Shown: piece after piece, positions 1 through 42,461 of the stretch
Position numbering within the stretch: the first letter of the stretch is position 1
How the letters are laid out: the number at the start of each line of letters is the position of its first letter
Notes under the pieces: model-generated
What the model was told of the DNA's origin: nothing
Seen by the model: the letters and a program-made list of their open reading frames with translations, nothing else
Databases searched by the model: none
Origin: Hydrogenobacter sp.
GTDB taxonomy: Bacteria > Aquificota > Aquificia > Aquificales > Aquificaceae
Assembly: GCA_041287335.1 (NCBI GenBank)
Contig: JBEULM010000035.1
Coordinates: forward strand, 1-42,461
Length of the DNA: 42,461 bases
Direction: 5' to 3'
Translations under genes and position numbers: made by a program

Positions 1-199
1 GTGCCTTACTCCTCAGGCACTCATACCGCTCATCAGACAGGTTCTTCAAAAACCTATCCACCTGCCTGACAAGGGCTTTGCCAATGCTGTGTAAATTAGG
101 GCCACTTACCCAGTAAGCACGGCTTACCAGATTTTTCGCTCCATTCACATCAACACTGGCATAATTCAATAGCTTCATTAGCAAACAATATTGACACAT
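1..199 (-). CDS. Unidentified open frame, cut by the window edge
   Basis: The 5' part of a minus-strand frame runs off the left edge (66 codons visible). Two in-frame ATGs are possible, at 199 and 178. An in-frame TAA lies directly before the first. Neither has a good ribosome binding site (only AGG 3 bases before the ATG at 199). I do not recognise the product. The visible part is soluble, starts with two cysteines (MCQYC), and contains a VDVNGAKNLVSRAYW stretch followed by a basic helix. It uses CGT, CGG, CTG and GGC codons and no ATA, unlike the AGA/AGG- and ATA-rich genes around it. This suggests a transferred gene or a mobile-element remnant. It could also be a spurious frame. Confidence 0.35.
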   Translation of the reverse strand, partial: MCQYCLLMKLLNYASVDVNGAKNLVSRAYWVSGPNLHSIGKALVRQVDRFLKNLSDERYECLRSKA

Positions 200-384
200 T
201 TACCTAAATTTGTCAATAAAAATTGAAACCAGTCCATAAGACTTTTTGCGATCAATTGCATCCATAGGATTTAATATAACACCATATATCAAATGGGGAA
301 GTAAATTACTCAACAAAATAATATTTTTCTAACATCCTTATGTTCTTATATTGAAAGAATTTATCTTTGGATAAGAAAATCTTA
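200..384. other. AT-rich intergenic stretch with no recognisable gene
   Basis: About 185 bases of low-GC sequence lie between the edge frame and the promoter of the SCP2-like gene. I see no convincing ORF, tRNA or repeat array. A single ATTGAAAC at 222-229 resembles the end of some CRISPR repeats but is not repeated. Confidence 0.5.
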
Positions 385-412
385 TTGTGAAGCTCACCTT
401 TGGGGATATATT
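385..412 (+). promoter_or_regulatory. Promoter of the SCP2-like gene
   Basis: TTGTGA (385-390), a 16-base spacer, and TATATT (407-412) give a sigma-70 type promoter. Transcription would start near 419, leaving a 23-base leader with GGAGGT at 431-436 in front of the ATG at 442. Confidence 0.55.
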
Positions 413-441
413 TTAAGCACAACTAAATTGGGAGGTCAGGT

Positions 442-927
442 ATGAAAGGAACCGTGTTTGTTTTTTTGGGGATCGTGGGAAGTTCTTTTGCGGTACCTGT
501 GTTTATGGATGGGGAGTATGCAAAAGCGCTGTGCGATGTATGGAATAAGACACCACAGCTTGTTGGGGAGCTTGGCAAAAGTGAGAGCTGGATAGCGGTT
601 CCCGAAAGAAGGATCTTCATTTACAGAGAGGATTGTGGTGATACAAAGCAGATCCAACTCACCATAAAAAACGAGCAAGGCAGAGCTGTGTGTGTTTACG
701 GCGGACCTGCCAAAGACAGAAGAGGACCTAACGACTTTCTCATGTATGCTGAGACAAAAAGATGGCTGGAGATGGGCAGAAAAGAGTACGGACCTATGAA
801 GGCTATGATGTTTGGAAGGCTCAAGTTCGAAGGTCCGAAAGGTGTTGCTATGAGAAACATGGGACCCTTTGAAGCCTTTTTGGACATAGTGGACGAGCCT
901 CCTCATGATGCGAGCAAGTGTCCCTGA
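442..927 (+). CDS. Exported SCP2-like protein
   Basis: 161 residues. The first 18 look like a cleavable signal peptide (hydrophobic VFVFLGIVGSSFA), so the mature protein should be periplasmic. Residues 95-145 follow the SCP2/sterol-carrier fold: a DFLMYAE segment, then GPMKAMMFGRLKFEG, then GVAMRNM, which matches the typical PMKAFMSGKLKIKG core. SCP2 domains bind hydrophobic ligands in a tunnel; the ligand here is unknown. Four cysteines (DVW-side C, EDCGD, AVCVY, SKCP) could form disulfides. The start is fixed by GGAGGT 6 bases upstream of the ATG. It ends one base from the truA stop on the other strand. Confidence 0.7.
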   Translation: MKGTVFVFLGIVGSSFAVPVFMDGEYAKALCDVWNKTPQLVGELGKSESWIAVPERRIFIYREDCGDTKQIQLTIKNEQGRAVCVYGGPAKDRRGPNDFLMYAETKRWLEMGRKEYGPMKAMMFGRLKFEGPKGVAMRNMGPFEAFLDIVDEPPHDASKCP

Positions 928-928
928 A

Positions 929-1654
929 TTATAGCAGAACCTTCTCTAAGGTTAGACCTTTTGCCTTAGCGGTATAAGGACAATGCCTTTTACGAGAGAG
1001 ATAAGCCTCTATGCTTTCCATATTTATCTTACCCATACCTAACTGTACCAAGCTTCCAACTATTCTTCTCACCATATACCTCAAAAAACTCCTTGCTCTG
1101 AGCCTTATCTCTATAAGATCTTCAGCTTTTGAAAGGCTTATCTCTTCTAATTCTATGATCGTATTTTTGTCCTCATCATCCCTTTTGGTAAAGGCAGAAA
1201 AATCTTTCTTTCCAAGGAAGAGTTCGCTCGCCCGTTCCATATCCGAAAAGTTAAGTTTATGCGGTAATCTCCACACAAAAGGCTCTAAAAAGGCATCCCT
1301 TGAATGTGAGTTCAAAATTCTGTAAATGTATACCTTGCCTTTGACTGAGTATCTGGCGTTAAATCCTTCCTGTATCCAAATCCTCTTTACGCCTATATCC
1401 TCGGGAAGCAAGGAATTGACCGCTTTCAAAAGTCTCTCCGTATCCAAGCTCTTGATCGTATAAAAGTTTGCAACATACTCTTTTGCATGAACACCCGCAT
1501 CCGTCCTACAGCATCCCGTAATTTTTATATTCTCTCCAAATATCTTTTCAAGACTTTGCTTTAGAACCCCCTGAACGGTCCTGAGGTTTGGTTGTATCTG
1601 CCAACCGTGAAAGCGTGTACCAACATAAGATAACAAAAGCACGTAATTGGGCAT
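929..1654 (-). CDS. truA: tRNA pseudouridine(38-40) synthase TruA
   Basis: 241 residues from the ATG at 1654. The open frame continues 59 codons upstream, but that part reads through the divergent gene and does not look like the family. The protein opens with MPNYVLLLSYVGTRFHGWQ, the standard TruA start, and carries the catalytic aspartate in CRTDAGVHA. It also has ARSFLRYMVRRIVG, typical of the C-terminal half. It isomerises U38-U40 in the tRNA anticodon arm. It is divergent from the Trbp111-like gene across only 25 bases. A TACAAT box (minus, 1666-1661) ends 6 bases before the ATG and there is no Shine-Dalgarno, so the mRNA is probably leaderless. Confidence 0.93.
   Translation of the reverse strand: MPNYVLLLSYVGTRFHGWQIQPNLRTVQGVLKQSLEKIFGENIKITGCCRTDAGVHAKEYVANFYTIKSLDTERLLKAVNSLLPEDIGVKRIWIQEGFNARYSVKGKVYIYRILNSHSRDAFLEPFVWRLPHKLNFSDMERASELFLGKKDFSAFTKRDDEDKNTIIELEEISLSKAEDLIEIRLRARSFLRYMVRRIVGSLVQLGMGKINMESIEAYLSRKRHCPYTAKAKGLTLEKVLL
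938..953 (+). terminator. Possible hairpin after the SCP2-like gene
   Basis: AACCTT-CTCT-AAGGTT is a perfect 6-base stem with a 4-base loop, 10 bases after the plus-strand stop. The T run is poor (CCTTTT begins 4 bases later), so termination is uncertain. It lies inside the 3' end of truA. Confidence 0.35.
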
Positions 1655-1660
1655 AAAAGA

Positions 1661-1670
1661 ATTGTAAAAT
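1661..1670. promoter_or_regulatory. Overlapping divergent -10 boxes, truA and Trbp111-like gene
   Basis: The 25-base gap 1655-1679 holds ATTGTA (minus-strand TACAAT, 1666-1661, 6 bases from the truA ATG) overlapping TAAAAT (plus, 1665-1670, 9 bases from the ATG at 1680). Any -35 elements would have to lie inside the opposite gene; none is obvious. Confidence 0.45.
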
Positions 1671-1679
1671 AATAGTGCT

Positions 1680-2006
1680 ATGGAAATTATAGGTATAGAA
1701 GACTTTTTAAAGCTGGACATGAGGTTAGCAAAGGTTATATATGCTGAAAGGATAGAAGGCTCTGAAAAGCTTCTGAAGTTAAAAGTTTCCCTCGGTAATG
1801 AAGAAAGGACTGTTGTAGCTGGAATAGCCAAGCATTATACTCCGGAGGAAATTATAGGGAAAAAGATACTACTCCTTGCAAACTTAAAACCAAGAAAGAT
1901 ACTGGGTATAGAGTCTCAAGGTATGGTACTTGCACTATCTGATGGTGAGAGGCTTTCTCTTATAGTACCAGATAAGGAGGTGGCAGAAGGGACAAGGGTA
2001 AGTTGA
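1680..2006 (+). CDS. Free-standing tRNA-binding protein (Trbp111 / MetRS-beta type)
   Basis: 108 residues forming a single OB fold of the EMAP-II/Trbp111 family: FLKLDMRLAKVIYAERIEGSEKL at residues 8-30, then VVAGIAKHYTPEE, GKKILLLANLKPRKI and ESQGMVLAL. This is the tRNA-binding module fused to the C-terminus of many methionyl-tRNA synthetases. In Aquifex it is known as the separate 111-residue protein Trbp111, and MetRS itself is split. It should dimerise and bind the outside corner of tRNA. The catalytic MetRS chain is not in this window. There is no Shine-Dalgarno. CsaA-like proteins are an alternative name for the same fold. Confidence 0.85.
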   Translation: MEIIGIEDFLKLDMRLAKVIYAERIEGSEKLLKLKVSLGNEERTVVAGIAKHYTPEEIIGKKILLLANLKPRKILGIESQGMVLALSDGERLSLIVPDKEVAEGTRVS

Positions 2007-2076
2007 TATTTCATGAAAAATTCACGTTTTGGGTATATAATATAGGTGGTGGTTAAATTCATAAGGAGGTGACAAA

Positions 2077-2733
2077 ATGAGGAAGTCTCTACTTCTTTCG
2101 CTCGCACTCTTAGGAAGCGTAGCTTTTGCAGAGGAAAGTCTTGACCCTTGCGGTAGCCCTAAGGAAGTTTACAGTAAGTATATGCTGGATAAGTGTTACA
2201 AAGGATATTTTGATGCCATAATGGAGGCAAAGAAAAAGTCAGAGGAAGCTCTAAATAAGGCTAACGAGGCTTCCAACAAGGCTAACGAAGCTCTTAATAA
2301 AGCTAACGATCTCGAGGGAAGGGTCAGCAAGCTTGAAGGCATAGTGGATGATCACGAAAAGAGGATAAAAGCTTTGGAGAGTAAAGAAATTCCAAAAGGA
2401 GGATGGCAACTTGAGGAAATAGGAGCAGTTTACTTTGACTTTGACAAATTCAACATCAAAAAATCTCAGGCTAAAAAGCTTGACGATATAGCGAATAAGA
2501 TACAGTCAGACACCAGGGAGATACTCATTGTTGGTTTTGCGGATACGAGAGGTTCAAGCAAGTATAACTTTAACCTCTCCATGTACAGGGCGCAGATGGT
2601 AGCATCTTATCTTGCCAAGAAGGGAGTTGACATAGGAAGAATGAGGATAGCTTCTTACGGTAAGGAAGTAGCCAAGCTTATAAGCCCAAAGTATGCTGAG
2701 CAAAGGGTAGTCAGGATTTACTTCATCAAGTAA
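2077..2733 (+). CDS. OmpA-family peptidoglycan-associated outer-membrane protein
   Basis: 218 residues. It has a signal peptide (MRKSLLLSLALLGSVAFA, cut before EES) and no lipobox cysteine. Residues 47-105 form a coiled coil with repeated ALNKANEASNKANEA-type heptads, then VSKLEGIVDDHEKRIKALE. Residues 118-218 form an OmpA C-terminal domain (YFDFDKFNI, GFADTRGSSKYNFNLS, RAQMVASYL, SYGKE) that binds peptidoglycan. The ATG follows AAGGAGGTGA at an ideal distance. A TATAAT at 2036-2041 may be its -10 box. It probably tethers the envelope to the wall, like Pal or OmpA but with a trimeric-looking stalk. Its stop overlaps the convergent aminotransferase gene by 16 bases. Confidence 0.82.
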   Translation: MRKSLLLSLALLGSVAFAEESLDPCGSPKEVYSKYMLDKCYKGYFDAIMEAKKKSEEALNKANEASNKANEALNKANDLEGRVSKLEGIVDDHEKRIKALESKEIPKGGWQLEEIGAVYFDFDKFNIKKSQAKKLDDIANKIQSDTREILIVGFADTRGSSKYNFNLSMYRAQMVASYLAKKGVDIGRMRIASYGKEVAKLISPKYAEQRVVRIYFIK

Positions 2734-3839
2734 TCCTTTAATCTCCTAAGGCCCTCTTCGAGGGCTTTTTTGTCCTTTGTATAGGAAAATCTTATAAATT
2801 TTTTTGTTTTGTAGCTACCAAAATCCGTACCAGGGGTCACAGCTACTTTCGCTTCCCTGAGAAGTCTTTCGCAAAAGGTGAAAGCATCTTCCGAGTATCT
2901 TTCTATATTTGCCCAGATGTAAAAGGCACCTTCAGGCTTCACAGGTATATCAAAGATCTGTCTTAGCTCTTCGTAAAGGAAGTCCCTCCTTTTTCTGAAT
3001 ATCTCTCTAACTCTATTAAGGTAAGTATAGTCAAAGGCTCCAAGAGCAGCATACTGGCTGAGGGTCGGTGCAGAAATAAAAACGTTCTGTATTACCTTTT
3101 CAGCTTTTTGCAAAAGTTCTTCGGGAAGTATCATCCAGCCGATCCTAAATCCCGGCATGCAAAACCATTTTGAAAAACCGCTTATAACTATCGCTTTATC
3201 GGAAAACTCAAGAGCCGTGTGTTCTTCTTGTTCGTAAGCTAGACCGTGATAAATTTCGTCAGATATAAAGTATATTCCCCTATCATCACAGTACCTAATT
3301 AGAGAAACAAGAGTATCGGCACTGTAAACGCTACCTGCAGGATTTGAAGGCGAAGATATATGAATGGCTTTATAGTCTTTGTATTCCTTAAGCATATCCA
3401 CATTTATGGTGTAACTTGTGCTTTCGTCAACAGGTAAAAAGATGGGAGTTATGTCAAGCAAATGAGCAAAGTTTTTGTAACATGGGTAAGAAGGATCGGG
3501 AAGAACTATCTTTTCTCCAGCACTCATAATTATAGAGTAGGCAACGAGGAAAGCCCCAGATGTTCCTGTGGTTACAACTACGCGATGGGGTGATATATTA
3601 ACGCGATACTTGATATAGTAATGCTGTGCTATCTTCTCTCTTAGCTCCCATATACCGAGACTGGGTGTGTAAAAGTACTTTCTATCTTTTATAGCTTTCT
3701 CGAGTGCCTCGATAACTGAAGGTGGCGGATCAAGATCGGGTTCACCTATCTCCATATGAATTACATCACCTATAGCCTTTGCTTCCCTGAGTATGTCCAT
3801 CACTATAAAAGAACTTATCTTGTCTATCCTTTCCATCAT
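2718..3839 (-). CDS. PLP-dependent class I/II aminotransferase
   Basis: 373 residues from the ATG at 3839; the ATG at 3836 is equally possible. Fold-type I features are in order: GEPDLDPPP (32-40), TTGTSGA (90-96), SSPSNPAG with the substrate/PLP asparagine at 166, SDEIYHG with PLP-ring aspartate 194 and tyrosine 197, and SGFSKWF with Schiff-base lysine 224. FRIGW is followed by the C-terminal substrate arginine in KKFIRFSY. It belongs to the AspC/PatA-like group; the amino acid handled cannot be read from sequence. It starts 19 bases from bamA on the other strand. Its last 16 bases overlap the OmpA-like gene and host that gene's terminator. Confidence 0.88.
   Translation of the reverse strand: MMERIDKISSFIVMDILREAKAIGDVIHMEIGEPDLDPPPSVIEALEKAIKDRKYFYTPSLGIWELREKIAQHYYIKYRVNISPHRVVVTTGTSGAFLVAYSIIMSAGEKIVLPDPSYPCYKNFAHLLDITPIFLPVDESTSYTINVDMLKEYKDYKAIHISSPSNPAGSVYSADTLVSLIRYCDDRGIYFISDEIYHGLAYEQEEHTALEFSDKAIVISGFSKWFCMPGFRIGWMILPEELLQKAEKVIQNVFISAPTLSQYAALGAFDYTYLNRVREIFRKRRDFLYEELRQIFDIPVKPEGAFYIWANIERYSEDAFTFCERLLREAKVAVTPGTDFGSYKTKKFIRFSYTKDKKALEEGLRRLKDYLMK
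2751..2771 (+). terminator. Rho-independent terminator of the OmpA-like gene
   Basis: GCCCTC-TTC-GAGGGC followed by TTTTTT is a perfect 6-base G/C stem with a tight loop, 17 bases after the OmpA stop. It lies wholly inside the coding sequence of the convergent aminotransferase. Confidence 0.85.
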
Positions 3840-3846
3840 CAGAAGG

Positions 3847-3856
3847 TACAATTATA
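3847..3856. promoter_or_regulatory. Overlapping divergent -10 boxes, aminotransferase and bamA
   Basis: The 19-base gap 3840-3858 holds plus-strand TACAAT (3847-3852), ending 6 bases before the bamA ATG, and minus-strand TATAAT (3856-3851), ending 11 bases before the aminotransferase ATG at 3839. They share two bases. Confidence 0.5.
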
Positions 3857-3858
3857 GT

Positions 3859-6447
3859 ATGCTTTTTCTCCTTTTTGTCTTCCCGTTGATAGCTATAGGG
3901 AAAGTCTTCTTGATGTCTAACTATCCCCTTCCTGATAACAACTTGGAAAGCGTCATCAACGAAGAAAATTATCTGGGTATAGTTGAGATAATAAAGCACA
4001 TAGAAGGTGTGAAGGACGTTTTCACTATGAAAGAGGGAAATAATCTTTACATATACGTTGAGAGGTATCCTATACTCAAGAAAGTTGTGATAAGGGGGAA
4101 TGTTGCTCTTTGGAGAGACACTATAATGAGTCGCCTTGGACTCTATGAAGGTATGCCTCTCAAAGAGATAAGCAAAGAAAGTATAGAAGAGAGGATCAAA
4201 AGAATATACAGGGATGAGGGATTTCTTGATGCTAAGGTAGGCGTTACTCTTGATATCACTGAAGATGGCTATGTTTACCTTTATATAGGCATTGATGAAG
4301 GAGATGTTTATTTTACAGGAGGTGGAGTTTACGAAGGCTCAACATTAAAGCGAGAGGAACTGGACAAAGCTCTCGGACTTGTTAAGGGAAGGCTTGCAAA
4401 AGAGAGCGAGTTTGAGGACGAGATATTTACACTGCAGGACTTTTACATAAACAAGGGCTTCCTTGACAGCTTTGTCTACTTTAAGGGTATAAAGAAAGAG
4501 GAAATGAAGAAACCTTTTTTTAACGTGCTTTTTCCCGTAGATGAAAGGGTAAAGAGAAAACCTCTGAAGGTGGTAGGTTCTCTGGTAGATGGCTTCTCTA
4601 ACTTTCTTAAACATCCCTTAGGCGTTTTTGAGGCGATCACAGGCAAGGGTCACTTAGCTTATCCCGTCTTCAGTATCATTGAAGGTAACAGATACGAGAT
4701 AGATTTTGAAGGTGCTAAGCACTTTGATAGGAACTACCTTTTAGAGATTTCTGGACTTAAAGAGAAAGGGGTAGATCCCTTTTCCCTTGAGGAAGCAAAA
4801 GAGAATATACAAATAGCTTACAAAAGAATGGGCTTTTTTGATGCTCAAGTGTCTTACAGCACAGGAGCGAATCAAGTTACTTTTCACATTGCGGAAGGTG
4901 AGCGCTATAAGGCTGTTGTGGGCGGTAAAGAGTTTCCCTACGATGAGGATCGTATAAAAAGTCTCATAGATGAGCAAGTACAGAGACTGAAAAAAGAAGG
5001 TTACACACTTGCGGAAGGCTCTTACTCCCAACATGTGGACATAGAAAGTAAGAAGGTTTATGTGGATATTAGTATAAACAGAGGTAAAAGACAAATACTT
5101 AGCAAATTCCTTTACGAGGGTAAAGACAGAGAACTTACCAAGATCTTCAAAGAACACAATGATAAATTGCCTGCGGTGTATAACACCGATCTCATTGAAG
5201 CGCTTAACGTTGATATAAAGAATTACTTTTTAAAAAAGGGCTATATGGAGGGAGATTTCAATACGGATGTGTCTATTTCTGAGGATGAAAATAATATTTA
5301 TTATACTTACAAATACACTATAAAAGAGGGACCAAGATACAAACTCGGACACGATATCTACTACGGATATACGCATACCGCAAGAAGGGAGCTCTCTTAT
5401 ATGACTGTAAGAAACGAGTTTTACTCTGAAAATGATAGCGACAAAACCCTCAACAATATGATAGTGAGCGATATATTCAGCGGTGTGAAAATTGATACTT
5501 TCTTAGATAAAGATAAGAAGGAAGTTCACAGACTTATACAGCTTTCCGAAGACAAAAGAGGTATGTACGATCTTTCTTTTGGCTACAACACTCAAGAAAA
5601 GTTAGTAATGGACTCCTTTTTAGGTTGGAAAAATCTGTTCGGGATAGGTCTGAACACTGGCTTGAGATACAGAAGGACAGGTAAAAGGGAGCTTTATAGT
5701 TTAGATCTTTCCGACAACTTTCTATTTACGAGAAGGTTGTGGTTAAAAACCTCACTTTTTAAGAACTACGAGGAGCACAGAAGCTATACCCTCACATCGA
5801 GCGGTTTTACCATCAGTCTTGGATACAGAATAACGGATAACACATCCATAGGTCCTGTAATATCAAGAACTACAAACTCGGCTTTAGGCGAGCTTATAGA
5901 CGTTTCTAAGTATGGTATTTTCCTCCTCAGGGAATACAAAGATAATATCTTTTCTCCCAAAAGGATACATTACGATAGCGTTAGTTTAACAAGATCTATC
6001 GGCGATAGAGAATACACCAAGTTTGAGCTTTCTACCTTTTACCTGATACCTTTACGAAAGGGTATAAACCTGAGCTTCAAGGTAGCGGGTGGATACGTTG
6101 GCAGATCGTCACCCATTTTTGAAAGGTTCTTTCTTGGCGGTTTGAGGGATCTGAGAGGTTATGACTTTGAGAGCGTTGGACAGCCTCAAGGTGGCAGATA
6201 CTACACTTTCGGGAGGATGGAGCTGGAAGTTCCCATAAGAGGATCCTTTGTAGGTATAATTTTTACAGATATGGGAAATGTTGGAGATAAGTTTTCCCAG
6301 ACTATAAAGAACCCGAAGAAGGATGTTGGTGTGTCATTGGGTATAAAAACACCGGTAGGACCTTTAAGGTTTGATGTTGCGCTCCCCCTTGAAAAGTCAG
6401 TTCCAAGGAGGCTCAGACTGTATCTATCTGTGGGATACTACTACTGA
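3859..6447 (+). CDS. bamA: Omp85-family outer-membrane assembly protein (BamA-like)
   Basis: 862 residues from the ATG at 3859; the frame runs 22 codons further up, into the opposite gene, but the signal peptide MLFLLFVFPLIAIG marks the true start. Residues about 25-540 hold several POTRA-like repeats (for example ILKKVVIRGNVALWRD, YEIDFEGAKHFDRNY, GPRYKLGHDIYYGY). The last 320 residues are a beta barrel with the Omp85 signature FFLGGLRDLRGYDFESVG and TPVGPLRFDVALPLE. It should fold and insert beta-barrel proteins in the outer membrane. TamA is the alternative, but the number of POTRA units favours BamA. No Shine-Dalgarno precedes the start. Its end overlaps galU by 35 bases. Confidence 0.85.
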   Translation: MLFLLFVFPLIAIGKVFLMSNYPLPDNNLESVINEENYLGIVEIIKHIEGVKDVFTMKEGNNLYIYVERYPILKKVVIRGNVALWRDTIMSRLGLYEGMPLKEISKESIEERIKRIYRDEGFLDAKVGVTLDITEDGYVYLYIGIDEGDVYFTGGGVYEGSTLKREELDKALGLVKGRLAKESEFEDEIFTLQDFYINKGFLDSFVYFKGIKKEEMKKPFFNVLFPVDERVKRKPLKVVGSLVDGFSNFLKHPLGVFEAITGKGHLAYPVFSIIEGNRYEIDFEGAKHFDRNYLLEISGLKEKGVDPFSLEEAKENIQIAYKRMGFFDAQVSYSTGANQVTFHIAEGERYKAVVGGKEFPYDEDRIKSLIDEQVQRLKKEGYTLAEGSYSQHVDIESKKVYVDISINRGKRQILSKFLYEGKDRELTKIFKEHNDKLPAVYNTDLIEALNVDIKNYFLKKGYMEGDFNTDVSISEDENNIYYTYKYTIKEGPRYKLGHDIYYGYTHTARRELSYMTVRNEFYSENDSDKTLNNMIVSDIFSGVKIDTFLDKDKKEVHRLIQLSEDKRGMYDLSFGYNTQEKLVMDSFLGWKNLFGIGLNTGLRYRRTGKRELYSLDLSDNFLFTRRLWLKTSLFKNYEEHRSYTLTSSGFTISLGYRITDNTSIGPVISRTTNSALGELIDVSKYGIFLLREYKDNIFSPKRIHYDSVSLTRSIGDREYTKFELSTFYLIPLRKGINLSFKVAGGYVGRSSPIFERFFLGGLRDLRGYDFESVGQPQGGRYYTFGRMELEVPIRGSFVGIIFTDMGNVGDKFSQTIKNPKKDVGVSLGIKTPVGPLRFDVALPLEKSVPRRLRLYLSVGYYY

Positions 6448-7303
6448 GGAGTTGTTTCAGATACAAAATGAGATCCTCTCTCAAATCGTCCCTGTGCAAA
6501 GCGAAATCAAGAACTGTCTGTATATAACCTAAGGGTGTTCCAGTATCGTAGACTTTCGCATCTATCTTTATCGCATAAACTGCCTCATCTTCAATGAGAA
6601 GTTTGATGGCGTCAGTAAGTTGTATCTCTCCACCCTTTCCCGGAGGTGTAACTTTGAGCTTTTCAAATATTCTCGGAGTGAAAAGATACCTTCCCACTAT
6701 GGCAAGATTGGAAGGTGCCTCCTTAGGTTTGGGTTTTTCTATGAGGTCATCTATTATGTATATGTCCTTTTCTATATGCCTTCCGTATATGATGCCATAC
6801 TTAGAAACATCCTTTCTATCTACCTCAAAAACAGCTATAACGCTCTTGCCAAAACGGTTGTACACTTCCATCATCCGCTCAAGTATATTTTTGTTATCCC
6901 TGACTATGATGTCACCCAACGCTACCACGAAGGGTTCATAACCTACTACGGGTTCAGCTACAAGCACCGCATGACCAAGTCCAAGCTGTTCCTTCTGCCT
7001 TATATATATGGGGTTTATCAGTCTACTTATCTCCATAATGTTCCTGAGAAGATCCGTCTTTCCGCACTGCTCCAAATGCTTTTCCAGATCCGTGTTTATA
7101 TCAAAATGATGCTCAATGGGTCTTTTGTGCCTTCCAGTAACAAATATAACATTTTCAATATTTGCAGAAAGGCATTCTTCAACTATAAACTGTATAACGG
7201 GTTTGTCTATTATTGGGAACATCTCCTTGGGCATAGCCTTAGTTGCAGGCAAAAATCTCGTACCCCATCCTGCTACCGGTAATACCGCCTTTCTTACTAC
7301 CAT
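6413..7303 (-). CDS. galU: UTP-glucose-1-phosphate uridylyltransferase
   Basis: 296 residues. It opens with the nucleotidyltransferase signature AVLPVAGWGTRFLPATKAMP followed by KEMFPIIDKP, the GalU pattern. VALGDIIV and GKGGEIQLTDAI are also family hallmarks. It makes UDP-glucose for envelope polysaccharides or storage glycans. The ATG sits 6 bases after GGGGGTGAG, a strong ribosome binding site. The 59-base gap behind murG therefore carries a leader and probably its own promoter. Tail-to-tail overlap with bamA is 35 bases. Confidence 0.93.
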   Translation of the reverse strand: MVVRKAVLPVAGWGTRFLPATKAMPKEMFPIIDKPVIQFIVEECLSANIENVIFVTGRHKRPIEHHFDINTDLEKHLEQCGKTDLLRNIMEISRLINPIYIRQKEQLGLGHAVLVAEPVVGYEPFVVALGDIIVRDNKNILERMMEVYNRFGKSVIAVFEVDRKDVSKYGIIYGRHIEKDIYIIDDLIEKPKPKEAPSNLAIVGRYLFTPRIFEKLKVTPPGKGGEIQLTDAIKLLIEDEAVYAIKIDAKVYDTGTPLGYIQTVLDFALHRDDLREDLILYLKQLLSSSIPQIDTV

Positions 7304-7362
7304 TTTCTCACCCCCTACTTTGGTGTAATAATGTTTTAAAGTTAAATCCTTTAGAATTTATA

Positions 7363-8409
7363 TCAAGACAGAATGTGTTTAAGCATCTCCTCACATGCGT
7401 TGGGATTGGCAAATCTTTTTATACCTTTTGAGAAACTTTCTCTTTCACTCAAGAGGCGTTCAAGAGCTTTAACAACTTTCTGAGAAGATGCCTCCTTTTG
7501 AGTTATGAGGATACCTCCTCCTATCTGCTCTATCTCCTTTGCGTTGTAAAATTGGTGGTTTCTCGCAGAAAAAGGATAGGGTATAAAAAGAGCGGGTATA
7601 CCAAAAATGGAAAGCTCCGTTATTGTTGATGCTCCTGCTCTGCTCAAGGCTATGTCACAGGATCCATATATAAGATCCATGCGATCACTGAAGGCAAAAA
7701 CCTTAACCGGCAATTTTTTCTCTTTGTAGTAGCTTTCCATACGCTCTTTATCTTTCTCCCCGGTTATGTGAATGCCTTGAATACCAAGATCCGAAAAGAT
7801 GCTTAAGGCGAGATCGTTCAAAAAGGTAGCACCTTGACTCCCACCTATCACGAGAAGCACCGGCAGATCTTTATAGAATCCAAAAGATTCCTTCAAGTAT
7901 TCTTTATCTGGAACGCCTTTTAATAATTCTCTCCTTACGGGAAGTCCTGTCTTTATCACCTTCTCTCCTTTGAAATACTTCCTTGAGTACTCAAAGGTTA
8001 TAAACACCTTTTTTGAAAACTTACTTAGCAAAGTATTTGTAAGGCTCGGTACAGAATTTTGTTCGTGTAAGTAAAGAGGTTTTCTTTTTGCGGTAAGAGC
8101 AAAACCAAGGGGCAGGCTGGCATACCCTCCAAAAACTACACCTGCGTGTATTTCCTTCGCGTTTATCCTCGCACTTTCAAATAGAGCATAATATAGGGCT
8201 TTTACCTTTTCAATGAAACCTTGTCCCACAAAAGGCTTAGATTTTAAAAACTTTGCATCACAGGGTATACTGTTCCTAAATCTATACTCTATGCCTCGCT
8301 CAGAACCTATAAACTCTACTTCTAAACCTTTTTTTAGCATACACTCAATGAGCGCTATCGCTGGGAAAAAGTGTCCCCCAGTTCCTCCTCCGGATACGAG
8401 AAACTTCAT
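7363..8409 (-). CDS. murG: UDP-GlcNAc:lipid II glycosyltransferase MurG
   Basis: 348 residues. The chosen ATG at 8409 overlaps the gltX stop as ATGA and gives the classic start MKFLVSGGGTGGHFFPA. An upstream frame extension of 41 codons lies inside gltX and is rejected. GT28 motifs are present: FGGYASLP, LHEQNSVP, VIGGSQGA, SRAGASTITELSIFGIPALF with the UDP-binding glutamate, and YPFSARNHQ. It adds GlcNAc to lipid I on the inner face of the membrane. It is translationally coupled to gltX. Confidence 0.95.
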   Translation of the reverse strand: MKFLVSGGGTGGHFFPAIALIECMLKKGLEVEFIGSERGIEYRFRNSIPCDAKFLKSKPFVGQGFIEKVKALYYALFESARINAKEIHAGVVFGGYASLPLGFALTAKRKPLYLHEQNSVPSLTNTLLSKFSKKVFITFEYSRKYFKGEKVIKTGLPVRRELLKGVPDKEYLKESFGFYKDLPVLLVIGGSQGATFLNDLALSIFSDLGIQGIHITGEKDKERMESYYKEKKLPVKVFAFSDRMDLIYGSCDIALSRAGASTITELSIFGIPALFIPYPFSARNHQFYNAKEIEQIGGGILITQKEASSQKVVKALERLLSERESFSKGIKRFANPNACEEMLKHILS

Positions 8410-9818
8410 GCTATCTTCTGAAGCATCTTCCTTATTCTCATTTCCACTTTTTCCTTTGGTAGCAGATCGCATATTATATCCACACCTACACCCTGAAGCT
8501 CTCCAGTGAGAGCTATTCTGAGAGAATGCCATACGTCTTTAGCTTTGACACTTAGCTCCTTTTGTATCTCTCTGGCAATATCTTTCACGCTTTGAGAGTT
8601 AAGTTCCCTATCTTTTATCTTTTCTAAGAAGGATGAAAGTATATCGTAGACTTTCACATTTTCAAGCTCGCTCCATGCCTCTGCAGATAGTTCAAAATCG
8701 TCAGTAAAGAAAGGTCTCAACCTTTCAACAGCATCCTTTAAAGTTTCAAAAGAATCTCTTGTCCTCTCAAGAACCTTCTTCAAATAATCCCTGTTTGAAA
8801 CATCATAGCCTGCTTCACTTAGGAAAGGTATTACCTTTTCAAGAAGTTCTTCCAAATCCAATATCTGCCTTATGTAAATGCCATTCATCCATCTTAACTT
8901 TTCTTTACTGAAAACCGCAGGGGATGTATTCACATCCTTGAGATCAAAAAGTTCTATAAGTTCATCTTTGGTATATATCTCCCTGCCTTCTTTCGGTGGT
9001 GACCATCCAAGAAGACAAAGATAATTAAAAAGCGCTTGGGGTAAGTAGCCCTCTTCCCTGTAATTCTTTACCGAAACTGCACCGTGCCTTTTGGAGAGCT
9101 TACTCCTGTCTTCACCAAGTATAACGGGCAGATGGGCAAACTTAGGCACATCAAAGCCAAGAGCTTTGTATATGAGGATCTGCTTGGGCGTGTTGGGGAC
9201 ATGGTCCTCACCTCTTATTACGTGTGTCACCCCCATAAGGGCATCATCAACGACAACTACGAAGTTATAAGTGGGAGTTCCATCGCTTCTGATTATCACG
9301 AAGTCTCCAAAATCGTCAGTATTTATAGATATGTGTCCTTTTATGAGATCTTCAAAGACTACATACTCACTGTACGGAACTTTAAAGCGTATAGTGTAAG
9401 GTTTCCCGCTTCCCTTTAATTTTTTCACTTCGTCAGCGGATAGAACCCTGCACTTTCCTGAGTATCTGTAAGGTATTCCTTTTTTCTCTGCAAGATCTCT
9501 CTCCATGCTCAACTCTTCCGAACTGCAAAAGCACGGATATGCGTGACCCATCTCCACAAGTTTTTCAGCATATTTCCTGTATATGTCAAATCTCTCAGAT
9601 TGTCTGTAAAACTCATCCCATTCCAAACCGAGCCAAACGAGATCCTCAAGGAGCATTTTTTCATACTCCTTAGTTGATCGCTCCAGATCTGTATCCTCTA
9701 TTCTGAGTATAAATCTACCTCCATTATGTCGGGCGAAAAGGTAACTAAAGATGGCGGTTCGCGCATTACCCAGATGGAGGTATCCTGTAGGACTCGGGGC
9801 AAACCTCGTTACTATCAT
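8406..9818 (-). CDS. gltX: Glutamyl-tRNA synthetase
   Basis: 470 residues from the ATG at 9818, giving MIVTRFAPSPTGYLHLGNAR with the class I HIGH-like HLGN; the KMSKS-like motif is KLSKRHG. An ATG three codons upstream (9827) is open too, but it overlaps the TATAAT box, so a transcript made from that box could not contain it. The start at 9818 lies exactly 7 bases from the box, predicting a leaderless mRNA. A class I aaRS core is followed by an all-helical anticodon-binding domain (about 310-470). It charges tRNA-Glu; whether it also charges tRNA-Gln cannot be judged. It is co-transcribed with murG. Confidence 0.93.
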   Translation of the reverse strand: MIVTRFAPSPTGYLHLGNARTAIFSYLFARHNGGRFILRIEDTDLERSTKEYEKMLLEDLVWLGLEWDEFYRQSERFDIYRKYAEKLVEMGHAYPCFCSSEELSMERDLAEKKGIPYRYSGKCRVLSADEVKKLKGSGKPYTIRFKVPYSEYVVFEDLIKGHISINTDDFGDFVIIRSDGTPTYNFVVVVDDALMGVTHVIRGEDHVPNTPKQILIYKALGFDVPKFAHLPVILGEDRSKLSKRHGAVSVKNYREEGYLPQALFNYLCLLGWSPPKEGREIYTKDELIELFDLKDVNTSPAVFSKEKLRWMNGIYIRQILDLEELLEKVIPFLSEAGYDVSNRDYLKKVLERTRDSFETLKDAVERLRPFFTDDFELSAEAWSELENVKVYDILSSFLEKIKDRELNSQSVKDIAREIQKELSVKAKDVWHSLRIALTGELQGVGVDIICDLLPKEKVEMRIRKMLQKIA

Positions 9819-9825
9819 GTTTTTC

Positions 9826-9833
9826 ATTATAAT
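9826..9833. promoter_or_regulatory. Palindromic bidirectional -10 box, gltX and sigma-54 activator
   Basis: ATTATAAT is its own reverse complement and sits exactly in the centre of the 22-base gap 9819-9840. Read either way it gives TATAAT, with 7 bases to each start codon (9818 minus, 9841 plus). No clear -35 is visible for either direction. Confidence 0.6.
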
Positions 9834-9840
9834 TTAACCT

Positions 9841-11364
9841 ATGGAAGAAGGGATAAAAAAGCAACTTAGCACACGTGAGATCACCATAATAAACGAAGTT
9901 GCGAAGATACTGAGCAAAGGTATGGGTTTTTTGGAGAGTGCGGGAGAGGTACTGAAGATACTCTACTCTTTTTGGGATGTAAAGTACAGTTATATAGCTC
10001 TTTACAAAAGAGAACTTAAACTTCTCAAAATAATAAAAGCCTTTGGCTTGAAGGAAGAAGAAATAGAGAAAGGACTTTTTAAAAGGGGAGAGGGTATTAT
10101 AGGGAAGGTTTACAAAAGCGGTGTGCCTGTAGTTTTATCCGATCTCAGTACCAATTCCTACACCAATAGAACTGGTTTAAGGGATAGATTGGAAGGAGAT
10201 GAATCCTTTATAGCTGTACCTATAAGGATAGGGGGCGAAATAATAGGTGTACTTGCCCTCTTCAAAAGTTTTGACAGAAGAGAAAGTATAGAAAAGGCTG
10301 TTGAGCTTTTGATAATACTGGGTACTATGATAGGCATGCTCTACAAACTGGAAGAAAGAATAAACCTGGAAAGGCAAGAGTGGGAAGAGGAAAAAAAAGC
10401 TCTCACACAAGCTTTAGGTAAAAAGTACAGTCTTGAAGGGATAATAGGCAGAAGCGTTGCGGTGAAGAACCTCATAGATCTCATAGAGAAAGTTTCTCAG
10501 ACGGATATAACCGTCCTTTTAACGGGTGAGAGCGGAACAGGTAAGAGCCTTGTTGCAAAGGCTATACACTTTTTGAGCTATAGAAGAGAAAAACCTTTTG
10601 TAACTATAAACTGCTCGGCTATACCGGAAGCTCTCCTTGAGGCTGAGCTTTTTGGTTATGAGAAGGGAGCTTTTACGGGTGCTTATACTTCCAAGAAGGG
10701 GAAATTTGAGATAGCCAATGGTGGCACTGTGTTTCTTGATGAGATAGGTGACATGCCTTTATCTCTACAACCTAAGATACTAAGGGTCCTTCAGGAAAAA
10801 GAGATAGAAAAGTTGGGAAGCGAAAAGAGTGTCAAAGTTGACGTTAGGATCATATCTGCTACGAACAAGGACTTGCAGGAACTTGTCCAGAAAGGGAGTT
10901 TCAGAGAAGACCTTTATTATCGTCTCAGCGTGCTTCCCATACATATACCGCCTTTGAGGGAGAGAAAGGAAGATGTGCCCGTGCTTGTAGATCACTTCTT
11001 AAACATTTTCAATCAAAGATACGGCAAAAATGTAAGGATAGATACCAAAGCTCTTGAGCTTATGATGGAGTACCCTTGGTACGGCAACGTGAGGGAACTT
11101 GAAAATACCATAGAAAGGCTCGTGATACTTAAGGATGGTATTATAAAGGAAAATGACCTACCTTCCTACTTTTTTGTTGAACTTCGCAAAGACAAACCTA
11201 AAAACCTCCCTTCGGTTATAGAAACTACAGAAAGGGAAGAGATAGTAAAAGCTCTTGAAAGGACAGGTTACGTTAAATCAAGAGCTGCCAAACTTCTCGG
11301 TTATACACTCAGACAGCTCGACTATAGAATACGAAAATACGGTATAAGTTTGAAAAAATTCTGA
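9841..11364 (+). CDS. GAF-domain sigma-54 transcriptional activator, NifA-like
   Basis: 507 residues. A GAF-type sensor spans about 30-170. The AAA+ domain (about 200-430) has Walker A GESGTGKS (229-236), the sigma-54 contacting loop GAFTGA (276-281), Walker [11 protein letters not shown] (294-303) and the arginine-finger region [10 protein letters not shown] Fis-type helix-turn-helix lies at about 465-500 ([18 protein letters not shown]). The order GAF-AAA-HTH and the [11 protein letters not shown] helix are NifA-like, but no nitrogen-fixation gene is nearby, so the target is unknown. It should activate RpoN promoters by ATP hydrolysis. There is no ribosome binding site before the ATG; it is divergent from gltX. 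Confidence 0.88.
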
Positions 11365-11380
11365 TTTTTCTTTATAATTA

Positions 11381-11412
11381 TAAAAAAAAAGAGGCAGCCC
11401 CGCTGGGGGCAA
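11381..11412 (-). terminator. Rho-independent terminator of the porin gene
   Basis: On the minus strand, GCCCC-CAGC-GGGGC is followed by TGCCTC and then a run of nine T. It lies 19 bases past the porin stop, in the 66-base gap between the porin and the sigma-54 activator. Confidence 0.8.
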
Positions 11413-11430
11413 AAGAGCCTGATGCGCTTT

Positions 11431-12621
11431 TCAGAATATTACCTGTGCAGCCACGGTTGCGTTTGTTCTGGTTGAGCCTTGGCTGGGATCAACAACATCC
11501 GCACCTATCATCACCTTTGCAGCTTGACCGTTCAGGTAATAATTGAACCATACCTGATATCTGTTGAGCTTTATACCGTTTCCGGGATTACCTTCCGGTT
11601 TTTGATACTCCCATCTTAAGCCCAATCCGGGTTTTCCTACTCCTACCTTCTGATCATACAAAAGCTGTCCCTCCGCATAAGCTAATTTACACTTTTGGTA
11701 CTGACTGCAATCGGTGCGATCGGCTGGAACAGCTGATGCAGGCAAGAAGTCCTTTGTTTCTATATAACCTGCACCAACGTTAGGGACTAAGTCACCAAAC
11801 TTCTTTTCAAACTGAAAATCTACAGTCCACATCTTGGCAGTTTTTGAGTTTGTTGCAGTTTCCCACTTTTGTGCTGTATAACCTGCACCTATGGTGAATA
11901 TATCCTTCTGACCTAAGTATGTCTCACTAAGCACGTAATCCGTTTCAGGAGAGAATCCCAACATGGTAGGTGAAAACTGAACCCTCACCGTATAGGCTAA
12001 ATTGTCCTTAACTATGTTTTGACCGTTTACTACGTTACCTTTGTTGTAAAGACCATCAAAGAGTCCAAGTCTGTACTGGAACATACCACCTGCAATGTTT
12101 CCCCAAAGAGCGACACCTTTATCCCTGTACACTGGACTTACCGCTATTCCTTGAGCAAAACCTCTGTATATGGGTCCCGTTTCTGTCACATAGGTTGCTT
12201 CGTTGGTAAGGTGCAATCTCGTATAAGGGGCTCTGAACTGACCGGCAGTTATTTTAAACTCATCCGCCAAGTTGAAGTTTATAAAGCCGTCAATAAGGCG
12301 CATTTCCTTACCCAATGCGTTGTTCTTGTTGTCTACCATACCGGGAGCTATCCATATCAGAGCAAAGTCCACTTTATCGTACGCCTTACCCATGAACCAC
12401 CACGCCGGATAAACGAGATTTACGTTATAACTCCTTTGTGTGTTAGTAGGGTCGAGCCTCAAATCCGGGGTGATACCTTTGTCTACATACCCACCCCATA
12501 CCTTGAGCCAGGCTCCCAGGCTCAAAGTGACATCCTCGCTCAATTTGATATCAACCGCACTTGAAACGGATGGAATGACAACAAGGGCACTTAGCAGAAT
12601 AACTCCTCTTAACTTCCCCAT
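11431..12621 (-). CDS. Outer-membrane porin
   Basis: 396 residues. It has a signal peptide (VILLSALVVIPSVSSA), then alternating amphipathic strands rich in aromatic residues, and a terminal phenylalanine (AAQVIF), the usual outer-membrane barrel ending. Features such as DGFINFNL, KITAGQFRAPYTR and KDKGVALWG-type loops suggest the phosphate-selective porin O/P-like superfamily. Two cysteines (TDCSQYQKC) could close a loop. The substrate is unknown. It has a clear AAAGGAGG before the ATG, a TATAAT at minus 12665-12660 and its own terminator, so it is a single-gene unit, probably highly expressed. Confidence 0.75.
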   Translation of the reverse strand: MGKLRGVILLSALVVIPSVSSAVDIKLSEDVTLSLGAWLKVWGGYVDKGITPDLRLDPTNTQRSYNVNLVYPAWWFMGKAYDKVDFALIWIAPGMVDNKNNALGKEMRLIDGFINFNLADEFKITAGQFRAPYTRLHLTNEATYVTETGPIYRGFAQGIAVSPVYRDKGVALWGNIAGGMFQYRLGLFDGLYNKGNVVNGQNIVKDNLAYTVRVQFSPTMLGFSPETDYVLSETYLGQKDIFTIGAGYTAQKWETATNSKTAKMWTVDFQFEKKFGDLVPNVGAGYIETKDFLPASAVPADRTDCSQYQKCKLAYAEGQLLYDQKVGVGKPGLGLRWEYQKPEGNPGNGIKLNRYQVWFNYYLNGQAAKVMIGADVVDPSQGSTRTNATVAAQVIF

Positions 12622-12659
12622 GGCAAACCTCCTTTAGCTTAGTTTAATTGTCAGGTATG

Positions 12660-12665
12660 ATTATA
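12660..12665 (-). promoter_or_regulatory. Putative -10 box of the porin gene
   Basis: Minus-strand TATAAT, giving a leader of about 30 bases that contains AAAGGAGG. The -35 is weak. Confidence 0.45.
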
Positions 12666-12720
12666 TATGTTTTTTGCAAGGTTTCCATTCGGATTTCTTA
12701 TACGGTCTATAAGAATGGGT

Positions 12721-12726
12721 TATACT
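12721..12726 (+). promoter_or_regulatory. Putative -10 box of purE
   Basis: TATACT ends 7 bases before the purE ATG and no Shine-Dalgarno follows, so a leaderless transcript is predicted. Confidence 0.45.
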
Positions 12727-12733
12727 AAACTCT

Positions 12734-13231
12734 ATGGGACCCACCGTTGCCATCATAATGGGAAGCTTGTCTGACTGGGAGTATATGAAAGAAGCGTATA
12801 GTATACTTAAAGAGTTTGGCGTTGAGTGTGACGTTAAGGTTGTATCCGCTCACAGGACACCCGATGTGATGTACCAATTTGCCAGAAGTGCAAAGGATGC
12901 GGGGGTAGAAGTCATCATAGCTGGAGCAGGTGGTGCAGCACATCTACCGGGTATGACTGCTTCCTTAACTACTTTGCCAGTGATAGGTGTCCCGGTGCCT
13001 TCCAAATACCTTTCAGGTGTGGATTCTCTCTATTCCATAGTTCAGATGCCTGCAGGTGTACCTGTCGCAACAGTTGGCATAGGTAACGCTGCAAACGCAG
13101 GTCTTTTAGCACTGAGGATCCTTTCAATAAAGTATCCCCATATAGCTCAAAAACTGGAAGATTACAAGAAGGCTCTTGAGGAAAAGGTTGTAAAGATGAA
13201 TGAAGAACTTAAAAAGGATCATACATTGTAA
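12734..13231 (+). CDS. purE: N5-carboxyaminoimidazole ribonucleotide mutase
   Basis: 165 residues, class I PurE length. SLSDWEYM (11-18), SAHRTPD (39-45), [13 protein letters not shown] and [20 protein letters not shown] followed by [19 protein letters not shown] are the CAIR-binding and catalytic signatures; the catalytic histidine is in SAHRTPD. It acts in de novo purine synthesis as an octamer. The partner purK is not in the window. The end overlaps the GGDEF gene by 13 bases. Confidence 0.95.
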
Positions 13232-14790
13232 AAACACCTGTTCTTCCCTTCCCGCTTTGCTCTATAAAGAGCTGTATCTACCCTCCTTAGGATGGTATCC
13301 ATAGTATCACCTTCCCTATAGGTGGTCGCTCCTAAGGATATGGTTATTTTTATCTTTTCAAAAACTGCGGTTTCTACAAGCTTTCTTAACTTTTCTGCTA
13401 TAGTTATTGGATTTTTCTCCATGGGAAGTATAAGCAGGAACTCTTCACCTCCGTATCTTCCCAATATATCGGATTTTCTAATGTGCCTTTTTATTAAACT
13501 TGCTAACTTTTTCAGTACAGTATCTCCCATCTTGTGTCCATAAGTGTCATTTATGAGCTTAAAGTCATCCACATCAAAAAACACAACGCTAAAGGGAATT
13601 TTATACCTTTCGGCTTTTGCGATCTCCTTTTCAAAAAACTCCTCAAGGGCATATCTGTTGTATATTTGCGTCAACTTATCATAAAGGGCAAGTTTTTTAA
13701 GCTTTAATTCAGCGACCTTACTCTCTGTTATGTCCATAACCACACCTATGCCTGCAGGGAAGCCTCTGTAAAAAGTTGTTTCAGAACTTATCTGAACCCA
13801 TCTTACCTTTCCATCCTTTTTCTTGATTCTCACCTCGTATCTTTCAACACCTTTTATACCTACATCTCTTTTGAGGATGACCTCCCTCACTTTCTTTCTA
13901 TCTTTCGGATAGATCACCTTAAGTATATCATCAAGTTCTAAAAGTTCTTCAATGGAATAGCCAGTTATCTCGGAAAGAGCCTTATTCACATAAAGGAACT
14001 TCTTCCCTTGCCTTAAGAATATTCCTACAGGGGAAGCGTCAGACAGGTTTCTAAATATCTCCTCTTTTTCATGCTTTTCCGTGATATCTATAACGTAGCC
14101 GTAGTATCCGGTTATGTTTCCTCTTTCATCTTTTATGGGAATTGTGTGATCAAGTACCCACTTGACTTTCCCGTCCTTGGTAACTATTCTGTAATCCTCG
14201 TGCGTCCAGGAAGATGCGTGACTCTCAGTGTATGTCTTTACCTCCTTTGAGACCCTATCAATATCATCCTTGTGTATTATATCTGCGTACTTTACCTTCC
14301 CCTCTGTAAACTCCTCAGCGCTATATCCCATCAGACCGCTGACGTTGGGAGAAACAAGCTTAACCGGCCAACCCGGACTATTTTCCCAAAGGAAGAACAC
14401 CATAGGACCGCTGGAAAGGAGAAGCTCGGAGCTAAGCTGACTACTTTCAAGAGCCTTTAATATCTCAGAAAGCTCTACGTGAACTTCTACATAGGTCTTG
14501 CTTTCTTTATGGTAGCATGCAATTATGTAAAAGTAGATCTCCTTCCCACTTATTCTGTGTATGTGTACAGTCTGATAGCTCTCAACCCCTCTTTCCTTTA
14601 TAACCTTTACCGGACAAGGGTGAGTTTGTTCTAAATAGCAAGGTTGCGTAAAACTGTGAGTAACTTCGTAGCACTCACCTTCAACTTCCCCATAAATTTC
14701 CTTAGCTTTCCTGTTGAGGAAAACTACCCTGTAGTTTTCGTCTATAACCAAAACAGGTAACGGGATAAGATCAAGGGCAGAATAATCCAT
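13219..14790 (-). CDS. Triple-PAS diguanylate cyclase with a cysteine-rich sensor
   Basis: 523 residues. There are three PAS domains: about 5-110, 130-245 (with a PAC tail, [16 protein letters not shown]) and 250-370. The GGDEF domain (about 370-523) has [19 protein letters not shown], an active site GGEEF and an inhibitory site RKSD five residues before it (RxxD-N5-GG). It should make cyclic di-GMP with product inhibition. The first PAS carries C40, H45, C51 and C59 in a CYEVTH...PC...HPCP arrangement that could bind a metal or act as a redox switch. No transmembrane segment is seen, so it is cytoplasmic. The gene is separated from acpS by 18 bases. Confidence 0.9.
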
Positions 14791-14808
14791 AAAAGGTTAA
14801 GTATTTTA

Positions 14809-15168
14809 TCACTTTATCAAAGCTATCGCAACCGAGTAATCTCTTTCGTGGGATATGGACACAGTGATGGTAACCTCACTTAGCATCTCTTTGAGATCTT
14901 CTCTGAGTATATTTACCTTTGCAGGTTTCCCTCTATCTCCGAGTACTTCTATTTGGGAAAGTTTTAAAATCACACCGAATCTTTGATAGAAGGCTTTCAA
15001 AACAGCTTCTTTGCAAGCCCATCTTGCGGAAAGGCACTCACAATAAGACTTCTGCCCCTTGCAATACTCAAGTTCTTTGCTTGTATATACACGATTTAAA
15101 AACCTTTCACCAAACCTCTCTATAGCCTTCTGTATCCTCTCATTTTTAACTATGTCTATACCCACCAC
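14809..15168 (-). CDS. acpS: Holo-[acyl-carrier-protein] synthase
   Basis: 119 residues with a GTG start at 15168 (a second GTG follows at 15165). MVGIDIVKNERI at the N-terminus and SARWACKEAVLKAF in the middle supply the Mg-binding aspartate and glutamate of the AcpS fold; VTITVSISHERDYSVAIAL ends it. It transfers phosphopantetheine to acyl carrier protein. TATAAT at minus 15185-15180 lies 11 bases before the GTG, giving a very short leader, and AGAGGTG abuts the start. Confidence 0.9.
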   Translation of the reverse strand: MVGIDIVKNERIQKAIERFGERFLNRVYTSKELEYCKGQKSYCECLSARWACKEAVLKAFYQRFGVILKLSQIEVLGDRGKPAKVNILREDLKEMLSEVTITVSISHERDYSVAIALIK

Positions 15169-15179
15169 CTCTAAGGGAT

Positions 15180-15185
15180 ATTATA
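15180..15185 (-). promoter_or_regulatory. Putative -10 box of acpS
   Basis: Minus-strand TATAAT, 11 bases from the GTG start, between acpS and the periplasmic globin. Confidence 0.4.
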
Positions 15186-15209
15186 AGGGGGAAGCTCCCC
15201 CTGTGGAAA

Positions 15210-15656
15210 TTACTTTTTCTCTACTATAACTCCTTTAAGAGGGGCGACTGCCTGCAGAAATTCCTGCTGTTCCTTGGGAGGAACTTTAAATTTGTTGAGA
15301 GTTTCCTTGGTAAGTTCAACGAACCGGTTCCAGTCGGAATCCGATATACCAAGACCTTCATGAGCTGTCTTCATATCCCTACCTGTATATATACAGGGAC
15401 CACCCGTGGCGCTACACACAAAATCCGTAAGGTGTGCTATAAGTTTGTTCTTGCTATCGTTACTAAGACCCTTAAAATAAATACCCAGTTGTCTGTCGGT
15501 AACCAGTCGCACCGCAAGATCTTTGACGACTGCAGAGATGGCGTCATATCCGCCAAGCCTTTCATATAGAGTCTTTTTGTGCATAGGCTCTGCAAGGCTA
15601 ACAGATGCAAAGCCAAAAAGCATAAGAGCTGATAAACTGAGAGCATACTTTCTCAT
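15210..15656 (-). CDS. Exported group 1 truncated hemoglobin
   Basis: 148 residues. A signal peptide (about 1-22, LSALMLFGFASVSLA) is followed by a 2-on-2 globin: LYERLGGYDAISAVV (30-44), GIYFKGLS, ATGGPCIYTGRDMKTAHEGLGI with proximal histidine 99, then a C-terminal helix. The position of the distal tyrosine B10 of Mycobacterium TrHbN is Ala48. Cysteines 81 and 88 frame the CxxxGGPC segment, which I know from other exported truncated globins, and could form a disulfide. The location should be the periplasm. AAGGAGG precedes the ATG. It is downstream of, and in one unit with, the lipoprotein globin (15-base gap). Confidence 0.88.
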   Translation of the reverse strand: MRKYALSLSALMLFGFASVSLAEPMHKKTLYERLGGYDAISAVVKDLAVRLVTDRQLGIYFKGLSNDSKNKLIAHLTDFVCSATGGPCIYTGRDMKTAHEGLGISDSDWNRFVELTKETLNKFKVPPKEQQEFLQAVAPLKGVIVEKK

Positions 15657-15671
15657 GGCTTTACCTCCTTT

Positions 15672-16196
15672 TTACTTATTCCTATCATCAACTACATCAT
15701 TCCTCTGGCTTTCAAGTATATTCAAAACCGCTGTTTGAAGATCTTGAGGAACGCCATTTTTTTGCATTGACTGCTGAACGCACGCTTTAAAGCTGTCTAC
15801 ATCATCATTTGCTATACCTTTACCATCCGGACCTACCATTCCCTGATGAGCTGCTCTCATTGGTCTACATGTATATGTCCGTTGCTGTCCATCTACAGGG
15901 CTAGTATAAGTTATAGTGGTAGGGAATGTGCATGGACCACCTGCTGCTGCACAGAGTTGTTTTGTGAGACACACTTTTATACGCTCAAGGGAGTCAGCAG
16001 ATAGTCCTCTAAAGAATATACCTATATTTGGATCTGTGGCTAAGCAAGGGACAGCATCATCAACCACTTTCCTTATACCTTGCTCACCACCCAATCTTTC
16101 AAAAGGTGTTTGAGCATTGCTACTCCCTCCACAGGAAGAGAGTAAAAAAGTTCCACCCGCCACTGTCATAAAAATTAGCAAAGCATGTTTCTTCAT
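15672..16196 (-). CDS. Lipoprotein truncated hemoglobin
   Basis: 174 residues. The lipobox LLSSC gives lipid cysteine 22; the next residues GGSS do not suggest inner-membrane retention. The truncated globin core runs FERLGGEQGIRKVV (32-45), GIFFRGLS (59-66), LCAAAGGPCT and RPMRAAHQGM with proximal histidine 117. Compared with its neighbour it has a roughly 18-residue insertion between GGPC and RPM (TTITYTSPVDGQQRTYTC) and extra cysteines (51, 76, 82, 89, 110, 139). B10 tyrosine is absent (Val49). The start is set by AAGGAGGTGG. The pair could sense, carry or remove a diatomic gas outside the cytoplasm; which gas is unknown. Confidence 0.85.
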   Translation of the reverse strand: MKKHALLIFMTVAGGTFLLSSCGGSSNAQTPFERLGGEQGIRKVVDDAVPCLATDPNIGIFFRGLSADSLERIKVCLTKQLCAAAGGPCTFPTTITYTSPVDGQQRTYTCRPMRAAHQGMVGPDGKGIANDDVDSFKACVQQSMQKNGVPQDLQTAVLNILESQRNDVVDDRNK

Positions 16197-16254
16197 GGTT
16201 CCACCTCCTTAAATTCTTCTGGATTAATTGTATTTTTGAAGGTGATAGCCTTCA

Positions 16255-16282
16255 GTGACTTAGTCACACAGTGTGCTATACT
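16255..16282 (+). promoter_or_regulatory. Overlapping palindromes next to a -10 box, possible operator
   Basis: GTGACT-T-AGTCAC (16255-16267) and CACAC-A-GTGTG (16265-16275) are two perfect palindromes with single-base centres that overlap by three bases. TATACT (16277-16282) follows directly and ends 8 bases before the ATG at 16291. They lie where a repressor or activator could control the plus-strand operon and the divergent globin pair. Confidence 0.5.
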
Positions 16283-16290
16283 TTAAGTTT

Positions 16291-16599
16291 ATGGGTGACT
16301 TCACTAAGGCTGGTCTTGACAAAGGTGATATAGAAAAAGAGCTAAAGCACACACTTTTGTCCGCCAAGATGATATACAAGATCTATCTTGCAAACATCGG
16401 GGATTATGTACAAGAAGAGTTATCTGCAGATTTGGTAGAATACACTTATCAACTTGAGCATGTAGTACTTCCTCTTGTCAAGAGGGCGGAGGCTACCAAA
16501 ATAACTAAGCTTATAGATATGGCTTACGAGATAAGATACACTTATGAAAAACTGATTGAGGCTATAAGGCTTAATCTTGAAAAACAGAAGGAGGCTTGA
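16291..16599 (+). CDS. Small helical protein of unknown function
   Basis: 102 residues from the ATG at 16291; a start six codons upstream (16273) would sit across the -10 box. I do not recognise the family. It is predicted almost entirely helical, with charged heptads (KGDIEKELKHTLLSAKMIYKI, LVEYTYQLEHVVLPLVKR, AYEIRYTYEKLIEAI), no signal peptide and no cysteine. It could be a four-helix bundle. It is the first gene of the seven-gene run ending in aroK, 3 bases before the DJ-1 gene. Confidence 0.7.
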   Translation: MGDFTKAGLDKGDIEKELKHTLLSAKMIYKIYLANIGDYVQEELSADLVEYTYQLEHVVLPLVKRAEATKITKLIDMAYEIRYTYEKLIEAIRLNLEKQKEA

Positions 16600-16602
16600 A
16601 CC

Positions 16603-17154
16603 ATGCCAAAAGTAGCGATAGTACTTGCTGACGGTTTTGAGGAGGTTGAAGCTATAGCTCCCATTGATGCACTCAGAAGAGCTGACATAGAGGTACTAAT
16701 AGCGGGACTATCCAAAGAACCTGTAATCAGCGCAAGGGGTGTAAGGATATTGCCGGATGTCTCTGTGGATGAGCTAAATCCGGATGAACTTGACATGATC
16801 GTACTTCCCGGAGGCGCAGTGGGTGTAGAAAATTTAAAAAAGGACAAAAGAGTTGAGGCGCTTGTTAAGGCTCTTGAAGAAAAAGGAAAATATGTCTCTG
16901 CAATATGCGCTGCGCCTACAGCTTTGGCATCTTTTGGGATTCTAAAAGGGAAAAGGGCAACCGTTTACCCATCTCTCAGCAAATATATAGAGCCAGCCAC
17001 TTTTGTTGAGGAAAGGGTCGTCGAGGATGGTAAAATCATAACAAGTCAAGGACCGGGTACAGCTCTACTTTTTGCACTCAAACTCGTTGAAAGACTTGCT
17101 GGTAAAGATAAAGCTCGTGAGGTGGCTCAAAAGATGCTTATAGATTGGGAATGA
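16603..17154 (+). CDS. DJ-1/ThiJ/YajL-type protein
   Basis: 183 residues. MPKVAIVLADGFEEVEAIAP contains the conserved glutamate, and ICAAPTALASFGILKG the nucleophile-elbow cysteine (near residue 105); SQGPGTALLFAL is the closing DJ-1 signature. This family handles protein or metabolite damage such as glyoxal adducts, or acts as a chaperone; the exact role is not readable. AGGAGG stands 9 bases before the ATG, overlapping the previous gene's end. It is coupled to the next gene through ATGA. A second, more distant DJ-1 relative lies at 27035. Confidence 0.88.
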   Translation: MPKVAIVLADGFEEVEAIAPIDALRRADIEVLIAGLSKEPVISARGVRILPDVSVDELNPDELDMIVLPGGAVGVENLKKDKRVEALVKALEEKGKYVSAICAAPTALASFGILKGKRATVYPSLSKYIEPATFVEERVVEDGKIITSQGPGTALLFALKLVERLAGKDKAREVAQKMLIDWE

Positions 17155-18326
17155 TACAAGTGAGGGTAAAGCCGGGCATAGAGGAAAAGCTCAGATCTTA
17201 CTTCCCTTGGGTTTACAGACCTGAGATAGCCTCTTACTCCAGAAAACCTCAGAAAGGTGAGCATGTTGTCGTCAGGGATGCGGGTGGTCACTTTATTGGC
17301 TACGGATACATAAATCCAGATGCAAACATAAGCGTAAGACTTTTATCCTTCAATAAGGAAAAAAAGATAACTTACGAGCTTATAAAAGAGAGGATAGAAA
17401 GTGCATACATCTACAGAAAGAGCCTTTCTTTAGATACGGATGCCTTCAGGCTTATACACTCGGAAGGTGACTTCCTTCCAGGGCTTGTGGTGGATGTGTA
17501 CCGCAGTCACGCAGTGGTTGAGTTTACCACTTTTGGCATGAATCTTATGAGAGATTGGGTAATTTCAGCATTGCTGGAAGTATTAAAACCTGCAGGCATT
17601 TACGAGAAAAAAAACGAGTATATTCAAAAAATTGAGGGCTTTGAGACACAAGAAGGTATCATATACGGAGATGTGCCTCCGGAAATAATCATACGTGAAA
17701 AAGACCTCAACTACTACGTAAACATACCTCAAGGGCAAAAAACTGGTTTTTACCTTGATCAGAGAAGAGCAAGAAGCATAATAAGGAGCTTGGTAAAACC
17801 GGGTTTTACTTGCCTTGATGTTTTTTGTCATACGGGAGGTTTTGCTCTGAACATGAAAAAAGCTGGTGCGAAAGAGGTTATAGCTGTTGACATATCATCT
17901 CAGGCTCTAGAGGTGGGGAAGAAAAATGCGCATCTTAATAACCTTGACGGTATCGTATGGGTTGAGGAAAATGCCTTTGATTTTATGAGGAAACTTCACA
18001 GAGAAGGACAGACTTTTGATTTGGTTCTCATGGATCCACCATCCTTTGCTAAAAATAAAGCCAGTGTACCGAGTGCGCTCAGAGGTTATAAAGAACTTTG
18101 TGTCAGAGGGCTTCACGTCGTGAAAAGAGGTGGTTACTTGGTCATATATTCCTGTTCCTTCCATATAACCGCAGAACATCTCTTTCAAGTGCTTGTTGAT
18201 GCCGCAAGGGATGTGGGAAGACATCTGAGGGTCATAAATATGAGTTTTCAGGATCTTGATCATCCGTGGATACTTCAGGTGCCAAATACCCTTTATTTGA
18301 AGGGAATATACGTGGAGGTACTTTGA
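17151..18326 (+). CDS. RlmI-like 23S rRNA (cytosine-C5) methyltransferase
   Basis: 391 residues. The ATG at 17151 overlaps the DJ-1 stop (ATGA); a TTG two codons upstream is less likely. An N-terminal PUA domain (about 1-80, GEHVVVRDAGGHFIGYGYINP) is followed by a Rossmann methyltransferase: TGFYLDQRRAR (about 200), CLDVFCHTGGFALNMKKAGA (SAM motif I), MDPPSFAKNK (catalytic motif IV) and YSCSFHI. This order is that of RlmI/YccW. It should methylate 23S rRNA. It overlaps uppP by one base. Confidence 0.88.
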   Translation: MIQVRVKPGIEEKLRSYFPWVYRPEIASYSRKPQKGEHVVVRDAGGHFIGYGYINPDANISVRLLSFNKEKKITYELIKERIESAYIYRKSLSLDTDAFRLIHSEGDFLPGLVVDVYRSHAVVEFTTFGMNLMRDWVISALLEVLKPAGIYEKKNEYIQKIEGFETQEGIIYGDVPPEIIIREKDLNYYVNIPQGQKTGFYLDQRRARSIIRSLVKPGFTCLDVFCHTGGFALNMKKAGAKEVIAVDISSQALEVGKKNAHLNNLDGIVWVEENAFDFMRKLHREGQTFDLVLMDPPSFAKNKASVPSALRGYKELCVRGLHVVKRGGYLVIYSCSFHITAEHLFQVLVDAARDVGRHLRVINMSFQDLDHPWILQVPNTLYLKGIYVEVL

Positions 18327-19093
18327 TGAATATTTACGAAGCGATCATTTTAGGGATAGTTGAAGGTTTGACCGAGTTTCTGCCAGTATCCTCAACGGGA
18401 CATCTCATACTGGTAGCTCACATTATGGGAATTAAAGACAACAATTTCACGAAAAGTTTTGAGATAGCTATTCAGATGGGTGCGATCCTCGCTGTACTTT
18501 TCCTTTACGCCAAGAGATTTCTAAAAGATTACGAAGTATGGAAGAGGATAATAACAGCCTTTCTTCCTACAGGGTTGTTGGGTTTTTTGCTTTACAAATT
18601 TATAAAGTCTTACCTTATAGGTAATGACAAAATAGTTGTTGTTTCTCTGGTATTGGGTGGGGCGTTTTTGCTCTTTGCGGATAGAGTATGCGAAAGATTT
18701 TGCTACATAGGAGATACATCAAAGCTTAGTCTTTCAAGAGCATTTCTCATAGGTGTATTTCAATCCCTCGCTATGATACCTGGTGTTTCCAGATCAGCTT
18801 CCACAATAATAGGAGGGATGCTCGTTGGACTTCATAGGAGAGCTTCCGCTGAGTTCTCTTTCCTCCTTGCAGTCCCAACCATGCTCATAGCCACTTCCTA
18901 TGACATTTACAAATCACACACAACTTTCACATATAGCGAGTGGCATCTTCTAACTGTAGGATTTCTATCGGCTTTTTTGACTGCCGTTGTAACGGTTAGA
19001 GCGTTTATAGGTTTTATATCAAAGCACTCCTTTTTACCCTTTGGTGTATATAGGATCGTATTGGGTATTGTATACGCCCTTTTGTTTTTATAA
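18326..19093 (+). CDS. uppP: Undecaprenyl-diphosphate phosphatase
   Basis: 255 residues, start at 18326 inside the previous stop (TGATG) with GGAGG 6 bases before. EGLTEFLPVSSTGHLIL (14-30) and PGVSRSASTIIGGMLVG are the two BacA/UppP active-site motifs with the glutamates, serine and arginine. It has about eight membrane helices. It recycles the undecaprenyl carrier for peptidoglycan synthesis and sits directly before the SEDS polymerase that uses the same lipid cycle. Confidence 0.95.
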   Translation: MNIYEAIILGIVEGLTEFLPVSSTGHLILVAHIMGIKDNNFTKSFEIAIQMGAILAVLFLYAKRFLKDYEVWKRIITAFLPTGLLGFLLYKFIKSYLIGNDKIVVVSLVLGGAFLLFADRVCERFCYIGDTSKLSLSRAFLIGVFQSLAMIPGVSRSASTIIGGMLVGLHRRASAEFSFLLAVPTMLIATSYDIYKSHTTFTYSEWHLLTVGFLSAFLTAVVTVRAFIGFISKHSFLPFGVYRIVLGIVYALLFL

Positions 19094-19103
19094 ACTTCCT
19101 TAT

Positions 19104-20189
19104 ATGGATAGGTGGATGCTATATTCTGTGATAATGCTTTTTGTTATAGGGGAGACTGCCATCTTAAGCTCCAACACAGTTCCTTACATCTTTGAACGCT
19201 ACAGCGATCTTAGTATATACAAAAAGCCTCTGTATCAACTTCTTACCTTCCTTTTAGGTATGTTGATAATAAACAAGCTACTCTTAAAGCTGGATTATCA
19301 AGTCTTTAAGAAAAAGAGCATCGTTTATTTTCTGGTGTTTGCCTGCATATCCTCTCTCTTACTTGTGCTTATAAAAAAGTACTTGACACACAAACATGTG
19401 GACAGGTGGCTCATAGGAACAAGTATACAACCTCTTGAATTTGCAAAAATTATTCTGATGATTTTTACAGCTTACTATATAGCAGAAAAAGGCTCCATGA
19501 AAGAGTGGAGATACATATTTTGGGCCTCCTTCATAGTGCTTGTAAATGCTTTTTTAGTCTCTCTTCAACCCGATAAAGGAGGTGCTGTTTTCCTCCTATT
19601 ACTTTGCGGATCTATGCTTTACGTAGGGGGTATACCTAAGAAGATTTACCTGCCTATAATCAGTGTGTTTTTACTTTTCATAGTATACATACTCACCTCT
19701 AAGTCAGGATACGTAGCTGAGAGATTATCAGCCTGGAGAGATCCTTTTGCAGATCCCGAGGAATCAGGTTATCAGATTATACAGTCCTTGTTTGGTTTTG
19801 CTCACGGTGGTATTTTTGGTACAGGAATAGGGAAAGGCATACAAAAGATGGGAGCTTTACCTGCAGCTGATACGGATTATGTGGTATCTCTAATAGGCGA
19901 GGAGTTGGGATTTGTGGGTATGCTCACAGTTTTTTGTCTATATTCGCTACTCGTGGGGAGATTGCTTTATTTTACATACAGAGCTAAAGAACCCTTTGGC
20001 AAGATCTTGCTTTTCGGTATAGCTTTGAACTTCGCTCTCTCCTTCCTTTGGAATGTAGGTATGGCTTTAAATCTACTCCCTCCTAAGGGTATAGCGTTGC
20101 CCTTACTCAGTTATGGAACCTCAAATCTGTTTTTTTCCTTAATGAGTATAGGATTGGCTCAGTCCATTATAAGAAGGGGGTTGCTATAA
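19104..20189 (+). CDS. SEDS-family peptidoglycan polymerase (FtsW/RodA)
   Basis: 361 residues starting MDRWMLYSVIMLFVIGE; about ten membrane helices. SEDS motifs are QPDKGGAVFLL, FAHGGIFGTGIGKGIQKMGA, the long-loop aspartate in AADTDYVVSLIGEELGF, and PPKGIALPLLSYGTSNLFF. The GTGIGKGIQKMG...PAADTDY stretch and final loop look closer to FtsW/SpoVE than to RodA, but no ftsZ-cluster gene is next to it, so the assignment stays open. It polymerises lipid II with a class B penicillin-binding protein. It is 10 bases behind uppP without a clear ribosome binding site. Confidence 0.88.
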   Translation: MDRWMLYSVIMLFVIGETAILSSNTVPYIFERYSDLSIYKKPLYQLLTFLLGMLIINKLLLKLDYQVFKKKSIVYFLVFACISSLLLVLIKKYLTHKHVDRWLIGTSIQPLEFAKIILMIFTAYYIAEKGSMKEWRYIFWASFIVLVNAFLVSLQPDKGGAVFLLLLCGSMLYVGGIPKKIYLPIISVFLLFIVYILTSKSGYVAERLSAWRDPFADPEESGYQIIQSLFGFAHGGIFGTGIGKGIQKMGALPAADTDYVVSLIGEELGFVGMLTVFCLYSLLVGRLLYFTYRAKEPFGKILLFGIALNFALSFLWNVGMALNLLPPKGIALPLLSYGTSNLFFSLMSIGLAQSIIRRGLL

Positions 20190-20199
20190 ACTATATAAC

Positions 20200-20952
20200 A
20201 TGCTGATAATTAGCCTCACCTTTTACTTTATTTCCTTCTTTGTATCCATGCTTTCCTACTGGGGAAGGGTCAGTCAAAGGGCGGTACTTTTCCCTATGCT
20301 CTTAGCTATACTTTCTTACTTTACTCACATACTTTACATAAGCTTTAAATTGGGTGGTTTCCCCTTTGCGAATGCTTACGGCTTTTCCTCACTACTTGGA
20401 AACACGATGGTATTTGCCTTAGTTATATTCTCCTTCAAAAACGGTCAGGCGCTGAGATTTTCAGCGATCTTTTCTTTCCTCGGTTTTTTATCCGCTCTGC
20501 TTGCCTTACCCTCAGAACCGTCTCCTTACAGAAATCCCCTTTATTCCCTGCATATAATCTCCGCTCTATTTGCTTACGTATGTGCCTTCTTCGGAGGAAT
20601 GTCTTCCTTGGTGAGATTGTTGCTTGAGAGAAGACTGAAACACAAAAACATACCCGCTTTCTCTTTACCCATAAACCTCCTCAGATCTTCTGAGAGACTG
20701 ATGGTCAATCTATCCTTTATACTTCTGACTCTCACCTTGATCTTCGGAAGTTTCTGGACGAGGATTCACTTTGGGAAACACTGGATAAATGATCCTAAGC
20801 TACTTGTCACATTAGCCCTCTGGATATACTATGCCTTTGTGGTTCACCTCAACCTAATGAAAGGGTTAAAACCCAAACAGCTTTCCGTCCTAATACTTTT
20901 GGGAAGCCTTTTTTCACTCCTTAATTTACTTTTCGTAAGGCATGAGGTTTAA
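20200..20952 (+). CDS. CcsA/HemX-type cytochrome c assembly membrane protein
   Basis: 250 residues, about eight membrane helices. The C-terminal part FGSFWTRIHFGKHWINDPKLLVT matches the heme-handling segment of CcsA/CcmC proteins (W-x6-G-x2-W-x2-DPK), though the usual tryptophan-rich WGxxWxWD motif is thinned. Histidines in SLHIISALFAY and FVVHLNLM are candidates for the flanking heme ligands. It would present heme for covalent attachment to c-type cytochromes in a System II pathway; its partner CcsB/ResB is not in the window. HemX-like function in glutamyl-tRNA reductase control is an alternative. It is 10 bases behind the SEDS gene and overlaps aroK by 11 bases. Confidence 0.75.
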   Translation: MLIISLTFYFISFFVSMLSYWGRVSQRAVLFPMLLAILSYFTHILYISFKLGGFPFANAYGFSSLLGNTMVFALVIFSFKNGQALRFSAIFSFLGFLSALLALPSEPSPYRNPLYSLHIISALFAYVCAFFGGMSSLVRLLLERRLKHKNIPAFSLPINLLRSSERLMVNLSFILLTLTLIFGSFWTRIHFGKHWINDPKLLVTLALWIYYAFVVHLNLMKGLKPKQLSVLILLGSLFSLLNLLFVRHEV

Positions 20953-21442
20953 GAGAATATTCCTCATAGGTTTTATGGGTAGCGGAAAGACTACTGTGGG
21001 TAAGCTTCTATCGGAAAGACTTGGATGGAAGTTTTACGATCTGGATCAGGAGATAGAAAAGGAAGAGGGAATGAGCATAAGAGAGATTTTTCAAATCAAA
21101 GGTGAGAGTTACTTCAGGGATAAAGAATTAAATCTTCTCAAAAGACTCATCCCTAAGGAGGCAACAGTTATAAGCACCGGAGGAGGTCTTGGGGCAAACA
21201 GGGAGGCTTTGGGTATTATGAAAAAGTACGGATTTGTTGTATGGCTTGATGTAAGTTTTGAATCGTTCTTACAAAGATGCGCAGGTACAGAGGAAAGACC
21301 TCTCTTGAAAAAGAGCTGTGAAGAATTGAGGGACATTTACGAAAAAAGAAAAAATGTATACTCGGAGGCTCACCTGCGTGTAAGCGCAGAGAAAGAGCCT
21401 CAGAAGATAGTGGATGAGATCATTCAAAATATTTCAAGCTGA
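20942..21442 (+). CDS. aroK: Shikimate kinase
   Basis: 166 residues. P-loop GFMGSGKTTVGK (9-20), shikimate-binding DLDQEIEKEEGMSI, FRDKE with its arginine, STGGGLG and the lid ERPLL are all present. It phosphorylates shikimate for aromatic amino acid synthesis. The gene starts inside the end of the CcsA-like gene and ends overlapping ndk by 19 bases on the opposite strand. Confidence 0.95.
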   Translation: MRFKRIFLIGFMGSGKTTVGKLLSERLGWKFYDLDQEIEKEEGMSIREIFQIKGESYFRDKELNLLKRLIPKEATVISTGGGLGANREALGIMKKYGFVVWLDVSFESFLQRCAGTEERPLLKKSCEELRDIYEKRKNVYSEAHLRVSAEKEPQKIVDEIIQNISS

Positions 21443-21846
21443 GAAAATACAAAAGGAATCTCGTAATCTGCGGATTCTCTTGAGTCTGAGGCATGAATAG
21501 CGTTTTTACCTTTGTTCGTCCCGAAAAGCGCTCTCACAGAAGTTGGAGCTACCTTCCTTGCCTCTTCGCTATCCGTTGGTCCTATTATATCCCTGACTTT
21601 TCTTATGGCATTCTCACCCTCTAAAAGACAGGCAACGACAGGTCCGGACGTCATAAACTCTACAAGCTCCCCGTAAAAAGGTCTGTCCTTGTGAACTATA
21701 TAAAACCTTTCAGCCTGTTCTTTCGTAAATTTGAAAAGCTTCATGGCTCTTATTTTGAATCCTTCCGATATAAATCTGTCAATTATTTTGCCTGTTGCAC
21801 CCTTTTCAAAGGCATCAGGTTTGATAATGATCAACGTCCTTTCCAT
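21424..21846 (-). CDS. ndk: Nucleoside diphosphate kinase
   Basis: 140 residues. ERTLIIIKPDA at the start and NAIHASDS with phospho-acceptor histidine 118 are diagnostic; RPFYGELVEFMTSGPV is the nucleotide-binding region. It balances NTP pools. The ribosome binding site GAGGAGG and the first 32 bases of the gene lie inside the end of the FNR-like gene. Tail overlaps aroK by 19 bases. Confidence 0.96.
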   Translation of the reverse strand: MERTLIIIKPDAFEKGATGKIIDRFISEGFKIRAMKLFKFTKEQAERFYIVHKDRPFYGELVEFMTSGPVVACLLEGENAIRKVRDIIGPTDSEEARKVAPTSVRALFGTNKGKNAIHASDSRESADYEIPFVFSQLEIF

Positions 21847-22618
21847 GTATAACCTCCTCTCTCAGTTTTCTTCGTGCGAGTGCTTTTTTATACTCTTCAA
21901 AGGCTACACTTTCTTCCTCCCTGTATATATCTTCTCTTCTTATAACATCATCCCACATTATCTCTTTTGCATCAAACCATGGACCTTCTGTACATGCAAG
22001 AACGTAGCTGTCTTTAACTCTAAGCCTGCACGAAAGGCAAAGCCCAGTAGCACAGAGTATATGAACATTTGGCATAGCTATATGTCGTATAGAACTATAC
22101 ATTTGTGCAACCGCCTTTGATAGCCTGTTTTCACCTGTGGATATCACAAGGTCAATCTCATCGTATTTTTTGATCTCTCGCTCAAGGATCACCTCATCAA
22201 AATTCTCCTTTTGTAACAGCGTGGTAAAACTTCCATCAAAATAAACGAGTTTTATGTAGTTTCCAGAATTTTTTAAAGCTCTACCCACACTGACCGCTGG
22301 AGATATACCCCAGTTTTTTGAGTATATGAGTACCTTTCCATATTTATAAATGGGGAAGGGTCTACCAAGCGGACCGCTAATATAATAGAACCTTTCCCCT
22401 TCTTCTTTTATTTCAAGTGTGGATTTGCCTACTACATCTATTATGCAAGAAAAACCATCCTCAAAAGTTTCAAAAACACATATAGGGACTCTCTCCGAAT
22501 ACTCTTTTAGTTGAAGAAGGACAAACTGTCCCGGCTTGGCGTGGGAGATATGAGGTGCACGCACTCTCAGATAAAGTGTGTTTTCACAAAGAAACTCTTT
22601 TGCGAGAATTTCAAACAT
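21815..22618 (-). CDS. Ferredoxin-NADP reductase-like flavin/[2Fe-2S] subunit
   Basis: 267 residues of the PyrK/NfnA/SudB group. An N-terminal FAD-binding barrel holds HAKPGQFVLLQ (26-36), ERVPICVFE and SGPLGRPFP. The NAD(P) domain has NWGISPAVSVGRAL in place of the usual glycine-rich GGVGxAP, a degenerate form. Cysteines 189, 194, 197 and 209 (CATGLCLSC...C) would hold the [2Fe-2S] cluster, followed by EGPWFDAKEI as in NfnA. Its usual partner (NfnB, PyrD or a GltA-like chain) is absent nearby, so the electron acceptor is unknown. A TATAAT in the 14-base gap before it ends 8 bases from the ATG, suggesting its own leaderless start within the nadA-ispG run. Confidence 0.8.
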   Translation of the reverse strand: MFEILAKEFLCENTLYLRVRAPHISHAKPGQFVLLQLKEYSERVPICVFETFEDGFSCIIDVVGKSTLEIKEEGERFYYISGPLGRPFPIYKYGKVLIYSKNWGISPAVSVGRALKNSGNYIKLVYFDGSFTTLLQKENFDEVILEREIKKYDEIDLVISTGENRLSKAVAQMYSSIRHIAMPNVHILCATGLCLSCRLRVKDSYVLACTEGPWFDAKEIMWDDVIRREDIYREEESVAFEEYKKALARRKLREEVIHGKDVDHYQT

Positions 22619-22626
22619 GCGAAGAT

Positions 22627-22632
22627 ATTATA
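22627..22632 (-). promoter_or_regulatory. Putative internal -10 box before the FNR-like gene
   Basis: Minus-strand TATAAT sits immediately after the ispG stop, 8 bases before the ATG of the next gene. Confidence 0.45.
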
Positions 22633-23697
22633 TCATGCTTCATTGTATTTTAAGACTTCTTCAAGTAGTGCTTGAGCCATCTCTTCTTCCCTTACCCTAC
22701 GGATAGGCTTCCCCCCTTTAAAGAGCCATGCAAAACCTTTTCCACACGCCAGACCAAGATCGGCTTCCCTTGCCTCACCTATGGCGTTAACCACACAACC
22801 CATAATAGCTACCTTGAGAGGAGTTTTTACATCCTTTAATTTCTCCTCCACTTGTTTTACCACCTTTGGAAGGTCCACTTCTATACGTCCGCAGGTAGGA
22901 CATGAAACTATCTCTACACCTTGTCTTTTAAGACCCAAAGATCTTAGAATATCGTAAGCCACTTTCACTTCAATCTCCGGATCATCCGTAAGCGAAACTC
23001 TCACAGTGTCACCTATGCCCATATAGAGGAGAATACCTATACCAACCGAAGACTTTACCACACCTGCCTGCCCCATACCAGCTTCGGTTATACCTATATG
23101 CAAAGGTATATCTGTGTGCTGAGCATAGAGTCTGTTCGCTTGTACGTTCTCAAGCACATCCGATCCTTTAATGGACACCTTGAAGTTGTAAAAGCCCCAA
23201 CTTTCCAACTTTTCAGACCAGCGCATGGCACTTTCAAAAAGTGCTTCAGCGCACGGATATCCGTATTTATCAAGAAGATCCTTCTCTAAAGATCCGGAGT
23301 TTACACCTATCCTTATTGCGATACCTCTTCTTTTTGCTTCCTCAACTATTTCCCTGACGATCTCTTCCTTTCCTATGTTGCCCGGATTTATCCTTATACC
23401 GTGAACACCCTTTTCCATAGATTTGAAGGCATAGGAAGGTGCAAAGTGTATGTCCGCTATAACTGGCATAGGTGAATTTTTGACTATTTCAGAAAGCGCT
23501 TCAACATCTTCCTCATGAGGAACTGCAACCCTTATAAGCTCACATCCAGCCTTAAAAAGACGGTTTATCTGGTCAAGCGTTTCATTAACATTACGCGTTT
23601 TTGTGGATGTCATAGACTGCACCACTACGGGTGCATCACCCCCAACTTTTACCCAACCTACTTGTATCTGGCGTGTTTTACGGCGTACTATCCTCAT
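22633..23697 (-). CDS. ispG: 4-hydroxy-3-methylbut-2-en-1-yl diphosphate synthase
   Basis: 354 residues, compact bacterial form without the plant-type insertion. VGGDAPVVVQSMT near the start, VADIHFAPSYAF, GIRINPGNIG and the iron-sulfur cysteines in SCPTCGRIEVD and IMGCVVNAIGEA are present; the last motif reads NAIGEA where most bacteria have NGPGEA. It makes HMBPP in the MEP isoprenoid pathway with a [4Fe-4S] cluster. It is coupled to nadA through ATGA. Confidence 0.95.
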   Translation of the reverse strand: MRIVRRKTRQIQVGWVKVGGDAPVVVQSMTSTKTRNVNETLDQINRLFKAGCELIRVAVPHEEDVEALSEIVKNSPMPVIADIHFAPSYAFKSMEKGVHGIRINPGNIGKEEIVREIVEEAKRRGIAIRIGVNSGSLEKDLLDKYGYPCAEALFESAMRWSEKLESWGFYNFKVSIKGSDVLENVQANRLYAQHTDIPLHIGITEAGMGQAGVVKSSVGIGILLYMGIGDTVRVSLTDDPEIEVKVAYDILRSLGLKRQGVEIVSCPTCGRIEVDLPKVVKQVEEKLKDVKTPLKVAIMGCVVNAIGEAREADLGLACGKGFAWLFKGGKPIRRVREEEMAQALLEEVLKYNEA

Positions 23698-24662
23698 GAC
23701 AATTCCAACATTCTCAGGAGAGGTCTCTTTGCCCTATCAATTATATCTTCTGGCAGGATAACTTCATTAAGCTCATCTTTTAATGTCTCATAAACCTTAG
23801 ACAGAGTTATAGCCTTCATAGTACAACAGTAGACACTTCCGCAGTAATTCATGGATTCTGGAAATATATACTCTTTGTTAGGATTTCTCTTCATGAGTGT
23901 GTACTTTAGTCCTACTTCAGTTATTACTATAACCTTCTGCGCGTCGCATGTGGTTGCATAGTTAATTATTTGAGATGTGGAGCCTACAAAGTCTGCCAAA
24001 TCTATAACTTTTTGATGACATTCTGGATGCACAGCTACTTTGGCATCAGGATATTGTTCTTTGAGTTTTAATACTTCCCTCGCTGTAAATTCAAAGTGTG
24101 GCGGACAAAAACCTTGCCATATTATAAACTCCTTTTCTGGAACGTGTTTTTTTACCCAGTTTCCAAGCGCTTGATCGGGAATAAAGATTATCTTATTACT
24201 TTGAAGCTTTTGTACAACTTTAACGGCGTTTGCGGAAGTTACGCACACATCTGATACAGCTTTTACCTCAGCATTAGTATTAACATACGCTACCACTTCA
24301 CCATCCGGATGCTGTTCCTTTAACCGGATAACGTCCTTAGCGGTAATCATGTCAGCCATAGGACATCCAGACTCGGGATTCGGATGCAACACTTTCTTTG
24401 TGGGATTCAATATCTTTGCGGTCTCGCACATGAAACGCACCCCGCAAAAGACTATTAGATCCGCATCGGTTTGATTTGCCTTGCGAGAAAGATCCAAGGA
24501 ATCACCTATAAAGTCCGCAATATCTTGTACTTCGGGTCTTTGGTAATAGTGGGCAAGTATCACAGCGTTCTTTTCCTTCGCGAGCTTTCTTATCTCCTCT
24601 TGCAAAACCTTAATCTGTTCTTCCCTTATAGCTTCATCCCTCTTAATATCAAGGACAAACAT
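23694..24662 (-). CDS. nadA: Quinolinate synthase
   Basis: 322 residues. AVILAHYYQRPEVQDIADF (34-52), FCGVRFMCETAKI, HPNPESGCPMAD, YVNTNAEVKA, WQGFCPPHF, HPECHQ and YCGSVYCCTMKAI cover the substrate-binding motifs and the three cluster cysteines. It condenses iminoaspartate with DHAP to quinolinate for NAD synthesis. TATATT at minus 24677-24672 lies 9 bases before the ATG and there is no good Shine-Dalgarno. It is first in the nadA-ispG-FNR-ndk run; two iron-sulfur enzymes and an iron-sulfur flavoprotein sit side by side. Confidence 0.95.
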   Translation of the reverse strand: MFVLDIKRDEAIREEQIKVLQEEIRKLAKEKNAVILAHYYQRPEVQDIADFIGDSLDLSRKANQTDADLIVFCGVRFMCETAKILNPTKKVLHPNPESGCPMADMITAKDVIRLKEQHPDGEVVAYVNTNAEVKAVSDVCVTSANAVKVVQKLQSNKIIFIPDQALGNWVKKHVPEKEFIIWQGFCPPHFEFTAREVLKLKEQYPDAKVAVHPECHQKVIDLADFVGSTSQIINYATTCDAQKVIVITEVGLKYTLMKRNPNKEYIFPESMNYCGSVYCCTMKAITLSKVYETLKDELNEVILPEDIIDRAKRPLLRMLELS

Positions 24663-24671
24663 GGAGATTAA

Positions 24672-24677
24672 AATATA
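24672..24677 (-). promoter_or_regulatory. Putative -10 box of nadA
   Basis: Minus-strand TATATT, 9 bases from the nadA ATG in the 48-base gap after ybeY. Confidence 0.35.
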
Positions 24678-24710
24678 TACTCCGTTTTGGAAAAGTGATG
24701 ATCTTTATCC

Positions 24711-25157
24711 TCAAAGGCTGGAAAGTATACCTTCCTCAAGCTTAAAAAACTCTCTCTCTTCTTCTTTGCCCAACTCATGATCGTATCCCAGAAGATGCAA
24801 AAAACCGTGTACCAAAAGCCTTTTTATCTCTTCTTCAAGTGGGTGACCCATATATTCTGCCTGTCTTTTGGCTGTATCAACGGATATAACTATGTCTCCC
24901 AATACGGTCCATCCACCTACCTCTTCACTTATGGGGAAGGAAAGAACGTCTGTAGGTTTGTCCTTTTCCCTATAAGCTCTGTTTAGCTCACGTATTGTTT
25001 TATCATCCGTCAAATACACACTTACCTCTACTTTTTCAAGATCCAAAAGCTCGGCAATGCGGTAAGTGATCTCTTCAATCCACTTCCTCTTTATAATCCC
25101 TCTCTTGTGCAGTCTTATCTGTATCCTGTTCCTCTTTTGATCTCTCAAACTCCTCAT
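24711..25157 (-). CDS. ybeY: Endoribonuclease YbeY
   Basis: 148 residues from the ATG at 25157, which lies 83 bases inside phoH; AAAGG precedes it. A later alternative start is possible since the first 11 residues (MRSLRDQKRNR) are not typical. The zinc motif HGFLHLLGYDH (H-x3-H-x5-H) is intact, and DKPTDVLSFP is the family's second signature. It matures rRNA 3' ends and takes part in ribosome quality control. Adjacent phoH-ybeY genes are the usual bacterial arrangement (ybeZ-ybeY). Confidence 0.92.
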   Translation of the reverse strand: MRSLRDQKRNRIQIRLHKRGIIKRKWIEEITYRIAELLDLEKVEVSVYLTDDKTIRELNRAYREKDKPTDVLSFPISEEVGGWTVLGDIVISVDTAKRQAEYMGHPLEEEIKRLLVHGFLHLLGYDHELGKEEEREFFKLEEGILSSL

Positions 25158-26103
25158 AAGCCTTTATTATCCTCGCAACTATGGGATGTCTTACCACATC
25201 ATCTTCGGTAAACCAAACAAAGCCGATCCCTTCTATGTTTTGAAGTACCTTCACGGCTTCTACAAGTCCCGAGTGTTCCCTTTTGGGGAGGTCTATCTGC
25301 GTTATGTCCCCAGTTATGACAACCTTTGAACCGAAACCTATGCGTGTCAGAAACATCTTCATTTGCTCTTTTGTTGAGTTTTGAGCTTCATCAAGAATTA
25401 TAAAGGCATCGTTTAAGGTTCTGCCCCTCATAAAAGCCAAAGGGGCTATCTCTATGATGTTCCTTTCCAACATATAGCTCGCCTTATCGTAGTCCACCAT
25501 ATCGTAAAGGGCATCGTAAAGGGGTCTTAGGTAAGGATCAACCTTTTCGGCTATCCCACCTGGCAGAAAACCCAGCTTTTCTCCAGCTTCAACCGCAGGT
25601 CTCGTAAGTATTATCTTGTTAACTTTGTTTTCTTTTAGGTGAGCAAGTGCCATAGCCATCGCTAAGTAAGTTTTTCCAGTACCAGCAGGTCCTATACCGA
25701 ACACTATGTCATTATTTTTTATGGCATCTACATATATCTTTTGAGTGTGCGTTTTTGGAAGTATAGCTTTTCTTCTGTGCGTTAAGAAGATTATGTTTTC
25801 CTTATCCTCTAACTGAAGAATTTCCCTTTTACTTACATACTCTTTAGCCCTTTCCCTTACTTCCTGTGCTGTCATAGGATGGGATTTAAGCTCCTTTATT
25901 ATTCCCCTTATAAATTCGTAAGCTTGTTTAACCTTTTCTTCCTCACCTCTTATCGTTATCTCCGTTCCTCTTGCAAAGACTTTTACATCAAATAGCTGAG
26001 AAAAGTACTTGAGGTTTTCGTCTCCCCGACCTACCACTGCGTAAAAACTTTCATCAAAACTTCCCAAATCTACTCTCTCTTCTAACTTTTCTGCACTTGA
26101 CAT
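25075..26103 (-). CDS. PhoH-like ATPase (YbeZ)
   Basis: 342 residues. An N-terminal KH-like segment (about 20-70) precedes the P-loop GPAGTGKT (138-145), the LTRPAVEAGEKLGFLPG block, Walker B FIILDEAQN and GDITQIDLP. This is the PhoH/YbeZ family, which binds RNA and works with YbeY in rRNA maturation. The last 80 bases also encode the start of ybeY in another frame. TATAAA at minus 26117-26112 ends 8 bases from the ATG. It is divergent from htpX. Confidence 0.92.
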   Translation of the reverse strand: MSSAEKLEERVDLGSFDESFYAVVGRGDENLKYFSQLFDVKVFARGTEITIRGEEEKVKQAYEFIRGIIKELKSHPMTAQEVRERAKEYVSKREILQLEDKENIIFLTHRRKAILPKTHTQKIYVDAIKNNDIVFGIGPAGTGKTYLAMAMALAHLKENKVNKIILTRPAVEAGEKLGFLPGGIAEKVDPYLRPLYDALYDMVDYDKASYMLERNIIEIAPLAFMRGRTLNDAFIILDEAQNSTKEQMKMFLTRIGFGSKVVITGDITQIDLPKREHSGLVEAVKVLQNIEGIGFVWFTEDDVVRHPIVARIIKAYEEFERSKEEQDTDKTAQERDYKEEVD

Positions 26104-26168
26104 CTTCCTGCTTTATAAATATATTGATATCTAAAGGAATTTCAAGTCTACCACCGGAGGATAAAAAG

Positions 26169-27038
26169 ATGGGATATATGTTCAGGACAGTTATATTGCT
26201 CGGAATACTTACTGGTCTTTTTCTTTTTGTTGGACATCTCATAGGTGGAAAAACGGGTATGACGATAGCTTTGATTCTCGCCGGAATTATGAACTTTATA
26301 GCATACTGGTTTTCGGATAAGATAGTACTTTCCATGTACGGTGCGAAAGAAATAAGTTACGAAGAGGCTCCGTGGCTTCACCGAATAGTGGAAGATCTGG
26401 CAAACAGGGCTGGCATCCCTAAACCCCCCATATATTTGGTTCCCATGGAACAGCCTAATGCTTTTGCCACTGGTAGAGGACCTGGACATGCTGCCGTAGC
26501 TGTGACATCCGGTATTCTACACCTTCTTAACGAAGATGAATTGAGAGGTGTTTTGGCTCACGAACTTGGACACATAAAAAACAGGGATGTTCTGGTTGCC
26601 ACTATGGCTGCAACCATTGCAGGTGCTATATCTTACTTGATAAACATGTTTCAGTGGATGCTCATCTTTGGAGGAGGTAGAGATGAGGAAAATAGAGGAG
26701 GATGGGCAAGTTTAATAGGTAGTCTCCTTCTTATAATTCTCACACCCATAATAGCTATGATCATACAGATGGCTATATCCCGATCGAGGGAGTACCTTGC
26801 TGACGAAACGGGCGCAAAGATAAGTGGAGATCCTCTCGCTCTTGCAAGAGCTTTAGAAAAGATCCACAACTATGTTTACCAGATCCCTGCAGAGGTCAAT
26901 CAAGGCACAGCTCACCTTTTTATAGAGAATCCTCTATCCGGAGAAGGGATATGGGAGCTTTTCTCCACGCATCCATCAACGGAGAAGAGGATTGAAAGAC
27001 TCAAAGAGCTTGCAAGAAGGATGGGAATTTACGTATGA
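26169..27038 (+). CDS. htpX: Zinc metalloprotease HtpX
   Basis: 289 residues from the ATG at 26169, which follows GGAGGA; the frame runs 24 codons further upstream but without homologous sequence. It has two N-terminal membrane helices (about 5-50), then HELGH (131-135) with the distal glutamate in REYLADETGA, and further membrane segments around 145-195. HtpX degrades damaged inner-membrane proteins. It is coupled to the pfpI gene by ATGA. Confidence 0.95.
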   Translation: MGYMFRTVILLGILTGLFLFVGHLIGGKTGMTIALILAGIMNFIAYWFSDKIVLSMYGAKEISYEEAPWLHRIVEDLANRAGIPKPPIYLVPMEQPNAFATGRGPGHAAVAVTSGILHLLNEDELRGVLAHELGHIKNRDVLVATMAATIAGAISYLINMFQWMLIFGGGRDEENRGGWASLIGSLLLIILTPIIAMIIQMAISRSREYLADETGAKISGDPLALARALEKIHNYVYQIPAEVNQGTAHLFIENPLSGEGIWELFSTHPSTEKRIERLKELARRMGIYV

Positions 27039-27562
27039 AAAGCGTGTGTGTATTACTTGAGGAACTTGTGGAAGATACAGAGTTTTTGTATCCTTATATG
27101 CGCTTTAAGGAAGAAGGTTTTGAAGTGATCTCCGTAGCACCTGAAAGCAAAGATTACAGAGGAAAGAAGGGTATGATCTTTAGACCAGACGCAACTTTTC
27201 GTGATGTAAATGGGAGGCTATTTGATTGCCTCTTTGTACCCGGTGGATACGCACCTGACAAACTCAGGAGATATCCGGAAGTTCTAAGTATGGTGAGAAA
27301 GCATTTGCAGAATGAAAAACTTGTGGCTTGCGTATGTCACGGCCCGTGGGTTTTGATCTCGGCTAAGGTGGTAAAAGGTAAAAAAGTTACTGGATTCCAT
27401 GCTATCAAAGATGATCTTGAAAATGCAGGGGCTGTATATACAGGAAATCCTGTTGAAGAAGATGGCAATTTAATTACTGCAACTGACCCATTATCCATGT
27501 TACAAATGATGAAACTCGTACTTGTAAGACTTACTCAAATAGAGAGTAGATCAACTCCCTGA
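27035..27562 (+). CDS. DJ-1/PfpI family protein
   Basis: 175 residues. A PfpI-like Rossmann fold with LFVPGGYAPDKLR (residues about 67-79) and nucleophile elbow VACVCHGPWVLISA; KGKKVTGFHAIKDDLENAG and ITATDP follow the PfpI pattern. Members are proteases, glyoxalases or chaperones; this one's activity is not determined. The coupling to htpX suggests a stress role in protein quality control. The last 32 bases overlap murD tail to tail. Confidence 0.85.
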   Translation: MKSVCVLLEELVEDTEFLYPYMRFKEEGFEVISVAPESKDYRGKKGMIFRPDATFRDVNGRLFDCLFVPGGYAPDKLRRYPEVLSMVRKHLQNEKLVACVCHGPWVLISAKVVKGKKVTGFHAIKDDLENAGAVYTGNPVEEDGNLITATDPLSMLQMMKLVLVRLTQIESRSTP

Positions 27563-28784
27563 AGCGTTCTCCTCTTTCTATATAATCCTTAAACATGTCA
27601 AAGGAAGCACATGCGGGAGAAAATAGGATCACATCTCCTTTCTGGGAATAAGCCTTTGCCATTTTGACAGCTTCCTCCAAACTTTCAGCCTTCTCAAGCA
27701 CGGTGGATCCTCTCCAGGCTTGAAAGATCTTATCCTTAGCTTCACCTATCAGTATAGCTATTCTAACTTTTTGGACCACAAGGTCGTATATACTTTCAAA
27801 GTCTCCGCCTTTGTCTCTTCCTCCAGCAATGAGTATAACGCTTTTGTCAGGCATACTTTTGAGCGCAGACTCCAAAGCATTGACGGTAGTAGCTTTTGAG
27901 TCGTTAAATACTTTAACTCCGTTCCATTCACCTAAAAACTCAAGCCTTAAGGGAAGTCCGGGGAATTCGTAAAGGGTCTCCCTCACAGTTTCCGATGACA
28001 CACCCATAAGCTTCGCTATTATGGCGCTTGCAAGAGCATTTCTGTAGTTGTGATGTCCGAAAATCTTTAGTTTTTCAACCTCAAAAAGCTCTTCACCCAT
28101 GAAGTAAGCTTTACCTTCCTTTAAAAAACCATCGGCATCTTTTGTACTAAAAAGATATTTCTTAGCTTTTGTAGGAGTGTTAATAACTTCCTCCTGCCTT
28201 GAGTAAAGTACTGCAAAATCCTCCTCCAGCTGATTTCTGAATATGTTGTACTTACTTTGAAGGTAGTCCTCGAGTGATTCGTGCCAATCAAGGTGGTCTT
28301 TAGCAAAGTTAAGAAAAGCACCCCCATTTGGTCTGAAACTTTTGAGGGTCTTTCCTTGGAAAGAAGATACCTCAAGAACAGCCAGACATGAGGGATCTTT
28401 TAGGACTATTTGGGAAAAAGCCACACCTGTATTTCCTCCCTCTTGAACGTTTCCAAAGTGCTTTTTTAGAATCAAGTAAGTCATCCTCGTGACGGTAGAC
28501 TTTCCATCTGTTCCGGTAATTGCTATCAATCTACCTTTAAAAAACCTGTAAGCTAACTCCATCTCACCTATCACTTCCAAGCCTTTTTTGTTCGCCTCTA
28601 TCCAAAGAGGATGACGCGGAGGTATACCCGGTGACAAAACTACCGTATCCACAATATCCAGATAATCCCTGAAACTAACTTCATTTTTGTCATCTCCAGC
28701 GTAAACTTCAAAGCCTTTTACCTTTAAAAGCTCTACGGCTGATTTACCACTAATACCCAGTCCCCAAACAAGTACTCTCTTCAT
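27531..28784 (-). CDS. murD: UDP-N-acetylmuramoylalanine-D-glutamate ligase
   Basis: 417 residues, slightly short for MurD. N-terminal VWGLGISGKSAVELL (6-20), SPGIPPRHP, ATP loop ITGTDGKSTVTRM, LEVSSFQ, GHHNYRNALASAI, LPLRLEFLGEWNGVKVFNDSKATTVNA-type block and ILIAGGRDKGGDF are present. It adds D-glutamate to UDP-MurNAc-L-Ala in the cytoplasm. TAAAAT (minus 28798-28793) ends 8 bases before the ATG and no Shine-Dalgarno is seen. It overlaps pfpI by 32 bases at the 3' end. Confidence 0.95.
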   Translation of the reverse strand: MKRVLVWGLGISGKSAVELLKVKGFEVYAGDDKNEVSFRDYLDIVDTVVLSPGIPPRHPLWIEANKKGLEVIGEMELAYRFFKGRLIAITGTDGKSTVTRMTYLILKKHFGNVQEGGNTGVAFSQIVLKDPSCLAVLEVSSFQGKTLKSFRPNGGAFLNFAKDHLDWHESLEDYLQSKYNIFRNQLEEDFAVLYSRQEEVINTPTKAKKYLFSTKDADGFLKEGKAYFMGEELFEVEKLKIFGHHNYRNALASAIIAKLMGVSSETVRETLYEFPGLPLRLEFLGEWNGVKVFNDSKATTVNALESALKSMPDKSVILIAGGRDKGGDFESIYDLVVQKVRIAILIGEAKDKIFQAWRGSTVLEKAESLEEAVKMAKAYSQKGDVILFSPACASFDMFKDYIERGERFRELIYSLFE

Positions 28785-28792
28785 AAATTAAG

Positions 28793-28798
28793 ATTTTA
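28793..28798 (-). promoter_or_regulatory. Putative -10 box of murD
   Basis: Minus-strand TAAAAT, 8 bases from the murD ATG; no clear -35. Confidence 0.35.
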
Positions 28799-28818
28799 AC
28801 AGCACCATAATATTCCTC

Positions 28819-28847
28819 TTGATATTTGAGCCAGTTTATTGTAAGAT
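28819..28847 (+). promoter_or_regulatory. Promoter of lysS
   Basis: TTGATA (28819-28824), 17 bases, TAAGAT (28842-28847). Transcription would start about 3-4 bases before the ATG at 28858, so the leader is nearly absent. Confidence 0.6.
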
Positions 28848-28857
28848 AAGCTAAGGA

Positions 28858-30561
28858 ATGGAACAGGAGAGACTCAAAAAACTTGAGAAGTTAAAAGAGC
28901 TTGGGGATCCTTATCCCCATAAATTTGAAGTAAGCGATTTTATAGGAAATATAAGGCGGATGTTTGAAAGGGACCCAAATGAAGAGCAAGTCAGCATAAA
29001 AGGTCAAGTTAAGAGAGTATCTAAGGTGGATGAAGGTTATTTGGTAAGGATAGCTGATGCTGAAGGCGTTGAAATACTTGTCATCACCCGGCACAATCTA
29101 AAACAGGGGGAAGCCTGCAGTCTAAAAGGCAAACTTGTAAGATACGAAGGTAAGTTAACCCTTTTGGATGCCGAGCCTTCACAAGATCAGACTAAAAATA
29201 TACGGGAAATAAAGGAAACCTACGATTTTGATCCTGGCTTTTATGAGGTGAGGCTCGCTGGAAGACTTGTGTCTCTCAGAAGCATGGGAAAAGCTATATT
29301 TGGACACATTCAGGACGCTACTGGAAAGATACAGATATACTTAAAGAGGGATATTCTGGGAGAGGACAAGTTCAGCCTCTTTGATGATCTTTTTGATTTA
29401 GGAGATATTGTGGGAGTTATAGGTAAGCTATTTAGGACAAGTACCGGAGAACTTACTGTTGAGGTTGAAGATTTTAAGATGCTTGCCAAAAGCTTACATC
29501 CTTTACCTGAAAAGTGGCATGGTCTCAAAGATATAGAGCTTAGATACAGACAGAGATACCTTGACCTCATATCTAACGAAAAGGCTCGCCGGATAACACT
29601 GCTTAGGAGCAGACTCCTTTCCGAAATAAGAATTTTTTTTAATGAAAGGGGCTTTATAGAAGTGGAGACTCCCATACTACAAAGTGTTGCCTCAGGTGCA
29701 AATGCCAAACCCTTTATAACTTATCATAATTACCTTGAACAGAACCTTTATTTGAGAATAGCACCTGAACTTTATCTTAAAAGGCTTGTGGTTGGAGGAT
29801 TCAACAGAGTTTACGAGCTTGGTAAAAACTTCAGAAACGAGGGTGTAGATACCACACACAATCCCGAATTTACCATGCTTGAATTTTACTGTGCTTACTG
29901 GGACTATAAAGACCTGATGAAATTTACCCAAGAACTTTTTTCCTACCTTCTTGAAAAACTATTCGGAACTCTTAAGTTGAGCTATCAAGGTATTACCATT
30001 GATTTTACACCCCCTTACAAAGTCTTCAAGTACTTTGACTTGCTTTCGGAAAAGACGGGTAAAGACAAGGAGTTTTTTACAAAAGATGTGGAAGGACTTA
30101 GAAGGCTTGCGCAGGAGATTGGAGTACCAAAGGCTCAACAGCTTACCCACGCTAAGCTACTTGACAAGGTGTTTGATATCCTTGTAGAGGATGAACTTAT
30201 AGGTCCTGTATTTGTGATAGATTTTCCGAGAATCCTCTCACCTTTAGCTAAAACTCACAGAGAAGATCCCGATCTGGTTGAAAGGTTTGAACTTTTCGTA
30301 GCTGGTAAAGAGATAGCTAACGCATACACGGAGCTTAACGATCCCATTGAGCAAAAGGAAAGGTTTCTTGAACAGCTAAAAGAGAAGGAGATGGGGGATG
30401 AAGAAGCCATGCAGATGGATGAAGATTTCATCACAGCCTTGGAATACGGTATGCCTCCGACTGCTGGAGAAGGTATAGGCATAGACAGACTCGTTATGAT
30501 CCTTGCAGATGTGGATTCCATAAGAGAGGTTATACTTTTCCCTGCCCTAAGACAGCGGTGA
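28858..30561 (+). CDS. lysS: Lysyl-tRNA synthetase with an extra N-terminal OB fold
   Basis: 567 residues, about 60 longer than the usual class II LysRS. The catalytic core is standard: KSLHPLPEKWHGLKDIELRYRQRYLDL, motif 2 FRNEGVDTTHNPEFTMLEFY, and motif 3 GEGIGIDRLVMILAD. The normal anticodon-binding OB fold is at about 129-215 (VRLAGRLVSLRSMGKAIFGHIQDATGKIQ region). A second OB-like unit precedes it at about 45-108 (VSIKGQVKRVSKVDEGYLVRI, SLKGKLVRYEGKLTLLDAEP). It sits between the N-terminal helix (KLKELGDPYPHKF) and the usual OB. It charges tRNA-Lys. The 3' end overlaps ridA by 32 bases. Confidence 0.93.
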   Translation: MEQERLKKLEKLKELGDPYPHKFEVSDFIGNIRRMFERDPNEEQVSIKGQVKRVSKVDEGYLVRIADAEGVEILVITRHNLKQGEACSLKGKLVRYEGKLTLLDAEPSQDQTKNIREIKETYDFDPGFYEVRLAGRLVSLRSMGKAIFGHIQDATGKIQIYLKRDILGEDKFSLFDDLFDLGDIVGVIGKLFRTSTGELTVEVEDFKMLAKSLHPLPEKWHGLKDIELRYRQRYLDLISNEKARRITLLRSRLLSEIRIFFNERGFIEVETPILQSVASGANAKPFITYHNYLEQNLYLRIAPELYLKRLVVGGFNRVYELGKNFRNEGVDTTHNPEFTMLEFYCAYWDYKDLMKFTQELFSYLLEKLFGTLKLSYQGITIDFTPPYKVFKYFDLLSEKTGKDKEFFTKDVEGLRRLAQEIGVPKAQQLTHAKLLDKVFDILVEDELIGPVFVIDFPRILSPLAKTHREDPDLVERFELFVAGKEIANAYTELNDPIEQKERFLEQLKEKEMGDEEAMQMDEDFITALEYGMPPTAGEGIGIDRLVMILADVDSIREVILFPALRQR

Positions 30562-30922
30562 TATCTATCTCAACATAAGCGCCTAAAGGTAGAGCGCTCA
30601 CACCTATGGTAGTTCTTGCCGGTTTTACATCTATATCACGGAAAAAATCCTCGTACAGCGCATTTAGTAGAGGAAAGAGCGAAAGATCAGTCATATAAAC
30701 CACAACTTTAACCACATTTTGCCTCGTTGCACCTGCACACTTCAATATCTCATCCACATTTTTAAATATCTGTATTACTTGCTCTTCAAAAGTATCCTTC
30801 AGTTTACCTGTCTGCGGATCTATACCTATCTGACCGGAAAGAAATAGAAAATTCCCGCTTACTATAGCCTGTGAATAAGGACCTACCGGATTTGGCGCTC
30901 CTTGAGTGTATATAGGCTTCAT
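30530..30922 (-). CDS. ridA: RidA family enamine/imine deaminase
   Basis: 130 residues. The family signatures are GAPNPVGPYSQAI (8-20), FLSGQIGIDPQTG, VVKVVVYMTDL, PARTTIGVSALPLGAYVEID with the catalytic arginine. It hydrolyses reactive enamines released by PLP enzymes. It starts within the yebC stop (ATGA). The 3' end overlaps lysS by 32 bases. Confidence 0.93.
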   Translation of the reverse strand: MKPIYTQGAPNPVGPYSQAIVSGNFLFLSGQIGIDPQTGKLKDTFEEQVIQIFKNVDEILKCAGATRQNVVKVVVYMTDLSLFPLLNALYEDFFRDIDVKPARTTIGVSALPLGAYVEIDITAVLGQGKV

Positions 30923-31668
30923 GCTGATGCTTTAAGAACTTCTTCCGGTATATCAAAGTTAGATATAACCATTTGCACATCGTCAAGATCATCCAAAGCA
31001 TCAAGAAGTTTGAGCAGTCTTTTGGCGGTTTCCGGATCCGTTATCTGCACACTGCTTATCGGTTTGTAATTTATGTTTGCATTTTCTACGGGAATATTCC
31101 ATTTGGAGAGGTAGTCTTTAACGGTATATAAGAGTTCTGGCTTAGTATAGACTATGTAAGATGTTTCACCTACTTGTATATCCTCAGCTCCAGCCTCTAT
31201 AGCCTTTTCGTAAAGTTCCTCTTCGGACAAAGCATCCTTAGGAATTTCCATATATCCGACCTTCTCAAACATGTACGATACACAACCGGAAGAACCCAGG
31301 TTCCCTCCATACTTGGAGAAAACATGTCTTACTTCTGCGGTTGTTCTGTTTCTGTTATCCGTAGCGGTGATAACCATTATAGCTGCACCTCCCGGACCGT
31401 ACCCTTCATACACCACCTCTTCATACGTCTCACCACCGAGTTCACCAGATCCCTTCTTGATGGCTCTTTCTATAGTCTCCATAGGCATATTCACCTTTCT
31501 CGCATTCTCTATTGCAGTTCTAAGCCTTGAGTTTGTTTCCGGATTTGGACCCCCTTCCCTAACAGCTACAGTTATCTCTCTTATTAGTTTGCTAAATATC
31601 TTACCCCTTTGAGCATCTATCTTAGCTTTTTTATGTTTTATCTGTGCCCAATGACTATGACCAGCCAT
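30919..31668 (-). CDS. YebC/PmpR family protein
   Basis: 249 residues. MAGHSHWAQIKHKKAKIDAQ followed by RGKIFSKLIREITVAVREGG is the diagnostic start; GPGGAAIMVITATDNRNRT and SKYGGNLGSSGCVSYMFEK are the conserved core. The family acts as a translation factor easing ribosome stalling in many bacteria, or as a transcription regulator in others. A TATAAT box spanning the arsA-like stop lies 7 bases before the ATG, so it is probably transcribed separately and leaderless. Confidence 0.93.
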   Translation of the reverse strand: MAGHSHWAQIKHKKAKIDAQRGKIFSKLIREITVAVREGGPNPETNSRLRTAIENARKVNMPMETIERAIKKGSGELGGETYEEVVYEGYGPGGAAIMVITATDNRNRTTAEVRHVFSKYGGNLGSSGCVSYMFEKVGYMEIPKDALSEEELYEKAIEAGAEDIQVGETSYIVYTKPELLYTVKDYLSKWNIPVENANINYKPISSVQITDPETAKRLLKLLDALDDLDDVQMVISNFDIPEEVLKASA

Positions 31669-31675
31669 AGGAATA

Positions 31676-31681
31676 ATTATA
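31676..31681 (-). promoter_or_regulatory. Putative -10 box of yebC overlapping the upstream stop codon
   Basis: Minus-strand TATAAT occupies 31681-31676; the ArsA-like gene's TAA stop is at 31679-31677, inside the box. It ends 7 bases from the yebC ATG. Confidence 0.5.
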
Positions 31682-32486
31682 CCTCAATAACTCGTAAAAG
31701 ATCCTCTATATTGAGCAAAGAGAGCTTTTCAATTCCGTAAGGTTTTTCCAGATGCTTCACCTTTAGAAAATCTCTCCCTTCCGATTTGTATTTGTTCATA
31801 ACTCTATATACTTTAAAACCTAAAAGTTGGCGTTCAAGCTCAACAGCTTCATCAATGGAGAGTGGATCTTCGTTAGCAACAGCAAAGATTATCCCTTTTT
31901 CCATTAAAATATTTGCGAGCCTTTCCACTTTTTCTCTCCTCATCTTCATAAGTTTAAGAACTCTATCCTCCCTTCCCATAAAGGTTTCCACCTTCTCCCT
32001 TTCTTTTGCCAACTTTTCAAGAAAGGAAAACCACCCTCTTACTGTCTTCAAAGTTTGAAAGAGCCTCAACATTTGTCCGGTAGGTGCGCTATCAATCACC
32101 ACAAACAGAAAGTCTTCATTAAAGTAATCAGCAAGTCGGTCAAGTACAGCAGTCTCCAAAGCTGTGGGAGAGTGTTTTAAATGCTTGGCGTATTCTTCAA
32201 GACCTGACTTTAAAGATGGTAGCATCTCACCCAACGCTGAAAGTACCTTATTTGCATAATTTTCAACAAGATCCTCCGCAAGTAATTCAATTGCAAAAAG
32301 ATTTTCCTTTATTTGAGATAAATGCTTACCTATCTGTGTTTGCAATATACCCGAAAGAGAGTGAGCAGGATCTATAGAAATTAACAGAGTTTTACCTTCT
32401 TTAGCAAGCTTTAGAGCTGTTGCGCACGCTAAAGTGCTTTTACCGACACCACCTTTCCCTCCGAAAAGCACAACCCTTAACAGCAC
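31677..32486 (-). CDS. ArsA/GET3-like ATPase
   Basis: 269 residues, single-domain size. Deviant Walker A GGKGGVGKST (9-18), switch I SIDPAHSLSGIL (about 37-48), and switch II VVIDSAPTGQMLRL; later ANEDPLS and RVMNKYKSEG belong to the same P-loop family (MinD/ArsA/GET3). No arsenite cysteines are obvious, so arsenic export is unlikely. GET3-type targeting or metal-cofactor work is possible. It starts 10 bases inside the end of the small CC-ended gene, and the two genes appear to be partners. Confidence 0.82.
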   Translation of the reverse strand: MLLRVVLFGGKGGVGKSTLACATALKLAKEGKTLLISIDPAHSLSGILQTQIGKHLSQIKENLFAIELLAEDLVENYANKVLSALGEMLPSLKSGLEEYAKHLKHSPTALETAVLDRLADYFNEDFLFVVIDSAPTGQMLRLFQTLKTVRGWFSFLEKLAKEREKVETFMGREDRVLKLMKMRREKVERLANILMEKGIIFAVANEDPLSIDEAVELERQLLGFKVYRVMNKYKSEGRDFLKVKHLEKPYGIEKLSLLNIEDLLRVIEV

Positions 32487-32731
32487 GGCAGAAAGTCAAA
32501 GGGGGTTTTTTCAATGCCTAAGCTCCTGTGCCAAATATGAAATTCTTCCATTAAGTGGGGATAAAGGTCAATGGTGTAAACACCTAAGGGGTTATCAAGT
32601 CCAAAGTATTCTACAAAAAGGAAAAAGAGGAGTATGTCCCTGAGATAAGATCGGGACACCTCCACAGGCTTTTTAAACTGAATATCTATAAAACTTTTGA
32701 AATACTCCCTCACTTGAGAGAGAGGATCCAC
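32477..32731 (-). CDS. Small protein ending in Cys-Cys (cory-CC-star-like)
   Basis: 84 residues from a GTG at 32731, 22 bases inside the cytochrome gene; the open frame has an ATG at 32794 but that part reads through the cytochrome. The protein is helical, with a hydrophobic stretch at 31-43 (RDILLFFLFVEYFG), then GVYTIDLYPHLMEEFHIWHR and EKTPFDFLPCC. The last two residues are cysteines directly before the stop. This pattern fits, from memory, a small family called cory-CC-star, which has no assigned function. It lies between a lipoprotein cytochrome c and the ArsA-like ATPase, overlapping both. Confidence 0.7.
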   Translation of the reverse strand: MDPLSQVREYFKSFIDIQFKKPVEVSRSYLRDILLFFLFVEYFGLDNPLGVYTIDLYPHLMEEFHIWHRSLGIEKTPFDFLPCC

Positions 32732-33180
32732 TGCGCTAACTCCTTTGCCTCCTCGTCGGTGACATTCTGAGGTGGCATTGGCACCTGACCCCATGTACCT
32801 ACTCCTCCGTTCTTTATACGCTTGGCAAGTTCGTCAACCGCACCTGGTTGTCCTGCAAACTTCTTGGCTACATCCTTATAAGCTGGTCCAACTTTTTTTG
32901 TATTTATATCATGACATGCGAAACAGCCTTTTTGTTGAGCCAAAGCGGTCATATCCTTAGCAGGCCCTTGAGACTTCTGCTCTGCAGGTTTTTGTTCACC
33001 TGAAGGTTGCGCAGGTTGTTGCTCCTGTCCTGCAGGTGGCTGTGCAGGCTGCTTAGCTGGTTGCTCTTGTGCGGGCTGTTGAGCTGGTTGTTCTTGTGCA
33101 GGCTGTGTTTCTTCAGCCTTCTTCTGACAAGATGCAAGAAGAGCAAGACTCAAAACTCCGCTCAAGAGGATCTTCTTCAT
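32710..33180 (-). CDS. Lipid-anchored cytochrome c-552
   Basis: 156 residues. Lipobox LLASC gives lipid cysteine 18. Residues 22-73 are a low-complexity linker of PAQ/EQP repeats. The C-terminal 80 residues are a class I cytochrome c close to Hydrogenobacter c-552: heme motif CFACH (86-90), KKVGPAYKDVAKKFAG, GTWGQVPMPPQNVTDEEA with axial methionine 135, and LAQWILSLK at the end. It should carry electrons on a flexible tether at the outside of the membrane. GGAGGTAGAGGT precedes the ATG. Confidence 0.92.
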   Translation of the reverse strand: MKKILLSGVLSLALLASCQKKAEETQPAQEQPAQQPAQEQPAKQPAQPPAGQEQQPAQPSGEQKPAEQKSQGPAKDMTALAQQKGCFACHDINTKKVGPAYKDVAKKFAGQPGAVDELAKRIKNGGVGTWGQVPMPPQNVTDEEAKELAQWILSLK

Positions 33181-33210
33181 ACCTCTACCTCCAAATAAAG
33201 TTGGGTTTTA

Positions 33211-33216
33211 ATTATA
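33211..33216 (-). promoter_or_regulatory. Putative -10 box of the cytochrome c-552 gene
   Basis: Minus-strand TATAAT, giving a leader of about 25 bases with a Shine-Dalgarno. Confidence 0.4.
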
Positions 33217-33249
33217 TGCCAAAAAGATGAAATTTTTATGAACAAGCTT

Positions 33250-33255
33250 TATAAT
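33250..33255 (+). promoter_or_regulatory. Putative -10 box of fabZ
   Basis: TATAAT ends 7 bases before the fabZ ATG; no Shine-Dalgarno follows. Confidence 0.5.
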
Positions 33256-33262
33256 TGATGTA

Positions 33263-33712
33263 ATGATGGATATAAGAGAGATAATGGAAATTCTACCTCA
33301 CAGATATCCACTACTTTTAGCTGACAGGATACTTGAGCTGGAATTAGGTAAGAGGATCGTTGGCTTAAAGAACGTTTCAGTTAACGAACCTTACTTTCAA
33401 GGACACTTTCCCGGATTTCCTCTTATGCCCGGCGTCTACATTCTTGAAGCTATGGCGCAAGTAGGGGGTATACTTATGATAAAGTCCTTGGGTTTAGAAA
33501 TAGGTAAGTACGCCGTAGTTTTTGCAGGTATTGACGAAGCGAGATTTAAAAAGCCCGTATATCCGGGGGATCAACTCATAATGGAACTGGAGGTTATATC
33601 TCTAAAAAAAACACTATCTAAGATGAAGGGCAGAGCTACCGTTAATGGGCAGGTAGTTGCTGAAGCTATACTTTATGCAGCTGCGAGAGAGCTAAAAGAG
33701 TTAAAGAGATAG
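33263..33712 (+). CDS. fabZ: 3-hydroxyacyl-ACP dehydratase
   Basis: 149 residues. [19 protein letters not shown] with the catalytic histidine is followed by [20 protein letters not shown] with the catalytic glutamate. It is FabZ rather than FabA by length and motif. It removes water in each cycle of fatty-acid elongation. Its last 12 bases overlap the methyltransferase on the other strand. Confidence 0.96.
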
Positions 33713-34348
33713 TTTTAAAGCTCTCACACAAAAGAAACCACCTTTGGGATGAAACCCATCAAGTATTTTCCTGTTCTCTATTGGTTTTTCGTCCTGAGGG
33801 TCCTCAAAAAGGGTTGTATAAATTCTGTCAAGCTTGAAACCAACGCTCTTGAGCATAGTAATAAGCTGAGGATAAGAGTAAAACTTTGCGTGAGTGTAAA
33901 TGGGATGTCCTTTTTTCGCTTTCTCTTTATAAAAGTCAGCCCAAGGGCTTTCGGAAAGCACAAGACCCAGAAGCAAGATGCCTCTATCTTTTAATATCCT
34001 GTGAGCCTCTCTGAGAGAAGCTGTAGGATCTTCAAAAAAGCAAAGGGAAACAACTATCAAGGCTTCATCAAAAACCATATCCTTGAAAGGAAGGGACTCG
34101 GCTTTGGCTACTATTGAGCGCACCCCTCTTGTAAGGGCTATCTTGAGAAGTCTTTTGGATGTATCCACACCGTACTTTATCCCAAGCATACTGGCAAAAC
34201 GACCGCTCCCCACCCCTATCTCTAAAGAACTATCCACTTGTATATGCAGGTTCTTTAAACACTCAAGTTCCAAACTGTACGCTGACTTTCCAAAAGGCTT
34301 TTCGTACCACTCATCGTATTTGAAGGCATAATCGTCAAAAACTTTCAT
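33701..34348 (-). CDS. Class I SAM-dependent methyltransferase, substrate unknown
   Basis: 215 residues. SAM motif [11 protein letters not shown] (42-51), the adenine-loop region [18 protein letters not shown] and [14 protein letters not shown] place it in the methyltransferase 11 (UbiE/BioC-like) fold. [18 protein letters not shown] is the usual C-terminal part. The substrate cannot be read. It is the last gene of the secG operon; it starts 14 bases inside folD. Confidence 0.82.
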
Positions 34349-35213
34349 CTTTCAAATCCATGTTTTGCTTATAAGCCTGCAACGTGTTAAGAAGTAGGGC
34401 TGTTACCGTCATCGGTCCAACGCCTCCCGGCACAGGAGTTATAGCATAAACCTTGTCTTTTACTCTCTCAAAGTCTACATCTCCTGTAACCTTGTTATCT
34501 AACTTTGATATTCCCACATCTATAACGACAGCACCTTCTTTTACCATATCTTCCTTTATAAGATGAGGTACACCTGTTGCGGATATGAGTATATCAGCTT
34601 TTTTAGTGTATATTGATATATCCTTTGTGTGTATATGACACACGCAAACAGTGGCATCTCTCCAAAGCATCAAGAGAGCCAATGGTCTACCTACTATGAA
34701 TCCAGCACCTACTATAACAACATCTTTACCTTTTGGGTCAATCCCGTAGTGTTTCAAAAGCAAATCTATACCTAAAGGTGTACATGGAATAAAGCCTCCC
34801 TCTATACGGGCAACGAGCTTTCCCATATTTTCTGGGTGAAAACCATCTACGTCTTTTTTGGGAGATACTGACAGTATAATCTCTTGCTGGGATATGTGTG
34901 TTGGTAGTGGAAGCTGGACGAGTATACCATCCACATTTTCATCGCTGTTAAGTGAAGCTATAAGATCGAGTAATTCGGGAGTTGTGGTGTTTTGAGGGAG
35001 GTGGAAAAAGAGTGATCTTATCCCTACTCTTTCGCAAGCTTTCCTTTTGTTTTTCACATATATATGACTTGCGGGATCATCACCTACGAGAATTACCGCA
35101 AGACTCGGCTCTCTGTAACCTTTTGAGGTTATTCTCTCTACGTAAGAACTTATCTCAACTCTAATACTTTCCGAAAGGGCTTTACCATCTAAAATAAGAG
35201 GCATCACCTTCAT
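34335..35213 (-). CDS. folD: Methylenetetrahydrofolate dehydrogenase/cyclohydrolase
   Basis: 292 residues. YVKNKRKACERVGI holds the catalytic lysine, GILVQLPLPTHI and KDVDGFHPENMGKL are FolD signatures, VVIVGAGFIVGRP is the NADP loop (GAGFIVG where GRSxxVG is usual), and TPVPGGVGPMTVTALL ends it. It supplies 10-formyl- and methylene-tetrahydrofolate. It is coupled to ackA by ATGA. Confidence 0.95.
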   Translation of the reverse strand: MKVMPLILDGKALSESIRVEISSYVERITSKGYREPSLAVILVGDDPASHIYVKNKRKACERVGIRSLFFHLPQNTTTPELLDLIASLNSDENVDGILVQLPLPTHISQQEIILSVSPKKDVDGFHPENMGKLVARIEGGFIPCTPLGIDLLLKHYGIDPKGKDVVIVGAGFIVGRPLALLMLWRDATVCVCHIHTKDISIYTKKADILISATGVPHLIKEDMVKEGAVVIDVGISKLDNKVTGDVDFERVKDKVYAITPVPGGVGPMTVTALLLNTLQAYKQNMDLKDESF

Positions 35214-36295
35214 CCCTTTATTGCATCTCTTAGTTGTTCTACCATCTCAAGCTCTTCATCAGTTTTTATAACGAATATCTTGACTTTGCTTCTTTTGTGA
35301 CTCACACATAACGGAAGTTGATTTCTGCGATTCATCTCTTTATCTATAATTATACCAAGTTTTTCAAGCCCTTCACATGCGAGTTCTCTCACCTCAGGAC
35401 TGTTCTCACCAACTCCACCGGAGAAGATCAACGCATCAAGCTTTGGGAGTATTGCATAATAAGCTCCTATGTACTTTTTTATTCTGTAGATATAAAGATC
35501 AAGTGCGAGTTTTGCTTTTTTGTCGCCTTCTTTGGCACTTTCTATCACCTGGCGCATATCCGAAGTACCAGTAAGCCCCTTTATCCCACACTCTTCATAT
35601 AGAACTCTCTCAACTTCCTGAAGACTTTTACCTTCCTTTAGAAAGTGAAGGATGATTCCCGGATCGAGATCTCCCGCTCTGGTGGACATAACCAAACCCT
35701 CTAAAGGCGTCATTCCCATAGAGGTGTCTACAGGTTTACCTTCTTGCACGGCACATATGCTCGCTCCACTCCCAAGATGAAGCATCACAAGGTTGACACT
35801 GTTGGCATCTTTCCTTAGGAGTTTGGCACTTTTTTTCAACAAATAAGAATAGGATATGCCATGAAAACCGTATCTTCTTATACCTTTTTCGTAAAGATCA
35901 ATTGGTAAAGCGTAGATCTTTGAAATAATGGGAAGCTCTTTATAAAAGGATGTATCAAAGATAGCGTATTGAGGAATGCCTGGAAGATCTTTCATGCACG
36001 TTTCAATACCCGCAAGAGCGAGCGTGTTGTGGAGAGGATCTAAAACAGCGAGTTTCTTTAACAATTCAAATCCTATCCTGTCAATCAGCATAGGAGAATC
36101 GTGTTCCATACCGTGAACCACCCTGTGGGCTATCATATCTATCCTTTCCAATTTCTTTAAGATTAAACTCACCGATTCTTTGCACTCTTGTATGCCTTTA
36201 ATCCTTATAGCACCATAATCTAACCTTTTTAAACCTTTAAAGAGGGAGTACTTGAGTGATGAACTGCCGTAATTTAGAGTGAGTACATTCTTCAT
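35210..36295 (-). CDS. ackA: Acetate kinase
   Basis: 361 residues from the ATG at 36295; a GTG one codon earlier is possible. This is about 35 residues shorter than typical AckA. NYGSSSLKYSLF (glycine/serine loop), AHRVVHG with catalytic arginine and histidine, FDTSFYKELP, RRYGFHGISYSYL, LHLGSGASICAV, DTSMGMTPLEGLVMSTRAGDLDP and FSGGVGENSPEVR are all present. It interconverts acetyl phosphate and ADP with acetate and ATP. It overlaps the phosphoketolase stop (TGATG), so both are made together. Confidence 0.95.
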   Translation of the reverse strand: MKNVLTLNYGSSSLKYSLFKGLKRLDYGAIRIKGIQECKESVSLILKKLERIDMIAHRVVHGMEHDSPMLIDRIGFELLKKLAVLDPLHNTLALAGIETCMKDLPGIPQYAIFDTSFYKELPIISKIYALPIDLYEKGIRRYGFHGISYSYLLKKSAKLLRKDANSVNLVMLHLGSGASICAVQEGKPVDTSMGMTPLEGLVMSTRAGDLDPGIILHFLKEGKSLQEVERVLYEECGIKGLTGTSDMRQVIESAKEGDKKAKLALDLYIYRIKKYIGAYYAILPKLDALIFSGGVGENSPEVRELACEGLEKLGIIIDKEMNRRNQLPLCVSHKRSKVKIFVIKTDEELEMVEQLRDAIKG

Positions 36296-38670
36296 CACCC
36301 TTCAAACTCCGGCTTATCAATCCCGTATGTGTACGCATACTCAAGAGCTTCTATCTGCATACTCTTGAGCTTATCTTTAAAACTTCCACCCTTACCCTGG
36401 AGTTTGGGCACCCTCTCTATTACATCCATAGCTATGCTAAACCTGTCTATCTGATTCAGTATAGCGAGCTGCAAAGGGGTGGTGATACCACCTCTACCCT
36501 TTAGGAAAGATGTGAGATAAGTAGAATCTATACCTATCTTTCTGTTTTCCCTGTAGCCTCTCACGTGAAGGTTTGGATGATTTGTTCTTCTGTAAGTGAG
36601 CCTATGTATCAACCAGGGGTATCCATGAAAGTTAAATATTACAGGCTTATCCTTACTGAAGTATGAATCAAAGTCCCTGTCTGTCAGTCCGTCAGGATGC
36701 TCCGTGTTAGGGGTCAGGCGGAAGAGATTGACCACATTAACGAACCTTATTTTCAGATCCGGAAAGGCATCTTTGAGTATCAAAGAGGCATATATTGCTT
36801 CCTTTGTTGGTATGTCACCACAGCTCGCTATAACAACGTCAGGCTCTTCTTCTACATGATTGCTTGCAAAGTCCCATATACCTATACCCTTCTCTACATG
36901 CCTGAGAGCATTTTCAATGTCAAGATATTGTGGGTGTTTCTGTTTGTCCACAACGATAATATTTATCCTGCTTGTGCTTTGCAAACATTGCCACATGATA
37001 CAAAGCAAAGTGTTAGCATCAGGTGGAAAGTAAAGCCTTACCACATTGGGCCACTTGTCCACTATAGCGTTTATAAAGCCAGGATCTTGATGTGTAAAGC
37101 CGTTATGATCTTGTCTCCACACAACGGATGTAAGTAAAAGGTTGAGAGAAGACAGAGGCATCCTCCACTGCACATCCGAGGATATATCAAGCCATTTACC
37201 GAACTGATTAACCATCGATGAAACTATAGGAGCAAAGCCTTCATAAGTGTTGAGTATGCCGTGTCTTCCTGTAAGTATGTAACCCTCAAGCATACCTTCG
37301 ACGGTATGTTCTGAAAGCATCTCCACGGTTCTGCCAAAAGGACTGAGATAACCTTCGTCCTCATCTTCAGGAAGAATTTTTGCCATCCAGGTTTTACCAA
37401 ATTCAAAAACTTCATAGAGTCTGTTAGAGTAGGTTTCGTCAGGTCCAAATACGCGAAAGTTTTCTGGATTTGCCCGAAGAACCTCCTTCAGAAATCTTCC
37501 AAGAGGTTTCGTGTTTTCATAATAAACCTTTGCTGGCTCTTTTACTTCAACAGAAAACCCCTTAAGATTCGGTAGTTTAAGGGGTATCCTCAAAAGACCT
37601 CCGTTAGCGTGAGGGTTGGCACCCAACCTTCTCTTGCCCTGTGGAAATATAAGCCTTAGATCCTCTCTGAGTCTTCCCTTATCGTCAAAAAGTTTCTCAG
37701 GCTGATAGCTTTTAAGCCATTCTTCTAAAATTTTCAGGTGTGCCTCGTTCTGTCTCACATCCGTTATAGGAACTTGATGCGATCTCCAATAGCCTTCTAC
37801 ATAATGCCCGTCCACCTCTTTTGGAGCTGTCCAACCCTTGGGAATTTTTAGTATTATCATTGGCCACCTTGGTCTGAAAGGTTTTTTTGAAGCTCTCGCA
37901 TCATCCCATACGCTCAATATCTTTTCTATACTCAATTTCATATACTCGTACATAGCTTCATGCACCTCCCACTCCTCTTTGCCTTGTACTACCTTCGGCT
38001 CATATCCATAACCTCTGAAAAGATTCAAAAGCTCGTCTTGCTCTACGCGAGCGAGCAAGGAAGGGTTATTTATCTTGTATCCGTTCAACAAAAGTATAGG
38101 AAGTACAGCTCCATCTCTTACTGGATTTAAAAACTTATTGCAGTGCCACGCAGTAGCCAAAGGTCCAGTTTCTGCTTCACCGTCTCCTACGAGCGTCACA
38201 GCTATAAGATCAGGATTGTCAAAAACCGCTCCGAATGCATGCGAAAGGCTATAGCCCAGTTCACCTCCCTCCTGTATTGAGCCGGGTACTTCCGGAGTGC
38301 AATGACTTCCAAACCCTCCCGGAAAGGAAAAAGATCTGAAGAGATTTCTCAAACCATCTTCGTCCTGACTGAACTGAGGATAATATTCGCTGAGAGTTCC
38401 TTCAAGATACACGGGTGCTATAAAGCCTGGCGCTCCGTGTCCGGGTCCGGGTATAAATATGCAGTTAAGATCATGCTTCTTAACAATGACGCTCGTGTGG
38501 ATATATGCGAGACTTATACCCGGGCTTGCACCCCAATGTCCCAAAAGCCTCCTTTTGATATGTTCCTTTTTGAGCGGTTCTTTAAGTAAGGGATTGTCGT
38601 ACAAATATATCATACCTGCAGATACGTAACAACACGCTTTCCAACAGTCTATAAGTACTTTTATATCCAT
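36295..38670 (-). CDS. xfp: Phosphoketolase (xylulose-5-P / fructose-6-P)
   Basis: 791 residues, full length. The thiamine-diphosphate enzyme motifs are GHWGASPG (44-51), GPGHGAPGF (75-83), GDGEAETGPLATAWH (162-176) and, in the second half, the family blocks GRHGILNTYEGFAPI, QDHNGFTHQDPGF and VVIASCGDIPTKEA. It splits xylulose-5-P or fructose-6-P with phosphate to acetyl phosphate plus glyceraldehyde-3-P or erythrose-4-P. The ATG follows the radC stop directly; GGGAGGTG within the end of radC serves as its ribosome binding site. It is followed by acetate kinase, giving a complete branch to acetate and ATP. Confidence 0.95.
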   Translation of the reverse strand: MDIKVLIDCWKACCYVSAGMIYLYDNPLLKEPLKKEHIKRRLLGHWGASPGISLAYIHTSVIVKKHDLNCIFIPGPGHGAPGFIAPVYLEGTLSEYYPQFSQDEDGLRNLFRSFSFPGGFGSHCTPEVPGSIQEGGELGYSLSHAFGAVFDNPDLIAVTLVGDGEAETGPLATAWHCNKFLNPVRDGAVLPILLLNGYKINNPSLLARVEQDELLNLFRGYGYEPKVVQGKEEWEVHEAMYEYMKLSIEKILSVWDDARASKKPFRPRWPMIILKIPKGWTAPKEVDGHYVEGYWRSHQVPITDVRQNEAHLKILEEWLKSYQPEKLFDDKGRLREDLRLIFPQGKRRLGANPHANGGLLRIPLKLPNLKGFSVEVKEPAKVYYENTKPLGRFLKEVLRANPENFRVFGPDETYSNRLYEVFEFGKTWMAKILPEDEDEGYLSPFGRTVEMLSEHTVEGMLEGYILTGRHGILNTYEGFAPIVSSMVNQFGKWLDISSDVQWRMPLSSLNLLLTSVVWRQDHNGFTHQDPGFINAIVDKWPNVVRLYFPPDANTLLCIMWQCLQSTSRINIIVVDKQKHPQYLDIENALRHVEKGIGIWDFASNHVEEEPDVVIASCGDIPTKEAIYASLILKDAFPDLKIRFVNVVNLFRLTPNTEHPDGLTDRDFDSYFSKDKPVIFNFHGYPWLIHRLTYRRTNHPNLHVRGYRENRKIGIDSTYLTSFLKGRGGITTPLQLAILNQIDRFSIAMDVIERVPKLQGKGGSFKDKLKSMQIEALEYAYTYGIDKPEFEG

Positions 38671-39345
38671 TTACAACACCTCCCTCTCTTTCATGGAAAA
38701 ATAGCCCTTTTTAGTGAGTATGATGTGATCAAGAAGTTCAAATCCTAAAAGCTGGCAAGCCTTCTTCATCCTTTGGGTAAATTCTACATCGGCTTTTGAG
38801 GGTTTATGTTCACCTCCGGGATGAGTGTGAGCTAATATTATTGAGTGACAAGCTGTACGCACAGCTCCGTAAAGGATGTCTTTCGGATCCGCAAAGACCG
38901 AATTCATCTTGCCTATAGCCACCAGCTCGTAATCTATAAGGGTGTTGGAAGGGGTAAGGTACAAAGCCCAAAGGTGTTCCCTCCTATTGTCCATTTTGTC
39001 CCTCAAAAAGTTATAAACATCCTCAGGTGTATTCATGACTATCTGCGCGTGAGGTTCATACATGCGTTTACTCAGTTCTATGAGAGCTTTTATCTGGCAA
39101 GCTTTCGCTTCTCCTATCCCTTTTAACTCTTTTATAAGTTCATTTACTCCCATACCCTTGAGCTTATCCCAGCCAAGCTTGAGTATCCTCCTTGAGAGGG
39201 AAAGTACATCTTCATCTTTTGTACCTGATCCTAAAAGTAGTGCGAGAAGCTCTTCATCGGATAACACATGCGAACCTATGTTTTTCATTTTCTCCCTAGG
39301 TCTTAGTTCCTTAGGTATCTCTTTGAGTCTCCTGCCCCTGTACAT
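38671..39345 (-). CDS. radC: RadC-family JAB metalloprotein
   Basis: 224 residues. An N-terminal helix-hairpin-helix region (IPKELRPREKMKNIG, SDEELLALLLGSG, LKGIGEAKACQIKAL) is followed by a JAB domain with HTHPGGEHKPSKAD, close to the usual HNHPSGDPTPSxxD. RadC is widely conserved, but its once-proposed repair role is doubtful. The start is 35 bases inside corC; the conserved RPREK justifies that start over a later ATG. Confidence 0.92.
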   Translation of the reverse strand: MYRGRRLKEIPKELRPREKMKNIGSHVLSDEELLALLLGSGTKDEDVLSLSRRILKLGWDKLKGMGVNELIKELKGIGEAKACQIKALIELSKRMYEPHAQIVMNTPEDVYNFLRDKMDNRREHLWALYLTPSNTLIDYELVAIGKMNSVFADPKDILYGAVRTACHSIILAHTHPGGEHKPSKADVEFTQRMKKACQLLGFELLDHIILTKKGYFSMKEREVL

Positions 39346-40561
39346 GTTTTTCCACCATGAGCTTTTTCACCTTTCTTCCATCAGATTGTAGAACTAAAAA
39401 CTTAAGTCCACAACAGAATACTTCTTCTCCCTTTTGGGGTATCCTCTTCAGTTGGTATATTATAAAGCCACCCAAGGTTAAGAATGGTCCGTCGGGAAAC
39501 CTTATATCTGCTATCTTCTCAAATTCGTGTTTATCAAGCATTCCATCTACTATCCATTTGTCCTTCTCTATCTCTTTTACAGGCTCTTCAGGTTGTGCAA
39601 AGCTATCTCCTATCTGACCCAATATCTCCCTTACTATATCATCAAAAGTGACTATACCTAAAATGATGCCTCTCTCATCCACCACAAGACCCATCCGAGC
39701 GCTACCTCTTCTGAATGTATCAAGAATATCTTGCAGAGGGGTATACTCGGAAAAGATGCAGAGCGGTTTTATAAACTCTCTTATGGGACTGGAGGGTAGG
39801 TTATCCATAATATCCAGCATGTCCACGTAACCTGTTATATCATCAACCCGCTTTCTATAAACAGGAAGTTTGGTAAAACCTGTCTCCTTCATTCTGCGGA
39901 GGGCGTGTCCAACCGTGGAGAACTCATCTATCATAACCACTTCATAGATGGGTTTTACTATCTCAGAAACAGTACTTTCTTTAAGTTTAAGAAGCTTAAC
40001 AGCTATCTTTATCTTGCTCTCCTGAAGTTCTATCTCTTCAAGGAGCTTTATGATATCAAGCCTGCTGATCTTTTCCGAATATCTCTTTCTGAAAAATTCC
40101 GTTATTGATCTGCTTACCTTCTTTGAGGAGATGAGCAATGGAAGGGTAAGCATCTTCAACTTACTGAGGTACCATAAACTCGGTATTAGCAGTTTGTCTG
40201 AGTGTTTTTGAAAAAGACTTTTTGGTATAAGCTCACCGAAGGTCAAAGTAAAAAGAACTAATGTCAGGGAAAAGAAAATCTCGTAACCTCTTATGTAAGG
40301 TAGGTATCCTGATAGGGTGATTACCATGAGAGTGTAAAAGGTGGAAGCGAAAACAATGCTCACCGTATAACCGAGCATGGAAAGTGTTACGTACTCTTCC
40401 GGATTTTCATGAAAATCCTTCAAAAATTTGTAACCTGTCTTTCTGTAAAGGGCAAGCACCTTACTCCTGTCCGTACTTACCAGCGCTATCTCAGCTCCTG
40501 CGAAAATACCCTCAAGTATTATAAAGAACACTACGCCAAGTAAAAAACCTACAGTTTCCAT
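39311..40561 (-). CDS. CNNM/CorC-type membrane protein
   Basis: 416 residues. The DUF21 membrane domain (about 1-170) begins GVVFFIILEGIFAGAEIALVS; two CBS domains span about 205-325 (MKETGFTKLPVYR, GSARMGLVVDERGIILGIVTFDDIV); a CorC/HlyC transporter-associated domain closes it (about 340-405). The family moves or senses magnesium. It overlaps prmC by 13 bases. Confidence 0.9.
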   Translation of the reverse strand: METVGFLLGVVFFIILEGIFAGAEIALVSTDRSKVLALYRKTGYKFLKDFHENPEEYVTLSMLGYTVSIVFASTFYTLMVITLSGYLPYIRGYEIFFSLTLVLFTLTFGELIPKSLFQKHSDKLLIPSLWYLSKLKMLTLPLLISSKKVSRSITEFFRKRYSEKISRLDIIKLLEEIELQESKIKIAVKLLKLKESTVSEIVKPIYEVVMIDEFSTVGHALRRMKETGFTKLPVYRKRVDDITGYVDMLDIMDNLPSSPIREFIKPLCIFSEYTPLQDILDTFRRGSARMGLVVDERGIILGIVTFDDIVREILGQIGDSFAQPEEPVKEIEKDKWIVDGMLDKHEFEKIADIRFPDGPFLTLGGFIIYQLKRIPQKGEEVFCCGLKFLVLQSDGRKVKKLMVEKHVQGQETQRDT

Positions 40562-41364
40562 CCTACCATCACCCTATCTTGACCGCCATAATCCTTAAAG
40601 ATCTCAACAGAAAAACCCTCCTTCAAGAAAAGCTCTTTAAGAACTTTTCCCTGATCGTGTCCTATCTCAAGGGCAAAAAATCCCCCCTCCTTCAAAAATC
40701 TTTTTATATCCTTCCCAAATCTTTCGTAAAATTCGTACCCATATTTACCACCTATCAGGGAAACTCTACCCTCAAGCCTAACACCTCTTGGTAGTTTTTC
40801 CCACTCGCTTTCTGGAATGTAAGGTGGATTAGACACAACAAAGTCAAAGACCATACCTTCTACAGGTTCAAACATGTTTCCTTTCTTGAGTATGAATCTG
40901 TTCTCAACTTTATGAATTTTTGCGTTGGTTCTCGCTAACTCTATAGCTTTGTCCTGAATGTCATCTCCATACATAATGAGTTTACTCCTTTCCAATAGGA
41001 GCGTTATGGATATACAGCCTGTACCCACGCCTATTTCAAACCCTATTCGCTCCTCATCAAAAGGTATTCTTTCAAGGACCTTCTCTACGAGAATTTCCGT
41101 TTCGGACCTGGGTATAAGCACACCTTCTTCTACCTTGAAGGTTCTCCCGTAAAAATCCCACTCACCCAGAAGATACTGAAGCGGATAACCCTCTTCAAGT
41201 AGGGAAAGGGATTTGAGGTATTCATCCTCCACCTCTTTAGATACCTCCATGTCCGAAATGAGGTATATCTCACTTGGTTTTAGTTTCAGTAGGTGAGCCA
41301 GAAGGAGTTGTCTGTTTCGTAGGGACACTCTGCTGGGTCTTTTCAGAAGCTCTTCCACCTTCAT
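40549..41364 (-). CDS. prmC: Release factor glutamine methyltransferase
   Basis: 271 residues. An N-terminal helical domain (RQLLLAHLLKLKPSEIYL) precedes YLLGEWDFYGRTFKVEEGVLIPRSETEILVE, SAM motif GFEIGVGTGCISI and catalytic VSNPPYIPESEW. It methylates the GGQ glutamine of release factors. The first 95 bases lie inside secG in another frame, yet the N-terminal domain is the normal one, so the overlap appears real. Confidence 0.94.
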   Translation of the reverse strand: MKVEELLKRPSRVSLRNRQLLLAHLLKLKPSEIYLISDMEVSKEVEDEYLKSLSLLEEGYPLQYLLGEWDFYGRTFKVEEGVLIPRSETEILVEKVLERIPFDEERIGFEIGVGTGCISITLLLERSKLIMYGDDIQDKAIELARTNAKIHKVENRFILKKGNMFEPVEGMVFDFVVSNPPYIPESEWEKLPRGVRLEGRVSLIGGKYGYEFYERFGKDIKRFLKEGGFFALEIGHDQGKVLKELFLKEGFSVEIFKDYGGQDRVMVGWKL

Positions 41365-41608
41365 CTTTTATAAGTGAGCTTTTCTTTGACGGATGCGTAA
41401 GCGGCAGAAGTATCGCTACAAACATAAAGGAAAAACCAAGCCAGTAAGTGATTTTGGTAAGTATGGTGTCCACACCACCAGGACCGAAAACACCCTGTCC
41501 CATACCGCCAAAAGCGGTTCCTACGTCCCCTCTGCTTCTTTGAAGAAGCACAACAACAATAAGCATCAAGGCAATAAACACAAATATCAAAAGTAAAAAG
41601 TAGTACAT
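41270..41608 (-). CDS. secG: Preprotein translocase subunit SecG
   Basis: 112 residues from the ATG at 41608; a longer frame upstream belongs to the antisense of the divergent gene. Two membrane helices (about 2-22 and 52-72) flank the loop LLQRSRGDVGTAFGGMGQGVFG, diagnostic of SecG. A hydrophilic tail of about 38 residues (rich in S, T, K, P) encodes its last 31 codons within prmC. It assists SecYEG export. TATAAT (minus 41621-41616) ends 7 bases before the ATG. It heads the eight-gene operon down to 33701. Confidence 0.93.
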   Translation of the reverse strand: MYYFLLLIFVFIALMLIVVVLLQRSRGDVGTAFGGMGQGVFGPGGVDTILTKITYWLGFSFMFVAILLPLTHPSKKSSLIKDEGGRASEKTQQSVPTKQTTPSGSPTETKTK

Positions 41609-41615
41609 AGTTTTA

Positions 41616-41621
41616 ATTATA
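41616..41621 (-). promoter_or_regulatory. Putative -10 box of secG
   Basis: Minus-strand TATAAT, 7 bases from the secG ATG; no Shine-Dalgarno follows. Confidence 0.5.
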
Positions 41622-41629
41622 GCACGGCT

Positions 41630-41635
41630 TATAAT
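41630..41635 (+). promoter_or_regulatory. Putative -10 box of the transglycosylase gene
   Basis: TATAAT, 7 bases from the ATG at 41643, facing away from the secG box 8 bases to its left. Confidence 0.5.
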
Positions 41636-41642
41636 TATTCCT

Positions 41643-42461
41643 ATGAGAAGGGGGATAGGGACAGTAATAATTTGCGCTTTTTTATGTTCTTGTACGCAAG
41701 CGGTAAAGCAAGCTGTTATGCCCAAAAGTGCTGACACAATACAGCTCGTTAAAAAAGGTAGCTTTTCTTTCTCAGAGGAAGAAGAGAAGTTCATCGCCTC
41801 TGAAGCGAAAAATTTCGGGATACCAGTACCCGACCGTGAGGAAATAAAGAAATACATCTCCTACTTTTTAGAGAACAAGCCTTACCTTGAGAAGACTCTT
41901 AAAAGGGCTGAGTACTATCTACCTATTATAAAACCCATCATTGAAAAAAGTGGGCTTCCATCTGAACTTTCCTTGCTTCCTGTTATCGAGAGTGGCTTTA
42001 ACCCTTTGGCTGTATCAAGATCCGGAGCTGCAGGTTTGTGGCAGTTTATCCCTTCAACAGCGAGGAGATACGGGCTTAGGGTGGACGATCAAGTAGACGA
42101 GAGGTTTGACGTGATAAAGTCCACTCAGGCTGCCATCAGATACCTGAAAGACCTCTACAGCATGTTTGGGAGCTGGGAACTTGCTTTAGCAGGTTACAAC
42201 TGCGGTGAGAGCTGTGTAAAGGTGAGAACCGCTGGTGTGGATTTTTGGATAACAAAAGATATGCTTCCTGTAGAGACAAGAAATTATGTGCCTGCCTTCT
42301 TTGCTGTTCTTTTGCTTATGAGAGATCCTGCCAAATACGGACTTTCATCTGCGGAAGTTACGTTTGCTAAAAGAGATAATGATCCTGCATACCTACCAAA
42401 AAGTGTGGAAAAACACAGGGAGAAGATCGTGATCCTGGAAAATGGTGCCAAACTGATTATA
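41643..42461 (+). CDS. Lytic murein transglycosylase lipoprotein, MltD-like (cut by window end)
   Basis: 273 codons are visible and the frame is open at the right edge. The signal is short with lipobox-like FLCSC giving lipid cysteine 17. The SLT domain (about 95-235) has catalytic glutamate in LLPVIESGFNPLAVS, then SGAAGLWQFIPSTARRYGL, DVIKSTQAAIRYLKDL and LAGYNCGESCVK, close to MltD (MltD usually has YNSGEG). It cleaves the glycan strand between MurNAc and GlcNAc. LysM repeats may follow beyond the window. No Shine-Dalgarno precedes the ATG. Confidence 0.88.
   Translation, partial: MRRGIGTVIICAFLCSCTQAVKQAVMPKSADTIQLVKKGSFSFSEEEEKFIASEAKNFGIPVPDREEIKKYISYFLENKPYLEKTLKRAEYYLPIIKPIIEKSGLPSELSLLPVIESGFNPLAVSRSGAAGLWQFIPSTARRYGLRVDDQVDERFDVIKSTQAAIRYLKDLYSMFGSWELALAGYNCGESCVKVRTAGVDFWITKDMLPVETRNYVPAFFAVLLLMRDPAKYGLSSAEVTFAKRDNDPAYLPKSVEKHREKIVILENGAKLII

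Follow-up and report, generated by a model that had tools for sequence, protein, structure and literature searches.

A palindromic −10 box predicted to serve two divergent leaderless genes, gltX and a sigma-54 activator gene, in a Hydrogenobacter genome

Introduction

In the window (the whole stretch of Hydrogenobacter sp. DNA analysed, 42,461 nucleotides), gltX and a gene encoding a sigma-54 activator diverge from an intergenic gap of only 22 bp. An initial annotation proposed that a single palindromic box centred in the gap supplies a −10 element to each strand, that the two transcripts are leaderless and compete for the box, and that the arrangement is unusual. We have examined the geometry of the gap, the sequences preceding each gene in related genomes, the positioning of TATAAT relative to start codons, and the recurrence of the layout across the Aquificaceae.

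Results

Geometry of the 22-bp gap

The gap (9819-9840) is flanked by the activator ATG at 9841 on the plus strand and the gltX ATG at 9818 on the minus strand, and consists entirely of two 7-nt spacers and the box between them. Read on the plus strand the order is CAT (9816-9818), GTTTTTC (9819-9825), ATTATAAT (9826-9833), TTAACCT and ATG (9841-9843), and the full match from CAT to ATG is CATGTTTTTCATTATAATTTAACCTATG. The features are as follows.

8406..9818, minus strand: gltX, glutamyl-tRNA synthetase, predicted leaderless; the ORF 8406-9827 matches the TIGR00464 gltX_bact profile
9819..9825, minus strand: 7-nt spacer GAAAAAC (minus reading) between the box and the gltX ATG, read from the sequence
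9825..9827, minus strand: a further gltX ATG in the same frame (start 9827) that overlaps the −10 box; the start in relatives corresponds to 9818
9826..9833, both strands: palindromic shared −10 box ATTATAAT, with TATAAT at 9828-9833 (plus) and 9831-9826 (minus)
9834..9840, plus strand: 7-nt spacer (discriminator) TTAACCT between the box and the activator ATG, read from the sequence
9841..11364, plus strand: NifA-like gene with GAF, sigma-54 activator and Fis-type HTH regions, start 9841, predicted leaderless; profile matches to Sigma54_activat, HTH_8 and GAF

Re-reading of the sequence confirms that the palindrome is centred and lies 7 nt from each ATG, with all coordinates as first annotated. 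The −10 elements of the opposite strands overlap symmetrically at ATTATAAT, and on both sides the first T of TATAAT is 13 bp before the start codon. Neither spacer contains a Shine-Dalgarno sequence, and between 9700 and 9960 there are no promoter-like −35/−10 pairs with a consensus −35 (TTGACA-like, 16-18 bp), nor is an alternative sigma-70 promoter detected. The activator is 507 aa long and its best NCBIfam model is nifA, with a score just under the cut-off.

Separate boxes precede gltX and the activator gene in relatives

Of 29 Aquificaceae gltX loci, 26 have a TATAAT, TAAAAT or TATACT box 5-10 nt upstream of the start codon when the start is allowed up to three codons further upstream, with exact TATAAT in 18 of them, and the box-to-start gap in the congeners is 6-7 nt. 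The relatives use the ATG aligned to 9818, with the −10-type box 5-10 nt before it, and the original choice of 9818 over 9827 as the gltX start is thus borne out; use of the 9827 start appears unlikely from this comparison. In Thermocrinis-like gltX copies (L049-L053, L127) the close TATAAT box is gone and an AGGA/AGGAG-like sequence precedes the ATG in some of them, which suggests that this lineage switched gltX from a leaderless to a leadered start.

On the activator side, all four congeners have TATAAT 9-10 nt upstream of the ATG, beside different neighbours, a distance that would allow a leader of 1-3 nt. In G028, a congener whose complete genome is a single contig of 1,743,135 bp, the activator has a 66-aa ORF and rnhC as its divergent neighbours, and in the congener G027 it diverges from a gene that we read as folE by its sequence, with similar upstream sequence in G026 and the congener G025. 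We also note that the folE-like gene (L007-L009, G025-G027) has an AGGAGG ribosome site, such that a leadered gene lies opposite a leaderless one at a distance of about 31 bp.

The wide retention of the gltX box within the family is also what would be expected if the box drove one direction only, most likely gltX; the reverse TATAAT would then be incidental to a symmetric, AT-rich sequence, and the activator would have its promoter within gltX or be hardly transcribed. The activator is indeed sometimes operonic, its start in genus g6 being coupled to the upstream gene, and in E. coli just 24% of the bidirectional promoters are located between divergent genes and yield two mRNAs (PMC12825309). 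However, the four congeners hold the activator's TATAAT beside other neighbours, the 7-nt spacing on the activator side is the commonest box-to-ATG gap in this genome, and symmetric sites flanked by genes on either side far outnumber control patterns (see below). We consider one-way use of the box unlikely, and favour its use in both directions.

TATAAT is positioned before start codons in this and other sampled genomes

In the sampled quarter of this genome (G000), TATAAT is present 6-9 nt before candidate ATGs, the preferred range, 35 times against a background of 3.6, an approximately 10-fold excess. The corresponding counts in other sampled genomes are 21 versus 3.2 (G028), 14 versus 2.3 (G009) and 40 versus 3.7 (G036), whereas G082, from another Aquificota family (sample L232-L241) and more AT-rich with 35% GC, has none against a background of 3.1. 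Leaderless starts may be a trait of the Aquificaceae within the phylum, with the qualification that our ORF sets are mechanical, with starts picked from ATGs near the 5' end, and absolute frequencies of leaderless genes taken from them are rough. The excess in this genome agrees with the published prediction of leaderless genes in Aquificae, Aquifex among them, in which TATAAT is about 12 bp upstream and 20.7-32.4% of genes in two genomes are predicted to be leaderless (PMC3160421).

The gltX-activator junction is private to this genome

Among the best 30 activator loci of the family, gltX is upstream of the activator only in this genome, and among the best 30 gltX loci the activator is adjacent only here. 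As gltX and the activator gene are adjacent in none of the relatives examined, alignment of the gap cannot serve as a test of conservation. Retention of the palindrome in near relatives, on which the initial annotation had placed weight, is literally not seen, the junction being absent there, but this carries no information, since in those genomes gltX and the activator each have a box of their own. Nor does the unconserved pairing support a functional link between the two genes.

The junction most likely arose by rearrangement. The order gltX-murG-galU is common to this genome and G028, where gltX is preceded by a yggS-like gene; yggS was not found in the sampled stretches of this genome. An origin by simple reciprocal exchange between this arrangement and that of G028 was rejected, as rnhC and the 66-aa ORF here adjoin a prolyl-tRNA synthetase-like gene.

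The symmetric box recurs at many gene pairs

We searched 64 Aquificaceae genomes for the pattern CAT-Na-ATTATAAT-Nb-ATG, with the same patterns reversed as controls, and found 69 sites against three. By spacing, the sites (and reversed controls) number 17 (2) for 7/7, 16 (0) for 6/7, 20 (0) for 7/8, 11 (0) for 8/8 and 5 (1) for 6/6. The 7/7 form is present in 17 of the 64 genomes, and its reversed control in two. The off-spacing arrangement N12/N12 has no sites in the 64 genomes, and the 7/7 pattern has none in 72 Aquificota genomes outside the family. ORFs are present on both sides at 52 of the 64 sites with 7/7, 6/7, 7/8 or 8/8 spacing, the other 12 being without an ORF on one side, and at two of the five 6/6 sites. 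As some sites are common to related genomes and not all are independent, the number of unrelated gene pairs, which is more than 20, is the fairer measure.

Pairs named by profile include an RND adaptor and pump, pdxA and a moeB-like gene, coaE and aroD, hisS and thrC, and alaS and a glucan phosphorylase gene; asd with a quinone-oxidoreductase-like gene, dapA with a glycerophosphodiesterase-like gene, pyrB, and NfeD with an acetyltransferase are also named, as are others. The hisS/thrC pair has a shared box with 8/8 spacers in two congeners, G025 and G027. Recurrence at so many different gene pairs argues for a real and recurring packing of promoters over coincidence, and the layout is not a one-off.

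If one mismatch is allowed in the box, shared boxes in four genomes number 13 compared to six for the control motif TAATAT, an approximately twofold difference. This is only modestly above control motifs, and the strong statistics therefore rest on the exact palindrome; the one-mismatch count was set aside as main evidence.

A second configuration is seen at a divergent pair encoding a siroheme-decarboxylase-like protein and an Rrf2 regulator, where the shared box CATGCTATAATTATAACATTATG, with the palindrome TATAATTATA, lies in a 17-bp gap with an ATG-to-ATG distance of 18 bp. The box is identical in this genome (L132:10298-10316) and in G028 (L167:12911-12929), and we predict from it a second class of shared promoter for leaderless genes, with an 18-bp geometry. 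The symmetric 18-bp pattern CAT-N3-TATAATTATA-N4-ATG was rejected, with only four sites, all in one genus.

These counts also bear on whether the gltX-activator box is simply a chance AT-rich palindrome within a short gap, with the genes having longer leaders and promoters located upstream in each other's coding sequence. Such words are not rare, as ATTATAAT is present 50 times in this genome (1.67 Mb, 64 contigs), and short divergent gaps are common, being 30 bp or less in 20 of 57 divergent ORF pairs of the mechanical ORF set. However, the reversed word is present only 21 times, the TATAAT excess is specific to the 6-9 nt position, the more AT-rich sample from outside the family has no positioned TATAAT, the symmetric sites greatly outnumber their controls and at 7/7 spacing are absent from the 72 Aquificota genomes outside the family, and 9700-9960 offers no other sigma-70 promoter. 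Coincidence is accordingly very improbable, and a box shared by two leaderless genes accounts better for this gap.

One box or two at the RND adaptor/pump pair

RND loci were identified by searching with the adaptor protein and not with the box, which avoids the bias inherent in the pattern. In genus g3, a single ATTATAAT is common to the adaptor and pump genes in all 12 loci at which both genes are readable; the spacers are 5-8, the flanking bases are variable, and there is no inverted repeat. In this genome (L261; C20, near 18830), in G028 (L273) and in several members of g6, the divergent RND pair has two TATAAT-type boxes, one for each gene. Between the two boxes of these gaps is an inverted repeat of the GACTGACTGGTCA type that resembles a TetR-family operator. 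Because both states occur at one and the same gene pair, a collapse of two leaderless promoters into a single box becomes more plausible. The two states, found in sister genera, could be linked by a change in either direction.

A role of the gltX-activator palindrome as an operator bound by a dimeric regulator such as the activator itself, instead of or besides promoter function, is scarcely credible. A regulator gene does lie on one side of it and a divergent gene on the other, and the two-box RND gaps contain a TetR-like repeat. However, the palindrome is just 8 bp long and consists of A/T throughout, is tied to the −10-to-ATG distance, and is identical at the regulator-free pairs hisS/thrC, alaS/phosphorylase and coaE/aroD.

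Discussion

We propose that two leaderless genes share this gap as a minimal bidirectional promoter, of the sigma-70/SigA type, a reading to which we assign a probability of roughly 0.8. The proposal in the initial annotation of a single palindromic −10 box placed for two starts, both predicted to be leaderless, is supported. The weight of our conclusions is carried by the exact match to the palindrome, the controls for spacing, the restriction to the family and the comparison at the RND pair. In this model RNA polymerase would open the same ATTATAAT in either orientation, with the plus transcript predicted to start at or next to the A of the ATG at 9841 and the minus transcript at or next to the A of the ATG at 9818, for a start-to-start distance of 23 bp. 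Both mRNAs would be leaderless and translated from a 5'-terminal AUG, and any upstream contacts for each direction would fall within the coding sequence of the other gene. The most likely origin is a rearrangement that joined two genes, each with a leaderless TATAAT promoter, and left one box for both.

A broader proposal is that, in the Aquificaceae, promoters of divergent leaderless genes are routinely merged into one perfectly symmetric box, with coding regions little more than one −10 element apart. The geometry of the box, in 23-bp and approximately 18-bp classes, would set the intergenic distance, and gene order could be freely reshuffled because the 5' control signal of each gene is contained in about 15 bp. 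We lean toward this generalization, although only slightly.

If correct, the arrangement is close to the smallest control region possible for two genes, with one box, two starts and no leaders. It would also offer a family-wide set of natural bidirectional promoters with starts readable from the DNA, in which models of polymerase orientation choice and competition could be tested. As an aid to annotation, the box can fix start codons in Aquificaceae genomes, as it does for gltX here.

Competition between the two transcripts, which was part of the initial annotation, is unsupported, and five E. coli bidirectional promoters showed no competition, their basal activity being too low for it (PMC12825309). 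At the shared promoters of soxR/soxS and acrR/acrA, one polymerase orientation excludes the other, and activating one side can repress the other (PMC12825309). Those systems have regulators and operators, whereas none were found here and the gltX pairing is seen only in this genome. In the literature searched we found no account of divergent leaderless genes that share a single box, which is weak evidence for novelty as many journals are not covered.

The architecture joins two known kinds, the shared −10 bidirectional promoter and the leaderless Aquificae gene, and this main interpretation is well supported by the sequence comparisons. As in the leaderless genes described previously (PMC3160421), TATAAT is positioned relative to the start codon, with its first T about 12 bp away there and 13 here; that study treats single genes, and neither 'divergent' nor 'palindrom-' occurs in its main text. 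Bidirectional promoters with a shared −10 are well established through the work of Warman, Grainger and colleagues (PMC12825309, PMC10268837, citing Nat Microbiol 2021 6:746), with divergent starts 7-25 bp apart, of which 18 bp is the commonest and 10 and 23 bp are also common (PMC12825309, PMC10268837). The published examples were defined by start mapping, and leaderless transcripts are not part of their description, whereas here both genes are predicted to be leaderless and the box is a perfect palindrome. In both cases the −10 elements overlap on the two strands, and the 23 bp predicted here is one of the preferred distances.
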